Shown: positions 1 to 57,661 of the stretch, piece by piece
How the letters are laid out: every line of letters starts with the position of its first letter
Numbering within the stretch: position 1 is the first letter of the stretch
DNA from: Acidobacteriaceae bacterium
Lineage (GTDB): Bacteria > Acidobacteriota > Terriglobia > Terriglobales > Acidobacteriaceae
Length of the DNA stretch: 57,661 bases
Reading direction: 5' to 3'
NCBI GenBank assembly: GCA_003131585.1
Contig: PKVW01000054.1
Location: 1-57,661, forward strand
Program-made: the position numbers and the translations under genes
The notes under the pieces: generated by a model
The model's database searches: none
What the model was told of the DNA's origin: nothing
Seen by the model: only the letters and a program-made list of their open reading frames with translations

Positions 1-36
1 AGCTTTCCGCAATATCAAATAATGGCTCTATAGCTC

Positions 37-165
37 CACCATGCCGTCCCACTCCGCTAACTCGTTGGGGCTCAAGATTTTGCCCCTAACTCATTGCAGC
101 CCATAGATTAAATCGCAAAATCCCGCCAAACCCATGATTCCAATAGATCGTGGGGGAGGGGGTAG
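37..165 (+). repeat. CTAA-unit / ATTCCAATAGA / G-tract leader, copy 1
   Basis: Two degenerate units beginning CTAACTC lie upstream of a core reading CATGATTCCAATAGA, followed by GGGGGAGGGGGTA. The tract ends ten bases before the ATG of the zinc-finger gene at 175. The same arrangement recurs near 39.1 kb. Its function is unknown; it could be a 5' leader, a mobile-element end or a G-quadruplex-forming site. Confidence 0.6.
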
Positions 166-174
166 GAGATCACC

Positions 175-1011
175 ATGCCAAATTTCCCGAATCGGTGTCA
201 GCACATCAAAGTCAACGGCACCCTGTGCGGATCGCCCGCCCTGCGCCGCAACCGCTTCTGTTACTTCCACAAGCTCCACCACGAAGAGCGCATCGAACTC
301 AACCTCGACCGGCTCAAACTCGACCGGCTCAAAGATGACCGCGCCCGCCGTCGCCGCAACGTCACCATCGACCTTCCCGTCCTCGAGGATGCCAACTCCA
401 TCCAGGTCTCGCTCATGCAGATCATGCGCCTGATCGTTGCCGGACAGATCGACGGCAAAACCGCCGGCCTCCTGCTCTACGCCCTGCAAACCGCCAGCTC
501 TAACCTTGCCCGCACCAGCTTCGAGCCCTACATGCACAATGTCGTTCTCGACCTGAAAACCGTCCATGAAACTCCACTCAGCGCGCACATCTGGGAAGAC
601 TCCGATTTCCGCACTGCCGAAGACGATGAAGAGGTCATGCGCGCCCAAGCCCTCGAAGAAGCCCAGCGCAAAGCCAGAAAGAAAGCTGAACTCGACCGCT
701 GGGCCGAAGCCGAAGCCAACCGCCTTATAGAAGAGGGCAGGCGAGAACACGAAGCCCGTCGCCAGGCCGCAGCCCGAAATCAAGCGGCAGGCCCCGCCGC
801 CGGCGTCACTAAAAACGCGACCCCCACCGTAATCCCCGCCGCACGGGCCGTCCTCCCACCCGCGCAAACCGCACAACCGCCCCGCAAGCGTCCTCCCGCG
901 AACGTGAACATGGATGAAGTTAGGAAAAACGTCAGCGATCAAATCAGAAGGGCGCTCCCCGCCATCGCCGCCGCCCAATCGGGCAGAGAAAATGGGAATA
1001 GCACCGGATGA
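175..1011 (+). CDS. Zinc-finger (WRC-spacing) protein of unknown function
   Basis: A 278-residue protein of unknown function. Residues 8-32 carry Cys8, Cys18, Cys29 and His32, i.e. the spacing C-x9-C-x10-C-x2-H, which matches the plant WRC-type zinc finger and resembles short phage-borne zinc knuckles. A basic stretch (residues 33-62) follows, then a helical middle (80-150), a charged Glu/Lys/Arg/Ala-rich probable coiled coil (150-195) and a low-complexity Ala/Pro tail. DNA or RNA binding is a reasonable inference but unproven. The ATG at 175 is preceded by GGAG at 164-167. The gene sits directly behind a repeat leader whose second copy, at 39.1 kb, has no such gene. Confidence 0.75.
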   Translation: MPNFPNRCQHIKVNGTLCGSPALRRNRFCYFHKLHHEERIELNLDRLKLDRLKDDRARRRRNVTIDLPVLEDANSIQVSLMQIMRLIVAGQIDGKTAGLLLYALQTASSNLARTSFEPYMHNVVLDLKTVHETPLSAHIWEDSDFRTAEDDEEVMRAQALEEAQRKARKKAELDRWAEAEANRLIEEGRREHEARRQAAARNQAAGPAAGVTKNATPTVIPAARAVLPPAQTAQPPRKRPPANVNMDEVRKNVSDQIRRALPAIAAAQSGRENGNSTG

Positions 1012-1022
1012 ACGACCGCTTT

Positions 1023-2069
1023 CTAGTTCAGGAAGTACTGCCGGTAGAGCGTGTCGCGCTGGGCGGGGCGGAAGCCGGCATCGCGGATGATGCGGCGCAA
1101 CTCTTCTTCGGTAGTGCAGTTGGTGACGCCTGCGGCTCTTACTACATTTTCTTCTAACATCACCGAGCCGACGTCGTTGCCGCCGAAGCGCAGTCCCATC
1201 TGGCAGACTTTGAGGCCTTGCGTGACCCAGCTCGATTGCACGTTCAGGAAGTTCGACAGATACAGGCGCGAGATTGCCAGCACTTTCAGGTATTCGACCG
1301 CGGTGGCTTCTTCCCAGTGGCGGCCGCCGAGGGCGGTGTTTTGCGGCTGAAAGCTCCACGGGATGAACGCCGTGAACCCGCCGGTTTCTTCCTGCAAATC
1401 GTAGAGTTGCTGGAAGTGGTTGACGCGGTTTTCGTAATTTTCGCTCACGCCGAACATCATGGTTGCGGTAGTGCGCATGCCGATCTGGTGAGCGGTGCGG
1501 TGAACATTAATCCAATCACCCGTGAGGCACTTTAAGCGGGCGATTTTGTAGCGGACTTCGTCGTCGAGAATTTCCGCGCCGCCGCCGGGAATGGAATCGA
1601 GGCCGGCGTCGCGCAGGCGGAGAATCGTGTCGCGGATGCTCAGGTTGCTGTACTCGGCGATCGCGATGATCTCGGAAGCGGAGTAGCAGTGAAGATGGAC
1701 TTGCGGAAAACGATCTTTGATGCCGCGCAGCATCTTCTCGTGCCAGTCAATCTTGAGGTCGGGATGCAGGCCGCCCTGCATCAGCACGCCCGTGCCGCCG
1801 AGCTCGACCGTCTCGCGAATCTTTTCGTAGATGGTATCAAACTCAAGGATGTAGCCCTCTTTCGCGGCGGGGCCTTTGAGTGGGCGATAGAAGGCGCAGA
1901 AGGTGCAGTATTCGGTGCAGAAATTGGTGTAATTGATGTTGCGGTCGATGATGTAGGTGACCGTGCCTTCGGGATGCAGCTTGCGGCGCACCGCGTCGGC
2001 TTCCATCCCGATGCCGATCAGGTCGTCGGACTCGAACATCTCCAGAGCTTGCTGCTTGGTCAGGGACAT
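1023..2069 (-). CDS. mqnC: Cyclic dehypoxanthinyl futalosine synthase
   Basis: A 348-residue radical SAM enzyme of the futalosine menaquinone pathway that cyclises dehypoxanthinyl futalosine. The cluster-binding cysteines are Cys51, Cys55 and Cys58 (C-x3-C-x2-C, in the context FCTEYCTFCAF). The following glycine-rich region (GGTGVLMQGG) fits SAM binding. Length and N-terminus match the family. It is the first of three futalosine genes in the first 10 kb; the VTT protein gene lies between it and mqnA on the same strand. MqnB and MqnE are not in the window. Confidence 0.95.
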   Translation of the reverse strand: MSLTKQQALEMFESDDLIGIGMEADAVRRKLHPEGTVTYIIDRNINYTNFCTEYCTFCAFYRPLKGPAAKEGYILEFDTIYEKIRETVELGGTGVLMQGGLHPDLKIDWHEKMLRGIKDRFPQVHLHCYSASEIIAIAEYSNLSIRDTILRLRDAGLDSIPGGGAEILDDEVRYKIARLKCLTGDWINVHRTAHQIGMRTTATMMFGVSENYENRVNHFQQLYDLQEETGGFTAFIPWSFQPQNTALGGRHWEEATAVEYLKVLAISRLYLSNFLNVQSSWVTQGLKVCQMGLRFGGNDVGSVMLEENVVRAAGVTNCTTEEELRRIIRDAGFRPAQRDTLYRQYFLN

Positions 2070-2158
2070 GTTTACAGTTCAATTCTAACGGAGGACGGCG
2101 GATTGGGCCAAATGCGGGGAATGCTTCAGACGGTCGTGCAGCGGCCCGCGATGGCAGC

Positions 2159-2767
2159 TTACTTCTTCCTGGAGCGAAGGTATTGAATGAGCGTCAGCGT
2201 TGCACCTATGAGTGCCAATCCGACCAGAACGGCCACCGCCGGTTTGTAGTATCGGGAAAAGAAACGCAAGATATGGTTGCCATAGTGGAATCCCAAGCCC
2301 GCGACGATGGAATAGCGAACTCCGCGGCCGAGCGTCAAGGCCGCCAGAAATTTCTTTCGCGAGTACTGCATGGCTCCGGCTGCCAACAGAAACGGGACAA
2401 AAGGAAATGGCGGAGGCAACAGGGCAGGAACGGCGACGGCGCCGAATCCCCAGCGCTCGAACGCTTTGCAAACCCGCGCGGCTCTTCTTTTCGAGAGCTT
2501 GCGTTCCATGGTTTCTTTGCCACCCTTGCGGGCCAAGCTGTAAGTGATGTAGCCGCCGATGACCGCGCCCAGCGTGGCCATCAGGGCGTAGTAGGGCCAA
2601 GGCTGGCGATGACGGGCAGCTAACCAGATGGTTAATACGTCCATGCTGCCGGTCAGCGGGATCACAGAATTGTCGGCAACTCCCAGCAGGATTAACCCCA
2701 CTCCACCCAGGTGGCGCAGTTGCCGCCAGATCGGAATTGCAAGCAACGGATGTAGATGTAGCGGCAT
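2159..2767 (-). CDS. VTT-domain (DedA/YqaA-like) membrane protein
   Basis: A 202-residue integral membrane protein with an N-terminal hydrophobic segment (about 15-45), a loop with conserved glycines (GAVIGGYITYSLARKGG, about 65-85), a proline-rich re-entrant stretch (PALLPPPFPFVPFLLAAG, about 113-130) and a C-terminal membrane helix (about 170-192). This is the layout of the VTT/SNARE-associated Golgi family, which includes lipid scramblases and DedA-type transporters. The specific substrate cannot be read from the sequence. It lies between mqnC and mqnA on the same strand, with gaps of about 90 and 70 bases, so co-transcription is plausible. Confidence 0.8.
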   Translation of the reverse strand: MPLHLHPLLAIPIWRQLRHLGGVGLILLGVADNSVIPLTGSMDVLTIWLAARHRQPWPYYALMATLGAVIGGYITYSLARKGGKETMERKLSKRRAARVCKAFERWGFGAVAVPALLPPPFPFVPFLLAAGAMQYSRKKFLAALTLGRGVRYSIVAGLGFHYGNHILRFFSRYYKPAVAVLVGLALIGATLTLIQYLRSRKK

Positions 2768-2802
2768 TCAGGTTTGAAGGAGTTTAACAGGGCAGGCACT
2801 GG

Positions 2803-2846
2803 ATTGCGCTAAACGATATTGCGTAAACCATATTGCATTAAACAAT
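2803..2846. repeat. Three tandem 14-15 bp repeats over the mqnA stop
   Basis: Three consecutive units starting at 2803, 2818 and 2832 read ATTGCGCTAAACGAT, ATTGCGTAAACCAT and ATTGCATTAAACAAT. The mqnA stop codon (2838-2840 on the minus strand) lies inside the third unit. Confidence 0.75.
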
Positions 2847-3698
2847 TGCGGCACTCGCGGCGCCTAGAAAATGCATCTGCGGGGCGGCCGGCAACGCCCC
2901 GATCTCAGCCGCATAGCGATAGAACAGTTGCAGGCCTTCCAGGCAGGACACGTCCAGTTGGTAGTAAATGTTTTCGGTGAGGTAGGAGCGCACCTCGGCT
3001 TCGCCGATGCCGAGTCGTGGAGCCCATTCGCGGGCGATGTGGTCGAGGCTTCGGGGTTCAAGTCCGTGGTCGCGGGATTGTTGAAACACTGCCGCCAAAT
3101 CTTGGGCCGGCGCCGCTTCTCGCAACGCATCGCTGCGAACTGCCCAAAAGGCAAAGACGAATGGCTTGCCGGTATCGCGAATCCACTCCTCGGCGAGATC
3201 GAGCGTGAGATAGCGCGAGCGGTCGATCCGCAGCGCAGGATCTCCAATCACCAATCCGGCATCGTGTGCAGCGAGCATTTCGTCGATATTCGGCGACATC
3301 GGAGTGAATGTCCTGCCGCCGCCCAGCCACTTTTCAAACAGGACCTTGATCAGCGCCGCCGAGGTCATCGAAGACGTGTCCAAAGCCACAGTGCGGATCT
3401 TTTCTACCGGTACTTTGCTGACGAGCAGGATGGAACGCACCGGCCGGCGCGAGGCAATCGCGACGCCAGGCAACACCAACAGACCGGGGACTTGCGCATA
3501 GGCCGCCGCGGGAATGATTCCAATGTCGGCGGTGCCGGCCTGGAGCGCACGAGCGCAAGCCGACGGCAGCGTGTAGGAAATGTCGAATTCGCGTCCAGCG
3601 TGACCGTGTTCGAAATCCCACATCAAGGGAGCGGTGTTGAGGTAGGAAATCGCAGCGATGCGCAGACGTCTCATTCCTGTTTTGATTTTAGCAGACAT
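2838..3698 (-). CDS. mqnA: Chorismate dehydratase
   Basis: A 286-residue enzyme that dehydrates chorismate to 3-enolpyruvylbenzoate, the entry step of the futalosine menaquinone route. It belongs to the periplasmic-binding-protein-like fold family. The N-terminal RIAAISYLNTAPL motif is diagnostic, and a serine-rich substrate loop (VALDTSSMTSAALIKVL) and the GLVIGDPAL segment also fit. Two starts are possible: ATG 3698 with a short leader, or ATG 3674 (MRRLRIAAI), which has AGGA immediately adjacent and so is poorly spaced. The gene reads towards the VTT protein and mqnC. Confidence 0.93.
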   Translation of the reverse strand: MSAKIKTGMRRLRIAAISYLNTAPLMWDFEHGHAGREFDISYTLPSACARALQAGTADIGIIPAAAYAQVPGLLVLPGVAIASRRPVRSILLVSKVPVEKIRTVALDTSSMTSAALIKVLFEKWLGGGRTFTPMSPNIDEMLAAHDAGLVIGDPALRIDRSRYLTLDLAEEWIRDTGKPFVFAFWAVRSDALREAAPAQDLAAVFQQSRDHGLEPRSLDHIAREWAPRLGIGEAEVRSYLTENIYYQLDVSCLEGLQLFYRYAAEIGALPAAPQMHFLGAASAAIV

Positions 3699-3766
3699 AT
3701 TTTTGACAGGCTTTGTGACGTCTGCCCTTGACGCGGCTTGCGCTGGTCATTAGAGTCCGCCACAAT

Positions 3767-3811
3767 GCCGGGCTTCGCCCGGCGGGCAGCCGAGGGCGGC
3801 TGTCCCCACAT
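3767..3811 (+). repeat. Double-hairpin CCCCACAT element, copy 1
   Basis: Two adjacent perfect hairpins, GCCGGGCTTCGCCCGGC and CAGCCGAGGGCGGCTG, followed by TCCCCACAT. The element ends about 30 bases before the dprA start. Related copies lie at 16128 and 33249. Confidence 0.8.
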
Positions 3812-3840
3812 AGATCTGTTCTTGTTGCGGGAGTTTGTTT

Positions 3841-5001
3841 ATGAATGCTGTGGCCGCATCGCCGTCTGCAACTCATATTCTGGAGTGGCTTGCCATTGCG
3901 CTGACACCGGGCCTGGGGCCGACGAAAGCGCGGAAGCTGGTCGAACATTTCGGAAGCGCCGAAGCCGTCTTTCACGCGTCTCTCACGGAACTGGAAAGCA
4001 CAGGGATTCAGGCGGTCTCGGCGCAATCGGTAGCCACTGGGAAATCGGCGGAACTGGCGCGGGAAGAGATCGCCCGGGCCGCCGCCGCGGGAGTGACGGT
4101 GCTCTCGCTGGAAGATCCCTGCTACCCGCCGCGCCTGAAAGAAATCTACGACCCGCCGTTGGTTCTTTATGTTCGAGGCAACCCCGGGGTGCTGACGCAG
4201 CCCGGCATCGCCATGGTGGGCACGCGCCATCCCACGCCGTACGGCTCGGGGATGGCGGAGCGGTTGGCCTGCGACCTCGCGGCGCAAGGGCTGGTAATAA
4301 TCAGTGGCATGGCGCGCGGTGTCGACACCGCCAGCCATCGCGGGGCGATCGGGGCCAAGGGCAAGACGGTCGCGGTATTTGGCACGGGCGTGGACGTGAT
4401 TTATCCCAAAGAGAACTCGCGCCTGTCGGAGCAGATTCTCGCGCTGGGTGGCGCGCTCATCTCCGAGTTCCGCATGGGCACGTTTGCCGCGCCGCAGAAT
4501 TTCCCCATCCGCAACCGGATTTTGAGCGGTATGTCGGTCGGCGTGCTGGTGGTGGAGGCTGCGGAGTACTCCGGCACGCGCATCACCGCGCGCTGCGCGC
4601 TGGAGCAAAATCGCGACGTTTTCGCCGTGCCGGGCAACGTCACGAATAAGAATTCATGGGGGCCAAACACGCTGATCAAGCAGGGCGCGAAGCTGGTCGC
4701 CACCTGGGAAGATGTGTGGGAAGATCTGCCGGCGGAGGTAAAACTTGCACTTACTCCAACTCTCTCGCCTGAATCCAGGAGCGGCTCTTCCGCATCTCTA
4801 TTCCCGGACCAAGGGCTTCCGCCGCACGAGAAGCGAATCCTGAGCCTACTGAAGGCCGACGAAGCCACGCACATCGACGAACTGGTGGAGCGGCTGGAGA
4901 CGGAAATGTCGTCTTCAGAAATATTTGCGGCGCTGTTTGAGTTGGAGCTGACCGGCAAAGTAAGGCAGATGCCGGGGAAGAATTTTGTGAAGAGCTTTTA
5001 G
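3841..5001 (+). CDS. dprA: DNA-processing protein A (DNA uptake, RecA loader)
   Basis: A 386-residue DprA/Smf protein that binds incoming single-stranded DNA during natural transformation and loads RecA. The N-terminal helical region contains LTPGLGPTKARKLVEHFG. The Rossmann-like core follows, with MVGTRHPTPYG, IISGMARGVDTASHRGA, GTGVDVIYPKEN, SEFRMGTFAAPQNFPIRNRI and the AEYSGTRITARCALE stretch. The last 65 residues form a winged-helix domain. ATG 3841 is preferred over an in-frame TTG at 3835 because GGGAG lies at 3829-3833. The TAG stop is the first triplet of a heptamer array. Confidence 0.95.
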   Translation: MNAVAASPSATHILEWLAIALTPGLGPTKARKLVEHFGSAEAVFHASLTELESTGIQAVSAQSVATGKSAELAREEIARAAAAGVTVLSLEDPCYPPRLKEIYDPPLVLYVRGNPGVLTQPGIAMVGTRHPTPYGSGMAERLACDLAAQGLVIISGMARGVDTASHRGAIGAKGKTVAVFGTGVDVIYPKENSRLSEQILALGGALISEFRMGTFAAPQNFPIRNRILSGMSVGVLVVEAAEYSGTRITARCALEQNRDVFAVPGNVTNKNSWGPNTLIKQGAKLVATWEDVWEDLPAEVKLALTPTLSPESRSGSSASLFPDQGLPPHEKRILSLLKADEATHIDELVERLETEMSSSEIFAALFELELTGKVRQMPGKNFVKSF

Positions 5002-5033
5002 CTTCTAGCTACTAGCTACTAGCTTCTAGCCAC
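4999..5033 (+). repeat. Heptamer array (5 units) at the dprA stop
   Basis: Five consecutive 7-mers: TAGCTTC, TAGCTAC twice, TAGCTTC and TAGCCAC. The first TAG is the dprA stop codon. It is roughly the inverse of the array at 5408-5442 on the other side of the four-helix bundle gene. Confidence 0.85.
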
Positions 5034-5048
5034 ACCGGAGAGTGTCCG

Positions 5049-5420
5049 ATGGAGGATTTCAAAGATCTCAAGGTTTGGACGAAGGCTCACGAACTGACCC
5101 TAGCGGTTTACCGACGAACACGTGTGTTTCCGAGGGAAGAAATGTATGGATTAACAAGTCAGTTGCGGCGCGCGGCTGCCTCCATCGGAGCGAACATTGC
5201 AGAGGGCTGCGGCCGACGATCAGATGGCGAGATGAAGAGATTTCTTCAGATTGCGCGTGGTTCTGCCAGCGAGCTTGAATACCACTTCCTTTTGGCTAGG
5301 GATTTGCAGCTTCTCGATAACGATGAGTTTAAGAATCTGGAAGGCAAAGTGCTCGAGGTGCAGCGTATATTGGCCTCTCTAGTCCAGCGCTTGCAGGCGC
5401 CTGTTTTAGCTAAGAGCTAG
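5049..5420 (+). CDS. Four-helix bundle protein (23S rRNA IVP family)
   Basis: A 123-residue protein of the family first described in intervening sequences of 23S rRNA genes (TIGR02436). The signatures are the N-terminal FKDLKVWTKAHELT, then LTSQLRRAAASIGANIAEG, then RFLQIARGSASELEYHFLLARDL. It is predicted to be a helical bundle that may oligomerise; its molecular role is unknown. The ATG is preceded by GGAG at 5037-5040. The gene is bracketed by heptamer arrays of opposite orientation, and its own TAG stop lies within the right-hand array, which suggests it may have arrived as a cassette. There is no rRNA nearby. Confidence 0.9.
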   Translation: MEDFKDLKVWTKAHELTLAVYRRTRVFPREEMYGLTSQLRRAAASIGANIAEGCGRRSDGEMKRFLQIARGSASELEYHFLLARDLQLLDNDEFKNLEGKVLEVQRILASLVQRLQAPVLAKS

Positions 5421-5442
5421 AAGCTAGAAGCCAGAAGCTTTC
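5408..5442 (+). repeat. Heptamer array (5 units), inverse of 4999-5033
   Basis: Units AGCTAAG, AGCTAGA twice, AGCCAGA and AGCTTTC. The stop codon of the four-helix gene (5418-5420) is inside the second unit. Its reverse complement matches the left array at most positions. Confidence 0.85.
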
Positions 5443-5510
5443 GCCCGTAACTTGTTGCCGCCATCCTATTCGTGCTAGCTTCGAAACAATTCTTAGGAAC
5501 TGAGGGTCCA

Positions 5511-8015
5511 TTGGTAAAGAGTTTAGTCATTGTCGAATCGCCGGCCAAGGCGAAGACCATCCAGAAATATCTGGGAAAGGGATTTACGGTCGAGGCCTCG
5601 CTCGGCCACGTGAAAGATCTGCCCAAGAGCACTCTGGGGGTGGATACCAGCAACGACTTCGCGACCGACTACGTCGTCATCCCCGGGAAAGAGAAGGTTC
5701 TTGCCAAGCTGAAGAAGGTGGCGGCTGGGATGGATGCGATCTATCTGGCGCCTGACCCGGACCGCGAAGGCGAGGCCATTGCGGCTCATCTTGCGGGTGA
5801 ACTCGGCGGCAACGGCGCCCACTCGAAAAAAGGAAAAAAGAAGACAAAAGGAGAAGCTGGCACGCCGCCGCGCATTCAGCGCGTCACGTTCAACGAAATC
5901 ACCAAGCGTGCCGTGCAGGCGGCGTTCGAACATCCCCGGGCCATCGACCAGAATCTGGTAGACGCGCAGCAGGCGCGGCGCGTGCTGGACCGGCTGGTCG
6001 GCTATCAAGTTTCTCCGCTGCTGTGGGATAAGGTCCGCCGCGGGATCTCGGCCGGACGGGTGCAGACCGTCGCGCTGCGACTGATCGTCGAGCGCGAACG
6101 CGAAATCAAAGCGTTCGAGAAGAAAGAATACTGGACCATCGACGCGCACCTCGCGGCCAGCAAACCGCCAACATTCGACGCCCGGTTCCTAGGCAAGGGC
6201 GAAGAGAAGATCGAGGTCACGAACGGCGAGGACGCGGAAAAGATCCGCGCGGCGCTTGAGCAAGCCGACTGGATGGTGCGGTCGGTCGACAAGAAGGAAC
6301 GCCGCCGCAACGCCGCGCCTCCCTTCACCACCAGCAAGTTGCAGCAGGACTCCTCGCGCAAACTGCGCTTCAGCGTAAAGCGCAGCATGATGATCGCGCA
6401 ACGCTTGTACGAAGGCGTGGAACTGGGCGAGGAAGGCCTGGTTGGTTTGATCACCTACATGCGTACCGACTCGACCCGGGTTGCTCCCGAGGCGATTCAG
6501 GAAGTACGCGAATACGTGGGCAAGGAATATGGCGCGGCCTACCTGCCCGAGACGCCGAATACATATAAGGAGAAGAAGGACTCGCAAGGCGCGCACGAAG
6601 CCATCCGGCCGACCTCGGCCATGCGCCATCCCGATCTGGTAAAGCAGTACTTAAAGGAAGATGAATTCAAGGTCTACAAGCTGATCTGGCAGCGCTTTGT
6701 GGCTTCGCAGATCATGCCGGCGGTCTTCGACCAGACGACGGTGGACATCGACGCAAAGGCAAAGGCAAAGACTGGCAACGACGTTTTCTGGTTCCGCGTA
6801 ACCGGATCGGTGATGAAGTTCGACGGCTTTCTCAGGGTCTATGAAGAGTCGAAGGAAGGCAAGGACGAAGAAGACGAAGAACTGAAGCACAAGCTGCCCG
6901 CGCTCGAAGCCGGGGAGAAGCTCACGCTGAAGGAGTTGAAGCCGGAGCAGCACTTCACCGAACCGCCGCCCCGTTACAACGAAGCGTCGTTGGTAAAAGA
7001 GCTGGAAGAACGCGGCATTGGGAGGCCGTCCACCTACGCGGCCATTCTTTCGACCATCCAGGAACGGCAGTACGTGCAAAAGCTCGGGGGAAAGTTCACG
7101 CCCACCGAGATCGGGCTGGTAGTCACCGATCTGCTGGTGGAAAACTTCCGCGACATTTTCGACATTGCCTACACCGCAGGCCTGGAAGAAAAACTCGACG
7201 AGATCGAAGAGGGCAAGGAGAAGTGGACCGACACGCTGGCCGAGTTCTACAAGAAATTTACCAAGGATCTCAAATATGCCGAAAAGCATATGGAAAACAT
7301 CAAGCGGATGGAGAAGCCCACGGACGAGAAGTGCGAGAAATGTGGCGCGCCGCTGGTGATCAAGTGGGGCCGGCACGGATCGTTCTATGCGTGCAGCACC
7401 TACGATAAGGAAGATCCGAACACTTGTACGTTTACGAAAGAAAATCCGATCAACCTGCCCGACCTCGACTCGGCCGACGTACAGGAAACGACGCAGGAAG
7501 AATACTGCGAGAACTGCGGGCGGGTGATGGTGCTCAAGCGCGGCCGCTTCGGACAGTTCATGGCCTGCACGGGCTATCCCGACTGCAAGACTACCCGGCG
7601 TCTCGACCAGGGCAAGAAAGTTCCCGACATTCCGCTCGACGAGCCGTGCCCGAAGTGCGGACGCAATATGATGATCCGCCACGGACGCTACGGCGAGTTC
7701 ACGGCGTGCAGCGGATATCCCGAGTGCAAGTACGTGAAGCAGAACTTCATCGGCGTGAAGTGTCCGGAGTGCAAGGACGGCGACCTGGTGGAGAAGCGCG
7801 CCCGCAAGGGCAACACATTCTACGGGTGCGGCAATTATCCGACGTGCAAGTTTACTGCCGCCCACAAGCCGATTGCCGAAAAGTGCCCGAGTTGCGGCAG
7901 CGAGTATCTGGTGGAGAAGAACCTGAAGGCCGGGCCGGTGATCGCCTGCCCGAACAAAGAGTGCGACTACGAGCGGCCGGCGCCTCCCGAGGCGGCGGCG
8001 ACAACGAGCGCATAG
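5511..8015 (+). CDS. topA: DNA topoisomerase I
   Basis: A type IA topoisomerase of about 834 residues that relaxes negative supercoils. The Toprim domain starts at once (VKSLVIVESPAKAKTI, with acidic DPDRE near residue 81). The active-site tyrosine is in GLITYMRTDSTRV. The C-terminus carries five cysteine-rich zinc ribbons, beginning CEKCGA, CENCGR, CPKCGR, CPECKD and CPSCGS. A TTG start at 5511, giving MVKSLVIVE, with AGGAACTGAGGG upstream fits the family better than the GTG at 5472. A Lys-rich insertion (KKGKKKTKGEA) sits after the Toprim DxD region. Confidence 0.96.
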   Translation: MVKSLVIVESPAKAKTIQKYLGKGFTVEASLGHVKDLPKSTLGVDTSNDFATDYVVIPGKEKVLAKLKKVAAGMDAIYLAPDPDREGEAIAAHLAGELGGNGAHSKKGKKKTKGEAGTPPRIQRVTFNEITKRAVQAAFEHPRAIDQNLVDAQQARRVLDRLVGYQVSPLLWDKVRRGISAGRVQTVALRLIVEREREIKAFEKKEYWTIDAHLAASKPPTFDARFLGKGEEKIEVTNGEDAEKIRAALEQADWMVRSVDKKERRRNAAPPFTTSKLQQDSSRKLRFSVKRSMMIAQRLYEGVELGEEGLVGLITYMRTDSTRVAPEAIQEVREYVGKEYGAAYLPETPNTYKEKKDSQGAHEAIRPTSAMRHPDLVKQYLKEDEFKVYKLIWQRFVASQIMPAVFDQTTVDIDAKAKAKTGNDVFWFRVTGSVMKFDGFLRVYEESKEGKDEEDEELKHKLPALEAGEKLTLKELKPEQHFTEPPPRYNEASLVKELEERGIGRPSTYAAILSTIQERQYVQKLGGKFTPTEIGLVVTDLLVENFRDIFDIAYTAGLEEKLDEIEEGKEKWTDTLAEFYKKFTKDLKYAEKHMENIKRMEKPTDEKCEKCGAPLVIKWGRHGSFYACSTYDKEDPNTCTFTKENPINLPDLDSADVQETTQEEYCENCGRVMVLKRGRFGQFMACTGYPDCKTTRRLDQGKKVPDIPLDEPCPKCGRNMMIRHGRYGEFTACSGYPECKYVKQNFIGVKCPECKDGDLVEKRARKGNTFYGCGNYPTCKFTAAHKPIAEKCPSCGSEYLVEKNLKAGPVIACPNKECDYERPAPPEAAATTSA

Positions 8016-8102
8016 TCCCGGCATGGGATTCGCAACATTTATGTGATTCTTCGTGGCTAATCAGACCGTCTAACCGGTGTGACTAAATAAACGGAGGAAC
8101 CT

Positions 8103-8564
8103 ATGCCAAAAAAACCGACCGCTACCGATGCTCAACTCATTCTCCAACTGTACGATCTGCGCCGCGAACCGGAAATGCGCAAAGCGCGCAGCTGGTGGCT
8201 CGGCGAATTCTGGCCGCAGAGCGCCGACGATTTCATGAAAGTTGCCGGGGCCATGGGCTCGCAGGAAAACAATTGGCTGCGCCAGGTCGGCGGATACTGG
8301 AGCATGGCCGCGTCCTTCGTGCTGCACGGGGCCTTGAGTGAGGAGCTGTTCCTCCAGCCAGCAGTGAGTGGGGAAATGGTTTTTGTGTTCGCGAAGGTTC
8401 ATCCTTTTCTCCAAGAGCTGCGAGAAAAAATCGGTGACCCGCAAATGTTCGGGAACATCGAGAAGGTCATCACCAGTTCCAAGTACGGACGGGAACGGCT
8501 GAAGTTCACGCTCAAGCGAATCGAAATGATGCGTGAGAAGAAGGCCATGGCGAAGGCAAGTTAG
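8103..8564 (+). CDS. Conserved-looking protein of unknown function
   Basis: A 153-residue, apparently soluble protein that I do not recognise. It is rich in Trp and Met near the N-terminus (RSWWLGEFWPQSADDF, then GGYWSMAASFVLHGALSEELFLQP) and ends in a basic helix (KFTLKRIEMMREKKAMAKAS). The start is well supported by GGAGGAACCT directly upstream of the ATG. It follows topA by about 90 bases on the same strand, so it may be a small separate unit. No catalytic motif is evident. Confidence 0.8.
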   Translation: MPKKPTATDAQLILQLYDLRREPEMRKARSWWLGEFWPQSADDFMKVAGAMGSQENNWLRQVGGYWSMAASFVLHGALSEELFLQPAVSGEMVFVFAKVHPFLQELREKIGDPQMFGNIEKVITSSKYGRERLKFTLKRIEMMREKKAMAKAS

Positions 8565-8700
8565 AGAGGCCTCGACGGTCACGCGTCTTGACCGTTGCCA
8601 GGCTGCGGCTGCCTTCATGTTCAGGCAATCGATCCCGGGCAACGAACGAGGACTGCGCGCTTCACTGCCAGATCATCTGTTATCCTAGACGGCTGTGCGG

Positions 8701-8868
8701 ATGATCTGGTGGTTCTTGATTCTGGGTGTGAGCACGCTCGTCGTGGTGTGCGTTGCAATCGCCTTGTACATGCGTTTGCGCCGCCATTTGCAGGCCGCGC
8801 ATGCGGCGCGGGAAGGAAGCTCCAGCGAAATAGAACGCGAGCGTCAGTCGGGCAACATTGAGCGCTGA
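8701..8868 (+). CDS. Small single-pass membrane protein
   Basis: A 55-residue reading frame starting MIWWFLILG. Residues 2-24 form one strongly hydrophobic helix, followed by a basic RLRRHLQAAH segment and a polar, charged tail ending in GNIER, so a C-in or positive-inside orientation is likely. No clear ribosome-binding site is seen, and an alternative GTG lies at 8695. It fills the gap between the unknown gene and mqnD. The bipartite hydrophobic/charged pattern argues for a real gene, but this remains uncertain. Confidence 0.5.
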   Translation: MIWWFLILGVSTLVVVCVAIALYMRLRRHLQAAHAAREGSSSEIERERQSGNIER

Positions 8869-8962
8869 TGCTTCGGCGTTCAAGATTCGGAGATTCTTTC
8901 ATAGCAAACCCGGCAATTCAAAAGCTTAAGCGCTTCGCGGGGACGCATTTTGGAGTTCAATT

Positions 8963-9850
8963 ATGACTGTAATTTCTGAACCAGAAGCGAAGCATTCCAG
9001 CGGCAACCCTTCCTCGCAGGCGCTCGAAGTCAGCGTGGCGCACAGCCCGGATTCCGACGATGCGTTCATGTTTTACGGCCTGGCCACCAGCAAGGTTCGC
9101 GTCCCGGGACTGCGTTTCACGCACACTCTGTGCGATATCGAGACCCTGAACCAGAAGGCGCGCGAGGGAGTCTACGACGTAACCGCGATTTCGTTTCACG
9201 CCTATCCTTATATTCAGGACTTTTACTCGCTCATGTCTTGTGGCGGCAGCGTGGGCGAGGGCTATGGGCCGATGATCGTTTCGCCGCGCCCGTTCACGCA
9301 GGTTGAGATTAAGGAGAAACGCATCGCGGTTCCGGGCACGTTGACTACCGCGTATCTTGCCTTGCAGCTTTTTGCTCCCGGAGTGGAGACTGAAGTCGTG
9401 CCCTTCGACCAGATCATTCCGCAGGTGCTCGAAGGCAAGTACGAAGCTGGGCTCATCATTCATGAAGGCCAGTTGACCTATGACAAGGCCGGCCTGCACC
9501 GCATTGTCGACCTCGGCCGATGGTGGCAGAAAATGACGGGCCTGCCTCTGCCGCTGGGAGGCAACGCCATTCGCCGTACGCTCGGGCCGAAACTCATTTC
9601 CGCGGTTAACGGCGCATTGCGCGACAGCATTCAGTACGCGCTCGACCACCGCGAGGAGGCTTTGTCCTACGCCTTGCAGTTCGCCCGCGATCTCGACGCG
9701 CAGACCGCCGACCGGTTCGTCGGCATGTACGTGAACGAGCGCACGCTCGATTACGGCCCAGAGGGACGAGAGGCCGTGGTACGACTGCTGGACATGGGGC
9801 ACAAGGCTGGCATCATCGGGCCGGAGGCGCGCGTGGATTGGGTAGGGTAG
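8963..9850 (+). CDS. mqnD: 1,4-dihydroxy-6-naphthoate synthase
   Basis: A 295-residue enzyme that converts cyclic dehypoxanthinyl futalosine to 1,4-dihydroxy-6-naphthoate, the step after MqnC. It is homologous in fold to MqnA. The diagnostic N-terminal motif is [46 protein letters not shown], the [13 protein letters not shown] substrate loop and [12 protein letters not shown] also match. The first 18 residues are a polar extension. It is separated from mqnC/mqnA by dprA and topA and lies on the opposite strand. The HAD gene follows closely. Confidence 0.94.
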
Positions 9851-9876
9851 AAAGCTTACTCAAGGAGCCTGCACGC

Positions 9877-10593
9877 TTGTCCGTTACCGCCGAAAGCACA
9901 AACCAATCCCAGACTCTCCTCATCGACGCCGACGACACGCTGTGGGAGAACAACATTTATTTTGAGCGGGCCATCGTCCGCTTCATTTCGTTTCTCAATC
10001 ACCACGAGTTTTCTCCCGAGCAGGTGCGAGAGGTGCTCAACGATGTGGAACGCGAATGCATCGTGAAGCATGGTTACGGCCTGCACAGTTTTTCGCACGC
10101 GCTGGTGGACACGTTCGAGCGGCTCGGCGTGCAGCCGGTCACGCCCGAATTGCACGCCCAGATCAGCAGTTTTGCCCACACGGTCGCTGACCATCCGATC
10201 GAATTTTTGCCCGAGGTTCCGCAAACGCTGCACTACCTTTCTGCCCGGCATCGCTTGATCCTGGTGACCAAGGGTGCGCTGGCGGAGCAGTCGGGAAAGA
10301 TCGAGCGTTCAGGGCTGAAAGAGTATTTCGCGGCGACGGAGATCGTCGCAGAAAAACATTCCGCGGCCTATCAAGCCCTCGTCGAAAAACATGGACTGGC
10401 GCGCGATTCGACGTGGATGATCGGGAACAGCCCGCGGTCGGACATTAATCCGGCGCTGGCAGCGGGATTGCACGCGGTTTTCGTGCCTCACGGCGATACG
10501 TGGATCCTGGAACATCAGGAAGTGAATGCGGCTCCGCCGCCGCAGCGGTTGCTGATCGTGGGCCGCTTCGCGGAACTGCGCGAGCATTTCTAA
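9877..10593 (+). CDS. HAD-superfamily hydrolase
   Basis: A 238-residue haloacid-dehalogenase-type phosphatase. Motif I is DADDT at residues 17-21 (nucleophile Asp17, acid/base Asp19). Motif II is LVTKG, and motifs III and IV fall around KHSAAYQALVEKHG and MIGNSPRSDINPALAAG. The helical cap lies between motifs I and II. The substrate is unknown. A TTG start at 9877 is chosen because AAGGAG lies at 9862-9867; an upstream in-frame TTG at 9838 would overlap mqnD. The tight spacing suggests one transcript with mqnD. Confidence 0.9.
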   Translation: MSVTAESTNQSQTLLIDADDTLWENNIYFERAIVRFISFLNHHEFSPEQVREVLNDVERECIVKHGYGLHSFSHALVDTFERLGVQPVTPELHAQISSFAHTVADHPIEFLPEVPQTLHYLSARHRLILVTKGALAEQSGKIERSGLKEYFAATEIVAEKHSAAYQALVEKHGLARDSTWMIGNSPRSDINPALAAGLHAVFVPHGDTWILEHQEVNAAPPPQRLLIVGRFAELREHF

Positions 10594-10626
10594 GCGCCTC
10601 ACATTTTTGAGCACCGCGGGCGACCA

Positions 10627-10687
10627 CCGGGCTGAAGCCCGCATTGAGGGCAGACGCTTACACGGCGCTGACGCGCCGCTCTTCCAC
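10627..10687 (-). repeat. REP-like double palindrome, copy A
   Basis: On the minus strand it reads GTGGAAGAGCGGCGC followed by an imperfect palindrome (CGGCGCGTCAGCGCCG), a 20-odd base spacer, then GCGGGCTTCAGCCCGG. It has the same architecture as the copies at 22.7 and 27.6 kb. Confidence 0.75.
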
Positions 10688-10808
10688 AAGTATTTCTCCG
10701 CACTTCTCCGCACCAGCACCAAACTAACCAACAACCTGCCCCCGCTGCGCGTTGTTCCCGCATGTTACGCTCATTCTGCTCAGCGTTCCCGCACCACTCA
10801 TCGTGGCC

Positions 10809-12056
10809 GTGGAGACCAACAATTTCCGCAGGCTGTTGCGCACCGTGGAAGCTCTCTCCGAACTGGGACCGGAGCTGACGGCGGAGCGCGACTTCACGGA
10901 GACATCGCGCAGCATGCTGTCCGCCGTGATGGAAGCGGCAGGCGCATGCGAGGGCGCGCTTTTCGTTTTCAACGAGAAGCCCACCATGCTGACCTCGGTG
11001 GCGGCGGACGGCTTCGCCATGCTGCCCGAGCCTGCGTTTATTCCTCTTCTGCCCAAGCACGCTCACGCTCTCACCGCTGCGCGCGGACCGATTGTGCTAA
11101 ACGCTTCCACCTATTCGATCTTCCTCAGTTCCAATGGCAACGTGGCTCCCGAACTCTTCAAGTGCCTGGCTCCGCTGAAAGCGGCGGGGAGACTGGCCGG
11201 GGTCGTGGCTTTGGGGAGACGTCCTGGAGACGCGCCCTACGAAGAAGCTGAACTTGACGCCATGGACCTGCTGTGCAGCTACATTGGGCTGGCGGTGCAG
11301 AACCATGCGCTGACCCAGACTCTGGCGCAACGCGTGACCGAAAATTTGCGCCTCATGGCTTCCCTGCACGGGTTCTATGACACCGCACTGGAAGCATTCG
11401 CCACCGCCATCGACGTGAAGCACGTCAACATTCACGGCCATTCTCTGCGCGTGGGCCGCTATGCCGCCGCGATCGGCGAAGCGATGGGCGTCGATGCCGG
11501 CGAAGCGGCCGCGCTGCGCAGCGCCGGCTATCTGCACGACATTGGCAAGGTGGCGGTCGATCGCCGCCTGTTCGGCAAGCCGGGAGCCCTGAATCCCGAG
11601 GAGTTTCGCGAGATGGCGGACCACACCGTGGTCGGCTATCAGATTGTCAGCAGCGTGCAGTTTCCCTGGCCGAAGATTCATGAGGCGGTGCGCTGGCATC
11701 ATGAGCGCTGCGACGGCTCGGGTTATCCTGACGGTCTCGCCGGCGAAGACCTGCCCATGCCGGTGCGCATCATGGCGCTCGCCGATACCTTCGACGCCAT
11801 GACCAGCACGCGTCCCTATCGCGAACCGCTATCCTTAGGCGGCGCGCTGAGCGAGATCGTCCGCCTGTCTCCGCAAAAATACGATCCCAACGTCGTGCAG
11901 GGCTTGCTCATCCAGGTGCGGCGCGATGCCGTGGGCAGCAATCGAGCTCCGCTCCTGGCCGACCATATGTCCATAAACATTGCCCCTGGCGACGTCGACC
12001 AGTTGGCGGCGACCCTGCAACACAAAGTGTCTCGCGGCAAAATGTATCTAACTTAG
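10809..12056 (+). CDS. GAF/HD-GYP domain protein (probable c-di-GMP phosphodiesterase)
   Basis: A protein of about 415 residues. Residues 1-185 form a GAF-like sensory domain; residues 200-400 are an HD-GYP domain with LHDIGKVAVD, HHERCDGSGYPDGL and LADTFDAMTSTRPYR, which carry the metal-binding HD residues and the GYP signature. The family hydrolyses cyclic di-GMP. The start is uncertain: GTG 10809 (METNNFRRLL) looks most natural, but in-frame GTG 10803 and TTG 10752 are open and none has a strong ribosome site. The TAG stop opens a heptamer array. The PilZ-like protein at 50 kb is a potential c-di-GMP receptor. Confidence 0.9.
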   Translation: METNNFRRLLRTVEALSELGPELTAERDFTETSRSMLSAVMEAAGACEGALFVFNEKPTMLTSVAADGFAMLPEPAFIPLLPKHAHALTAARGPIVLNASTYSIFLSSNGNVAPELFKCLAPLKAAGRLAGVVALGRRPGDAPYEEAELDAMDLLCSYIGLAVQNHALTQTLAQRVTENLRLMASLHGFYDTALEAFATAIDVKHVNIHGHSLRVGRYAAAIGEAMGVDAGEAAALRSAGYLHDIGKVAVDRRLFGKPGALNPEEFREMADHTVVGYQIVSSVQFPWPKIHEAVRWHHERCDGSGYPDGLAGEDLPMPVRIMALADTFDAMTSTRPYREPLSLGGALSEIVRLSPQKYDPNVVQGLLIQVRRDAVGSNRAPLLADHMSINIAPGDVDQLAATLQHKVSRGKMYLT

Positions 12057-12081
12057 CTTTTAGCTGCTCGCTTCTGGTTCC
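12054..12081 (+). repeat. Heptamer array (4 units) at the HD-GYP stop
   Basis: Units TAGCTTT, TAGCTGC, TCGCTTC and TGGTTCC. The TAG of the first unit is the stop codon of the HD-GYP gene. Confidence 0.75.
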
Positions 12082-12182
12082 GACCATCCCACCTGCCTCG
12101 GTAACCGCCGCCAGCAACTTTTTCCTTCAGTCCGGGTTGATAATGAGAAGAGATTGTCTTCTTTCCCGAGTGGGAGTCCCTC

Positions 12183-14393
12183 ATGCGTCTGGGCCGCACG
12201 AAGTTCGCCATTTTTCTTCTGTGCTTCAGCCTGGCGTGTACTGTCCCGCAATTGCTGGCGAGGAAGAAAGACAAGGGCAAGGCGGCTTCCAGCCCCGACG
12301 ATCAGAGGCGCGCCGTACATGCGCTCAATCGCCTGACCTTCGGTCCGCGCCCCGGGGATGTTCAGCAAGTAATGGCGATGGGCGTCGACCAGTGGATTGA
12401 CCTGCAACTGCATCCCGAAAAGATCGACGACAGCGCCCTCGACTCTCGCCTGGAGCCGCTCCGCACACTCCGCATGAGTACGAAGGAGATTGCCGAAGAC
12501 TTCCCCGATCCGCAAGAGATCAATCAGGTGATGAACGGCAAGAGGCCGATGCCATCCGATCCGTCACGACGGGCGGTGTTCCAGGTGCAGCTTGCCCGTT
12601 TTCAAGATCGTAAAGACCGCAAAGAAGAGGCTGGCAAGAATACGGCTGCCGCCGTTGCAGACAAAAACGTTGAAGGGTCCGCGATGGCAGCGAACACGGC
12701 GTCAGACGGCGCTCACACCACGGCGGACAACTCCGCAATGAACGAATCAATGAACCCTGGCGCCGACAGCAATGAGGCCGCCGCAAACGCAAATGCTAAG
12801 ACCCCTTCAGGCAACGACAATGCGATGGCCGCCGCACCACGCACAAAGTTGACGCCCCAGGAAGCAGAGCAGGCGCGCCATCGCGAGGAGCAACTTTACG
12901 CCGACCTCGAGATCCAGCGGCTGCCGGTCCTTCCGCCCGACCAGCGTTTCAAGAAAGTTCTCGGCATGTCGCCGGCGGCACAGCTTGCGTTTGCCGACTC
13001 GCTGCGCGGGAGCAAGGGACAGGAGTTTCTCGAAGGCCTGTCCCCGAAGCAGAAAGAGACTCTGCTCGCCATGAACAACCCATCGGGCGTGGTCACAAGC
13101 GAACTGGCGCAGGCGAAACTGCTGCGAGCCATCTACAGCCAGCGCCAGTTTGAAGAGGTGATCACCGACTTCTGGATCAACCACTTCAACGTGTTCGTGG
13201 ATAAAGGGCTCGACCGGCTGATGCTGACCAGCTATGAACGGGATGTAATCCGCCCGCATGCGCTGGGCAAATTTGAAGATCTGCTGGTGGCGACCGCCAA
13301 GAGTCCGGCGATGTTGTTCTACCTGGACAATTGGCTGAGCGTAGGGCCGAACTCGGCGCAAGCTCTGGGTCTTCCGTCGCGGCCGTATGGACCGTACGGG
13401 CGCGGTTATCCTCCTCGGCCGCCGCGGCCAAATCCGAACAAGCGTCCCAGCGGCCTCAATGAAAATTATGGCCGCGAGTTGCTGGAGCTGCACACGCTGA
13501 GCGTGAACGGCGGCTACTCGCAGCGCGATGTGACCGAGGTGGCCAAAGTCTTTACGGGATGGACCATCGAGAAGCCGGCCGAAGGCGGGGGCTTCAAGTT
13601 CGATCCACGCATGCACGAGCCTGGGCCGAAGTTCGTGCTCGGACATCGCATCAAGCCCAAAGGCGAAGGCGAGGGCCTGGAAATGCTTCACCGGCTGGCC
13701 ACGAGTCCACAGACGGCGCACTTCATTTCGCTGAAGCTGGCGCAGCGCTTTGTTTCGGACGATCCGCCCCAGGCTTTGGTGGATCGCATGGCGAAAACGT
13801 TCCTGAAGAAAAAGGGCGACATCCGCGAAGTGCTGAACACGCTGCTGCATTCGCCCGAGTTTTGGGACGACGGGACCTACCGCGCAAAGGTGAAAACGCC
13901 TCTGGAATTCGTGGCCTCCGCCGTGCGAGCCATCGGCGCCGAGGTCGACGATGCGCTGCCGTTGACCCGGCAACTCAACAATATGGGCATGCCTGTTTAC
14001 GGCGCACAGCCACCCACGGGCTATTCCATGAAAGCGGAAACCTGGGTGAGTTCTTCGGCGTTGCTGAACCGCATGAATTTTGCGTTAGCATTGACCGGCG
14101 GCAAGATCAAGGGCGTGAAGGTGAATACGGCCCAACTGGCGGGAAGCAGTCCTCCGCCCGCGGATTCCACCCTGACGCTCTCTATGCTGGAAACGAGCCT
14201 GCTCGCAGGCGGCGTATCCAAACAGACGCACGACTCCATCGCGGCCCAAATCGCAGAGGCAGGAAAGAACGGCGCGCAGCAGAAGCCAGACGACAAGGCC
14301 GGGCCGCGCAAGCCCGATGGAGCAGCTCACGCTTCCGATGTGAGCATGATCGCGGGCTTGCTGCTGGGTTCACCGGAGTTTCAGAGAAGGTAG
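12183..14393 (+). CDS. DUF1800 family exported protein
   Basis: A 736-residue protein with an N-terminal signal-like segment (FAIFLLCFSLACTVPQLLA). The DUF1800 region shows VHALNRLTFGPRPGDV near residue 40, FWINHFNVFVDKG, NENYGRELLELHTLSVNGGY and VAKVFTGWTIEKP. Residues of about 150-225 are an Asn/Ala/Ser-rich low-complexity insertion that is probably disordered. The biochemical role of DUF1800 is unknown. It pairs with the DUF1501 gene downstream, a recurrent neighbourhood in several phyla. The TAG stop starts a heptamer array. Confidence 0.93.
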   Translation: MRLGRTKFAIFLLCFSLACTVPQLLARKKDKGKAASSPDDQRRAVHALNRLTFGPRPGDVQQVMAMGVDQWIDLQLHPEKIDDSALDSRLEPLRTLRMSTKEIAEDFPDPQEINQVMNGKRPMPSDPSRRAVFQVQLARFQDRKDRKEEAGKNTAAAVADKNVEGSAMAANTASDGAHTTADNSAMNESMNPGADSNEAAANANAKTPSGNDNAMAAAPRTKLTPQEAEQARHREEQLYADLEIQRLPVLPPDQRFKKVLGMSPAAQLAFADSLRGSKGQEFLEGLSPKQKETLLAMNNPSGVVTSELAQAKLLRAIYSQRQFEEVITDFWINHFNVFVDKGLDRLMLTSYERDVIRPHALGKFEDLLVATAKSPAMLFYLDNWLSVGPNSAQALGLPSRPYGPYGRGYPPRPPRPNPNKRPSGLNENYGRELLELHTLSVNGGYSQRDVTEVAKVFTGWTIEKPAEGGGFKFDPRMHEPGPKFVLGHRIKPKGEGEGLEMLHRLATSPQTAHFISLKLAQRFVSDDPPQALVDRMAKTFLKKKGDIREVLNTLLHSPEFWDDGTYRAKVKTPLEFVASAVRAIGAEVDDALPLTRQLNNMGMPVYGAQPPTGYSMKAETWVSSSALLNRMNFALALTGGKIKGVKVNTAQLAGSSPPPADSTLTLSMLETSLLAGGVSKQTHDSIAAQIAEAGKNGAQQKPDDKAGPRKPDGAAHASDVSMIAGLLLGSPEFQRR

Positions 14394-14510
14394 CTTTTAG
14401 CCATTGGCTGTTGGTTCTTAGCTCGAATCTATGACTCCGGCTTTAGACGAAGACTTCATGGTTGTAGGCACGATCAGAGCTAAGAGCTAAAGGCTTAAGA
14501 GCCAGGAGCG
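14391..14510 (+). repeat. Inverted heptamer arms between the DUF1800 and DUF1501 genes
   Basis: The left arm at 14391-14425 has five 7-mers (TAGCTTT, TAGCCAT, TGGCTGT, TGGTTCT, TAGCTCG). The right arm at 14476-14510 has five inverse 7-mers (AGAGCTA twice, AAGGCTT, AAGAGCC, AGGAGCG). The left arm contains the DUF1800 stop; the right arm supplies the AGGAG ribosome site of the DUF1501 gene. Confidence 0.85.
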
Positions 14511-14517
14511 GTCTTCC

Positions 14518-15762
14518 ATGTCCATCACACGTCGCGTCTTTCTTCGTAACAGCGCCCTCGCCGTGGTCGGCATGGCGGCCGTGCCGAGCTTTCTCGCGCG
14601 CGCCGCATGGGGCGCGGCCGAGCCGGGTACGCGCAATAAACGCCTGGTCGTAATTTTTCAGCGTGGCGCGGCCGACGGTCTGAACATCGTGGTGCCTCAC
14701 GGCGAGGCGCAGTATTACGCCATGCGGCCCAGCATCAACATTCCGCGCAAGGCCGTGCTCGATCTCGACGGATTCTTCGGCCTGCATCCTTCCCTCGCGC
14801 CGTTCCAGCCGCTCTGGAAGCAGCGTCAACTGGCGATTGTGCACGCTGCCGGATCGCCCGACCCCAACCGCTCCCACTTCGATGCGCAGGACTTCATGGA
14901 ATCCGGCACTCCGGGTGTGAAGTCGACGGACGACGGATGGCTCAACCGCTCGCTGCACGACCTGCCGCGGCCGCCGCAAAAATCTCCCTTCCAGGCCGTC
15001 GCCATGGGGCCGTCGATCCCGCGCATCTTGAGTGGCCTTGAGCCGGCCATTGCGATGAACAACGTTAACGACTTTTCCGTCGGCGGCCGCAATCCGAAAG
15101 CTTCGCCCGTCGCGAACGCGTTCGAGGCCATGTACGACCACTCCCTCGACACTGTGCTTCACGGCACTGGCGAAGAAACGTTTGACGCGGTCAAGATGCT
15201 GAAGTCCGCCGACCCATCGAAGTACAAGCCTGCGCCCGGCGCCGATTATCCCAAAGGAAGATTCGGGGACAGCTTGCGCCAGCTCGCGCAACTCATCAAG
15301 GCGAACCTCGGCGTGCAGGTGGCGTTTGCCGATATCGGCGGCTGGGACCATCACGTCAACGAAGGCGCAACCGAAGGTCAGATCGCCAACGTGTTGCGCG
15401 ATTTCTCGCAGTCGCTCGCCGCTTTCTGGACCGATCTCGGAGACCTTGGGGAAGACACCGTGGTTGTGACCATGTCGGAATTCGGCCGCACCGCGCGCGA
15501 GAACGGCAACCGCGGTACCGACCACGGCCATGCCAACGTGATGTTCGTTCTGGGCGGACCGGTGAACGGCGGCAAAGTCTACGGACGCTGGCCGGGGCTC
15601 GGTCAATCGCAGCTCTACGAAGGCCGCGATCTGGCCTTGACCACGGATTTTCGCCAGGTGCTCGGCGAAGCGGTGGCACGACACATGGGGAACAAGAATT
15701 TGAATGAAGTATTTCCCGGATATGAGAATCAGCCGGGGAAATTCTTGCGCCTCCTGGGATAG
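14518..15762 (+). CDS. DUF1501 family Tat-exported protein
   Basis: A 414-residue protein beginning with a twin-arginine signal (ITRRVFLRNSALAVVGMAA). The mature part shows the DUF1501 hallmarks LVVIFQRGAADGLNIVVPHG, FGLHPSLAPFQPLW, HAAGSPDPNRSHFDAQDFME, ADIGGWDHHVNEG and VVTMSEFGRTARENGNRGTDHGHA, which place it in the alkaline-phosphatase/sulfatase-like fold. Its substrate is unknown. It lies about 125 bases after the DUF1800 gene, and its Shine-Dalgarno sequence is the last unit of a heptamer arm. Tat export implies that it folds, possibly with metals, before export. Confidence 0.93.
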   Translation: MSITRRVFLRNSALAVVGMAAVPSFLARAAWGAAEPGTRNKRLVVIFQRGAADGLNIVVPHGEAQYYAMRPSINIPRKAVLDLDGFFGLHPSLAPFQPLWKQRQLAIVHAAGSPDPNRSHFDAQDFMESGTPGVKSTDDGWLNRSLHDLPRPPQKSPFQAVAMGPSIPRILSGLEPAIAMNNVNDFSVGGRNPKASPVANAFEAMYDHSLDTVLHGTGEETFDAVKMLKSADPSKYKPAPGADYPKGRFGDSLRQLAQLIKANLGVQVAFADIGGWDHHVNEGATEGQIANVLRDFSQSLAAFWTDLGDLGEDTVVVTMSEFGRTARENGNRGTDHGHANVMFVLGGPVNGGKVYGRWPGLGQSQLYEGRDLALTTDFRQVLGEAVARHMGNKNLNEVFPGYENQPGKFLRLLG

Positions 15763-15789
15763 CGACGCAGGTTGATCAGACTGGACCGT

Positions 15790-16098
15790 CTAGATCTCGA
15801 TCATCACGTCACCGCCTTCAATCTTCAGCGGATACACGGCAACCTTCGCGCTGGGATTTTGCGATGCCTCGCCGGTCTTTGGATCCCACGCCCAGCCATG
15901 CCAGGGGCACACAACCTTGCCACCTTCGATCATCCCCTGCCCCAGCGGGCCGCCGCGATGCAGGCAGACGTTGTCCATGGCAGTGAATGCGCCGTTCACA
16001 TTGGCAACACAGATGGTTTTATCGTCACAGGAAAATTCCTTGGCTTCGTCGATGGGAGGAAGTTCGGATTGGATGGTGAGTTTCGTGAAGTTCGACAT
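15790..16098 (-). CDS. Rieske-type [2Fe-2S] ferredoxin
   Basis: A 102-residue soluble Rieske protein. The cluster ligands are in CLHRGGPLGQG and CPWHGWAWD (C-x-H and C-x2-H). This is the small ferredoxin type related to NirD and to dioxygenase ferredoxins; there is no transmembrane helix. ATG 16098 (MSNFTKLTI) is chosen because AGGA lies 6-7 bases upstream; a longer frame would read into the hairpin repeat at 16128. There is no oxygenase or reductase partner nearby, so its redox partner cannot be named. Confidence 0.92.
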   Translation of the reverse strand: MSNFTKLTIQSELPPIDEAKEFSCDDKTICVANVNGAFTAMDNVCLHRGGPLGQGMIEGGKVVCPWHGWAWDPKTGEASQNPSAKVAVYPLKIEGGDVMIEI

Positions 16099-16127
16099 TT
16101 GCGTCCTGACATGCTTCGAGAAAAACT

Positions 16128-16172
16128 GCCGAGCTACGCTCGGCGGACAGCCGAGGGCGGCTGTCCCCACAT
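16128..16172 (+). repeat. Double-hairpin CCCCACAT element, copy 2
   Basis: Hairpins GCCGAGCTACGCTCGGC and ACAGCCGAGGGCGGCTGT, ending TCCCCACAT. It lies between nuoB and the Rieske gene. Relative to the Rieske gene it is in the opposite orientation from the other two copies. Confidence 0.8.
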
Positions 16173-16199
16173 GAACCTTATTGGCTTTCCCACATAATT

Positions 16200-16234
16200 C
16201 TTGCTGACGGCTGATAGCTGATGGCTGATGGCTA
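16200..16234 (-). repeat. Heptamer array (5 units) at the nuoB stop
   Basis: On the minus strand the units are TAGCCAT, CAGCCAT, CAGCTAT, CAGCCGT and CAGCAAG. The first TAG is the nuoB stop. Confidence 0.85.
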
Positions 16235-16792
16235 TTTCGGCTGCAGGGTCTGCGCGATCATGACCTGGCGCTTGAAGTTCTCCATCATATTCGGATCGAG
16301 ACGCACTTCCGTGGGTTTCTTCGCGAGTGTCATGGTATCGATTTTGTCCTGCAACTTGAGCAGTGCGTAGAAAAGATTCTCTGGCCGCGGCGGGCAGCCG
16401 GTGACGTAGACATCCGTGGGCACGATTTTGTCGACGCCCTGCAACACGGCATAAGTATTGAATGGCCCGCCCACCGACGAGCACGCGCCCATCGAGATCA
16501 CCCACTTCGGATCTGGCATCTGGTCATAGATGCGCTTCACCACCGGCGCCATCTTCAAGGTCACGGTGCCGGCGACGATCATCAGGTCGCTCTGCCGAGG
16601 GCTGGGACGGAATACTTCCGAACCGAAGCGCGCAATGTCGAACCGCGCCGTGGACGAGGCGATCATCTCGATCGCGCAGCACGCCAAGCCGAACGTCATT
16701 GGCCACACGGCGGACTTGCGCGCCCAGTTGAAGACGTAGTCCACCGTGCTGATCATGAAATTCTTTTCGAACTTGTTTTGCAGCCAGCCCAT
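16232..16792 (-). CDS. nuoB: NADH-quinone oxidoreductase subunit B
   Basis: A 186-residue complex I peripheral-arm subunit that carries iron-sulfur cluster N2, the last cluster before quinone. The cluster ligands are the adjacent cysteines in LACCAIEM, the cysteine in GACSSVGG and the one in [11 protein letters not shown]. Length and motifs are typical. It stands alone, with no other nuo gene beside it, whereas nuoM and nuoN are 38 kb away at the window end. This suggests either a dispersed complex I or a second nuoB copy. Confidence 0.95.
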
Positions 16793-16960
16793 GCGGTGAC
16801 CCCGATCTGAAGAGCTATCGGTACAATTATAGGTTCAAGCGCCCGGCAAATGGGGCGAAAGCACCCAGTCTACGTATACCGCGGGCGGGTATCGATCAAT
16901 TCCGGGCCCGGTTGTTGAGTTGCCTCCGGGGTCGCGACTCAGCTACAAATAGAATCATCC

Positions 16961-18286
16961 ATGCATTCAAGACCCGCCTTGGCTGCCGAGCGCGAACCCA
17001 CTCTCACCGTGCTCTTCAACGCTTGGGCTCGTATCCGCACCTCGCAGCTTTGGATGGTGGCCGTCGCACTGTTTCTGCGCGTGGGTTGGATTGTCGCCGC
17101 TCACACTTACAAGTTCGAGCACATCGAGGACAACTTTGGCTTTGGATGGGAGATGGGCCGCATCGGCGCCGCGATCGCGTCCGGACACGGCTTCAGCAAT
17201 CCTTTCGTGGCGCCCACGGGAGCCACCGCCTGGGAACCGCCGCTCTACCCGTACTTGACCGCCGGTGTGTCCCACATCTTCGGCATCTATTCTCCAGCGT
17301 CGGCTTTCGTGCTGCTCACCATCAATAGTATTTTTTCCGCGCTGACCTGCATCCCAATCTTTCTCATCGCCCGGCGGATTTTCTCCGAAAAAGTCGCGGT
17401 CGGCTCGGCCTGGACGTGGGCTCTTCTGCCTTATGCCATGTTCTGGTGTACGCGCTTGGTCTGGGAGACCAGTCTATCGGCGCTATTGTTGGCCGTGATT
17501 TTTTGGCTGGCGCTTACCATGGAAGAACGCGACGGAATAAAACCATGGCTCTGGTTCGGCCTGCTCTGGGGGATCGCCGTGCTGAACAGCACGGTGTTGA
17601 TCGCGTTCTTGCCGGCCTCGGGGCTGTGGGCCTGGTATCACCGCGCCCGGCGGCGCAAGACATCGTTCGCCGGAGTGGTGCTGGCCTCGGTGGTTTTCAT
17701 TGCCTGCCTCGCTCCCTGGATGGTGCGCAACTATCAAACCTTCGGCAAGTTCATCTTCATCCGCGATAACTTCGGCGCGGAACTGCGCCTGGGCAACGGC
17801 AATGGCGCCGATGGCACCTGGATGCAGTATTTGCATCCCACGCAGGATCTCTACGCCATGCGCCAGTACACCGCCATGGGCGAGTTGGCCTATGTCGATA
17901 TGCGCAAGCGACAGGCGCTGGACTACATCGAGGCCGACTACGGACGCTTCGCCGTACTCTGCCTCCGGCGCTTTGTCTACTACTGGAACGGACCGCCGAA
18001 AGTGGCTCGAATCTGGTGGCTGGCGCAACTCAGGAACTCGGTCTTCCTGGCCTCTTCCGTGCTGATGTTCTGGGGTCTCGGACGCGCTCTGCGCCGGCAC
18101 AAACCTGGCGCCGGGCTGCTGTTCTGGCTGATCTTGTTGTATCCAGCCATTTACTACGTGGTCTTTCCTGGCCAGCGCTACCGCCACCCGATTGAGCCGG
18201 AGATCACGATCCTAGGGATCTACCTGCTGACCGAAGCAGGTGGGAACAACCGCGCAACCGACGAACCGGCACCTCTTCGGGATTGA
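16961..18286 (+). CDS. GT39-like (ArnT/PMT family) membrane glycosyltransferase
   Basis: A 441-residue multi-spanning protein with about ten hydrophobic segments. The first loop after helix 1 contains acidic residues (KFEHIEDNFGFGWEMGRIG) and is followed by WEPPLYPYL, the arrangement of lipid-phosphate-sugar-dependent GT-C enzymes. A membrane-embedded stretch with FWCTRLVWETSLSALLL also fits. It would transfer a sugar from a polyprenyl-phosphate donor to lipid or protein on the outer face of the inner membrane. Donor and acceptor are unknown. It is monocistronic by context. Confidence 0.8.
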   Translation: MHSRPALAAEREPTLTVLFNAWARIRTSQLWMVAVALFLRVGWIVAAHTYKFEHIEDNFGFGWEMGRIGAAIASGHGFSNPFVAPTGATAWEPPLYPYLTAGVSHIFGIYSPASAFVLLTINSIFSALTCIPIFLIARRIFSEKVAVGSAWTWALLPYAMFWCTRLVWETSLSALLLAVIFWLALTMEERDGIKPWLWFGLLWGIAVLNSTVLIAFLPASGLWAWYHRARRRKTSFAGVVLASVVFIACLAPWMVRNYQTFGKFIFIRDNFGAELRLGNGNGADGTWMQYLHPTQDLYAMRQYTAMGELAYVDMRKRQALDYIEADYGRFAVLCLRRFVYYWNGPPKVARIWWLAQLRNSVFLASSVLMFWGLGRALRRHKPGAGLLFWLILLYPAIYYVVFPGQRYRHPIEPEITILGIYLLTEAGGNNRATDEPAPLRD

Positions 18287-18603
18287 AAAAGAAAGGTCTA
18301 CGAGAGATCTGGGAAGGAAAGAAAGGCCCGCCGCCTCGGCCATGCAGAATCTACCGGGCGCCCATCTGGCCCGCTTATCTTGGATTCTCCAACTCAATCT
18401 TCAGTACATGGATCTGTTTGACCTGCCATCCAGAACGCCGCTGGCTTCACTTTCTGTCCCTCGAAACCTGACGGCAATAATGGACGGGAACATCACTGAG
18501 GTAGTTTTCGTATCCACAGATATGGTGGGTGGGACCTTTTCCAGCTTTGGCCCCTCACCAATTGCGAATCGCCTTGTCTAATCTGTGGACACGGAGGAAG
18601 CAT
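18287..18603. other. 317-base gap between the GT39 and DUF4097 genes
   Basis: No convincing gene, RNA or repeat was seen. The only clear signal is the GGAGGAAG ribosome site at its right edge (18592-18599). Confidence 0.5.
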
Positions 18604-19482
18604 ATGAACCGCCATCGCCAATTCCCCGCCTGGTCGGGCGCCGTTCTGGGAACCATCTGTGCGCTGCTCGCCCTCGCCCTCGCAGCCCGCGCCTCCGATC
18701 ACCGCGGCGCATTTACCGAGGAATTTCACCAGACCTACGCCATCACTCCCGACGGGCGCGTGGAACTCGACAACATCAACGGCGCGGTTCACATCTCGAC
18801 CTGGGACCAGAATGAAGTCAAGGTAGATGCCATCAAGTATGCGGATTCTAAGGACCGGCTCGATGACGCGCGCATCGAAATCGATTCGGGCAAAGATCAT
18901 CTTTCGATTCGCACCAAGTATCGCGATCGCGACCTCACGTTCAACTGGGGCTCGCGCAACAACCCACCCAGCGTCGAGTACACGCTGACCGTGCCGCGCA
19001 CCGCCCGGCTGGACGAAATCAAGCTGATCAACGGCTCGCTGGACGTAACCGGCGTAACCGGTGAAGTACGCGCCTCATGTATCAACGGCAGACTGGAAGC
19101 TCACAATCTCTCCGGCCGCGCCGACCTCTCCACCATCAATGGCCACCTGGACGCCAAATTTGATCAGCTTTCCGGGTCATCCGTAGAACTGCATTCGGTC
19201 AACGGCTCGGTCGAATTGACGATTCCTTCGGACTCCAAAGCGGAAATCGAAGCCAGCACCGTTTCCGGAGGAATCGAGAACGACTTCGGCTTGCACGTGA
19301 ATCATCACCGCTACGTGGGCCATGACTTGCACGGTGAGTTGGGCAACGGCGGTCCGCGCATCAAGCTGGAGAACGTGAATGGACGAATCGAGATTCGCCA
19401 CGCCTCCGATGGCCGCGCCCTGAGCCCGGTCAAGGACTTGAGCCATCGCGATAAGGACGACGACGATGACAGCGAGATCTAG
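18604..19482 (+). CDS. DUF4097 family exported protein
   Basis: A 292-residue protein with an N-terminal signal (AVLGTICALLALALAARA). The rest is a repetitive beta-helix-like fold with recurring short strands: VELDNINGAVHISTW, KLINGSLDVTGVTG, SCINGRLEAHNLSG, STINGHLDAKF and LHSVNGSVELTI. This x-x-N-G pattern is typical of DUF4097/DUF4098 adhesin-like proteins. The C-terminus is strongly acidic (KDDDDDSEI). ATG 18604 is set by GGAGGAAG just upstream. The cellular role is unknown; homologues often sit beside sigma/anti-sigma genes, but none is here. Confidence 0.88.
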   Translation: MNRHRQFPAWSGAVLGTICALLALALAARASDHRGAFTEEFHQTYAITPDGRVELDNINGAVHISTWDQNEVKVDAIKYADSKDRLDDARIEIDSGKDHLSIRTKYRDRDLTFNWGSRNNPPSVEYTLTVPRTARLDEIKLINGSLDVTGVTGEVRASCINGRLEAHNLSGRADLSTINGHLDAKFDQLSGSSVELHSVNGSVELTIPSDSKAEIEASTVSGGIENDFGLHVNHHRYVGHDLHGELGNGGPRIKLENVNGRIEIRHASDGRALSPVKDLSHRDKDDDDDSEI

Positions 19483-19484
19483 TT

Positions 19485-19546
19485 TTGAAAGGGCGCGGCT
19501 TTCAGCCCCGCCGCATCGCGACCCACGAAAATAGGGCTTCAGCCCT
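19485..19546 (+). repeat. REP-like double palindrome, copy D
   Basis: TTGAAAGGGCGCGGCTTTCAG followed by a GC-rich half-site, a spacer and AGGGCTTCAGCCCT. It lies between the convergent DUF4097 and methyltransferase genes. Confidence 0.7.
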
Positions 19547-19569
19547 GGAAATTATCCGCCTCAGGATTA

Positions 19570-20319
19570 TCAGTAAATCGTATATCCCGGCGCCGGCGTG
19601 CGCAGATCAGGTTTCGAAGCCATCAGCAACAACGCTCCCTCGCGCTTGAACGCCCGCAGATCGTCGAGGCTACGAAACGATTTCGTCTGGTAGTCGTCGG
19701 GCGTGGGCGTGTCATCGGGAATGCGGCATGCTTCCACATTTTCGAAAGCATGTTTCTTCAGCAGCTCCACATATTCCGCCTCCGAACGCACGTGTACCGG
19801 CACCTTCAGCTTATCCACCCACTGCAGAGAATACTGATTGTCTTTGTATAGATTGATGAGGATGAACAGCCTTCCCCGCGGCGCCATCACGCGAAAAAGC
19901 TCCATCAGCGCGCGGTCCTGGTCGGCATAGTAGTAGAACGACTCTACCGACAGCACCTTGTCAAAGAAGTTTTCTTCCCACGGAATCTGCTGCGCCGATC
20001 CCCAGACATAAAGCACGTTGTCGAAATCTTTCGAGGCGACCCGCGCCTGGCGAATCATCTCGTCGGAAACGTCGAGGCCAACCACCTGGCCGAATCCGTC
20101 CGGTCCTTCGCCCACCAGCCGCGCCAGCAGCCGCGTCGCCCACCCCGAGCCGCACCCAAGGTCGAGCACGCGCTCTCCCGGACGCAGGTTCATGCGACGA
20201 ATCGTCTTCGTCGTTATGTCGAGATGATGATTCTCCATCTTCGGGCCTTCGCCAGCGGCGGCCCAGCGGTTGAATTCCTGTTGCAGTTTTTCGTCGGGAG
20301 TGAGTGATCTTTCCGTCAT
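19570..20319 (-). CDS. Class I SAM-dependent methyltransferase
   Basis: A 249-residue Rossmann-fold methyltransferase. Motif I is VLDLGCGSGWATRLLARL (residues ~51-68), motif II is VVGLDVSDEMIRQAR, and FFDKVLSVESFYYYADQDRALMELFRVMAPRGRLFI covers motifs III and IV, a UbiE/COQ5-like arrangement. The substrate cannot be inferred. It is convergent with the DUF4097 gene, with a REP-like element between them. If it were MenG it would fit menaquinone synthesis, but the sequence does not decide this. Confidence 0.85.
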   Translation of the reverse strand: MTERSLTPDEKLQQEFNRWAAAGEGPKMENHHLDITTKTIRRMNLRPGERVLDLGCGSGWATRLLARLVGEGPDGFGQVVGLDVSDEMIRQARVASKDFDNVLYVWGSAQQIPWEENFFDKVLSVESFYYYADQDRALMELFRVMAPRGRLFILINLYKDNQYSLQWVDKLKVPVHVRSEAEYVELLKKHAFENVEACRIPDDTPTPDDYQTKSFRSLDDLRAFKREGALLLMASKPDLRTPAPGYTIY

Positions 20320-20524
20320 GAGAAAGATTTTATCGCGTCGCGGAGTGCCGCTGTTGTTCCCGGTCTATCGCGAGCAGACGGTAGCACTCCAGTTTCCTGT
20401 TTGCTTGCCCATGACACGAGCAGGATCCGGACCAATCCCTCCTTCAGTGGTGAGTTATGGCTTGTTTGCATCAACCATCCCGGTTCCGATGGAACTCCGC
20501 AACATTTGAGCGTAAAGTGCTGAC

Positions 20525-20866
20525 ATGAGGACGATGGTTATTACGATGGCTTTTGCAAGCGCAACGGCTCTGTCCGCCCTAAGTCAAACTACACAGTCCG
20601 CCGCCACATCAGTGAAGGTTCCTGATTCAGCCGCCGCTGTGAGCCTTGCAGAAAAGGCACTGACAAAGGTTTATGGCAAGAGACTCATAGAGTCGGAGAG
20701 ACCCTTCACTGCGTCGTTATCTGACGGCGTTTGGCATGTTGGCGGAACGCTCCATTGTAAGGACAAGGGAGGCAACGTAATTACCGACGCGTGTGTCGGC
20801 GGGGTAGCAATGGCTGATATCCGGCAAAGCGATGGTCGCGCAATACGAACTGGCCACACGCAGTAG
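20525..20866 (+). CDS. Exported NTF2-fold immunity-like protein
   Basis: A 113-residue protein with a cleavable signal peptide (VITMAFASATALSALSQT). The mature part, VPDSAAAVSLAEKALTKVYG, then RPFTASLSDGVWHVGGTL, then GGVAMADIRQSDGRAIRTGH, resembles the Imm-NTF2-2 immunity family (PF15631). Members are proposed to neutralise polymorphic toxins. No toxin gene is adjacent, so it is either an orphan immunity gene or a repurposed periplasmic NTF2-fold protein. GC content looks lower than in flanking genes, which is compatible with transfer. Confidence 0.7.
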   Translation: MRTMVITMAFASATALSALSQTTQSAATSVKVPDSAAAVSLAEKALTKVYGKRLIESERPFTASLSDGVWHVGGTLHCKDKGGNVITDACVGGVAMADIRQSDGRAIRTGHTQ

Positions 20867-21018
20867 AGACGCTTTTCTTAACTTTGAAACATCGCGATAT
20901 CAGTCACAATGCCAGAATCGGCTCGTCACTGGGCAGTAGTCGGAAATCTGGGACCTGAGCCACCACCTCGTGTCACTGCTATCCCTACCCCCACGGCTAT
21001 GCTACAGTTTTTCTCCTC

Positions 21019-21189
21019 ATGGCGACACGCCCTCCGAATCCTCCGCCGGCACCCAGCCCCGGATCGCTCTACTGCCCGAATTGCGCCGAAGAGGTGAACG
21101 ATCCGCTGACCTGCGGCGACTGCTCCTCCGTCATCTGCCGCCGCTGCGGCACGGCGCTCGAATCCTCGGACGAACTCGGAATCGGATAA
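21019..21189 (+). CDS. Small double zinc-ribbon protein
   Basis: A 56-residue frame, MATRPPNPPPAP followed by three CxxC-like pairs: CPNC (19-22), CGDC (32-35) and CRRC (40-43). The N-terminus is proline-rich and the C-terminus acidic. The pattern indicates one or two bound zinc ions, as in RING-like or zinc-ribbon miniproteins. Its TAA stop overlaps the ATG of the permease gene (TAATG), which implies translational coupling and supports it as a real gene. Function unknown. Confidence 0.65.
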   Translation: MATRPPNPPPAPSPGSLYCPNCAEEVNDPLTCGDCSSVICRRCGTALESSDELGIG

Positions 21190-22613
21190 TGGACTCCGCC
21201 CCCGCCGAAGGCTCGACTTCGCAACCCACGTTGGTCCGCGGACTCGGCCTGCTCGATTCCGTCCTGCTTCTGGTCGGCGGGATCATCGGCTCGTCCATTT
21301 TTCTAACCGCGAAAGACATTGCCGGACCTTTACCCCATCCCGTCCTTTTCCTCCTGGTCTGGGTGCTCGGCGGCGCGATCTCCTTGTGCGCCTGCTTCGC
21401 CTTCGCCGAACTGGGCTCGATGTTCCCCGATTCCGGCGGTCAATATGTTTACCTGCGCGAAGCCTACGGTGACTTGCCCGCATTTCTCTACGGATGGATG
21501 CTCTTCAGTGTTGGCAACGGCGGTTCCATCGCAGCCCTTGCCGTGGGTTCGGCCGCATACCTCGGCGGCATCGTCCCCGGCATTTCGCAGGCGCATGTGG
21601 TTCTGTCGGTCGCGGGCGTCGTGCTGACCCGCGCTCACATCATCGCCCTGATCATGATTGCAACCGTCACCTGGATCAACGTCGTCGGACTACGGCGAGG
21701 CGCATTGCTGCAAAACGTCGCCACCTGGGCAAAGTTTGGCGCGATGGCGGCATTCGTGATTCTTGGTTTCGCCATCGGCAAGGGCGATTGGCATCACTTC
21801 ACCACCCACGAGTGGGGCACGCTAAACGGTCTGACCACGGGCATGGGCCCCGGTCAACTGCTCTCGGCATTCGGGGTCGCGTTGATCGCCATCTTCTGGG
21901 CTTACGACGGATGGGTCTACATCACCTGGGTGGCCGGCGAAGTGAAGGAGCCGCGGCGCAACGTACCTCTCGCCATGGTGCTGGGCGTGCTAATCGTGGG
22001 CGTCATCTATGTGGCCATGAATATGACCTATTTGTACGCCCTGCCCCTTACCGAGATCGCCAGGCATGAGACCATCGCCCATGCCGCTGCTGTGGCGCTT
22101 TTCTCGCCAGCGGCCGCAGTGTGGCTCTCGGCGATGATCGCCGTTTCCTGCTTTGGCGCGCTGGCCTGTGCCGTCCTCAGTAGCGCGCGAGTGTACTACG
22201 CCATGGCGCTGGACGGGCTTTTCTTCCGGAGCATGGCCCAGGTTCACCCCAGATGGCGCACGCCAGCGGCTGCGCTCATCGGACAAGGGGCCTGGGCGGC
22301 GGTCCTCGCCCTCAGCGGCCGCTACGACCAACTCTATACTTACGTGATGTTTGGCATGGTGCTCTCCTACACCCTGACCGTGCTCGGCCTGTTCCTGCTG
22401 CGCTGGAAGCGTCCCGACATTCCGCGTCCCTACCGCTGCACGGGATATCCCTGGCTGCCCGCGATCTACGTCCTGGTCGGCGCGGCGTGGACTCTGAACA
22501 CCATCATCACTCGTCCCACCGAAGCCTTCTGGGGCACAGCAATCGTGCTGGTCGGCGTGCCGGGATATCTGTATTGGAAGCGAAGCAACCGCAAGGCAGC
22601 AACGGTTTCGTGA
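21189..22613 (+). CDS. APC-family amino acid permease
   Basis: A permease of about 474 residues with twelve predicted membrane helices. Helix 1 carries the substrate/ion-binding GGIIGSSIF (after LDSVLLLV), and FAELGSMFPDSGGQYVYLREAYG follows helix 2. These are hallmarks of the APC superfamily, LAT-like branch. The substrate is probably an amino acid but cannot be specified. ATG 21189 is chosen over open frame further upstream because it overlaps the stop of the zinc-ribbon gene and the upstream residues look non-coding in this frame. Confidence 0.92.
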   Translation: MDSAPAEGSTSQPTLVRGLGLLDSVLLLVGGIIGSSIFLTAKDIAGPLPHPVLFLLVWVLGGAISLCACFAFAELGSMFPDSGGQYVYLREAYGDLPAFLYGWMLFSVGNGGSIAALAVGSAAYLGGIVPGISQAHVVLSVAGVVLTRAHIIALIMIATVTWINVVGLRRGALLQNVATWAKFGAMAAFVILGFAIGKGDWHHFTTHEWGTLNGLTTGMGPGQLLSAFGVALIAIFWAYDGWVYITWVAGEVKEPRRNVPLAMVLGVLIVGVIYVAMNMTYLYALPLTEIARHETIAHAAAVALFSPAAAVWLSAMIAVSCFGALACAVLSSARVYYAMALDGLFFRSMAQVHPRWRTPAAALIGQGAWAAVLALSGRYDQLYTYVMFGMVLSYTLTVLGLFLLRWKRPDIPRPYRCTGYPWLPAIYVLVGAAWTLNTIITRPTEAFWGTAIVLVGVPGYLYWKRSNRKAATVS

Positions 22614-22662
22614 GGGGCACGCCTTCACAGCTTGCGGAAAATCAACAAATGCGTGCCGTACT

Positions 22663-22720
22663 GTGGAAGAGCGGCGCTTCAGCGCCGCGTAAAGCCCCTA
22701 AAATCACTGCGGGCGCCCCG
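22663..22720 (+). repeat. REP-like double palindrome, copy B
   Basis: GTGGAAGAGCGGCGCTTCAG continues into GCGCCGCGTAAAGC. The first 33 bases are identical to copy C at 27645. The second hairpin is a variant (CGGGCGCCCCG). Confidence 0.85.
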
Positions 22721-22792
22721 GTAGTCGCGCTTTTGTCCAACAAGTTTTGCGGTGCCTGTTTAGCCGTGCCTTAATTGTGGCAAAATAAATGT

Positions 22793-24313
22793 ATGCGAGG
22801 ACCGCTTCTCCCTGCCAGTTCCAAGAAAACGCGGCGCAATTTGCCCAAGAACCTATCTGCAATAGTCCTCCTGCTGCTCTGCGTCTCCGGCTGCGGTGTA
22901 CATTCAAGCACCACCCTCACAACCACAACGCCGCCGCAGACCTTGCAGACCCTCGCGAACCAGCCGCCCGACGGCGCAGGCATAGGATTCTTATTGACCG
23001 ATGGTTCGGTAGTGTTTCAAGGCGGGAACTCTTCCGATTGGTTCGAACTCACGCCCGACAACTCTGGAAGCTACCTCAAGGGAACCTGGTCGCAGATCGC
23101 CAGCCTCCCTGCTGGATATGCGCCCCTTTACTTCGCATCCGCCATACTCGCCGACGGCCGGCTTGTGATTGTGGGCGGCGAATACAACTTCGGCATCTTT
23201 GTCCTCACCAACCAGGGCGCGATTTACGATCCCGTCGCCAACTCCTGGACCTCGCTCGCGCCCCCCGCCGGCTGGGATTACATCGGAGACTCGCCATCAG
23301 TCGTCCTGCCCAACGGTCAATTCCTGGTGGGAAGAAAGCTTGATACCCAGATGGCTGCCTTGGATCCCAGCACGCTTCAGTGGACTGCGCTGGCATCCTC
23401 AGGCAAGAACGATTTCAACGCCGAGGAAGGCTGGACTCTCTTGCCGGATGGCTCCGTCTTCACCTTCGATGTAAAAGGTGCCCCAAACTCCGAGCGCTAC
23501 ATTCCTTCGATGCAAACATGGGTCACTGCTGGCAGCACGATGGTAGATTTGCACTCGCCTGGCAGCGGGTGTCTCGTTTACGGCGGCGGTTGTTACGATC
23601 CCCCGGGCGAGGTTGGCCCCGGAGTACTTCGCCCCGATGGCACCGTCTTCGCTACCGGCTCCAACTCGACCGCCGGCCCCGGACACACCGCCGTCTACAC
23701 TCCGCCGGCGGTTCTCACCGGTTCCGGTAGCTGGACCGTCGGCCCCGACTTCCCCAACAACGATAACGCGGGCGATTCATTTGCTGTGCTGCTACCCAAT
23801 GCCCACGTATTGGTCGAGGGCGACTCCGGAACACTTTACGAGTTCGATGGCCACACTCTGATTGCCAGCGGCTCCGTTGCCTCCGGCAGCAGTTTACTGG
23901 TGCTGCCGACGGGCGAAGCGATCGTCGGCGGCCCTCCCGTTCAGCTCTACACTTCCTCCGGTCAACCTTCGTCTTCCTGGGCCCCGAGTATCACTGCGTT
24001 TCCCGCGAGTGTAACCCGCGGCTCCACTTACTCCATCTCCGGCACCCAATTCAATGGCTTATCGCAAGCCGCCGCATTCGGAGACGAAGACGAAACCGCC
24101 ACGAATTATCCCCTCGTACGAATCACCAATCAGGCCACCGGTCACGTTTTTTATGCCAGGACCCACGACCACAGCACTATGGCCGTCGCTACCGGCAACG
24201 CCATCGTCTCGACAAATTTCGATGTTCCCGCGGCAATGGAGACCGGACCAAGCTCGCTCGAGGTAGTCGCCAACGGCATCCCCTCCCCAAGCGTCAGCAT
24301 CGCGGTCAACTAA
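22793..24313 (+). CDS. Kelch-repeat / galactose-oxidase-like lipoprotein
   Basis: A protein of about 506 residues with a lipoprotein signal (LSAIVLLLLCVSGCG, lipobox VSGC). The body is a beta-propeller of Kelch-like blades (e.g. LADGRLVIVGGEYN, GAIYDPVANSWTSLAPP, LRPDGTVFATGSN, LLPNAHVLVEGD), ending in an immunoglobulin-like domain (ITAFPASVTRGSTYSISGTQFNGLSQ, then VRITNQATGHVFYARTHDHST) that resembles the DUF1929 C-terminus of galactose oxidases. I could not identify the Cys-Tyr copper cofactor, so oxidase activity is doubtful. ATG 22793 is preferred to TTG 22775. Confidence 0.85.
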   Translation: MRGPLLPASSKKTRRNLPKNLSAIVLLLLCVSGCGVHSSTTLTTTTPPQTLQTLANQPPDGAGIGFLLTDGSVVFQGGNSSDWFELTPDNSGSYLKGTWSQIASLPAGYAPLYFASAILADGRLVIVGGEYNFGIFVLTNQGAIYDPVANSWTSLAPPAGWDYIGDSPSVVLPNGQFLVGRKLDTQMAALDPSTLQWTALASSGKNDFNAEEGWTLLPDGSVFTFDVKGAPNSERYIPSMQTWVTAGSTMVDLHSPGSGCLVYGGGCYDPPGEVGPGVLRPDGTVFATGSNSTAGPGHTAVYTPPAVLTGSGSWTVGPDFPNNDNAGDSFAVLLPNAHVLVEGDSGTLYEFDGHTLIASGSVASGSSLLVLPTGEAIVGGPPVQLYTSSGQPSSSWAPSITAFPASVTRGSTYSISGTQFNGLSQAAAFGDEDETATNYPLVRITNQATGHVFYARTHDHSTMAVATGNAIVSTNFDVPAAMETGPSSLEVVANGIPSPSVSIAVN

Positions 24314-24482
24314 AAGCCTATCTGTTCGTCCCGGTCGCATCCGCATCCAGGCATCGCGAAAAAAACCTGTCCCGCGCCCGTATGACGGCGGTAACTTTAT
24401 CTTCTACCCCGTCTTGCAGTACCTTGGTGTAGTGACCACAGGTTCGTGGTCGTCCGCGCCTTCGGGCCTTCCTGGAGAAGAC

Positions 24483-26774
24483 ATGAGCCGCTCCGTTGCC
24501 GTCCGTTTGTTGCTTGTCGCGTTCCTCATCCCTGCCCTGTTTACCGGCTGCTCGCGCGATCCCAATGTGCGCAAACAGAAGTTTCTGGAAAGCGGCAACC
24601 GCTATCGCGACAAGGGCAAGTTCCGCGAAGCGGCCATTCAGTATGCCAACGCGGTGCAAGTCGATCCTCGCTTCGCGGAAGCCCACTACCAGCTAGGCGA
24701 GACTTATCTCAAGCTGAAGGACTACAACCGCGCCTTCGCCGAGCTTTCCCGTACCGTCGATCTGGCGCCCGCCAATTATCCCGCGCACGTCGATCTGGCG
24801 AACATGCTCATCTCCGCCCGCGAGCTGAAGCAGGCCCAGTCTCACCTGGACATCCTGCGCGAAAACCAGCCCGATAATCCCGATACCCACTTGGCTTGGG
24901 GCAACTTCTATGCGGCTCAGGACAACCTGGGATCGGCCCTGCAGGAGACGCAGAAAGGAATCGCCGCCGACCCCACCCGCTCCGAGTCTTATTTGAGCAT
25001 GGCCCTGCTCCAGCTCCGCGCCAACCTGCCCGATCAGGCCGAGATCAATTTTAAGAAAGCGGCTGAGCTCGGTCCCAAAGTCGTGAATGCCCAACTGGCC
25101 TTGGGAGGTTTCTACCAGTCGCGCAACCGCATGGCGGAAGCCGAAAAGCAATTCAAGCACGCCATCGACATTGCTCCCCAGGATCCCGCTCCCCGCATCG
25201 CCTACGTTCGCCTGCTCATGGGCGAAGGCAAAAAACCGGAAGCCGAAGCCTTTTTAAGGCAGGCCAAGAGCGACCTCCCGGACAATTCCGAAGGCTATCG
25301 CATGCTGGGCGATTTCTATTTCGCCAACGGCGATCTCGACCGGGCCACGGCCGAATACTCCTCCCTGTACAGCGATCATCCCAAGGACGTTCAGGTCAAG
25401 AAAAACTACGTGCAACTCCTGATCCTGAAGAACCGCCTGGATGAAGCCGCCAAGCTGAACAATGAACTTCTGAAAGCAAATCCGCATGACGCCGATGCGC
25501 TCGTCTATCGCGGCCAGGTACAGCTTCGCCAAAGCGACGCCGCCGGCGCCGTTGACTCCCTGCAGCAGGCTCTCAAGACCGATTCCAACAACGCCGTGGC
25601 CCACTATCAGCTCGGCCTCGCCTTCGACATGCAGCACAATGAAGCTCAGGCTGAATCTGAGTTGCGCGAGGCCGTCGGCTTGCGTCCCGATCTCACCGAT
25701 GCGCAACGCGCTCTGGCTGCCCTGGAACTACGCCGCGGGGATGTCGATGCTCTCACCCAAACCGCTCAGCAGATCATCTACGGCGCGCCCAGCGCCCCCG
25801 ATGGCTACCTCCTGCGCGCTCTGGCCGAGATGACCGGAAAGAAATACTCCGACGCCGAGCGGGACATGCGCAAAGCCGCCGAGGTCGCTCCCGCAAATCC
25901 CGCTCCCTACGTGCAGATGGGCAATCTTCATCAACTGCAAAAGCAATACCCGGAGGCCATCAAGCTTTATCGCCAGGCGCTCGACCTCGACCAGGCTTCC
26001 ACCGATGGCTTGCAAGGAATGATGAATACCTATCTTGCCCAGAAGCAGCCCGACCAGGCCGTGGCCGCCGCCCGGGCCCAAATTGCCAAAGCCCCCAACA
26101 CCAGCGGATTCTATGACCTGTTGGGCACGGCGCTGTTTCAGAACAAAAAAGATTTAAGCGGCGCCGATGCCGCCTTCCACAAGGCAGTTGAACTCGATAA
26201 AAACAACTCGGACGCGCTCTTAAAGCTGGCCCAGGTGCAGGCCGCGGAGGGCTCGGCCAGTCAGGCTCTCGCCACTTACCAGCAATCCATCAAGGACCAT
26301 CCCCGCGAAATCTCGTTCTACATTCTCGCCGGCATGATGTACGAATCGCAAAACAACTGGGACCAGGCCAAAGCGATGTACCAGCAAGCGCTGAACATTG
26401 AGCCCGATAATCCTCTAGCCTCCAACAACCTTGCCTACGTGATGCTGCAGCAGGGCGGCAACGTGGACGTCGCTCTCGCCATGGCCCAGACCGCCCGCCG
26501 CGGCATGCCCGATTCGCCGAGCGCGGCTGACACCCTGGGCTGGGCATACTTTCACAAGGCCGTGTATCAGTCCGCCATCGACATGTTCCAGGAATCGCTG
26601 CGGCTCAACGAAAAGAAAGGCGGCGCCGACGACCCCATGGTCCACTATCATCTGGGCCTCGCCTACCAGAAAGCCAACCAGCCTGCCCTCGCACGCCAGC
26701 AACTGGAACGGGCCTTGAAGACCAGTCCCAATTTCAGCGACGCCCGCAAAGCGCTGTCAGAGCTGCACGGCTAA
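24483..26774 (+). CDS. Large TPR-repeat lipoprotein
   Basis: A 763-residue protein with a lipoprotein signal (LLLVAFLIPALFTGCS). Almost the whole mature chain is tetratricopeptide repeats, about twenty 34-residue helix pairs, e.g. FREAAIQYANAVQVDPRFAE, AEKQFKHAIDIAPQDPAPR and YPEAIKLYRQALDLDQAS. It resembles the PrsT-type and outer-membrane-associated TPR scaffolds seen near exopolysaccharide genes. It would act as a periplasmic or outer-membrane protein-interaction platform; the partner is unknown. Downstream is a convergent membrane-protein gene. Confidence 0.9.
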   Translation: MSRSVAVRLLLVAFLIPALFTGCSRDPNVRKQKFLESGNRYRDKGKFREAAIQYANAVQVDPRFAEAHYQLGETYLKLKDYNRAFAELSRTVDLAPANYPAHVDLANMLISARELKQAQSHLDILRENQPDNPDTHLAWGNFYAAQDNLGSALQETQKGIAADPTRSESYLSMALLQLRANLPDQAEINFKKAAELGPKVVNAQLALGGFYQSRNRMAEAEKQFKHAIDIAPQDPAPRIAYVRLLMGEGKKPEAEAFLRQAKSDLPDNSEGYRMLGDFYFANGDLDRATAEYSSLYSDHPKDVQVKKNYVQLLILKNRLDEAAKLNNELLKANPHDADALVYRGQVQLRQSDAAGAVDSLQQALKTDSNNAVAHYQLGLAFDMQHNEAQAESELREAVGLRPDLTDAQRALAALELRRGDVDALTQTAQQIIYGAPSAPDGYLLRALAEMTGKKYSDAERDMRKAAEVAPANPAPYVQMGNLHQLQKQYPEAIKLYRQALDLDQASTDGLQGMMNTYLAQKQPDQAVAAARAQIAKAPNTSGFYDLLGTALFQNKKDLSGADAAFHKAVELDKNNSDALLKLAQVQAAEGSASQALATYQQSIKDHPREISFYILAGMMYESQNNWDQAKAMYQQALNIEPDNPLASNNLAYVMLQQGGNVDVALAMAQTARRGMPDSPSAADTLGWAYFHKAVYQSAIDMFQESLRLNEKKGGADDPMVHYHLGLAYQKANQPALARQQLERALKTSPNFSDARKALSELHG

Positions 26775-26790
26775 GCGGATCTCCACCGGT

Positions 26791-27360
26791 TCAGGAATGT
26801 CCCAAAACGCGTCGTGCCTTGGCGTAGTCGCCGCTACGGCTTGTCCAGTTGCTCGCCAAGGTTCCCAAGGCCCAGAACACAGCAAACAGAAAAAACAACT
26901 TACTCCAGGGAACGCCGGATCGCCAGGCCCAGAATGCAGCGCAGGTCGGAACAATCGCCGAGGAGGTTACACCGGCAGACCACATGAGGGCTCTCGCTCC
27001 AGGACTGGCGTTTTGCATCGAGAGCTTTTCTGTCTGCACGCCTAAGAAGGGGAGCCGCTCAAAGATCCAACGAAGTCCCGGGGGCCAGCCCTCGGGATTC
27101 CCTGTCCCCCCAACTGTATAAAAAAGGAAGCGAATGCCCACGACCCGCCCCACGAGCCAGTGCGCAATCGCGTGCGAGCAGAAATAGAGAAGCACCCATG
27201 ACAGAAGCATGGCAATGACAGCAATCGCGGTCGAGTGTGCCGACCGCGACGCCCTCAGTGCAAAACACGCAGCCACAATGCCGCCCGCCTGCAAGCTGTT
27301 GCCGGCGGCAATCGAAAGTCGTGCAAACACTCTGCGTTTCGTGGCCGCGGCAGGATTCAC
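26791..27360 (-). CDS. Membrane protein with M50-like motif lacking the glutamate
   Basis: A 189-residue protein with about four membrane helices. Helix 2 ends in CSHAIAHWLVGRVVGIRF, which looks like the HExxH-ALVGrllGIrf region of site-2 proteases but has Ala where the catalytic Glu should be. The second histidine and the VGRxxGIRF tail are kept. It is either an inactive M50 relative or an unrelated membrane protein with a metal site. A GTG start at 27360 is preceded by AAGGGGAA. It is convergent with the TPR gene. Function unknown. Confidence 0.65.
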   Translation of the reverse strand: MNPAAATKRRVFARLSIAAGNSLQAGGIVAACFALRASRSAHSTAIAVIAMLLSWVLLYFCSHAIAHWLVGRVVGIRFLFYTVGGTGNPEGWPPGLRWIFERLPFLGVQTEKLSMQNASPGARALMWSAGVTSSAIVPTCAAFWAWRSGVPWSKLFFLFAVFWALGTLASNWTSRSGDYAKARRVLGHS

Positions 27361-27468
27361 GGATTCCCCTTCTTAACCAGCCTCACGGGGCATTGATGAC
27401 CGCCAATTCTACCGCGCCGCGAGTAAATTTATGTGTCGGCTCGCCAGCATCCGTGCCGTCTCAACCCA

Positions 27469-27552
27469 AAATCCGTGTCGTTCCGAGCCGGACACAAGCC
27501 CAACGCAGAATCCTTGTCATTCCGAATCGGGCCCAAGCCCGGTGAGGAACCT
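27469..27552 (+). repeat. Tandem GTCATTCCGA-type repeat (2 units)
   Basis: Two roughly 39-base units begin AATCCGTGTCGTTCCGA and AATCCTTGTCATTCCGA. The second contains the palindrome GGGCCCAAGCCCGG. A third unit with CATTCCGAACTGGGC and CAAGCCCGGTGAG lies at 27814-27860. Confidence 0.7.
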
Positions 27553-27644
27553 GCTTTTGCTCTTTTCATCGAGATATTCAGGTCCACAACCGGGAAGGAC
27601 CCGACTTCCACAGTCTGCGGAAGCTCAGGAAGGCGCGCATTAAC

Positions 27645-27710
27645 GTGGAAGAGCGGCGCTTCAGCGCCGCGTAAAGCGTGCACAATCAATGCGGGCTTTC
27701 AGCTCCGATG
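27645..27710 (+). repeat. REP-like double palindrome, copy C
   Basis: First palindrome GGCGCTTCAGCGCC within a 33-base stretch identical to copy B; the second half is GCGGGCTTTCAGCTCCG. Sequence similarity to copy B continues past the second half-site. Confidence 0.85.
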
Positions 27711-27951
27711 GTCGCATTTTGTGTAGGCAACGAATTTTTCCGCAGCCTGCTCCAGTCGGCAAGCGTGGCGCGGCCGCCCTCGCCCGCGACCCGCTAACGC
27801 CACTGCATTTCTAGAATCGTTTTCATTCCGAACTGGGCGCCAAGCCCGGTGAGAGCCTGCCTGAGCGGAGTCGAAGGGAAACTGCTCTTGGGGCTGGCGC
27901 ACCTTGCCCTCTCCTACTCCGGACACTTCTCCCTGGTCCAGCTCCACGCAC

Positions 27952-28152
27952 TCACTTCCAAAGGGGTGCCCTGCATGCAATAATCGATCCCCCCGTTGTC
28001 CCTGTCACCGATACGCCCAAACCTTTGCCCAGCGTAGGCAGCGACTTTCCATGTAAGCTGTATTCCTTCCCCTGCGCAGTGAGGATGATGCAACCCGCCT
28101 CGACGCCTTTCTTGATGCAGCCCAGCACTGTTATCTCCGTCTTTTCAGCCAT
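27952..28152 (-). CDS. Small OB-fold-like conserved protein
   Basis: A 66-residue protein beginning MAEKTEITVLGCIKKGVEAG. Alternating beta-strand segments (EITVLGCI, CIILTAQGKEYSLHG, GLGVSVTGTTGG) suggest a small OB-like barrel similar to the short DUF5818-type proteins, but I cannot assign a family with certainty. There are three cysteines. AGGAG lies about nine bases upstream of the ATG, so the start is well supported despite the small size. Function unknown. Confidence 0.7.
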   Translation of the reverse strand: MAEKTEITVLGCIKKGVEAGCIILTAQGKEYSLHGKSLPTLGKGLGVSVTGTTGGSIIACRAPLWK

Positions 28153-28688
28153 CTGTCGACTCTCCTCTCACGTAGCTCCATTAAGCGTCATTCTAGGCGA
28201 ACCATATGCCAGCTCGCGATCTGACGCAGTGTCGTCGAACGACAAAGTGCGGGAATACTATGAACTGTGGTGGGCAGTGTCAACAGGAAGCAGAGTTTGT
28301 TACGAAAAACGGAAACAGGCCGCCGACGACCAGTCTCAAACCGTTGAGGCGGCGCGCTTTGATACTGTCGCCTAGTGACGACGGAGAAGCGGGACCGGCG
28401 TTGTTCTTGTTACGAAAACGGAACAGGTCCGGTCATAAGCTGCTTGCTCAGTCCGGGTTCGCCTCCCCCTCCCGCTCCCTGGGATGGAATCACTAGATGT
28501 GGGAAGGGTAGTCGTCCCTGAAGCTGACGGCACAATTTAGAGTCGCTTTGAAAGGTCGCGGCTTTCAGACGCGCCGTAACCAGCGCCAAATCCACGCGGC
28601 TTCAGCCGCCGAGGTGAACGGTCGACGTTCCCGCACAAGACGGATGGCAAAGGCAAGACTGAGAACCGAGAACGGAGAGCTGGTTCCT
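28153..28688. other. 536-base gap upstream of the small OB-like gene and downstream of guaA
   Basis: No gene recognised. It contains a direct repeat of TTGTTACGAAAA-CGGAA-CAGG type (28294-28318 and 28408-28430) and REP-like copy E (28548-28610). A non-coding RNA is possible, but no family was recognised. Confidence 0.55.
28548..28610 (+). repeat. REP-like double palindrome, copy E
   Basis: TTGAAAGGTCGCGGCTTTCAG, a degenerate half-site, then GCGGCTTCAGCCGC at 28596-28609. It is closest to copy D. Confidence 0.7.
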
Positions 28689-30266
28689 CTACTCCCATTC
28701 AATCGTCCCCGGAGGCTTGGATGTAATGTCATACACCACGCGATTCACGCCCTTCACTTCATTCACAATCCTCGTCGAGATGGTCTTCAGCACTTCGTGC
28801 GGCAGCTCAACCCAGTCGGCGGTCATGCCGTCTTCCGAGCTCACCGCCCGGATCGCGCATGTGTAAGCATACGTCCGCATATCGCCCATCACGCCCACCG
28901 ACATCACCGGCAGCAGCACGGCGAACGACTGCCAAACTTTGGTGTACAGCCCGGCATTCTTGATCTCGGTGACCACAATGTCATCGCACTCGCGCAGCAC
29001 CGCCAATCGCTCCGGCGTGACTTCCCCCAGCACGCGCACCGCAAGACCGGGACCAGGGAAGGGCTGCCGCTGCAAAATTTCTTCCGGCATGCCCAGATCG
29101 CGGCCAATCTTGCGGACTTCGTCCTTGAACAAATCTTTCAGCGGCTCGATCAGCTTCAGCTTCATTTTTTCCGGTAGCCCGCCGACGTTGTGATGCGACT
29201 TGATCACCTGCGACGGACCTCGCACCGAGCGCGATTCGATCACGTCGGGATAAAGCGTTCCTTGCACCAGATACTCGACGCTTCCCTCTTCCTTTTCGAT
29301 CCGGCGAGCTTCGTCTTCAAACACAGCGATGAACTCTTTGCCGATGATCTTGCGCTTGGTCTCGGGATCGCTCACCCCCCTGAGCTTGCCCAAAAAGCGC
29401 TCTGCGGCGTCGACCGCATCGAGGCGCAGCCCCAGCTTGTCGCGCAGCGTCTGCTGCACTTTCTCGAATTCGTTCTTGCGCAGTACGCCGTTGTCCACGA
29501 AGATGCAGGTCAGCCGAGGCTTGCCGCTCCCATCGCGCAAGGCGCGATCGACGAGCACCGCCGCGACCGAAGAATCCACGCCGCCCGAAAGCGCGCAGAT
29601 CGCGCGGCCGCCGCCCACTTGCCGCTTCACCTGCTCCACCGTGGAGTCAATAAAGTGCTGCGGCGTCCACAACGGCTTCGCGCCACAGATATTAAAGACA
29701 AAGTTGCGCAAAATCTCCGTGCCGTTCCGCGTGTGGTGAACTTCAGGATGGAACTGCACCGCAAACCACTTCTTCGCGACGTTCTGGATTCCAGCCACCG
29801 CATGCGACGTTTTCGCCGTCAACTCAAAACCTGGGGGCAGTTCGAGCGCTTCGTCTCCGTGCGACATCCAGACCGCCTGCCGCTTCTCGAGCCCCCGAAA
29901 CAGCGGCGACTCCGCGACAATGTCGATTTCCGCGTGGCCGTACTCGCGCTTCTCCGCCGGCCGCACCTTGCCGCCGAGCGTGTGCACCATGAACTGCAGT
30001 CCGTAACAGATTCCAAGCACCGGCAGTCCCAGCTCGAAGACGCCCGGGTCGGCCGGCGGCGCATCTTTGTCGTAGACCGACCACGGCGCTCCCGAGAGCA
30101 CAATGCCCACGGGCGCGCAGCTCTTGACTTCATCAAGCGAGGCCGTGCAGGGCAGCACGACGGAAAAAACATTCTGTTCGCGAATGCGGCGCGCGATGAG
30201 CTGCGTGTACTGCGCGCCAAAGTCGAGGATGACGATGGATTGACTGAGCTTGGATTGGACTTCCAC
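28689..30266 (-). CDS. guaA: GMP synthase (glutamine-hydrolysing)
   Basis: Converts XMP to GMP using glutamine and ATP. The N-terminal class I glutamine amidotransferase has the nucleophile in PVLGICYGLQF and the His/Glu pair in VQFHPEVHHT. The ATP-pyrophosphatase P-loop is ALSGGVDSSVAAVLV, and the dimerisation domain ends YDITSKPPGTIEWE, as in the family. GTG 30266 gives 525 residues, the usual size, with the chain entering QSIVILDFGAQYTQLIARRIRE. An upstream in-frame TTG at 30317 would add 17 residues and is less likely. It lies about 110 bases downstream of leuS on the same strand. Confidence 0.97.
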   Translation of the reverse strand: MEVQSKLSQSIVILDFGAQYTQLIARRIREQNVFSVVLPCTASLDEVKSCAPVGIVLSGAPWSVYDKDAPPADPGVFELGLPVLGICYGLQFMVHTLGGKVRPAEKREYGHAEIDIVAESPLFRGLEKRQAVWMSHGDEALELPPGFELTAKTSHAVAGIQNVAKKWFAVQFHPEVHHTRNGTEILRNFVFNICGAKPLWTPQHFIDSTVEQVKRQVGGGRAICALSGGVDSSVAAVLVDRALRDGSGKPRLTCIFVDNGVLRKNEFEKVQQTLRDKLGLRLDAVDAAERFLGKLRGVSDPETKRKIIGKEFIAVFEDEARRIEKEEGSVEYLVQGTLYPDVIESRSVRGPSQVIKSHHNVGGLPEKMKLKLIEPLKDLFKDEVRKIGRDLGMPEEILQRQPFPGPGLAVRVLGEVTPERLAVLRECDDIVVTEIKNAGLYTKVWQSFAVLLPVMSVGVMGDMRTYAYTCAIRAVSSEDGMTADWVELPHEVLKTISTRIVNEVKGVNRVVYDITSKPPGTIEWE

Positions 30267-30376
30267 GGATGAGTGTCTCAGATTCGATTGGAAAGTGTAA
30301 AGTTTGCGATTGGCCAATTGCAGCGCTTCGCGAAACCGCCGCTCGGGAGCGAGGCAGAATACGGTTACGCGAAAGC

Positions 30377-33016
30377 TTATCGCACGACCAGATTGACCAG
30401 CTTGCCGGTAACGAAGATTTTCTTCACGATCTGCTTGCCGGCGATGGCGGACTGCACTTTTTCGTCGGCGAGAGCGCGTTCCAAGACAACGTTCTCCGGA
30501 GCGTCTGCGGAAACAACTATGCGGCTGCGCAGCTTGCCATTGATCTGCACCGGGATTTCAAACTCTTCTTCTTTCGCGAGTACGGCGTCGTACTTGGGCC
30601 AGGGAGCCTTGAGCAGATTTCCCTTTTCGCCGAGCATCTCCCAGAGTTCGTGAGAGAGATAGGGAGCGAAGGGAGCGAGCAGGAGGACCAGACTGCGTTG
30701 CACTTCGGCGAGTAACGCAGCGGGCAAGAACGACTTCTCGGATTCGGTTTGGAAAGCGGCGGAGTCGAATGCATCAGGCTGGAAAGCTGCGCCGGCACTA
30801 TAGAGTGCGTTGACCAGTTCCATGATGGCGGAGATGCAGGTGTTGAAGTGCCAGCGGCCCTGGAAGTCGTCAGTGACGCGCTTGATGGTTTGGTGCAGCT
30901 TGCGCTGGATAGCGCGCGCTTGTGGCGGCAAATCCGCGGGAACAGGTTTGCTCCAATCGGGATCATCGGGTTTCGCGTTTCGTACCACGAAGCGATACAC
31001 GCGGCCCAAAAACTTCCGAATGCCTTCGATGCCGGAGTCCTGCCAGTCGAGGTCGCGGTCGGGCGGGGCGGCGAACAGGCTGTAGAGGCGGGCGGCATCG
31101 GCGCCGTAGCGCGCGATCATCTCATCGGGGGAGACTACGTTGCCCAGGCTCTTCGACATTTTTGCGCCGTCTTTGATCACCATGCCTTGCGTGAAAAGGC
31201 GCTCGACCGGTTCGTCGTTGCCGATGAGGCCGAGGTCGCGCATGAACTTGGTCCAGAAGCGCGAGTAGATGAGATGCAAGATGGCGTGCTCGACGCCGCC
31301 GATGTACTGGTCAATGGGGAACCAATACTGCGCGGTCTTCGAGTCGAACGGAGCGCGGTCGTTGCGCGCGTCGGTATAGCGGTAGAAATACCAGGAGGAA
31401 TCGACGAACGTATCCATGGTATCGGTTTCACGGCGCGCCGGTCCTCCGCACCTGGGGCAAGTCGCGTTGACGAATTCCGGCAATTTGCCCAGCGGCGATC
31501 CACCGGCGAGCGTGATCTCGACGTTCTCCGGCAAAAGCACGGGCAAATCTTTTTCCGGGACGGGGACGATGCCGTCCTTCTCGCAATAAAGCATGGGGAT
31601 GGGCGTGCCCCAGTAGCGCTGGCGCGAGATTCCCCAATCTTTCAGGCGATAGGTAGTGGTGGCTTTTCCAAAGCCGCGCTTCTCCGCCTCGGCGGTCATT
31701 TTCTTAATCGCATCGGCGCACTCCAGGCCGCTGTAGGAGTCCGAGTTGATCAGCGAGCCTTCGTGTCCGATAAATGGAAGCGGCGGCTCGGCGATGGTTT
31801 CCTCCGGGTCGCTCGCGAGCGGAAGAATCACGAGGCGGATCTCGAGCTTGTATTTTTTGGCGAAGTCGTAATCGCGCTCATCGTGCGCGGGCACGCTCAT
31901 GATTGCGCCGGTGCCGTAGTCCATGAGGATGTAGTTGGCGACCCAGACAGGCACCTTTTCGCCGTTGAAGGGATTGATAGCGTAGCGGCCAGTCGGGACG
32001 CCATGCTTTTCGATTTCGCCGATGTCGCCCACTTCCTTGGCTTTGCGCTGCTCGGCGATGAGTTGATCGACCTTGGCGCGCAGATCGGGCTTGTTAGCGG
32101 CGAGATCGGCGACGATAGGGTGTTGGGGAGCGAGTTGTACCGAAGTCGCGCCGAAGATGGTATCGACGCGAGTGGTGAAGACACTGATGGTCGCCCCCGC
32201 GGGTCCAAACCCGCTATGAGGTTGTGAGTAGTCGAGCTTGAAATCGACAAGCGTGCCTTCGCTGCGGCCGATCCAGTTGCGCTGCATGGTGCGGACTTTT
32301 TCGGGCCAGCCGCCGAGCTTGTCGAGGTCGCGCAACAATTCGTCGGCGTAGTTTGTGATGCGCAAAAACCACTGCTCGAGCTCGCGCTGCTCGACGGGCG
32401 TATCTTCGTGGCGCCAGCAGCAGCCGTCCACGACCTGCTCGTTGGCGAGCACTGTCGCGCACTTCGGACACCAGTTGACTTTGCTTTTCTTGCGATAGGC
32501 CAAGCCCTTCTCGTAGAACTTGAGAAAGAACCACTGATTCCAGCGGTAATAGTCGGGCAGGCAGGTGGTGACTTCGCGGGACCAGTCGTAGGCGAAGCCG
32601 AGGCGATTCATCTGCGCCTTCATTTTGGCGATGTTGCCGAGCGTCCACTGGCGCGGCGGAGTGTTGTTCTGGATGGCGGCGTTTTCCGCGGGCAGGCCGA
32701 AGGAATCCCAGCCCATGGGATGAAGGACGTTATAGCCGTTCATCCACATATAGCGGGTGAGGGCGTCGCCGATGGAGTAGTTCCGCACGTGTCCCATGTG
32801 CAGCGCGCCCGAGGGATAGGGCAGCATTTCGAGGACGTAGTATTTCTTCTTGGCCGAGCCGGGATCGGCGGCGTAGAGCTGGGGATCGCTTTGCCAGCGG
32901 TTGAACCACTTGGTTTCCACGCGCTGGCAGTCGTAGCGGTCGTCGCTGGGATGGTCGGCGTGCTGCGTCGCGCCAGCGATTATTGTTTCTTGCTGCATTT
33001 TGTCTTGCTGCGGCAT
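30377..33016 (-). CDS. leuS: Leucine-tRNA ligase
   Basis: An 879-residue class Ia aminoacyl-tRNA synthetase that charges tRNA-Leu. The HIGH motif appears as HMGH (residues 73-76, in [14 protein letters not shown]) and KMSKS is in [13 protein letters not shown]. The CP1 editing domain includes the [11 protein letters not shown] and [15 protein letters not shown] signatures. A zinc-ribbon in [15 protein letters not shown] and another pair in [14 protein letters not shown] are visible. The C-terminal anticodon-binding and LeuS-specific domains are intact, ending GKLVNLVVR. Typical length. Confidence 0.98.
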
Positions 33017-33248
33017 AAGGGGGTTAGAGCGACTTGTGAGTAAACCTTAGATTTTACAATGAGGCACGGGAGGATTGGGAAGATTGGTGTGCGGTGGTGT
33101 CTTGGAACACCTTAACCACAGAGAGCACAGTGCGACGAAGGAGTGGATGCAGAAAGGCGACAGTGATTTGCGGGTGCTGTTTGCGGTGCACGAGCGGGCA
33201 AAGGTAAACTTGATGGGCCCGCTGCAATAGGTGCGGCGAGGAAAGCTG
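33017..33248. other. Gap between divergent leuS and aroF
   Basis: About 300 bases in total to the aroF start. Apart from the hairpin element at 33249, only a short hairpin GGTGT/ACACC near 33093-33108 and GC-poor sequence around 33045-33058 are visible. Promoters for both divergent genes should lie here, but no clear boxes were found. Confidence 0.5.
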
Positions 33249-33295
33249 GTCGAGCTTTCGCTCGACTGGACAGCCGAGGACGGCTGTCCCCACAT
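33249..33295 (+). repeat. Double-hairpin CCCCACAT element, copy 3
   Basis: Hairpins GTCGAGCTTTCGCTCGAC and ACAGCCGAGGACGGCTGT, then CCCCACAT. The element ends about 21 bases before the DAHP synthase start. Confidence 0.8.
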
Positions 33296-33316
33296 GATTC
33301 GTGCCAGGGTGAACAT

Positions 33317-34387
33317 ATGTTAGTGGTCATGAAGGCGCACGCTACGGAAGAGCAGGTGCGCTCGGTTTGCGAGAAGATCGAGAAGCTGGGTTACCGCGCG
33401 CATGCCATGCCGGGCGCGCAGCGCACCGCCATCGGCATCACCGGGAACAAGGGCGAAGTCGAACAGGGCACTCTGGAAGAAATGCCGGGCGTGCAGGAAG
33501 TCATTAAGGTCTCGAAGCCCTACAAGCTGGTGAGCCGCGATCTTAAAGAAGAGAACACGGTGATTCGTTTTCCGGGCACCGCGGCGACCATCGGCGGGCA
33601 AGGCCTGGCGATCGTCGCCGGACCGTGCGCCATCGAGAGCCGCGAGCAGGCGTTTGCCGTGGCCGAGCGCGTGCATCGCGCCGGAGCGCAGTTCTTTCGC
33701 GGCGGCGCGTACAAGCCGCGCACGTCTCCTTACTCTTTTCAGGGACTGGGAGAGGAAGGGCTGCGGATCATGGCGGAAATCCGGCAGCAGTATGGAATGA
33801 AGATTATTACGGAAGCGATCGACAACGAATCCCTCGATCTGGTGGAAGAGTATGCGGACGTGATCCAGATTGGGGCGCGGAACATGCAGAACTTTTCGTT
33901 GCTGAAGCGCGCCGGGCGGGCGAAGAAGCCGGTCCTGCTGAAGCGCGGCATGGCGGCCACGCTGGAAGAATTTCTGATGGCCGCGGAATATATTTTGAGC
34001 GAGGGCAATTACAACGTGGCGCTGTGCGAGCGCGGCGTGCGGACCTTTGCCGACCACACCCGCAACACGCTCGACCTGAGCGTGGTCCCGGCGGTGCAGC
34101 GGCTGAGCCATCTGCCGATTCTCGTCGACCCCAGCCACGGCACGGGCAAACGCAACAAAGTGACGCCGCTGTCGCGCGCGTCGGTGGCTGTGGGCGCGGA
34201 TGGATTGATGGTGGAAGTACACAATCAACCGGACCAGGCCATGTCGGATGGTCCGCAGTCGCTTTTCCCCGATCAGTTCGACGATCTGATGACCCAGGTG
34301 CGTCAGATCGCCGCGGTGGTGGGGCGGACCGTGCCAGGGATTGGGGTGAGTGAGACGATAGACGCAACTCCCGCCTCGAAGTGGTAG
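33317..34387 (+). CDS. aroF: 3-deoxy-7-phosphoheptulonate synthase, type Ib (AroF/AroA-beta)
   Basis: A 356-residue first enzyme of the shikimate pathway, condensing PEP with erythrose-4-phosphate. Residues 1-70 form the N-terminal ferredoxin-like regulatory domain. The catalytic barrel has [61 protein letters not shown] and [14 protein letters not shown], which contain the metal and phosphate ligands. The enzyme supplies chorismate, the MqnA substrate. The start has no strong ribosome site; a hairpin repeat lies directly upstream. Confidence 0.95.
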
Positions 34388-34596
34388 CGGAGGCACGGCC
34401 CCCGCAAATTCAACGAATGGCGTTTCTAAATGAACCGTGAAGCGGATTCGCCTAACATAGCTTGAGCTTGGCATGATGTATCCCGCGCATTCATACCACC
34501 GAGCGCATGGTTTTGCCCGAACTTTCTCCTCGATGATCTTGCCACGATAGTCCTGTCTTCGTTACTCTTGCTCCTTCTAGAGAAGCCACCTTCATC

Positions 34597-35790
34597 GTGC
34601 GAAAACTCTTCTTCATCATTATCTTGATTCCGCTGCTGAGCGCGCTTGGGTGGTGGTATTTCCGCGAGCAGGCGTTGCCGGATTACGGGCCGGCTTATCG
34701 GGAATATGCATACGTCACCAATGGCAAGAGCAACACCGTCAGCGTGATCGATCTCCGAACATTTGAGCCGGCGAAGACCATCGCTGTGGGCATATCGCCG
34801 ACCGGAATCGCGGCCAACGGCAAGAAGAACGAAATCTACGTGGTCAACACTGGGTCGAACAACGTTAGCGTGATCGACGCCGAGAAGAACGCCGTGGTGG
34901 CCACGATCGGGGTTCACGGCAAGCCCTACTTCATCGACGTTTCGGCAGACGGCAGGCGCGCTTATGTGGCAAACTCGGGGTCGGCCAATGTTTCGGTGAT
35001 CGATGTGGAGAAGCGCGAGGTTGTGGGCAATGTGCGGGTGGGCTCTACGCCGGGACTGGCGCGGGTTTCGCCGGACGGCGCGACGGTAGTGGTGTCGAAT
35101 CGCGGCGACAACACGGTCTCTCTGATTGACGCGAAGCTGCTGCGGGTGCGGGCCACCTTGCCGGTCTGCCAGCAGCCGGAGGACATCGCCATCCTTCCGG
35201 ATTCGAGCAAAGCGTTTGTGGCATGTTCCGGCTCGTCGCAGGTGGCGTCCATTGCGCTGGCAGCGGGCACGGGAAACGGCAGCGACGTGACCGGCGACCG
35301 GGTGCTGGCGCTGCTGGATGTGGGGCGGACGCCGGTGAGTCTGGCGCTGAAGCCCGATGGCGGCGAACTGATCGTGTGCGATTTCGATTCCGACAGCATT
35401 TCGATCGTTGAGACGGGGAACAATGAGGTCAGCAGCAGCGCGCTGATCGGGCAGCATCCGACGCACGGGGTGGTCACGCGAGATAACTCGCGGCTGTATG
35501 CCAGCAACTTCGGCTCGGACAGTGTTGCCGTCTATGACATCGATCTGGGCCGGAGAATTGCAACCATGACGGTGGGGAGCCGTCCCGATGGTCTGGCGCT
35601 ATCCCAGGACCAGAACTATCTTCTGGTGCTGGACACACAGGCGGGCGATGTCACGGTGATCCAGAAGCGCACGCCGCGAAAGCTGGAACCGACGGAGTAT
35701 TCGCTTCTAACGATGATTCCCGTGGGCGTGCAGCCGAATGGGATCGTGGTGAAGGCGTTTATGGCGAGCAAGCCGGCAGCGACGAAATAA
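34597..35790 (+). CDS. YVTN/YncE-type beta-propeller protein
   Basis: A 397-residue protein with an N-terminal signal anchor (KLFFIIILIPLLSALGWWYF). The rest is made of about seven 42-residue YVTN-like blades, e.g. REYAYVTNGKSNTVSVIDL, NEIYVVNTGSNNVSVIDA, RRAYVANSGSANVSVIDV and GATVVVSNRGDNTVSLIDA. Such propellers often act as protein-interaction or surface modules. It starts with GTG 34597 (MRKLFF), and a weak AGAGAAG lies upstream. No partner gene is nearby. Function unknown. Confidence 0.88.
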   Translation: MRKLFFIIILIPLLSALGWWYFREQALPDYGPAYREYAYVTNGKSNTVSVIDLRTFEPAKTIAVGISPTGIAANGKKNEIYVVNTGSNNVSVIDAEKNAVVATIGVHGKPYFIDVSADGRRAYVANSGSANVSVIDVEKREVVGNVRVGSTPGLARVSPDGATVVVSNRGDNTVSLIDAKLLRVRATLPVCQQPEDIAILPDSSKAFVACSGSSQVASIALAAGTGNGSDVTGDRVLALLDVGRTPVSLALKPDGGELIVCDFDSDSISIVETGNNEVSSSALIGQHPTHGVVTRDNSRLYASNFGSDSVAVYDIDLGRRIATMTVGSRPDGLALSQDQNYLLVLDTQAGDVTVIQKRTPRKLEPTEYSLLTMIPVGVQPNGIVVKAFMASKPAATK

Positions 35791-35806
35791 GGGCGGCGGC
35801 ATCGTG

Positions 35807-35834
35807 ACGGAGAACGAGACACGGAGAACGAGAC
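35807..35834 (+). repeat. Perfect 14-bp tandem duplication
   Basis: ACGGAGAACGAGAC occurs twice in direct succession, in the gap between the convergent propeller and bacilliredoxin genes. Confidence 0.9.
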
Positions 35835-35850
35835 GTTGCAAGCGGCGCCT

Positions 35851-36285
35851 CTACAATGCCGGTACTGGCTTGGCGCAGAATTTGTCTAACGCCGCTTTCA
35901 GGTCGGCGGCAATGGCTGGGGCTTCGCGCGATTCAATATCGCGGCGGGGCATCATGTAGACGAGCTGGCCGTCGCGCAGAATGGCGATTGAGGGCGACGA
36001 CGGCGGTTGTCCCCCGAAATAGCCGCGGGCGCGTTCGGTGGCTTCCGTGTCTTGACCGGCAAATACCGAGAACGCTTTGTCGGGATGGGTGGCATTCTGC
36101 AAAGCCACGCGCACAGCGGGACGCATGCGGCCCGCGGCGCATCCGCAGATCGAGTTCACGACCACCAGAGCCGTACCCGGCTGCCCGTTCAATGCGCGGT
36201 CCACAGCCTCGGGCGTGCGCAGTTCCTCGATACCCAGGCGGGTCAACTCTTCGCGCATGGGGATGACCATAATTTCCGGATACAT
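35851..36285 (-). CDS. BrxA/BrxB family bacilliredoxin
   Basis: A 144-residue thioredoxin-fold protein of the YphP/YqiW family. The active site is CGC (Cys47, Cys49, in NSICGCAAG), as in bacilliredoxins that remove bacillithiol from proteins. The N-terminal YPEIMVIPMREELTRLGI is typical. Whether this organism makes bacillithiol cannot be told from the window. Its start at 36285 leaves about 250 bases to the next gene on the plus strand. Confidence 0.92.
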   Translation of the reverse strand: MYPEIMVIPMREELTRLGIEELRTPEAVDRALNGQPGTALVVVNSICGCAAGRMRPAVRVALQNATHPDKAFSVFAGQDTEATERARGYFGGQPPSSPSIAILRDGQLVYMMPRRDIESREAPAIAADLKAALDKFCAKPVPAL

Positions 36286-36532
36286 TGGCGTGTGTTCCTT
36301 CGGTTCTCCGGATCAGGTTAAGAAAACCGGTATCTTGATTGTAGCTCAGAACTGGCGAGCAATCCCGCAGAGTGTGGGAGCGCACGGGATTCGGCTGGGG
36401 GCAACCTGCCGGCGGGTTCCGGCAACAAATCAAAAACTGGGGGCAAAATTAAAACTAGCGGCTGGATTCCCGGTGAGGGATCGACATTGCGATAGATTGA
36501 CAGAATTAACACTAGAGGAGGATCATTCGGAG

Positions 36533-36811
36533 ATGGACAGTAAGTCGCGTTTTCTCAGTTCATGTTTCCTGGCCGCCGTGCTGGCGTTTTCCGTATTGGG
36601 CACGGCTTGCGCAAGACACCATTACTACCGGGTCTATGACCCCTACTACAGCGACTACCACGTCTGGAACCACGGCGAAGTGGTCTACTACCAACAGTGG
36701 TCCCGCGAAAACCACCGGGATGCCGACCGTGACTTTCGCAAGCTGCGGCCCGAGGAACAGAAGGAATATTGGACCTGGCGCCACAGTCACGGGGATAACG
36801 ATCGCCACTAG
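36533..36811 (+). CDS. Small exported Tyr/His-rich protein
   Basis: A 92-residue protein with an N-terminal signal (SCFLAAVLAFSVLGTAC). The cysteine in LGTAC may be lipidated, but this is not a canonical lipobox. The mature part is rich in Tyr, His, Trp and Arg (HHYYRVYDPYYSDYHVWNHGEVVYYQQW), with a charged tail (RKLRPEEQKEYWTWRHSHGDNDRH). GAGGAGG at 36515-36521 and GGAG next to the ATG support the start. I do not recognise the family with certainty. It could bind metal ions through its histidines. Confidence 0.75.
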   Translation: MDSKSRFLSSCFLAAVLAFSVLGTACARHHYYRVYDPYYSDYHVWNHGEVVYYQQWSRENHRDADRDFRKLRPEEQKEYWTWRHSHGDNDRH

Positions 36812-37012
36812 CGAGCGCTTCACCGATTAAGCGGGCGGGCGCCCATGTGCTCGACTGCCCGGCTTCATTGAGATCCCGCGACGAAGATCCCGCAACCGCC
36901 TGGTTGCGGGCCGCAATCTCGAATGCGGTCTGCCGATTACCGCTTCGGCTGTCGCTGAACCCATCCGTTTTGTGTTCTAATGCTGCCTTCTTAGCGCATC
37001 CAGGGAGGCTCC

Positions 37013-38614
37013 ATGTCCAAGCCGCGCCGGTCTCGGTTCGTTTTCGCAATCTTCATCGCTTCCGCTGTCTCGCTGTGCGCGCAGACCGCACCGCCGGCCG
37101 ATCTGGATTCCTACGTCGCCAATTCCATGAAGACCTTCGACGTCCCGGGAATGGCTGTGGCGATCGTGAAAGACGGCAAGGTGCTGGTGGCAAAAGGTTA
37201 TGGCGTGCGCAAGCTGGGCGATCCAACGCCGGTCGACGAGCACACCATGTTCGGCATTGGGTCGAACACGAAGGCATTCACCACCGCCGCGCTGGCCGGA
37301 CTGGTGGATGCGGGCAAGCTCTCCTGGGACGATCCGGTCTACCAGCGGCTCCCCGGCTTCGTCATGTATGACCCTTATGTTTCCCACGAGATGACCATCC
37401 GCGATCTGCTCACCCACCGCAGTGGCATGGGATTGGGCGAAGGCGATCTGCTGTTCTGGCCACCCTCCACTTACACGCGCGCGGAAATCATTTACAAGCT
37501 GCGCTTCATGAAGCCTAACTCCAGCTTCCGCAGCCGCTACGCCTACGACAACCTGCTGTACATGACGGCGGGGCAGATCATTCCCGCCCTGACCGGCGTC
37601 TCGTGGGACGACTACATCCGCCAGCACATCTTCGCGCCGCTCGGCATGAACAATTCCAATGTCAGCAACGCCGATTTCAAAGCTGGCGACAACTATGCCT
37701 TCCCGCATGAGCGCGTGGATGGCAAGCTCCAGGTAATCCACTTTGAAGTGCTGGATAACGCCGGGCCGGCCGGTTCGATCAATTCCTGCGCGGCCGATAT
37801 GGCGAAATGGGTGCAGTTGCAGCTCAACCGCGGAAAGTTCGTCGACGGCGACAACCGTCTCTTCAGTGAGCGGCAATCGAAAGAAATGTGGACGCCGCAG
37901 ACCATTCTGCCGACCGGCAATCCACCGCCGCCCCTGGCGGGACTGAAACCGAACTTCGCCGACTATGCGTTGGGCTGGGGTTTGCGTGACTATCACGGTC
38001 ACAAGCTCGCGGGTCACACCGGCGGCGTGGCTGGCTTCGTCTCGCGCGTGATGCTGGCGCCGGAAGAAAATCTGGGCGTCGTGGTGCTGACCAATGCGGA
38101 AGAGGACGGCGCGTTCGATTCCATTCTTTATCGCGTGCTCGATCACTATTTCGGCCTGCCGCCTACCGACTGGATCGCCGCCTTTAAGTCGGTGAAAGAT
38201 ATGGAGGAAAAAGACGCCGCGGAAACCATGAGGAAAGCCGAAGGCGCTCGCGCCGCCGACTCCAAGCCTTCCCTTCCGCTCGAAAAGTACGCCGGGACCT
38301 ACAGCGACGCCTGGTACGGTCCCGTCACCATCCGCATGGGAAAAGAAAAAGAGAAAGAGAGAGATAGAGATAAAGACAACGACGGACTGGTCATCACTTT
38401 CGATCACACGCCGTCGATGATCGGCGACTTGCAGCACTGGCAGTACGATACCTTCAAAGCCCACTGGCGCGATCGCACCATCGAAGACGCTTTCGTGACG
38501 TTCTCCCTGAAGCCGGACGGCAGCATCGACAGCGCAAGCCTGGCCGCCGTCTCCCCGCTGGCCGATTTCAGCTTCGACTACCAGGACCTGTTGCTCAAGC
38601 CGGATAAGAAGTGA
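37013..38614 (+). CDS. Serine hydrolase (class C beta-lactamase / DD-peptidase-like)
   Basis: A 533-residue exported enzyme of the beta-lactamase/transpeptidase-like superfamily. It has a signal peptide (residues 1-23). The catalytic SxxK is S84-N-T-K87, the Y-x-N motif is Y178-D-N180 and the third motif is HTGG in KLAGHTGGVAG. The class C/esterase group includes amidases, DD-peptidases and promiscuous esterases; resistance activity should not be assumed. A C-terminal lipocalin-like domain (about 420-530) follows and contains a Lys/Glu/Asp run (GKEKEKERDRDKDNDG). ATG has GGGAGG upstream. Confidence 0.93.
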   Translation: MSKPRRSRFVFAIFIASAVSLCAQTAPPADLDSYVANSMKTFDVPGMAVAIVKDGKVLVAKGYGVRKLGDPTPVDEHTMFGIGSNTKAFTTAALAGLVDAGKLSWDDPVYQRLPGFVMYDPYVSHEMTIRDLLTHRSGMGLGEGDLLFWPPSTYTRAEIIYKLRFMKPNSSFRSRYAYDNLLYMTAGQIIPALTGVSWDDYIRQHIFAPLGMNNSNVSNADFKAGDNYAFPHERVDGKLQVIHFEVLDNAGPAGSINSCAADMAKWVQLQLNRGKFVDGDNRLFSERQSKEMWTPQTILPTGNPPPPLAGLKPNFADYALGWGLRDYHGHKLAGHTGGVAGFVSRVMLAPEENLGVVVLTNAEEDGAFDSILYRVLDHYFGLPPTDWIAAFKSVKDMEEKDAAETMRKAEGARAADSKPSLPLEKYAGTYSDAWYGPVTIRMGKEKEKERDRDKDNDGLVITFDHTPSMIGDLQHWQYDTFKAHWRDRTIEDAFVTFSLKPDGSIDSASLAAVSPLADFSFDYQDLLLKPDKK

Positions 38615-38635
38615 GAAGCAGACCCCCACGCCTGT

Positions 38636-38724
38636 GCGCCGCTTTTGGGTGGCGCCGCTTTTGGGTGGCGCAGCGCTTCAGCGCTGCGATAAGAAGCAAG
38701 ATAAATTGCGGGCTTCAGCCCCCG
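38636..38724 (+). repeat. REP-like copy F with 16-bp duplication
   Basis: GCGCCGCTTTTGGGTG is duplicated at 38636-38667 and followed by the palindrome GCAGCGCTTCAGCGCTGC and by GCGGGCTTCAGCCC. It shares about 49 bases with copy G. Confidence 0.85.
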
Positions 38725-38890
38725 AGATACCATTCGCCGATTTAGGCTGGACGGACTTGAATACTCACCCTCACCCTCTGTCATCCCGACCGGAGCTTTG
38801 CCTTCCGAAGGAAGGCGAAGCGAAGTGGAGGGACCTGCTGTTTGTTTGGGAGCGCCGGGAAGGCCCGGAGCGCCACGAACGTCGCAGCAC

Positions 38891-38997
38891 CGTGGAAGAG
38901 CGGCGATTCAGCACACCTTTGGGGTGGAGCAGCTTTTGGGTGGCGCAGCGCTTCAGCGCTGCGATAAGAAGCAAGATAAATGCGGGCTCTCGCCCCC
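38891..38997 (+). repeat. REP-like copy G
   Basis: Starts with a GTGGAAGAGCGGCGATTCAG half-site, then repeats the GCTTTTGGGTGG and GCAGCGCTTCAGCGCTGC parts of copy F, then TGCGGGCTCTCGCCC. It looks like a composite of two sub-types. Confidence 0.8.
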
Positions 38998-39103
38998 AAA
39001 TATTTCCACAACCCAACTGTGACATCTGACCTTGCGCCCACGAATAAATCGCGCGATGATGGTCGAGGCCATGACGGTTGGGTGAACCCAACTCGTCGCG
39101 CCT

Positions 39104-39213
39104 CTAAGTCCTTTGTTTCACGGATTTTAGTATCTAAGTTCTTTGACATCCGGATTTTACGGGGAATTTCCTGCTAACCCAATGATTCCAATAGACCCCA
39201 GGGGGGAGGGGGT
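39104..39213 (+). repeat. CTAA-unit / ATTCCAATAGA / G-tract element, copy 2
   Basis: Two 30-base-spaced units start CTAAGTCCTTTG (39104) and CTAAGTTCTTTG (39134), each with GGATTTTA. A third part reads CTAACCCAATGATTCCAATA, followed by GGGGGGAGGGGGTA. The core ATGATTCCAATAGA matches copy 1 exactly. The zinc-finger gene is absent here. Confidence 0.7.
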
Positions 39214-39359
39214 ATCGTGCATTGAGTTGCTGAGCACCCCAACGGTCGCACCTCGGCAAGCTTCTTCGCAGAATTTTTTTCGGCCAGATATTCACAATAC
39301 AGAACTGGGTCCGCTCTCTGTGCCCCGCTCCCCTTGCGTACAATGGATGCTGAAACCAC

Positions 39360-40271
39360 ATGAGCGCACATCCTGAGAATCCAATGACAACCACCTCGAC
39401 CTCCGTGCTCCCGAAAACCGACTCGGCCGAGATTCCCGAAGTGCCGCTGACTACTGAGGGTTACAGCGTCCTGCACCAGATGATGCGTTTCCGCTGGACC
39501 GCGTGGCGCGCTCTGCCCGATGCGACGCGAACTGCAATCGCGCAGGAAGCAGCCACAATGCTCGGCGAAATGGAAAAGAATTCCAGCGGGCAATCCGCCA
39601 TCTTCTCCCTGATCGGCCACAAGGGCGATCTGATGCTGGTGCACTTCCGCAACTCGTTTGCCGACCTCAACCAGGCGGAACTGAAGCTGGCCGGATTGCG
39701 GTTGAGCGAATACCTCGAGCCCACGTCGTCCTATCTGTCGATCATCGAACTCGGCTTGTATGACTCGACGCTCAAGATCTACAAAGAGCTCATCGATCAA
39801 GGCATTCAGCCACACTCCGATCAGTGGAAGGCCGAAATCGAATGCAAACTCGGACGCCATCGCGAAGCCATGCATCCGCGCCTGTTCCCCGACATCCCGC
39901 TCAACCGTTATGTCTGCTTCTATCCCATGAATCGGCTGCGCGGCGAAGACAAGAACTGGTATACGCTTCCTATCGAAGAGCGCGCCCGCCAGATGAGCGA
40001 TCACGGACTGGTGGGCCGCCGCTACGCCGGAGAGGTAAAGCAAATCATCACCGGCTCGATTGGCTTTGACGACTGGGAATGGGGCGTCGATCTGTTCGCC
40101 GACGATCCGCTGGTCTTCAAGAAACTAATCTACGAAATGCGCTTCGACCACGTCAGCGCGGTGTATGCGTTGTTCGGCCAGTTTTACGTGGGAGTGCGCT
40201 GCCCGGCAGCGGCGTTGGAGAAATTGCTGAGCGGAGAACTGCCGAAGCAGCAGTTAGCAATTGGCATTTAG
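39360..40271 (+). CDS. hemQ: Coproheme decarboxylase (HemQ, chlorite-dismutase family)
   Basis: A 303-residue enzyme that performs the H2O2-dependent decarboxylation of coproheme to heme b, the last step of the coproporphyrin-dependent route. The family hallmarks are present: the catalytic tyrosine in FYPMNRLRGEDKNWYTL, the proximal-His region DHGLVGRRYAGEVKQIITGSIGFDDWEWGVDLFADDP and the terminal MRFDHVSAVYALFGQFYVG. A polar N-terminal extension precedes the fold. The last codons (LAIGI-stop) are built from a heptamer array. It is followed closely by an AhpD-like gene. Confidence 0.93.
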   Translation: MSAHPENPMTTTSTSVLPKTDSAEIPEVPLTTEGYSVLHQMMRFRWTAWRALPDATRTAIAQEAATMLGEMEKNSSGQSAIFSLIGHKGDLMLVHFRNSFADLNQAELKLAGLRLSEYLEPTSSYLSIIELGLYDSTLKIYKELIDQGIQPHSDQWKAEIECKLGRHREAMHPRLFPDIPLNRYVCFYPMNRLRGEDKNWYTLPIEERARQMSDHGLVGRRYAGEVKQIITGSIGFDDWEWGVDLFADDPLVFKKLIYEMRFDHVSAVYALFGQFYVGVRCPAAALEKLLSGELPKQQLAIGI

Positions 40272-40318
40272 TCGGGATGTTACTGGCTAATTGCTAATAG
40301 CTAATGGCTAATTGCCAA
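40254..40318 (+). repeat. Inverted heptamer arms at the hemQ end
   Basis: The left part at 40254-40271 (TTAGCAA, TTGGCAT, TTAG) encodes the hemQ C-terminus and stop. The right part at 40284-40318 has five units: TGGCTAA, TTGCTAA, TAGCTAA, TGGCTAA and TTGCCAA. The two parts are inverse complements. Confidence 0.85.
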
Positions 40319-40332
40319 CTACCGGAGAATTC

Positions 40333-40728
40333 ATGGCAACGCTTGGCCTTATCGAATACAAAGACGCCAAGCCGGAAGTGCGCGCCGTTTACGACGACAT
40401 TATGGCCACGCGCAAGACCGACTGGATCAACAATTTCTGGAAAGCGATTGCGCACGATCCCGCCACGCTGAAACGCACCTGGGAAGACATCAAGCAGATC
40501 ATGGCTCCTGGCGCGCTCGATCCGCTGACCAAGGAAATGATCTACGTCGCGGTGAGCGTAACCAACCAATGCAACTACTGCATCGCCTCGCATACCGTCT
40601 CGGCGCAGAAGAAGGGAATGACCGACGCCATGTTTAAGGAGCTAATGTCGGTCGTTGGGATGGCGAATGAAACCAACCGACTGGCTGCGGGATATCAGAT
40701 CGAGGTTGACGAGCAGTTCAAGAAATAG
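40333..40728 (+). CDS. AhpD-like carboxymuconolactone decarboxylase family protein
   Basis: A 131-residue helical protein. The AhpD redox signature is C80-x2-C83-x3-H87 in TNQCNYCIASH, so a peroxidase or thiol-redox role is likely rather than a decarboxylase one. ATG 40333 has GGAG at 40323-40326. It follows hemQ on the same strand by about 60 bases; because HemQ uses hydrogen peroxide, a peroxide-handling neighbour is functionally sensible, though this is inference. Physiological electron donor unknown. Confidence 0.9.
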   Translation: MATLGLIEYKDAKPEVRAVYDDIMATRKTDWINNFWKAIAHDPATLKRTWEDIKQIMAPGALDPLTKEMIYVAVSVTNQCNYCIASHTVSAQKKGMTDAMFKELMSVVGMANETNRLAAGYQIEVDEQFKK

Positions 40729-40746
40729 TGTCTAGCGGTGAACGAC

Positions 40747-41178
40747 TCATCGCTTCTTCGCCGCGCTCACACGAACACACTGCCACTCACACTGCTTCAT
40801 ATCCACGCGTCGGCCGCGGAAGCGCACGCCCTCGGCTTGCAGCCGCAGCCGCTGCTCCATGGCCGAATCGCCGCGCAGCTTGATCTCTCCGCCCGCGCCG
40901 AGCACGCGTTGCCAGGGCAATCCGAACCCACGATGCAATACCTTTGCCACCTGCCGCGCCGCGCCCGGTAGTCCCGCCACTCGGGCAATCGCTCCGTAAG
41001 TTGACACTTTGCCAAGGGGAATGCGCCGAATAGCGGCTTCGATCCGAATCCGCATCTTCGACGATTTCTCGGGGAACGATTGATCAGGAGACGATTTGTC
41101 CGGAGACGATTCCTGCGGACGTCTGTTCCCTCCCCGCTTCCTCGACGCTTTGATTCCCTTCTTCACAGCGCAATCCAT
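40747..41178 (-). CDS. Alkyltransferase-like (ATL) DNA-binding protein
   Basis: A protein of about 143 residues. The C-terminal ~95 residues match the DNA-binding domain of O6-alkylguanine-DNA alkyltransferases (RRIPLGKVSTYGAIARVAGLPGAARQVAKVL), but the active-site PCHRV is replaced by PWQRV, as in ATL proteins, which bind alkylated guanine and recruit excision repair. The N-terminus is basic with a short Ser-Pro-Asp repeat (SSPDKSSPDQSFPEKSS) and may be a disordered arm. ATG 41178 overlaps the end of the exporter gene; ATG 41055 (MRIRIEAAIRR) would give only the ATL domain. Confidence 0.88.
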   Translation of the reverse strand: MDCAVKKGIKASRKRGGNRRPQESSPDKSSPDQSFPEKSSKMRIRIEAAIRRIPLGKVSTYGAIARVAGLPGAARQVAKVLHRGFGLPWQRVLGAGGEIKLRGDSAMEQRLRLQAEGVRFRGRRVDMKQCEWQCVRVSAAKKR

Positions 41179-42119
41179 CCCCCCCGAATCAGCCACAGCG
41201 ATCCCACTGACACCAGCAACCACAAGATGACTCCTTGCAGAAGCGGCCGATGTCCCACGCGCTTGATGGTTGCCACCGAGATGCCGCTGCCGATCAGGAA
41301 CAGAGTGGCGGTCAATCCAATTTTCGCAACTTTCACCACGATGGCGTAGGCGTGGGAACCCCACGGCAGATACGTGTTGCACACCGCGGCCAGGCAGAAC
41401 AGGCCGATGAACCACGGCCATTGAATCTTGGCCTTAGCGCCTCGCACCAAAGCGGTCGCAACGGAGACCGGAACAATCCACAAAGCTCGCGCCAGCTTCA
41501 CCGTGGTCGCAATGGCCAGCGCCTCGACGCCATACTTGGCCGCCGCGCCCACCACCGAACTGGTGTCATGAATGGCCAGCGCCGCCCACAGTCCAAACTG
41601 CGATTGGGTCAGCTTGAGCGCGGCGCCGATGGAAGGAAAAATCAGCAGCGCCACCGAATTCAAAACGAAGATGGTTCCCAGCGCGACGGCCATCTCTTCG
41701 TCGCTGGCCTGCGTGATCGGCCCGACGGCGGCAATGGCGCTCCCGCCGCAAATCGCCGTGCCGGTAGAAATGAGAAACGCCGGCACTCGCCGCACTCCCA
41801 GCAGCGCGCCGAGGCTCATGCCCGCGACCAGTGCGAAACTGATGCCCAGCATGGTGTAGACGAAGCCGCTGCGCCCCGCCTGAACGACCTGATGCAGGTT
41901 CATCCCAAAGCCCAGTCCTACCACCGAGGCCTGCAGCAGGAATTTGGAAGACTTCTTCGCTTCGTTGCCGTAGGGATGGGGAAACGCCAGCCCGAACACC
42001 AGTCCCATCGCCAGCGCCACCGGCGGAGACACGAAGCCGCTGGCACTCACCATCAGGCACAGGAGAAAGACGATGCGAGGGAGCATTCGAGGAAGGCCCG
42101 GCGCGGCTGCGGCGTTCAT
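41163..42119 (-). CDS. YeiH-type putative sulfate exporter (UPF0324)
   Basis: An integral membrane protein of about 318 residues with roughly ten helices. The UPF0324 signatures are seen in LLQASVVGLGFGMNL, LISTGTAICGGSAIAAVGPI and LAIHDTSSVVGAAAKYG, plus the terminal KIGLTATLFLIGSGIS. The family is annotated as putative sulfate exporters. ATG 42119 (MNAAAAPG) is preferred; the upstream ATG 42137 lies in a 14-base tandem duplication. Its 3' end overlaps the ATL gene start by about 16 bases. Confidence 0.9.
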   Translation of the reverse strand: MNAAAAPGLPRMLPRIVFLLCLMVSASGFVSPPVALAMGLVFGLAFPHPYGNEAKKSSKFLLQASVVGLGFGMNLHQVVQAGRSGFVYTMLGISFALVAGMSLGALLGVRRVPAFLISTGTAICGGSAIAAVGPITQASDEEMAVALGTIFVLNSVALLIFPSIGAALKLTQSQFGLWAALAIHDTSSVVGAAAKYGVEALAIATTVKLARALWIVPVSVATALVRGAKAKIQWPWFIGLFCLAAVCNTYLPWGSHAYAIVVKVAKIGLTATLFLIGSGISVATIKRVGHRPLLQGVILWLLVSVGSLWLIRGGWIAL

Positions 42120-42124
42120 GCGCC

Positions 42125-42152
42125 GCGGATCATACACTGCGGATCATACACC
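42125..42152. repeat. 14-bp tandem duplication upstream of the YeiH gene
   Basis: GCGGATCATACAC followed by T, then GCGGATCATACAC followed by C, in direct succession. Confidence 0.85.
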
Positions 42153-42167
42153 GCGATTCTGGCCGGG

Positions 42168-42518
42168 CTAAGCCGCCTTGCGGAAGGAGTCAACGGCTTC
42201 CGCCTCTGAGTTGTATACGTCGAAAACCGTGAGCAACTTTGTGACCTGTAGCAAATCGCCCACGCGCTTGGTCAAGCTGGTCAACTTGATCGTTCCGCCC
42301 GCGTTTTGCGCGGTTGTGCGCAGGGCCACGAGCGTGCCCAGGCCGCCGGAATCGATGTAACTCACCTCGCCCAGATTGAGCACGATGCGATTGTTCTCCG
42401 AGACGGCGTTCTTGACGGTCTCCCGCAGCAGCGAAGACTCCTCGCCAAACACAATCCGGCCACTGCAATCCACCACGAGAATTCCATCCTTGGTTCGCGT
42501 TGCCAGCTTCAGTTGCAT
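42168..42518 (-). CDS. STAS-domain anti-sigma factor antagonist
   Basis: A 116-residue single STAS domain like SpoIIAA/RsbV. The phosphorylatable serine is in VSYIDSGGLGTLVALR. The first strand (LATRTKDGILVVDCSGRIVFG) and the final helix (NSEAEAVDSFRKAA) are typical. Such proteins switch partner kinases or sigma factors through phosphorylation. ATG 42518 (MQLKLATR) has AGGAG upstream, so the longer frame is discounted. No kinase gene lies next to it. Confidence 0.92.
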   Translation of the reverse strand: MQLKLATRTKDGILVVDCSGRIVFGEESSLLRETVKNAVSENNRIVLNLGEVSYIDSGGLGTLVALRTTAQNAGGTIKLTSLTKRVGDLLQVTKLLTVFDVYNSEAEAVDSFRKAA

Positions 42519-42638
42519 CACAACACTCCTTTGCGGTCGCACCAAATTCCGCTGGGACCAGACCGCTCCCGCACTCCGGGTTGACGCACCAGCCTATCGC
42601 TTGCCGTGCGATCTTAGCAAGCTCTCCCGCTGCCCATC

Positions 42639-42687
42639 TTAGGTCCTGAGTCTCAGGTCTTGGGTCTTGGGTCTTGGGTCTTAGGTT
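42639..42687 (+). repeat. Heptamer array (7 units) upstream of the GT1 gene
   Basis: Units TTAGGTC, CTGAGTC, TCAGGTC, three TTGGGTC and TTAGGTT. The motif differs from the TAGCTxx arrays but the period is 7. Confidence 0.85.
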
Positions 42688-42767
42688 TCTTGGTTGTTTA
42701 CTTTATTGCAAACTTTCTAGTTTCGCCGAGTCGAAAGTATGTTAAAGATGGTTCACCCGGAGAACCG

Positions 42768-44012
42768 ATGGCCAAGTTCCTTTTTACGATGTTACCCGCG
42801 AACGATCTCGGCTTGCCGACTCGTCTTGTGCCCATTGCTCGAGCGCTGGCCGATCGCGGCCACGAAGTGGCGGTGTTCAACCCTGCACCAGCGCCTTCAA
42901 AGCTGATCGCTGAGGCAGGGTTGCAAAACCTCCCCTTGCCCTCGCGGCCGATGCCGGCTCCGGTAATGGATTTGGTTCAAGTTGGCTCCGCGTGGGATGT
43001 GGAAGAGTTTTTTGCCGCTGTGTACCTTGACGAGGAATCCACTCGGGGCGAAACGGCGGTCTACGTGGACCTGATCCGCGACTACGCCCCTGATGTTGTC
43101 GTCGATTCGTTCGGGCTTCTTACTTGCCTCGCCGCCCGCGTTCTTGGCGTGCCGCTCGTAACCGTGCTTCAGGGCAATATTCATCCAGCCAGTGATGGAT
43201 TTCTTTGGTGGAAGAAAGACCGCCCATCTGGATTACCCAGTGCAGCCGCAGTGATCAATAAGGTAGCAGCGGAATACGGAAGTGCACCGGTTGAGCGCTG
43301 CGCTGATCTCTTTGCGGGGAATTTTTCTCTGATCCTCGGTACGCCGGAAACGGATCCGCTACCGGCGAGCGCGAACGTCCAATACGTCGGACCTATCGTC
43401 TGGCAGCGGCAAGAAGCCCGGCTGCCCGAGTGGGTCGATGCACTGGGTCGCGACAAACCGCTGATCTGGGTCTATTCCGGCAATCCCAGATACGCCAACG
43501 CTCCGACGCCGATCGATTCCATCGTGGTGATTCGAGCGGCCATCGAGGCCCTTGGCGACATGCCAGTGCATGTTGTGCTAACCACTGGGTACCAGGGACT
43601 GCCGGACGAAGTTGGGGCATTGCCGCCAAACTTTACTCACGCCGCCTATCTGCCCGGCCTTGCCATGGCTGAGCGTTGCGACCTGATGGTGCATCATGGC
43701 GGGCACGGTTCGGTGATGACAGGATTGCAGGCCGGCACTCCGGCGGTGATCGTGCCGACCATCACGGAACGCGAAAGTAATGCACGTCGCCTGGTGGCGT
43801 TGGGCGCGGGTGAGGTTGTGATGCCGGTGACCAGAGCGGACGGAGAGAAGGCGGTTGATGCGGTCGAGTTCGGTGCTGCCGTAAACCGAGTATTGAAAGA
43901 CGCGGCTTACCGTCACTCGGCGAAGCGAGTATCAGAATCGATGCGACGATACGCCGGTGCCAAAGACGCCGCCGACCGGGTCGAGCAATTCGCAGCTAGC
44001 ATCAGCAGGTAG
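42768..44012 (+). CDS. GT1-family (UDP-glycosyltransferase-like) enzyme
   Basis: A 414-residue GT-B fold glycosyltransferase. The N-terminal acceptor domain starts KFLFTMLPANDLGLPTRLVPIARALADRGHEV. The C-terminal donor domain has AAYLPGLAMAERCDLMVHHGGHGSVMTGLQAGTPAVIVPTITERESNARRL, the UGT signature with the HHGG donor-binding segment. It likely glycosylates a small molecule or macrolide-like acceptor with a nucleotide sugar; specificity unknown. ATG 42768 has GGAGA just before it. No biosynthetic cluster is beside it. Confidence 0.9.
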   Translation: MAKFLFTMLPANDLGLPTRLVPIARALADRGHEVAVFNPAPAPSKLIAEAGLQNLPLPSRPMPAPVMDLVQVGSAWDVEEFFAAVYLDEESTRGETAVYVDLIRDYAPDVVVDSFGLLTCLAARVLGVPLVTVLQGNIHPASDGFLWWKKDRPSGLPSAAAVINKVAAEYGSAPVERCADLFAGNFSLILGTPETDPLPASANVQYVGPIVWQRQEARLPEWVDALGRDKPLIWVYSGNPRYANAPTPIDSIVVIRAAIEALGDMPVHVVLTTGYQGLPDEVGALPPNFTHAAYLPGLAMAERCDLMVHHGGHGSVMTGLQAGTPAVIVPTITERESNARRLVALGAGEVVMPVTRADGEKAVDAVEFGAAVNRVLKDAAYRHSAKRVSESMRRYAGAKDAADRVEQFAASISR

Positions 44013-44259
44013 CCCCTTGCTGGAACTCGACAGAGAAGTCCGGTCGCGGGCACATCCTTGGCTCAAGCAAAACAGAACCTATCCTGAATCTGGCAGTTCA
44101 GTCCCGATAAACGCGCTTGTGGTCATGAAACTCCCGGATCGTCGGCCACTCGGAAGCTGTCTGGGCACCCCGCAGTCACCTGGCGGAGAAGTCGGACTGG
44201 TTGACCCAGGCTGGCGGCTCCGGCCCCCTCCCATCACGTATAATCGTGTCTTCCTGCCC

Positions 44260-46248
44260 ATGAGCTACACCGTTCTGGCGCGCAAATATCGGCCGCAGAA
44301 ATTCTCCGAGGTGATCGGACAAGAGCACGTCACGCGCACGCTGCAGAACGCGATCGAACAAGGGCGCACCGCTCACGGCTACATCTTCAGCGGGCATCGC
44401 GGCATTGGAAAAACAACGGTAGCGCGCATTCTGGCCGCGGCCCTGAATTGCCGGTCTTCCTTAAAGACAGGCGACAAGCCGGTGGCGGAGCCTTGCGGCG
44501 TATGCGAATCCTGCACCGAGATTCGCGCCGGCAACGCCGTCGATGTGATCGAGATCGACGCCGCCACCAATCGCGGTATCGACGAGATCCGCGAACTGCG
44601 CGAGGGCGCGCGCTACCGTCCGGCGCGCGATCGCTTCAAGATTTACATTCTCGACGAAGCGCACCAGATTACCGACGCCGCCTTCAACGCCCTGCTCAAG
44701 ACGCTGGAAGAGCCACCGGACCACATTGTTTTCATGCTGGCCACCACGCAGCCGGAGGACATTCCGCAGACCATCCGCTCGCGCTGCCAGCACTTCAGTT
44801 TCCGCGCCGTGAAGTTTGACGACATTGTCGGCCAGCTGCGCGATCTCGTCGGCCGCGAAAAGATCGAAGCCGACGACGACGCTCTCGCCCTGCTGGCCGA
44901 GGCTGGCGACGGCTCGATGCGCGACGCGCTGTCGATTCTGGATCAGGCGATTGCGTCGTCCAACGGAAAGATCACGGCCGATTCGGTGCGCAACCTGGTC
45001 GGCGCCGCGCCGGCGCACATTCTCGAACAAGTGATGCAGGCGGTCGCTCGCGGCGCCAGCGAAGAAGTACTGCGGCAAGTCGACCACCTCATCGGCGAAG
45101 GCCACAGCCCGACGCACTTCGCGCGGCAGATGGTCCGCTTTCTGCGTAATGCGGCCGTCGCCAAGATTGCGGGCAAAGAATCTTCCCTGCTGCAGGTATC
45201 GAGCGAAGAGCGCGAGCGTGTGGGGCGTATCGCGGAACTGTTCGGCGAAGAAGATCTTACGCGCCATCTGCAGATCATGCTGCGCACCCACGGCGAACTA
45301 GGATACAAGCAGGAACAGCGCTTCCACCTGGAGCTCGGCCTGCTCAAGATGGCGCACGCGCAACGCCTCATCCCGATGGAGCGACTGCTCGGCGACGTCG
45401 CCGCTTCTTCGAATGTTCCGGGCGCGGCGGCGAGCGCTCCCAGAACTCCGGCACGGCCGTCGATCGTCCCTTCGGCCTCGGCTTCGACCTCGGGCGGTGC
45501 GGCCGAGATTCGACGCACCGAGGCGGTTGCGCCCGCTCGGCCTAATCATGTTTCGCCGTTCGCGGCCGATTCCGCGCGCAAAGGCGGTCCCCGGCAGGAG
45601 TCTTCCGCAGACTCAGTTCCCGCCAGCGGTCCACGCATGGTCGCGGGTGGGAGCGCACCCGCACGAGTGATCATGGGCGCCGCCGCGCCCGCGATTGTCA
45701 GCGAAAGCGCGCCCGAACCGCAAATCAGTTTACGTCCTGAAGCTCCGCGAGAGCCGGAAGCGCGCTTGCAGCCCGAACCGAAGCCGCAGGCTGCGCCGCA
45801 AGTCTCGCAGGCGCAACCCGCAGCCGCCGTGTCAGCCGCGCCCATCGAGAGGCTGCAGGGCGCCGTGCTGCAAGCGCTCGCGGATGGCAATCAGCGCATC
45901 CTGGTCTCGATGCTCGAAGCGGGCGAATGGGCGGTGGAAGGAAACGAAGTTGTGATCAAGGTGTCGGAGTCACAGACCGTTGTCGATATGTCGCTGGGCG
46001 CCGATGCCCGGCGGCTGGCGATTGCTTCGGCCAGCGGCGTTCTGGGGCGGGCGGTCAAGCTGAAGATTGTCCCCGGCGCAACCGTTGCTACGACAGAAGG
46101 AAAAAGCAACGGCGCGGTCAGATCCAACGGGATGAACTCGGGAGCTGGCGGCCGCAGCCGTGCCGAGCAGGATTCCGTAGTCCGCCGGCTGCAAGAGAAG
46201 TTTGGCGCCAAGATTCGTACGGTGATTGATTACAAGGAGAAGCGGTAA
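44260..46248 (+). CDS. dnaX: DNA polymerase III subunit gamma/tau
   Basis: A 662-residue clamp-loader ATPase. The N-terminal AAA+ domain has Walker A GHRGIGKTT, the zinc-binding cysteines in CGVCESC, Walker B IYILDEAHQIT and the SRC sensor/arginine finger (IRSRCQHFSF). Residues 190-370 form the lid and collar; the Ala/Pro/Arg-rich region (about 390-560) is a tau linker, and the C-terminal ~100 residues are a tau-type domain. ATG 44260 (MSYTVLARKYRPQKF) is the family start. A TATAAT at 44239 lies just upstream without a good -35. It is followed by ybaB and recR. Confidence 0.97.
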   Translation: MSYTVLARKYRPQKFSEVIGQEHVTRTLQNAIEQGRTAHGYIFSGHRGIGKTTVARILAAALNCRSSLKTGDKPVAEPCGVCESCTEIRAGNAVDVIEIDAATNRGIDEIRELREGARYRPARDRFKIYILDEAHQITDAAFNALLKTLEEPPDHIVFMLATTQPEDIPQTIRSRCQHFSFRAVKFDDIVGQLRDLVGREKIEADDDALALLAEAGDGSMRDALSILDQAIASSNGKITADSVRNLVGAAPAHILEQVMQAVARGASEEVLRQVDHLIGEGHSPTHFARQMVRFLRNAAVAKIAGKESSLLQVSSEERERVGRIAELFGEEDLTRHLQIMLRTHGELGYKQEQRFHLELGLLKMAHAQRLIPMERLLGDVAASSNVPGAAASAPRTPARPSIVPSASASTSGGAAEIRRTEAVAPARPNHVSPFAADSARKGGPRQESSADSVPASGPRMVAGGSAPARVIMGAAAPAIVSESAPEPQISLRPEAPREPEARLQPEPKPQAAPQVSQAQPAAAVSAAPIERLQGAVLQALADGNQRILVSMLEAGEWAVEGNEVVIKVSESQTVVDMSLGADARRLAIASASGVLGRAVKLKIVPGATVATTEGKSNGAVRSNGMNSGAGGRSRAEQDSVVRRLQEKFGAKIRTVIDYKEKR

Positions 46249-46256
46249 CACTTCAG

Positions 46257-46361
46257 GTTTCAACGTTTCAAGGTTTCAGAGTTTCAAGGATGCAGAATTA
46301 AAGAATCCTCGGAATTCGGCAATTGAAAGTGAAATCCTGAAACCTTGAAACTTTGAAACGT
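46257..46361 (+). repeat. Inverted octamer arms between dnaX and ybaB
   Basis: The left arm at 46257-46288 has four 8-mers of the GTTTCAAN type; the right arm at 46330-46361 has four of the TGAAACNT type, its inverse. A long stem-loop is possible, ending nine bases before the ybaB ATG. Confidence 0.85.
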
Positions 46362-46369
46362 GAGGCATT

Positions 46370-46675
46370 ATGGGTGGATTCAATTTGCAAGAATTGATGT
46401 CCAAAGCCAAGTCGCAGTACGACACCCTGCAGAAGAAAATGCAGGAGACCGTGGTCGAGGCATCGTCGGGCGGGGGTACGGTCACGGCGAAAATGGACGG
46501 CCGCAAACAACTGCTGAACCTGCGGATTAATCCCGAAGCCGTGAAGTCGGGCGACATCGAGATGCTGCAGGACTTGATCCTCGCCGCGGTGAACGAAGCC
46601 GCGCGCAAGGTCGATGGAGCGATGCAGTCGACGGTGGGCGGCATGCTAGGGGGCCTCGGCATCGGCGGACTCTAA
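46370..46675 (+). CDS. ybaB: YbaB/EbfC nucleoid-associated protein
   Basis: A 101-residue DNA-binding protein of the YbaB/EbfC family, which forms dimers that bind DNA with low specificity. It has the expected MSKAKSQYDTLQKKMQETVVEASSGGGTVTAKMDG N-terminus and LLNLRINPEAVKSGDIEMLQDLILAAVNEA core, and a Gly-rich tail (GGMLGGLGIGGL). The classic bacterial order dnaX-ybaB-recR is kept here, which supports all three assignments. Confidence 0.96.
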   Translation: MGGFNLQELMSKAKSQYDTLQKKMQETVVEASSGGGTVTAKMDGRKQLLNLRINPEAVKSGDIEMLQDLILAAVNEAARKVDGAMQSTVGGMLGGLGIGGL

Positions 46676-46696
46676 CTCTAACTATTGAATCCATGC

Positions 46697-46736
46697 CTCG
46701 ATGACTCGATGATTCATTGACTTCATTCCTCGATGC
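46697..46736 (+). repeat. Octamer array (5 units) between ybaB and recR
   Basis: Units CTCGATGA twice, TTCATTGA, CTTCATTC and CTCGATGC. The recR ATG at 46733 lies inside the last unit. Confidence 0.75.
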
Positions 46737-47338
46737 CTATGTCGAAATTTGCCGAGCCGATGTCGCGGCTGATTGACGAACTGAAGAAGCTGCCGGGCGT
46801 GGGCAGCAAGAGCGCGCAACGCCTGGCTTTCTACATCCTGCGCGCGAGCGATGACGACGCCGAGGCGCTGGCGGCCGCGGTGCGCGACGTCAAAGCCAAT
46901 CTGCGGCTGTGCTCGGTTTGCAATAACATCACCGACGTGGACCCTTGCGTCTATTGCACCAGCGCGACGCGCAACCAGCGCATGGTGTGCGTGGTCGAAG
47001 AACCCACCAACATTGCCGCCATCGAAAAGACCAAGCACTTCAACGGCGTCTACCACGTGCTGCATGGAGCGATTTCTCCGCTGCACGGCATCGGCCCCGA
47101 GCAGTTGCGCATTGCGAATCTCATCAGCCGCGTCGATGCCGGCAACGTGGATGAAGTGATCATCGCTACCAATCCCACGGTCGAAGGCGAAGCGACTGCG
47201 ACTTATCTTTCGCAGCAACTGAAGCGCGCGGGCGTGAAAGTGACGCGCATCGCCATGGGCATCCCCGTCGGCAGCGACATCGAGTACACGGACGAAATTA
47301 CGATGCTAAAGGCCATGGAAGGGCGGCGGGAGTTGTAG
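46733..47338 (+). CDS. recR: Recombination mediator RecR
   Basis: A 201-residue protein of the RecFOR pathway that helps load RecA at gaps. The helix-hairpin-helix region is [17 protein letters not shown], the zinc finger is [16 protein letters not shown], and the Toprim domain starts [15 protein letters not shown] and continues through [15 protein letters not shown]. The C-terminal [26 protein letters not shown] is typical. The start may be 46733 (MPMSKF) or 46739 (MSKF). It completes the dnaX-ybaB-recR cluster. Confidence 0.97.
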
Positions 47339-47479
47339 GCAAGCGGCACAATGCCTTGTGCGGTGGCTTCAGGAGGCACGAAGCGGGCAATCGGACTGGA
47401 TCCAACCCGAACCAAGAGCGCAGCCTTGGCGGCCAGTCGCAATGAGGGACCGGGCAAACCAGACCGCTTTTCTCTTGCT

Positions 47480-48031
47480 TTAATGCCTCAGATCGGGTTC
47501 GAGGAATACGTTGAGTTCTTCTTCGGCTGAGGCTAGTCCCTCGGGGAGGGTGCCGCGGTTGTACTCCGCCATGCGGTTCTTCCACTTGAGGAAGTCGGTG
47601 ATGCTCTGCGGTTCGACGCGTACCTCGACGCGGCGCAGGCTGGCGAGCAGCAGATTCATTTCGCATTGGAAGCCGGTGGCGCTGCGGAGATTCTTGGCGG
47701 AAGGATGCACTGTTTCGATTCTGCCGCGACGGTGTTCGAGCAGGCCCCAGCCCTGGGGCATCTCTTCGCAGCGCACGAGTCCGGCGGGGACCAGGTAGAA
47801 GCGCTCACAGCCGACTCCTTGCTCCGGCTTGAGGCGGACGAGCTTGGCGCGGTCGGCGAGAAAATCGGAGCGCGTGACCTTGCACTCGACCAGCACGGAA
47901 TGGCAGGCGCGCTTCCAGCCGATGGCGTCGGGCATTTCGCCGCTCACGCAGGCCTGCTCGGAAAGCACTACTCCGCAGCGATAGCGGCGCAGCCAGTGGA
48001 CGGCTTTTTCGACCAGTTGGGCGTGAGTCAT
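47480..48031 (-). CDS. PD-(D/E)XK nuclease-like protein
   Basis: A 183-residue protein. Residues 34-35 (Pro-Asp) and E49-x-K51 (SVLVECKVTRSDFLADRAKL) have the spacing and strand context of the PD-(D/E)XK nuclease core. The following SDFLADRAKL and FYLVPAGLV resemble MmcB-like and restriction-enzyme-related repair proteins. The C-terminal part is an uncharacterised helical region. Activity is inferred from motifs only. It is convergent with recR and may take part in DNA repair or in defence. Confidence 0.65.
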   Translation of the reverse strand: MTHAQLVEKAVHWLRRYRCGVVLSEQACVSGEMPDAIGWKRACHSVLVECKVTRSDFLADRAKLVRLKPEQGVGCERFYLVPAGLVRCEEMPQGWGLLEHRRGRIETVHPSAKNLRSATGFQCEMNLLLASLRRVEVRVEPQSITDFLKWKNRMAEYNRGTLPEGLASAEEELNVFLEPDLRH

Positions 48032-48181
48032 GGGTTCGGCTTTCGGACCGCCGGCTCTGGGCTTCGGCTCGACAACGGACGCAAAGATACTTGTATCTCT
48101 AGACGCGACTGCACGGAAGTGGCTGCAGAGCTACCGGTTGAAGGCCCCTGTCGTCGAGGACGCAATTGCGAGAAATCGAAC

Positions 48182-48198
48182 GTGACCAATATGGTCAC
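48182..48198. promoter_or_regulatory. Perfect inverted repeat, operator-like
   Basis: GTGACCA, spacer ATA, then TGGTCAC. It is about 150 bases upstream of the nuclease-like gene and 55 bases beyond the 3' end of the CHAD-HD gene. It could be a repressor site; no regulator gene is adjacent. Confidence 0.35.
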
Positions 48199-48252
48199 TC
48201 CGACCAACGTAGCTCGTTCACAAGAGCGGGTCCTAAGAGCAATCTAGCGTTC

Positions 48253-49875
48253 TTAAGGCCGCCTCTGGCCGCCCTTCGGCGGCCTTCGTCCGAACGCTGG
48301 GTTCTTCATTGGTTTTAGGATCACTGGCCGGTGCAGCACCGTTTCCAGCAAGTGTCGTTCAGCGGCGATGGTTTGGGCGGATGGTCCCAGGGGCGAATAG
48401 CCCTCAGCGGCGATAACTAAAGCTTCGCTTCCTTTAGTCCTGATCTGAACATCTTCAATTTGAATGCGGCGGATGTGGCCGTCGTGATTGGCGTCCAAGG
48501 CGTTGGCCAGGCGCAGGATGGCGGCGAGCTCGATGGTAGCTTTCTGCTCGTCGGGGAGGAGATCGCGCAAGACCTTGTGCTTCCGCGTGGGCAGGATTCC
48601 GCAGTGAAAGCGGGCGACGATGGCGGCGCGCTGCATGTCGGCGGCTTTCCACCCTAATGGGTTGCCGTGTGCGCGAATCATGTCGAAAGAAGTCTTGTGA
48701 TGTCCCTTCTCACTTTTGGATTTGCCGACATCGTGCAGGAGGGCAGCGGCAAGCAGGCTGGAGCGGGCGGAAATGCCGTCGACGGAAGGCCGCCATCCGA
48801 CGGCAAACAGACCGTCGTAGAGTTGAATGGCCAGGGCGGCGACGCGCTCGGAATGCGGGAAATCGGGATCGAGGCCATTCGCCCAGAGCTTCATGCGGCG
48901 GGTCGCTAGCGCCTGAATCTGCTTGCCTTGAGGCAGCGCAGCGCGCCAAACTTGCCAGAGAGAATTCGGACCCATCATCCTATTGCGGTAACGGTCGATG
49001 CGATTGGTGCGCTCGGAGAGAATTCGTTCGCGCCAGCGGCGGCGGGAATCTTCATCGGGAAGAACGTGGCAGGAGACGGCGGTGGACCAGAGCACGTCGA
49101 GGTCATGAACTTCGCCGAGTAAGTCCTGCATTTGTTTGAGGTCGTTACTCCAGGCTTTGTGCTCCGCGGGAAGGACATTCTCGACGCTGTAGCGGAAGCG
49201 CTTGATGCCAATGCGGAGAGAGTGGAACGCGATTTGGGAACGATTGCGCAGGGCGCGGTTGTGCAACTCGCGAGCTTCGGTCCAGCGCTCCAGAGCAAGA
49301 TGCTTGAAGAGCGCGCTGCCCAGCCGGACGCGGGCGGCACGCGCTGGAAGAGACTGGGTCCACTGGCGCCACTGCTTGCGGTCAAACCCTTCGAGAGCGG
49401 CGTGGGCTTCGAGCCGCTGCTCTTGTTCGCGACGGTGAAGGATCTCGAGCAAGGCATGGGGAACTGGGTCGCCATAGTGGTTATTCTGGTCTTGAGTGGC
49501 GGCGGCATTCTCGATGGTCCGAAGATTCTGTGCAGATCGATGCATCGCGGGCGAGAGCGCCCGCGCCACGCCCGCTTCCGCGAGATCGAACTTCTCGACC
49601 CACTCCTCCATTACGTGGACATCGCGCAAGGCACCCAACCGCTGAAACAGGCGCTTGCCGGCCTTCTTCATGGCCTTCCAGCCGGGATCGGGATCGAGTG
49701 CCATCAATCCATCGGCCAGGGAGCGGCAGCGGCGCAGAGAGACGCGCAGGTCGTGAACGGGATCGGGGGCGAAATCGGCAGAGACGTGGTCACATTCCTC
49801 CAAGACCCGCAACATCCAGTAACGCAGGCCGATGGCTTTCTGGGGAAGCGTTGTGTGAGTGGTTGAGGAAGGCAC
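48253..49875 (-). CDS. CHAD-HD fusion protein (putative polyphosphate-related)
   Basis: A 540-residue protein of two domains. Residues 1-305 form a CHAD domain (HDLRVSLRRCRSLADGL, FQRLGALRDVHVMEEW, IGIKRFRYSVENVLP, DLLGEVHDLDVLW), which binds polyphosphate through conserved basic residues. Residues 330-500 form an HD domain (SSLLAAALLHDVGKSKSEKGHHKTSFDMIRAHGNPLGW, then LAAILRLANALDANHDG) resembling the C-terminal HD part of Ppx/GppA. The fusion suggests polyphosphate sensing or hydrolysis, but no activity is shown. GTG start at 49875. Confidence 0.85.
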   Translation of the reverse strand: MPSSTTHTTLPQKAIGLRYWMLRVLEECDHVSADFAPDPVHDLRVSLRRCRSLADGLMALDPDPGWKAMKKAGKRLFQRLGALRDVHVMEEWVEKFDLAEAGVARALSPAMHRSAQNLRTIENAAATQDQNNHYGDPVPHALLEILHRREQEQRLEAHAALEGFDRKQWRQWTQSLPARAARVRLGSALFKHLALERWTEARELHNRALRNRSQIAFHSLRIGIKRFRYSVENVLPAEHKAWSNDLKQMQDLLGEVHDLDVLWSTAVSCHVLPDEDSRRRWRERILSERTNRIDRYRNRMMGPNSLWQVWRAALPQGKQIQALATRRMKLWANGLDPDFPHSERVAALAIQLYDGLFAVGWRPSVDGISARSSLLAAALLHDVGKSKSEKGHHKTSFDMIRAHGNPLGWKAADMQRAAIVARFHCGILPTRKHKVLRDLLPDEQKATIELAAILRLANALDANHDGHIRRIQIEDVQIRTKGSEALVIAAEGYSPLGPSAQTIAAERHLLETVLHRPVILKPMKNPAFGRRPPKGGQRRP

Positions 49876-50115
49876 TAGGGTTCCGGGAAGCGGCGATATT
49901 CGCGATCTCTATTCTCGCCGGAGACGGCTGGGAATGCCAGTGCCGGAATGCATGCGCGGGCGGGAACCTGGTTTCGCCGGTGCGAGACGCGCAGGGGTAC
50001 AACTTGTGTCCTGATCTTTCGCTGACTGTTCCGTTACCTCCGTAATGTGCAGGGTCTCACCAGTTGGATTTAATCTTCTATTGCCCAGCCAGAACTTCGG
50101 GTTGAGGAGTGCTTT

Positions 50116-50205
50116 ATCGACAACGCGATCACATTTCACGCAAACCGGGCGGCTTCCGCGCGCGCCTTCGTACACAGCCTGAACATCCTGATCAAGTACG
50201 CGCGC
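50116..50205 (+). other. Probable in-frame N-terminal extension without ATG/GTG/TTG
   Basis: Thirty codons upstream of the first ATG of the PilZ-like gene read as protein (DNAITFHANRAASARAF, then VHSLNILIKYAR) and flow straight into MYGPDHKR. No ATG, GTG or TTG lies in frame between the TAA at 50071 and 50206, but GAGGAG at 50104-50109 sits six bases before an ATC at 50116. An AUC (or other non-canonical) start is possible. Confidence 0.45.
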
Positions 50206-52848
50206 ATGTACGGCCCCGATCACAAGCGCACGGAAGCGCAGTTCGAGACTGCCTGGACTGAACTGCAGCAGGGCCTGCCCACGGCTGGAGAGGGCGGCTT
50301 TTTGCTGGGAGTCTCCGACAACAAGTTGTTGTTGGACGGAGTTCCGCTGGAGACCGGTCAGACGGAACGCAGCTTTGGACAGCTTTTGAGCACCGCCGGT
50401 CTGGCCAGCCTGCATTTCTCCAAAGACGTTACTGTGGAAGACTTCACCCGCCTGGTACGCGCCTTCACCGTGGCTGGCTCCAAAGCCCAGGACGTGGCCA
50501 AGCAGATCAAAGAAGCTCTCAGCAGCGGAAGCAGACCGAGCACGATCAAGATCAATGAAGTGAAATTTGTGGCGGCCGACCCATTGACCGGCGATATCAG
50601 CGTGGCGGCCCAGATCGCGGCGCAAACCCTGGGACCAGAATTCAAGCAATGGCTGAACGATCCGCAGAAGCTGCTGCAATTGATCGCAGCGGCGGAGGGC
50701 GCCAACGCCGGAGGCGGTGGCCAAGGCGGCACCACGGGAGTTCCCTTCGGGAGCGTTCCGAATATGCCGGGCCATTGGGTGGCAGGGCCGGACACCGGCG
50801 CCGGCACCGGCACTGGGATGGCAACCGCTCCGGCCTGGGAAGGTGGAGTGGTGCCGCTGCAGGAAGCCGAGGTGGTTCAGGCCATCCGTCTGCTCACTCG
50901 ATTCGGGCAGGTGCAGGGCGATCCGAATGTGCGTCCGGAAGACTTGCAGAAGGAGCTGGGCGAAACCGATCCGAACACGCGCCTGAACCTGCGGCAGTTG
51001 CTGGGAAGCCTGGCGGCCAAGGTGACTACGGAACAAGAGGATACGCCGCTCCTGATGAAGGCAGCCGAGCACATGGCGATCCGCTTCGCCCTGGAGCGCT
51101 ATCAGAAGGGCGAAGTCAAAGTGAATGCCGTGCACCAGATGATGGAGCACATGAGCCGGCAGATGGATTCGCTGCGCGGGATTCTGAAGTTGCAAGAAGA
51201 GAAGATGAACAAGGCCGGCATCCTGGTGGAGTCGCACGCCGACATGCTGGACCGGATGTTCTGGGCCGAGGTGCCGGAGTCGGGAAAGAAGACTGTACTG
51301 CTCTCCGATGAAGCTCCGTGCGTGCCGCCGCGAAACCTGCGCCAGTTCGTGGAAGTACTTCTCGATCGCGCCGACAAGCAAACGTCAGCCGAAATTCTGA
51401 ACAACTACTCCGGTTGCCTGGGCACGAAAGAGGCGGAAGCGCGGCGCAAGACCGCCATTGGATTGAGCCAACTGGCGGACCTTTATGCACGGCTGGGTGG
51501 CGAAGCGATGGGCAAGGCCATCCACCAAGTAAGTGAGCAGTTATGCGGGGAGAAAGATCCCGAACTGCAAAGCCTGCTGAGCGCGGCTTTCGTGCGCCTG
51601 AGCCAGGAGGCCAGCGAGAGCAAGAATTACCCGGCAGTGAATGAAGTATGCAGCGGGATGGAGATGCTGCTGCAGCGGCGTCCGGTACTGGTGAACGACT
51701 TGCGTCCGCGCGTGGGCGTGGAGAATCGGGTTCCAGAGTTCATCGAGGAAGCGTTGCACTACGATCCCGTGCCCGCGGATCTGATGGTGGTCTTGCGGCG
51801 CACGTGCCAAGCCGGGGCCGAACATCTGGCCGACCGGTTCTTTCGATGCATGCGGCGGGACGAATGCGACCGCATGGTCGATCTGGTCACGGAAATGGGA
51901 AGTCCGGCTCTGACGCAACTGCGGGAGATTCTGCGCACCGGGCAGCCGCGACAGGCCTCGGGGGTGGTGGGATTGTTGAGCCGTCTGGATGTGGGCACGT
52001 TGCTGGAGCTGTTGCCGGCGCGCTTGCCCGAATGGAACCGCTTCTACCACGACATCGTAGTCCGCCAGATCGCGTATGGAGCCGCTCCGGACCGCGGTCG
52101 CACGCTGCTGGAACTGGCCGAAGTGCTGGATTCAGTGGTACTGCCGGAGGCCATCGATGAAATCGGGATGAGTGGCGATCTCACGGCAGCACCGCCGCTA
52201 TTAGCCATGGCCCGGCCCGGCGAGTCGGCTTCGCGTTCGCCGTTTGTGCAACTGAAGGCCATCGAGTCATTGGGAAGGCTGCGCGATACGGAAGCGTTAT
52301 CGCTGCTGCGCGAGATTGTGGAGGCGAAGAAAACGTTTGGCTGGATTCATCACCGCGAGCTGCGGATTGCGGCGGCGCAGTCTTTGTCCAAGACCGACCC
52401 GCGCTACAGCAGTCAGATTCTCTCCGACAGCGGCATCGAGCCCGCGGACTTGGCGATCGCGCCTCTGGATACGGCGCCGGCATGCCCGTGGGTCCGGCAA
52501 CGGCGCTACGAACGGATCGTGCTCTCGCGCACGATTAACGCCTCCATCGGGAGTTCATGGGGAAAGTCAAGAATTCTGATCCGCGAGTTGAGCCTGGGCG
52601 GGGGCATGGGTACGAAAGAAGACAATCTGCGCATCGGCAGCGAGGCCGATCTGGAGATCTCCTTGGGCATGCGGTCGAAGATCCGGGCGCATGTGCTGCT
52701 GCGCCGGGCCCGCGTGAATGAAGTAGGATTCGAGATCGTCAATACCGACCTGGAAAGCCGCTACCGCCTGCGCCGGGTGCTGGTGGAAGCGATGAACCGG
52801 ACTCCGCAGAACAAAGAGCGGCAGTGGGGCGGGGAGCGAAAAGTCTAA
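50206..52848 (+). CDS. Large HEAT-like / PilZ-like domain protein
   Basis: A protein of at least 880 residues. The N-terminal ~150 residues are alpha-helical and include a LLDGVPLETG stretch; a Gly/Thr-rich linker (residues ~165-215) follows. The central part (about 215-760) is repeated helical, HEAT-like. The C-terminal ~115 residues (RYERIVLSR, IRELSLGGGMGTKEDN, IRAHVLLRRARVNEVGFEIVN) look like a PilZ c-di-GMP-binding domain with the RxxxR site degenerate and a NxSxxG-like SLGGG. The true start is probably upstream of the ATG at 50206. It ends in front of a bidirectional terminator. Function unknown. Confidence 0.8.
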   Translation: MYGPDHKRTEAQFETAWTELQQGLPTAGEGGFLLGVSDNKLLLDGVPLETGQTERSFGQLLSTAGLASLHFSKDVTVEDFTRLVRAFTVAGSKAQDVAKQIKEALSSGSRPSTIKINEVKFVAADPLTGDISVAAQIAAQTLGPEFKQWLNDPQKLLQLIAAAEGANAGGGGQGGTTGVPFGSVPNMPGHWVAGPDTGAGTGTGMATAPAWEGGVVPLQEAEVVQAIRLLTRFGQVQGDPNVRPEDLQKELGETDPNTRLNLRQLLGSLAAKVTTEQEDTPLLMKAAEHMAIRFALERYQKGEVKVNAVHQMMEHMSRQMDSLRGILKLQEEKMNKAGILVESHADMLDRMFWAEVPESGKKTVLLSDEAPCVPPRNLRQFVEVLLDRADKQTSAEILNNYSGCLGTKEAEARRKTAIGLSQLADLYARLGGEAMGKAIHQVSEQLCGEKDPELQSLLSAAFVRLSQEASESKNYPAVNEVCSGMEMLLQRRPVLVNDLRPRVGVENRVPEFIEEALHYDPVPADLMVVLRRTCQAGAEHLADRFFRCMRRDECDRMVDLVTEMGSPALTQLREILRTGQPRQASGVVGLLSRLDVGTLLELLPARLPEWNRFYHDIVVRQIAYGAAPDRGRTLLELAEVLDSVVLPEAIDEIGMSGDLTAAPPLLAMARPGESASRSPFVQLKAIESLGRLRDTEALSLLREIVEAKKTFGWIHHRELRIAAAQSLSKTDPRYSSQILSDSGIEPADLAIAPLDTAPACPWVRQRRYERIVLSRTINASIGSSWGKSRILIRELSLGGGMGTKEDNLRIGSEADLEISLGMRSKIRAHVLLRRARVNEVGFEIVNTDLESRYRLRRVLVEAMNRTPQNKERQWGGERKV

Positions 52849-52866
52849 AGCGTCACTCTTGAGAAG

Positions 52867-52903
52867 AAAAAAGCCTCTGCTCGCGGGCGAGCAGAGACTT
52901 TTT
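52867..52903. terminator. Bidirectional rho-independent terminator
   Basis: A perfect ten-base stem CTCTGCTCGC / GCGAGCAGAG (52875-52884 and 52887-52896), with TTTTT at 52899-52903 on the plus strand and AAAAAA at 52867-52872 (a T run on the minus strand). It lies between convergent genes and can serve both the PilZ-like gene and atpE. Confidence 0.9.
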
Positions 52904-52928
52904 GCATTTCCGCTGTGTCTTTTTCAGC

Positions 52929-53246
52929 CTACCTCACGACTTTTACAAAAATGATGAGGAAGGTGAACAGGACCAGCGACTCGATGAAGGCCAGTCCCAC
53001 GAACAGGGCGATCTGAATTCCGGGACGGGCCGCGGGGTTGCGGGCCAAACCTTCGCACGCCGCGGAAGCGACCCGACCCTGGCCCAGAGCGGCCAGGGCG
53101 GCCGCGAAAGCCATCGCGAAGCCGGAAGTCATTGCCACCCAGTTTACGCCGCCGGAGGCAGCCGCTTCCCCACCTTGGGCAAAAGCGGGCAGGGCAAAGA
53201 GCGAAAACGTCACCATGGTTAAAATCAAGAACACAAATTTACGCAT
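52929..53246 (-). CDS. atpE: ATP synthase F0 subunit c with signal-like N-terminus
   Basis: A 105-residue rotor proteolipid. The N-terminal ~25 residues (FVFLILTMVTFSLFALPAFAQ) form a signal-like helix absent from short c subunits. The two ring helices are VAMTSGFAMAFAAALAALGQG and IQIALFVGLAFIESLVLFTF, joined by the polar loop RNPAAR. The essential carboxylate is Glu in FIES. Gln in ALGQG and the adjacent Ser might suit Na+, but the rest of that motif is not complete, so proton use is the default. It is the last gene of the minus-strand cluster. Confidence 0.95.
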   Translation of the reverse strand: MRKFVFLILTMVTFSLFALPAFAQGGEAAASGGVNWVAMTSGFAMAFAAALAALGQGRVASAACEGLARNPAARPGIQIALFVGLAFIESLVLFTFLIIFVKVVR

Positions 53247-53343
53247 ATTCGAGTCTCCTTAAGAAGTATCGCCAGGAGGTGGTTGACGTCATCCTCGAGC
53301 AGACGCCCTCACGCTGACGAAGCGTTACATAAAGCCGGAACAA

Positions 53344-54072
53344 TCAGTGTTCGTGAGCCGTGGCCTCGCCCAAATACACGCAGGCCAAAATCACGAAAAT
53401 ATAAGTCTGGATCAGTGAAACTCCAATATGAAGCCCTTCAAAAATGATTGGCACACCGATAGGCACCAGGGAAAAAAATACAAGTGTGACCATCTCCCCG
53501 GCGAACATGTTGGCGAACAGGCGAACGGTAAGCGACAACAGGCGGGCGGTGTGGCTGAAGATCTCGATGGGCAACATGAGAGGCGCCAACCACCATACCG
53601 GACCCATGAAATGCTTGAAGTATCCAACGCCATTTTGACGCAAACCCTGGAAGTGATAGTAGAACCAGGTCAGCAACGCGCAGCCCAAGGGAACAATCGG
53701 GACCGCGGTCGGAGATTCGAAACTCGGGACAATGCCGATCAAATTACTGGTGAGGATGAAGAGTCCCAAGGCCACCAGATACGGCTGATACGGGCGATAG
53801 TGATGCCCGATGATTTCTTCGCCCATGTTGCCGATGAAGTCCTCGATACCCTCCATCGTGTGCTGCAACCCGCCCGGTTGATCGACCGAAAGCCGAAGGC
53901 GCACCGCGACGAAGAATGTGATCAGCAACAGCATCACGACCACTTCCATGGCGAAGCTATTGGAGATCGGCGCGGCGGCGTGTTTGGGATGGATGCCCAG
54001 GGCGAGCAGCAAAGAGAGTACGGGCCCGCCAAAGAGGCGGTTGAGCAGCGCGGTGAACCAGAGTTGCTCCAT
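53344..54072 (-). CDS. atpB: ATP synthase F0 subunit a
   Basis: A 242-residue stator channel subunit with about six helices. The conserved regions are present: PAVPIVPLGCALLTWFYYHFQG-like helices (here SFESPTAVPIVPLGCALLTW), then LMLPIEIFSHTARLLSLTVRLFANMFAGEMV, which contains the essential Arg of helix 5 (SLTVRLFANM), and VSLIQTYIFVILACVYLGEATAHEH at the end. It conducts ions with subunit c. It lies about 100 bases before atpE; F0 subunit b and the F1 genes are not in the window. Confidence 0.96.
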   Translation of the reverse strand: MEQLWFTALLNRLFGGPVLSLLLALGIHPKHAAAPISNSFAMEVVVMLLLITFFVAVRLRLSVDQPGGLQHTMEGIEDFIGNMGEEIIGHHYRPYQPYLVALGLFILTSNLIGIVPSFESPTAVPIVPLGCALLTWFYYHFQGLRQNGVGYFKHFMGPVWWLAPLMLPIEIFSHTARLLSLTVRLFANMFAGEMVTLVFFSLVPIGVPIIFEGLHIGVSLIQTYIFVILACVYLGEATAHEH

Positions 54073-54141
54073 ACTTATGACCCCAAACTTACGAACCCAA
54101 ACTTACCATCCCGCAATATCCTGATTACCGGCGTTTTAGAG

Positions 54142-54585
54142 TTAATACCCGCGGCGCAAGGCGGACCACGCTTCAAAGCCCGCTTCCATCACCATCGCCG
54201 CCACCGGCGTGCACAACCCAAACAGAAAGCCTCGAAAGGCTTGAGAAGAACTTGTGAATATAACATAGGCAACGATTCCGGCCAAAAGGTAGCGGAGGAA
54301 AAAATCGTTGACGAGGGAGAATCCGCGGTCGGATTGTTTGGCGTCAACGATGCGGCTGGCCAGCGATTGTACCGCTTTGTTCAGGGATCGAAAGCTCAGG
54401 TAGGCGATCAGGGCTCCGGCGGCGAAGCCGAGACCGGCGATCCATCCGAAGCGCCACGCTGCGCACAGGGTGAAGGCCGCGCCGAGGATGAGCAAGAAAC
54501 GCAGCATTCTGGGAATGGCTGCGGAGAAGAAGCGGTCGGCGGAGGTTTCTGTAGGCGCAGGCGGAGGCGGCGGACTGGAAGTCAT
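54142..54585 (-). CDS. ATP synthase subunit I (AtpI-like) membrane protein
   Basis: A 147-residue protein with a Pro-rich N-terminus (SSPPPPPAPTETS) and about four membrane helices (RFLLILGAAFTLCAAW, LGFAAGALIAYLSFRSLNKAV, FLRYLLAGIVAYVIF, FLFGLCTPVAAMVMEAGFEAW). The FRSLN motif and the position directly before atpB match the AtpI/UncI-type ATP synthase subunit I family, which is thought to help ring assembly or Mg2+ supply. Function in this organism is inferred. Confidence 0.85.
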   Translation of the reverse strand: MTSSPPPPPAPTETSADRFFSAAIPRMLRFLLILGAAFTLCAAWRFGWIAGLGFAAGALIAYLSFRSLNKAVQSLASRIVDAKQSDRGFSLVNDFFLRYLLAGIVAYVIFTSSSQAFRGFLFGLCTPVAAMVMEAGFEAWSALRRGY

Positions 54586-54621
54586 GATTCGCTGTCTTTC
54601 ATTCGCAATACATGCGGCGGG

Positions 54622-54879
54622 TCAGGAGTCTGGCTTGTCGCGGGACAGGGCCGAAGCCATGCGAATCATCTGCGCAAATCCGACGACGGCGCCAAAGATC
54701 ACTCCTGCGAGGTAGAGCCAGTGAGTGTGCAGCCAGTAATCGAGGAGTCTGCCGATTGCGTAGCCAAGAAAGACCGCTGCGGGGATGATGAAGCCGATTT
54801 CGGAATAGCGCGCCGCTGAGACCAAGGCATTGGGCTTGGACGGGCGACTTGGATCTTCGGGGTTCTTATCTTCGGGCAC
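54622..54879 (-). CDS. AtpZ/AtpI-type F0F1 accessory protein
   Basis: An 85-residue protein with two helices (IGFIIPAAVFLGYAIGRLLDYWL and LYLAGVIFGAVVGFAQMIRMA) joined by a short loop, the pattern of AtpZ/AtpI family proteins that sit at the head of F0 gene sets. The LGYAIGRLLD segment is typical. The polar N-terminus is Pro/Asp/Glu-rich (EDKNPEDPSRPSKP). It is followed about 35 bases later by the subunit I gene, so the four F0-related genes probably form one operon. Confidence 0.85.
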   Translation of the reverse strand: MPEDKNPEDPSRPSKPNALVSAARYSEIGFIIPAAVFLGYAIGRLLDYWLHTHWLYLAGVIFGAVVGFAQMIRMASALSRDKPDS

Positions 54880-54992
54880 GACGGGAATGATTTTATCCTA
54901 AGCGCCGGCGGTAACGTCGGCCGGGTTCCCTTCTGGACAGCCCAGCGGCTGCTCCCACGCGAGCTTCAGATGTACCTTCTTGGAGCCGCGTG

Positions 54993-56522
54993 TTATCGGA
55001 TGAGCTTCGCCACCGCGGGATTCTGCGCTATCCCCAGTGACCAGTTCACCAGTTGGATGAAGCGGTCGGGCATGATTCCGATAAAGAGCGTGGCGAATGC
55101 GGTGAGGGCGAGCGCGGCGCGCATGGTCCAACTTACGGGCAGCACTCCTCGTTCTTCGGGCTGGCCCATGAACATGGCGTTGGCCATCTTCAGGTAATAG
55201 TAGAGACCGAACACGGAATACCCCACAGCCAGAGACGCCAGCGCATAGTGTCCGGTTTCGATGAGGCTGAGGAAGATGAAGTACTTGCCCCAGAAGCCGG
55301 CCAGGGGAGGAATGCCGGCAAGCGAGAGCAGGAAGATCAGCATGAGGACGGCTTCGACGGGAGCGCGAGAGTAGAGGCCGTTGAGATCGTCGAGTTCGTC
55401 GCCGATTACGTTGCGGTGGCGCAGCGAGGTGATCACGCCGAAAGCTCCGAGGTTCATAAAAGTGTAGACCAAGAGGTAGATCAGGATGCCCTTGATACCG
55501 TCCGGGCTCAACGCGGTGAGAGTACCGGCGATCAGGCCGAGCAGCATATAGCCGACGTGCGCGATGGAAGAGTAAGCGAGCAGGCGCTTGGTATTGGTCT
55601 GGGTGAGGGCGGCGAAGTTCGCGCCCGTCATGGTGGCGATGGAAACGAAGACCAGCAAGGGAACCCAGGTGGAACGCATGGGGAGCAGTCCCCAGAGCAG
55701 GATGCGCAAGAGCATCGCCCATCCGGCAGCCTTGACGGCCACGGACATGAATCCAGTGATGCAGGTGGGCGCGCCTTCATAAGCGTCGGGCGCCCACTGG
55801 TGGAAGGGGACGGCGGCAATTTTGAACAGCAGGCCGGTCATCGTGGTCAGTAAGGCAATGATCGCGATCGGATTGTGAGGGTCTCTGGCAAGAAGCCGCG
55901 CGAGTTGACGGCTGATGTCGCCCAGGTTCGTGCTTCCGGTGAGACCGTACAGCAGCGACAGACCATAGGCAAAAATGCCGGACGAAAACGCGCCCAGTAA
56001 CAAATACTTCAGCGCCGCTTCGTTCGAGCGGCGGTCGCGGCGCAGGAATCCCACGAGCACGTAGGTGGAAATCGCCATCAGCTCCAGGCCGATGAAGATG
56101 AGCACGATGTCGAAACCGGCGGCCATGCACATCATGCCGACGACCGAGAGCAACATCAGGGTGTAATACTCGCCGTGGTTTTCATGCTCGGTTTTCATGT
56201 AGCGTACGGACATCAGGATGGTGATGGCCGTGCCGGCGAGGAACAGGTAGAAAAAATAGAGAGCGAAGCGGTCCACAAGCATGGTTCGCATCATGGCGAG
56301 CGAACCCATTGAGGCTGAGCGGTTCGCCTGCATCCAGAACTGAATCTTGATCACGCCCCCAGTGGCGAATAGCACTCCAATAAAAGCGGTGACGGCATTG
56401 GCCCACTTGGTCTCGGGCGGAATCATGAGATCGATGAGCAGGATGCCGAGAGCAAACAAAGTGAGCAGAGTGATGGGGAGGGCCAGTACATAGTCGTTCC
56501 AGTTGAATGCGAGCGCGCCCAC
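54993..56522 (-). CDS. nuoN: NADH-quinone oxidoreductase subunit N
   Basis: A 509-residue antiporter-like membrane subunit of complex I with about fourteen helices. The conserved helix-7/8 residues lie in TMTGLLFKIAAVPFHQWAPDAYEGAPT, and the discontinuous helix with RLLAYSSIAHVGYMLLG also matches. It takes part in proton pumping. The GTG start overlaps the nuoM stop by one base (TAGTG), so the two are translationally coupled. About 110 bases separate its 3' end from the first F0 accessory gene. Confidence 0.97.
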   Translation of the reverse strand: MGALAFNWNDYVLALPITLLTLFALGILLIDLMIPPETKWANAVTAFIGVLFATGGVIKIQFWMQANRSASMGSLAMMRTMLVDRFALYFFYLFLAGTAITILMSVRYMKTEHENHGEYYTLMLLSVVGMMCMAAGFDIVLIFIGLELMAISTYVLVGFLRRDRRSNEAALKYLLLGAFSSGIFAYGLSLLYGLTGSTNLGDISRQLARLLARDPHNPIAIIALLTTMTGLLFKIAAVPFHQWAPDAYEGAPTCITGFMSVAVKAAGWAMLLRILLWGLLPMRSTWVPLLVFVSIATMTGANFAALTQTNTKRLLAYSSIAHVGYMLLGLIAGTLTALSPDGIKGILIYLLVYTFMNLGAFGVITSLRHRNVIGDELDDLNGLYSRAPVEAVLMLIFLLSLAGIPPLAGFWGKYFIFLSLIETGHYALASLAVGYSVFGLYYYLKMANAMFMGQPEERGVLPVSWTMRAALALTAFATLFIGIMPDRFIQLVNWSLGIAQNPAVAKLIR

Positions 56523-57661
56523 TAGTTCCGCCCCTTCGTCGATTGCACCGCGGCAGGTGGATTGGTTACCGAGGCTGTGGTCGCGACTTGTGCGGCCGTC
56601 ATTTCATGTGGAACCGCAGGTTGAACCGCGGATTGAATCGCAGGTCGAGCCGCAGGCTGCAGCGCAGCATTCACCGCGCCTCCGGCCTGCGGATTGCGCA
56701 CGTTTTGTACGAGTTGATTCACGGGCTGTTCAAGAATCTGGAAAAACGGCTTGGGATAGAGGCCGATCCAGAAGGCCATAATGAGGAGCGGCACAAACGT
56801 CAGCACCTCGCGCGGCGTCAGGTCGTGCAGCTTTTCGTTCTTTGGATTCGTGACCGTGCCGAAGAAGACGCGCTGGTAGAGCCACAGCAGGTACGCGGCA
56901 GCGAGAACCACGCCAGGCACGGCCCACGCGCCCCACCGCCAGTTCTCCATGAAGGTTCCCTGCAGGATCGTGAACTCGCCAACGAAACCGTTGAGCAGCG
57001 GCAATCCCATCGAGGAGAGGAACATGATCATGGTGATGGTGGCGTAAACGGGCATCACGTTCGAGATCCCGCCGTATTCGGCGATCTCGCGGGTGTGGCG
57101 ACGCTCGTACAGAATGCCGACGATGAGGAACAGAGCGCCGGTCGAGATGCCGTGGTTTACCTGTTGCAAGACCGATCCGCTCAGGCCCGCGGAGTTCAGC
57201 GCGAAGATGCCCAGGGTGCAGAAACCGAGATGGCTGACCGAGGAGTAGGCCACCAGCTTTTTCATGTCCTTCTGCATGAGCGAAACCAGCGCACCGTAGA
57301 GGATGGCGATGATGGAGAGCGCGATCATCCAGCCGCGGACCTTGGTGTGCATCAGCACGTCGGGAAAAAATGGCAGCGAGAAGCGGATGAAGCCGTACGT
57401 TCCCATCTTCAGCAAAACGCCAGCCAGGATGACCGAGCCGGCGGTTGGCGCTTCCACGTGGGCGTCGGGCAGCCAGGTGTGCACCGGCCACATCGGCAGC
57501 TTGACGGCGAACGAAGCGAAGAAGGCGAGCCACGCCCATTTCTGTAAAGCCAGCGGGAAGCCGTGCCGCAGCAACGCCGGAATGTCGGTGGTGCCGGCAT
57601 CCCAATACATCGCCATGATGGCGAGCAGCATCAACACCGAGCCGAGCAGCGTGTAGAGGAA
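56522..57661 (-). CDS. nuoM: NADH-quinone oxidoreductase subunit M (N-terminus cut by window edge)
   Basis: The C-terminal 379 residues of the complex I antiporter-like subunit M; the frame stays open to the last base. Conserved segments are AWLAFFASFAVKLPMWPVHTWLPDAHVEAPTAGSVILAG (containing the pumping-channel Lys region), KMGTYGFIRFSLPFFPD and DMKKLVAYSSVSHLGFCTLG. The C-terminal tail (AAQVATTASVTNPPAAVQ, preceded by Ala/Pro/Gln-rich sequence) is an unusual low-complexity extension of about 60 residues. Directly coupled to nuoN. Other nuo genes probably lie beyond the edge. Confidence 0.97.
   Translation of the reverse strand, partial: FLYTLLGSVLMLLAIMAMYWDAGTTDIPALLRHGFPLALQKWAWLAFFASFAVKLPMWPVHTWLPDAHVEAPTAGSVILAGVLLKMGTYGFIRFSLPFFPDVLMHTKVRGWMIALSIIAILYGALVSLMQKDMKKLVAYSSVSHLGFCTLGIFALNSAGLSGSVLQQVNHGISTGALFLIVGILYERRHTREIAEYGGISNVMPVYATITMIMFLSSMGLPLLNGFVGEFTILQGTFMENWRWGAWAVPGVVLAAAYLLWLYQRVFFGTVTNPKNEKLHDLTPREVLTFVPLLIMAFWIGLYPKPFFQILEQPVNQLVQNVRNPQAGGAVNAALQPAARPAIQSAVQPAVPHEMTAAQVATTASVTNPPAAVQSTKGRN

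Follow-up and report, generated by a model that had tools for sequence, protein, structure and literature searches.

A dispersed repeat linked to a zinc-finger gene family of Acidobacteria

Among bacteria, REP/RAYT pairs are the usual example of a gene that stays together with a dispersed repeat of its own. Can a gene whose product is a zinc-finger protein stand in a similar relation to a repeat? The question is raised by the window analysed here (bases 1–57,661 of contig C1, in a 3.93-Mb genome of 75 contigs), where a sequence-only reading had proposed a tie between a zinc-finger gene and the short repeat array preceding it.

The leader and its gene in the window

Because the window opens at the first base of its contig, the 5′ part of the gene's leader is missing. 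The remainder confirmed the proposed layout between 57 and 175: CTAACTC units lie at 57–63 and 86–92, and two CTAA-type units are followed by a third carrying the core, then by the G-tract, the Shine-Dalgarno-like TAGGAG and the ATG at 175, which a ten-base gap separates from the G-tract (Table 1). A second copy of the gene, on C58, is 97.5% identical to that of the window over 473 bp, with divergence beginning two bases past the stop codon. Contig C1 begins inside the leader and C58 ends inside this gene copy, so both assembly breaks fall in the duplicated unit.

The recurrence of core and G-tract at 39.1 kb, without the gene, was also borne out. There the core has one mismatch (AATGATTCCAATAGA, 39181–39195) and is accompanied by GGGGGGAGGGGGTA, within a copy made up of a CCACA-containing 5′ end, promoter-like blocks, units, core, G-tract, variable tail and 3′ end motif; tblastn with the family proteins (L089 entry) found no family protein encoded around it. 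Different intergenic palindromic repeats, GCGCAGCGCTTCAGCGCTGCG, are located just upstream of this copy (window 38640–39000).

Table 1. Features of the repeat and the zinc-finger gene in the window
Feature	Position	Strand	Basis
Leader array unit 1, CTAACTCGTTGGGGCTCAAGATTTTGCCC	57..85	+	Sequence; aligned with 20 dispersed copies
Leader array unit 2	86..126	+	Sequence; aligned with 20 dispersed copies
Unit 3 including core CATGATTCCAATAGA (133–147)	127..147	+	Sequence, genome pattern search, alignment with 20 dispersed copies
G-tract GGGGGAGGGGGTA	152..164	+	Sequence; genome search of core plus G-tract
Match of repeat profile R1 in the leader	57..163	+	62.6 bits, E 9.4e-17
TAGGAG, putative Shine-Dalgarno-like sequence	163..168	+	Sequence; function inferred
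Zinc-finger gene, 278 aa, A-type subfamily	175..1011	+	ORF, homologues, alignment; third-position excess versus 4 relatives
C8-x9-C18-x10-C29-x2-H32 motif	196..270	+	ORF translation; alignment
Conserved, predicted helical hairpin, residues 73–111	391..507	+	Alignment; predicted structure
Gene-free dispersed B-type copy, ~304 bp (locus L089)	38997..39300	+	Sequence, R1, alignments
R1 match (units, core, G-tract) in the 39.1 kb copy	39104..39212	+	96.9 bits

The Cys/His spacing first read in the protein proved correct, and the three Cys and one His ligands are invariant in 43 aligned sequences. The same alignment revealed a conserved segment after the ligands, LPxLEDANSIQ...LYALQTASxNL, which is predicted to form a helical hairpin. 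Outside the hairpin the predicted structure, whose confidence is low overall (pTM 0.37), shows long helix and low-confidence stretches; we recognised no catalytic domain in it, and a Foldseek search with it returned nothing at E ≤ 0.001. Between the window gene and four relatives, differences are most frequent at third codon positions (for example, 84 versus 54 and 45 over 273 codons), consistent with a gene that is translated but fast-evolving.

We found no confident relative of the protein in Pfam, NCBIfam, PHROG, PADLOC or PDB sequences. PHROGs gave two weak matches of unknown function, for one of three members searched. The window protein matched PF19067 (DUF5763) with E 0.32 and PF09329 (primase-type zinc finger) with E 0.27, both below the curated cut-offs, and a zf-primase match appeared in 9 of the 43 members (best E 0.00098). 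In line with the first reading, no transposase motif was recognised in the protein: Y1_Tnp was matched neither by the window protein in Pfam and NCBIfam nor by the 43 members in Pfam. Relatives detected by protein, at 59 loci, come from MAGs labelled Acidobacteria, Acidobacteriaceae, Acidobacteriales, Terriglobia or Candidatus Sulfotelmatobacter; a search of 24 genomes outside the genus gave no family hit. The family proteins fall into three subfamilies: A-type (CQHIKVNG...RRNRFCYFH), B-type (DVPRCQHVKVNG) and C-type (CTHIKVNGIRCGSPSLRG). No description of the gene family was found in the literature searched, which included PMC6006769, PMC3733652 and PMC2817692 and left subscription journals mostly outside.

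Linkage and abundance of the repeat

A count of core plus G-tract across the genome had been set beforehand as a test of the proposal; it gave 11 places (reversed-pattern control 0), far above two copies. Allowing up to 3 mismatches raised this to 22 places (control 4), and the core 15-mer with at most 1 mismatch occurred 14 times in the 3.93 Mb (control 0). Because these counts exceed those of the reversed-pattern controls, recurrence of the core is not due to chance. We then used R1, a sequence-only profile of 20 dispersed copies that exclude the window leader. R1 found at least 73 matches at E ≤ 0.1 in the genome, among them the window leader and that of the C64 family gene; all R1 counts are lower bounds, with 150 of 714 first-look candidates scored in this genome and 84 per genome in the genus survey. 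Copy analyses took 68 of the 73 (leaving out the window leader, one tandem neighbour and three half copies) together with 60 of 98 copies of a relative, G030, making 128 entries; three copies split by insertion sequences counted as two halves each.

B-type copies have a common architecture of ~300 bp: a TTTCCACA-like 5′ end, TGTGACATCTGACCTTG, a spacer, ATCATGGTCGAGGCC, a variable stretch, the array, a tail and an end motif, the 3′ portion running through units, core, G-tract, TATCGAG and ~60 variable bases to AATTTATTT...GAAATTCACAG. The alignments of this type took copies with both end motifs, 17 of 18 such copies of the window's genome being placed in alignment A4. Pairwise identity averaged 0.97, 0.87 and 0.87 over the conserved blocks, of which there are three, and 0.68 over the end motif; the spacers averaged 0.55–0.58 and the tail 0.42. 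The spacer between TGTGACATCTGACCTTG and ATCATGGTCGAGGCC measured 21 nt in 15 of 17 copies and 22 nt in the other two. The CCACA-like motifs at the two ends are in direct orientation, and in alignments judged by eye neither terminal inverted repeats nor a target-site duplication was recognised. We infer that the first two conserved blocks resemble a promoter. We read the leader as part of a dispersed non-autonomous repeat family, with a full B-type unit of ~300 bp and a leader module of ~210 bp.

Structured RNA was considered as the nature of the element and rejected, since an Rfam scan of 17 loci (E ≤ 1) gave two Acido-Lenti-1 hits alone, both off the repeat element, and folding of six stretches as RNA (one of them, L104, on the strand opposite the core) and five as DNA was no better than that of shuffled sequences (z −0.9 to 2.2). 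The folding results lend no support to the suggestion of the first reading that the protein may bind a transcript of the repeat. The two Acido-Lenti-1 RNAs (RF01687) lie in repeat-bearing loci, at L032 1794–1839 and L060 3511–3552.

The family loci show the linkage of leader and gene, as the proposed link to this protein family had implied. In 45 of 59 loci R1 has a coding-strand match no more than 300 nt ahead of the gene, compared with 8 matches at all other positions in 319,574 bases; the upstream windows are 2.8% of the searched space. Copies in leader position are in direct orientation; five of the other eight are on the opposite strand and none is regularly placed. Fourteen loci had no match in leader position, two of them starting less than 250 nt from the locus edge. 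Among 33 further family loci (partly of the same species), 26 of 27 R1 matches were in leader position, at 25 loci. R1 recognises the array even in very divergent subfamilies. By inspection, A, B and C proteins accompany different leader types; each type, again by inspection, also occurs as gene-free copies, and weak gene-free R1 matches lacking the G-tract resemble the C-type leader.

Abundance of the repeat goes with presence of the gene, in a statistic that ignores phylogeny. Copies were present in 35 of 45 genus genomes, at 0–82 each (R1, lower bounds), and two genomes outside the genus had 0 R1 copies. For the 37 of these 45 genomes taken into the copy-versus-gene test, family hits correlated with R1 copies (Spearman 0.59, p = 1e-4, ignoring phylogeny and incompleteness). 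The median was 13.5 copies in the 22 genomes with an A/B-type hit (best E ≤ 1e-14) versus 1 in the other 15 (p = 2e-5, phylogeny again ignored), and the same contrast held among genomes at least 90% complete (13 versus 7 genomes, p = 4e-4). There are exceptions, several of them incomplete genomes: five without any family hit hold 1–6 R1 copies, G006 has 7 copies and, as its sole family hit, a fragment with an internal stop, G035 has C-type hits alone and 5 copies, and G009 has a B-type (A/B-type) hit yet 0 copies.

We read the locus, with a probability of about one half, as a REP/RAYT-like gene-coupled repeat, in which the protein is a candidate repeat-binding factor and a different activity spreads and homogenises the copies. 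The repeat would form the promoter and 5′ region of the zinc-finger gene family, the conserved TGTGACATCTGACCTTG and ATCAT 21–22 nt further probably marking the promoter. The zinc finger would bind the array of CTAA units, control its own gene and mark the dispersed copies. Spread and homogenisation would be the work of a trans-acting enzyme or of recombination between arrays, with the zinc-finger protein as an accessory or protector rather than the catalyst.

Alternatively, a dispersed repeat may have inserted upstream of an ancestral gene, become its promoter and been co-inherited with it, the protein having nothing to do with repeats. We consider this unlikely, though a serious contender. 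Leader and gene stand together at like places in two species (L056/L057 and L060/L061, by eye, with downstream sequence common to each pair), a catalytic domain was not recognised in the protein, and a few copies persist in some genomes that gave no family hit. However, copy number follows gene presence, C-type leaders are unlike A/B leaders, and the very divergent subfamilies retain a recognisable array, all of which could still be phylogenetic.

Placement and possible copying and exchange

The copies are mainly intergenic, 5 of 128 entries lying inside a called ORF. Genes neighbouring them were called by a hexamer score trained on 21 window ORFs, and distances to these genes are therefore rough.

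Copies resemble those of their own genome: the nearest copy was found within the same genome for 45 of 50 copies in G000 and 53 of 60 in G030 (shuffled mean 0.50), and in the close pair G004/G017 copies match mostly across the pair. Whole units occur at two places with unrelated flanks (294 bp in G000, 94% identical; 426 bp in G030, 93%), and end at, or a few bases from, the 3′ CACA motif. Duplicated leader modules of 207–215 bp, 90–95% identical (L091/L098, L090/L093, L092/L107 and L090/L099), begin near the 5′ end motif and extend to the G-tract, and the tails beyond them and the flanks are unrelated. The similarity within a genome may stem from homogenisation rather than from new insertions.

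At least 100 nt of flank is common to a copy of the window's genome and one of the 60 G030 copies in 24 of 68 entries (orientation the same in 20, inverted in 1 and mixed in 3), and many copy positions are therefore inherited. G004 and G017 have in common 8 of the 15 copies fetched from each; at these places conservation of the array does not clearly exceed that of the flank downstream. A 1.8-kb query covering copy L107 and its surroundings found matches in all 45 genomes, mostly via one flanking gene or the repeat itself, and R1 was detected in 3 of 28 fetched loci, the window's genome included; at the ~65–82% flank identity of these loci an exact empty site or target duplication was not readable. 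A combination of old positions with some new copies and a homogenised leader module accounts best for these data. Apparently the same place holds different repeat subtypes in the window's genome and in G030 at C62:94502, C65:8997, C30:21616 and C56:3927; the first of these, compared with G030 C74:21901, has a C-type-like array in one species and the G-tract type in the other.

The copies of G000 are clearly mosaic, those of G030 weakly so. When the closest relative of each of the 17 G000 B copies was sought by second spacer and by tail, the two results agreed in 0 of 17 (1 of 17 with ties kept), against 9 of 17 (ties kept) for the two 5′ spacers. Both ends were recognised in 23 of 60 G030 copies, of which 7 agreed, versus 9 of 23 in the internal control. 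The 5′ spacers and 3′ tails of the G000 copies, differing in their nearest relatives, look re-assorted at the unit array. It is conceivable, if distinctly doubtful, that a new class is involved, in which a non-catalytic zinc-finger DNA-binding protein maintains its own promoter array and drives its copying and shuffling; the leader module, from 5′ end motif to G-tract, would be pasted over or exchanged between copies, with the CTAA array as the exchange point.

Improbable, to our mind, is an autoregulated regulon, with the dispersed copies serving as operators or promoters of other genes under the zinc-finger protein. Conserved blocks alternating with variable spacers of constant length are promoter/operator-like, some copies lie close upstream of genes and many positions are common to two species, but in both genomes analysed the copies are oriented at random with respect to their neighbouring genes (13/17/16/17 and 10/17/14/18) and copy number ranges from 0 to 82 within one genus. 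A promoter regulon of the neighbours is rejected on the balanced orientations.

It is very improbable that solo copies are leaders remaining after gene loss. Solo copy C50:45951 of the window's genome and the full gene copy L062 of G003 do share 1,177 nt of downstream flank (83%), and the gene is therefore present in one genome and absent in the other. However, tblastn with the first 130 residues of 43 family proteins gave 5 hits in the 128 entries, four being the gene itself directly downstream and one a gene more than 1 kb away, and among 28 family loci the 900 nt following the gene contained the 3′ end motif of B copies in two, with one mismatch each; gene relics are thus largely against the data. 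That Y1/RAYT-type transposases of the genome move the repeats, the zinc-finger gene being coincidental, has hardly any probability, since of the 14 places with Y1_Tnp (RAYT/IS200-like) hits (L362–L375, 13 above the cut-off) none has an R1 match within 1.5 kb, with which action in trans remains compatible.

The genome also has 11 hits to IS1595-family transposases, five of them between the two halves of one repeat element (C33, C14, C35, C4 and C12; loci L119, L120, L121, L117 and L132, respectively) and two more, on C47 and C3, near one repeat half. Perfect 8-bp duplications flank such insertions, CTGCTAAC on C33 and C14 and TATCTAAG on C4, and IS1595 therefore inserted at the starts of CTAA units.

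Comparison with known systems

If the reading of a gene-coupled repeat with a repeat-binding protein is true, this would be a second independent gene–repeat pairing, in which a zinc-finger protein takes the place of the transposase. Binding of the repeat, its copying and the reason for which the host retains it would then become separate questions, and this uncharacterised protein family of soil Acidobacteria would gain a ligand that can be tested.

The spacing of the WRC domain is C-x9-C-x10-C-x2-H. The sequence-only reading had spoken of WRC spacing; the spacing indeed matches, whereas the domain is unsupported by Pfam, where WRC was hit neither by the window protein at E ≤ 1 nor by the 43 members at E ≤ 0.05. 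The Cys/His stretch is also weakly similar to DUF5763 and the primase-type zinc finger, but scores of the window protein stay below the curated cut-offs and the rest of it is unmatched. Like MITEs, the repeats are small, non-autonomous and dispersed between genes, and some recur with unrelated flanks; unlike MITEs, they have direct end motifs, terminal inverted repeats were not recognised by eye, and no parent transposon was recognised.

The comparison with REP/RAYT is the closest, although membership is rejected. A RAYT gene is flanked by two inverted repeats, according to PMC2817692, and a REP is a palindrome of 20–40 bp according to PMC3733652. In contrast, no HUH/Y1 domain was recognised in the zinc-finger protein, the repeat lies on one side of the gene, as a leader, with no inverted flanking pair, and the unit is ~300 bp long, with a multi-unit array and a G-tract and no significant hairpin folding. 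Of the REP/RAYT-like tie first proposed, what stands is the linkage, at 45 of 59 loci, and an abundance that follows the gene. The Acidobacterial repeats are, like REPs, dispersed, intergenic and similar within a genome. Correspondence of repeat and protein groups is a further RAYT hallmark, which the A, B and C leaders and proteins, judged by inspection, may show. REPs are more abundant where their cognate gene is present (PMC2817692); here, with phylogeny ignored, abundance of the repeat follows a cognate gene that bears the repeat at its own border (medians 13.5 versus 1, 22 and 15 genomes). Finally, REPs are described as targets of insertion sequences (PMC1525189), and the Acidobacterial repeat is such a target for IS1595.
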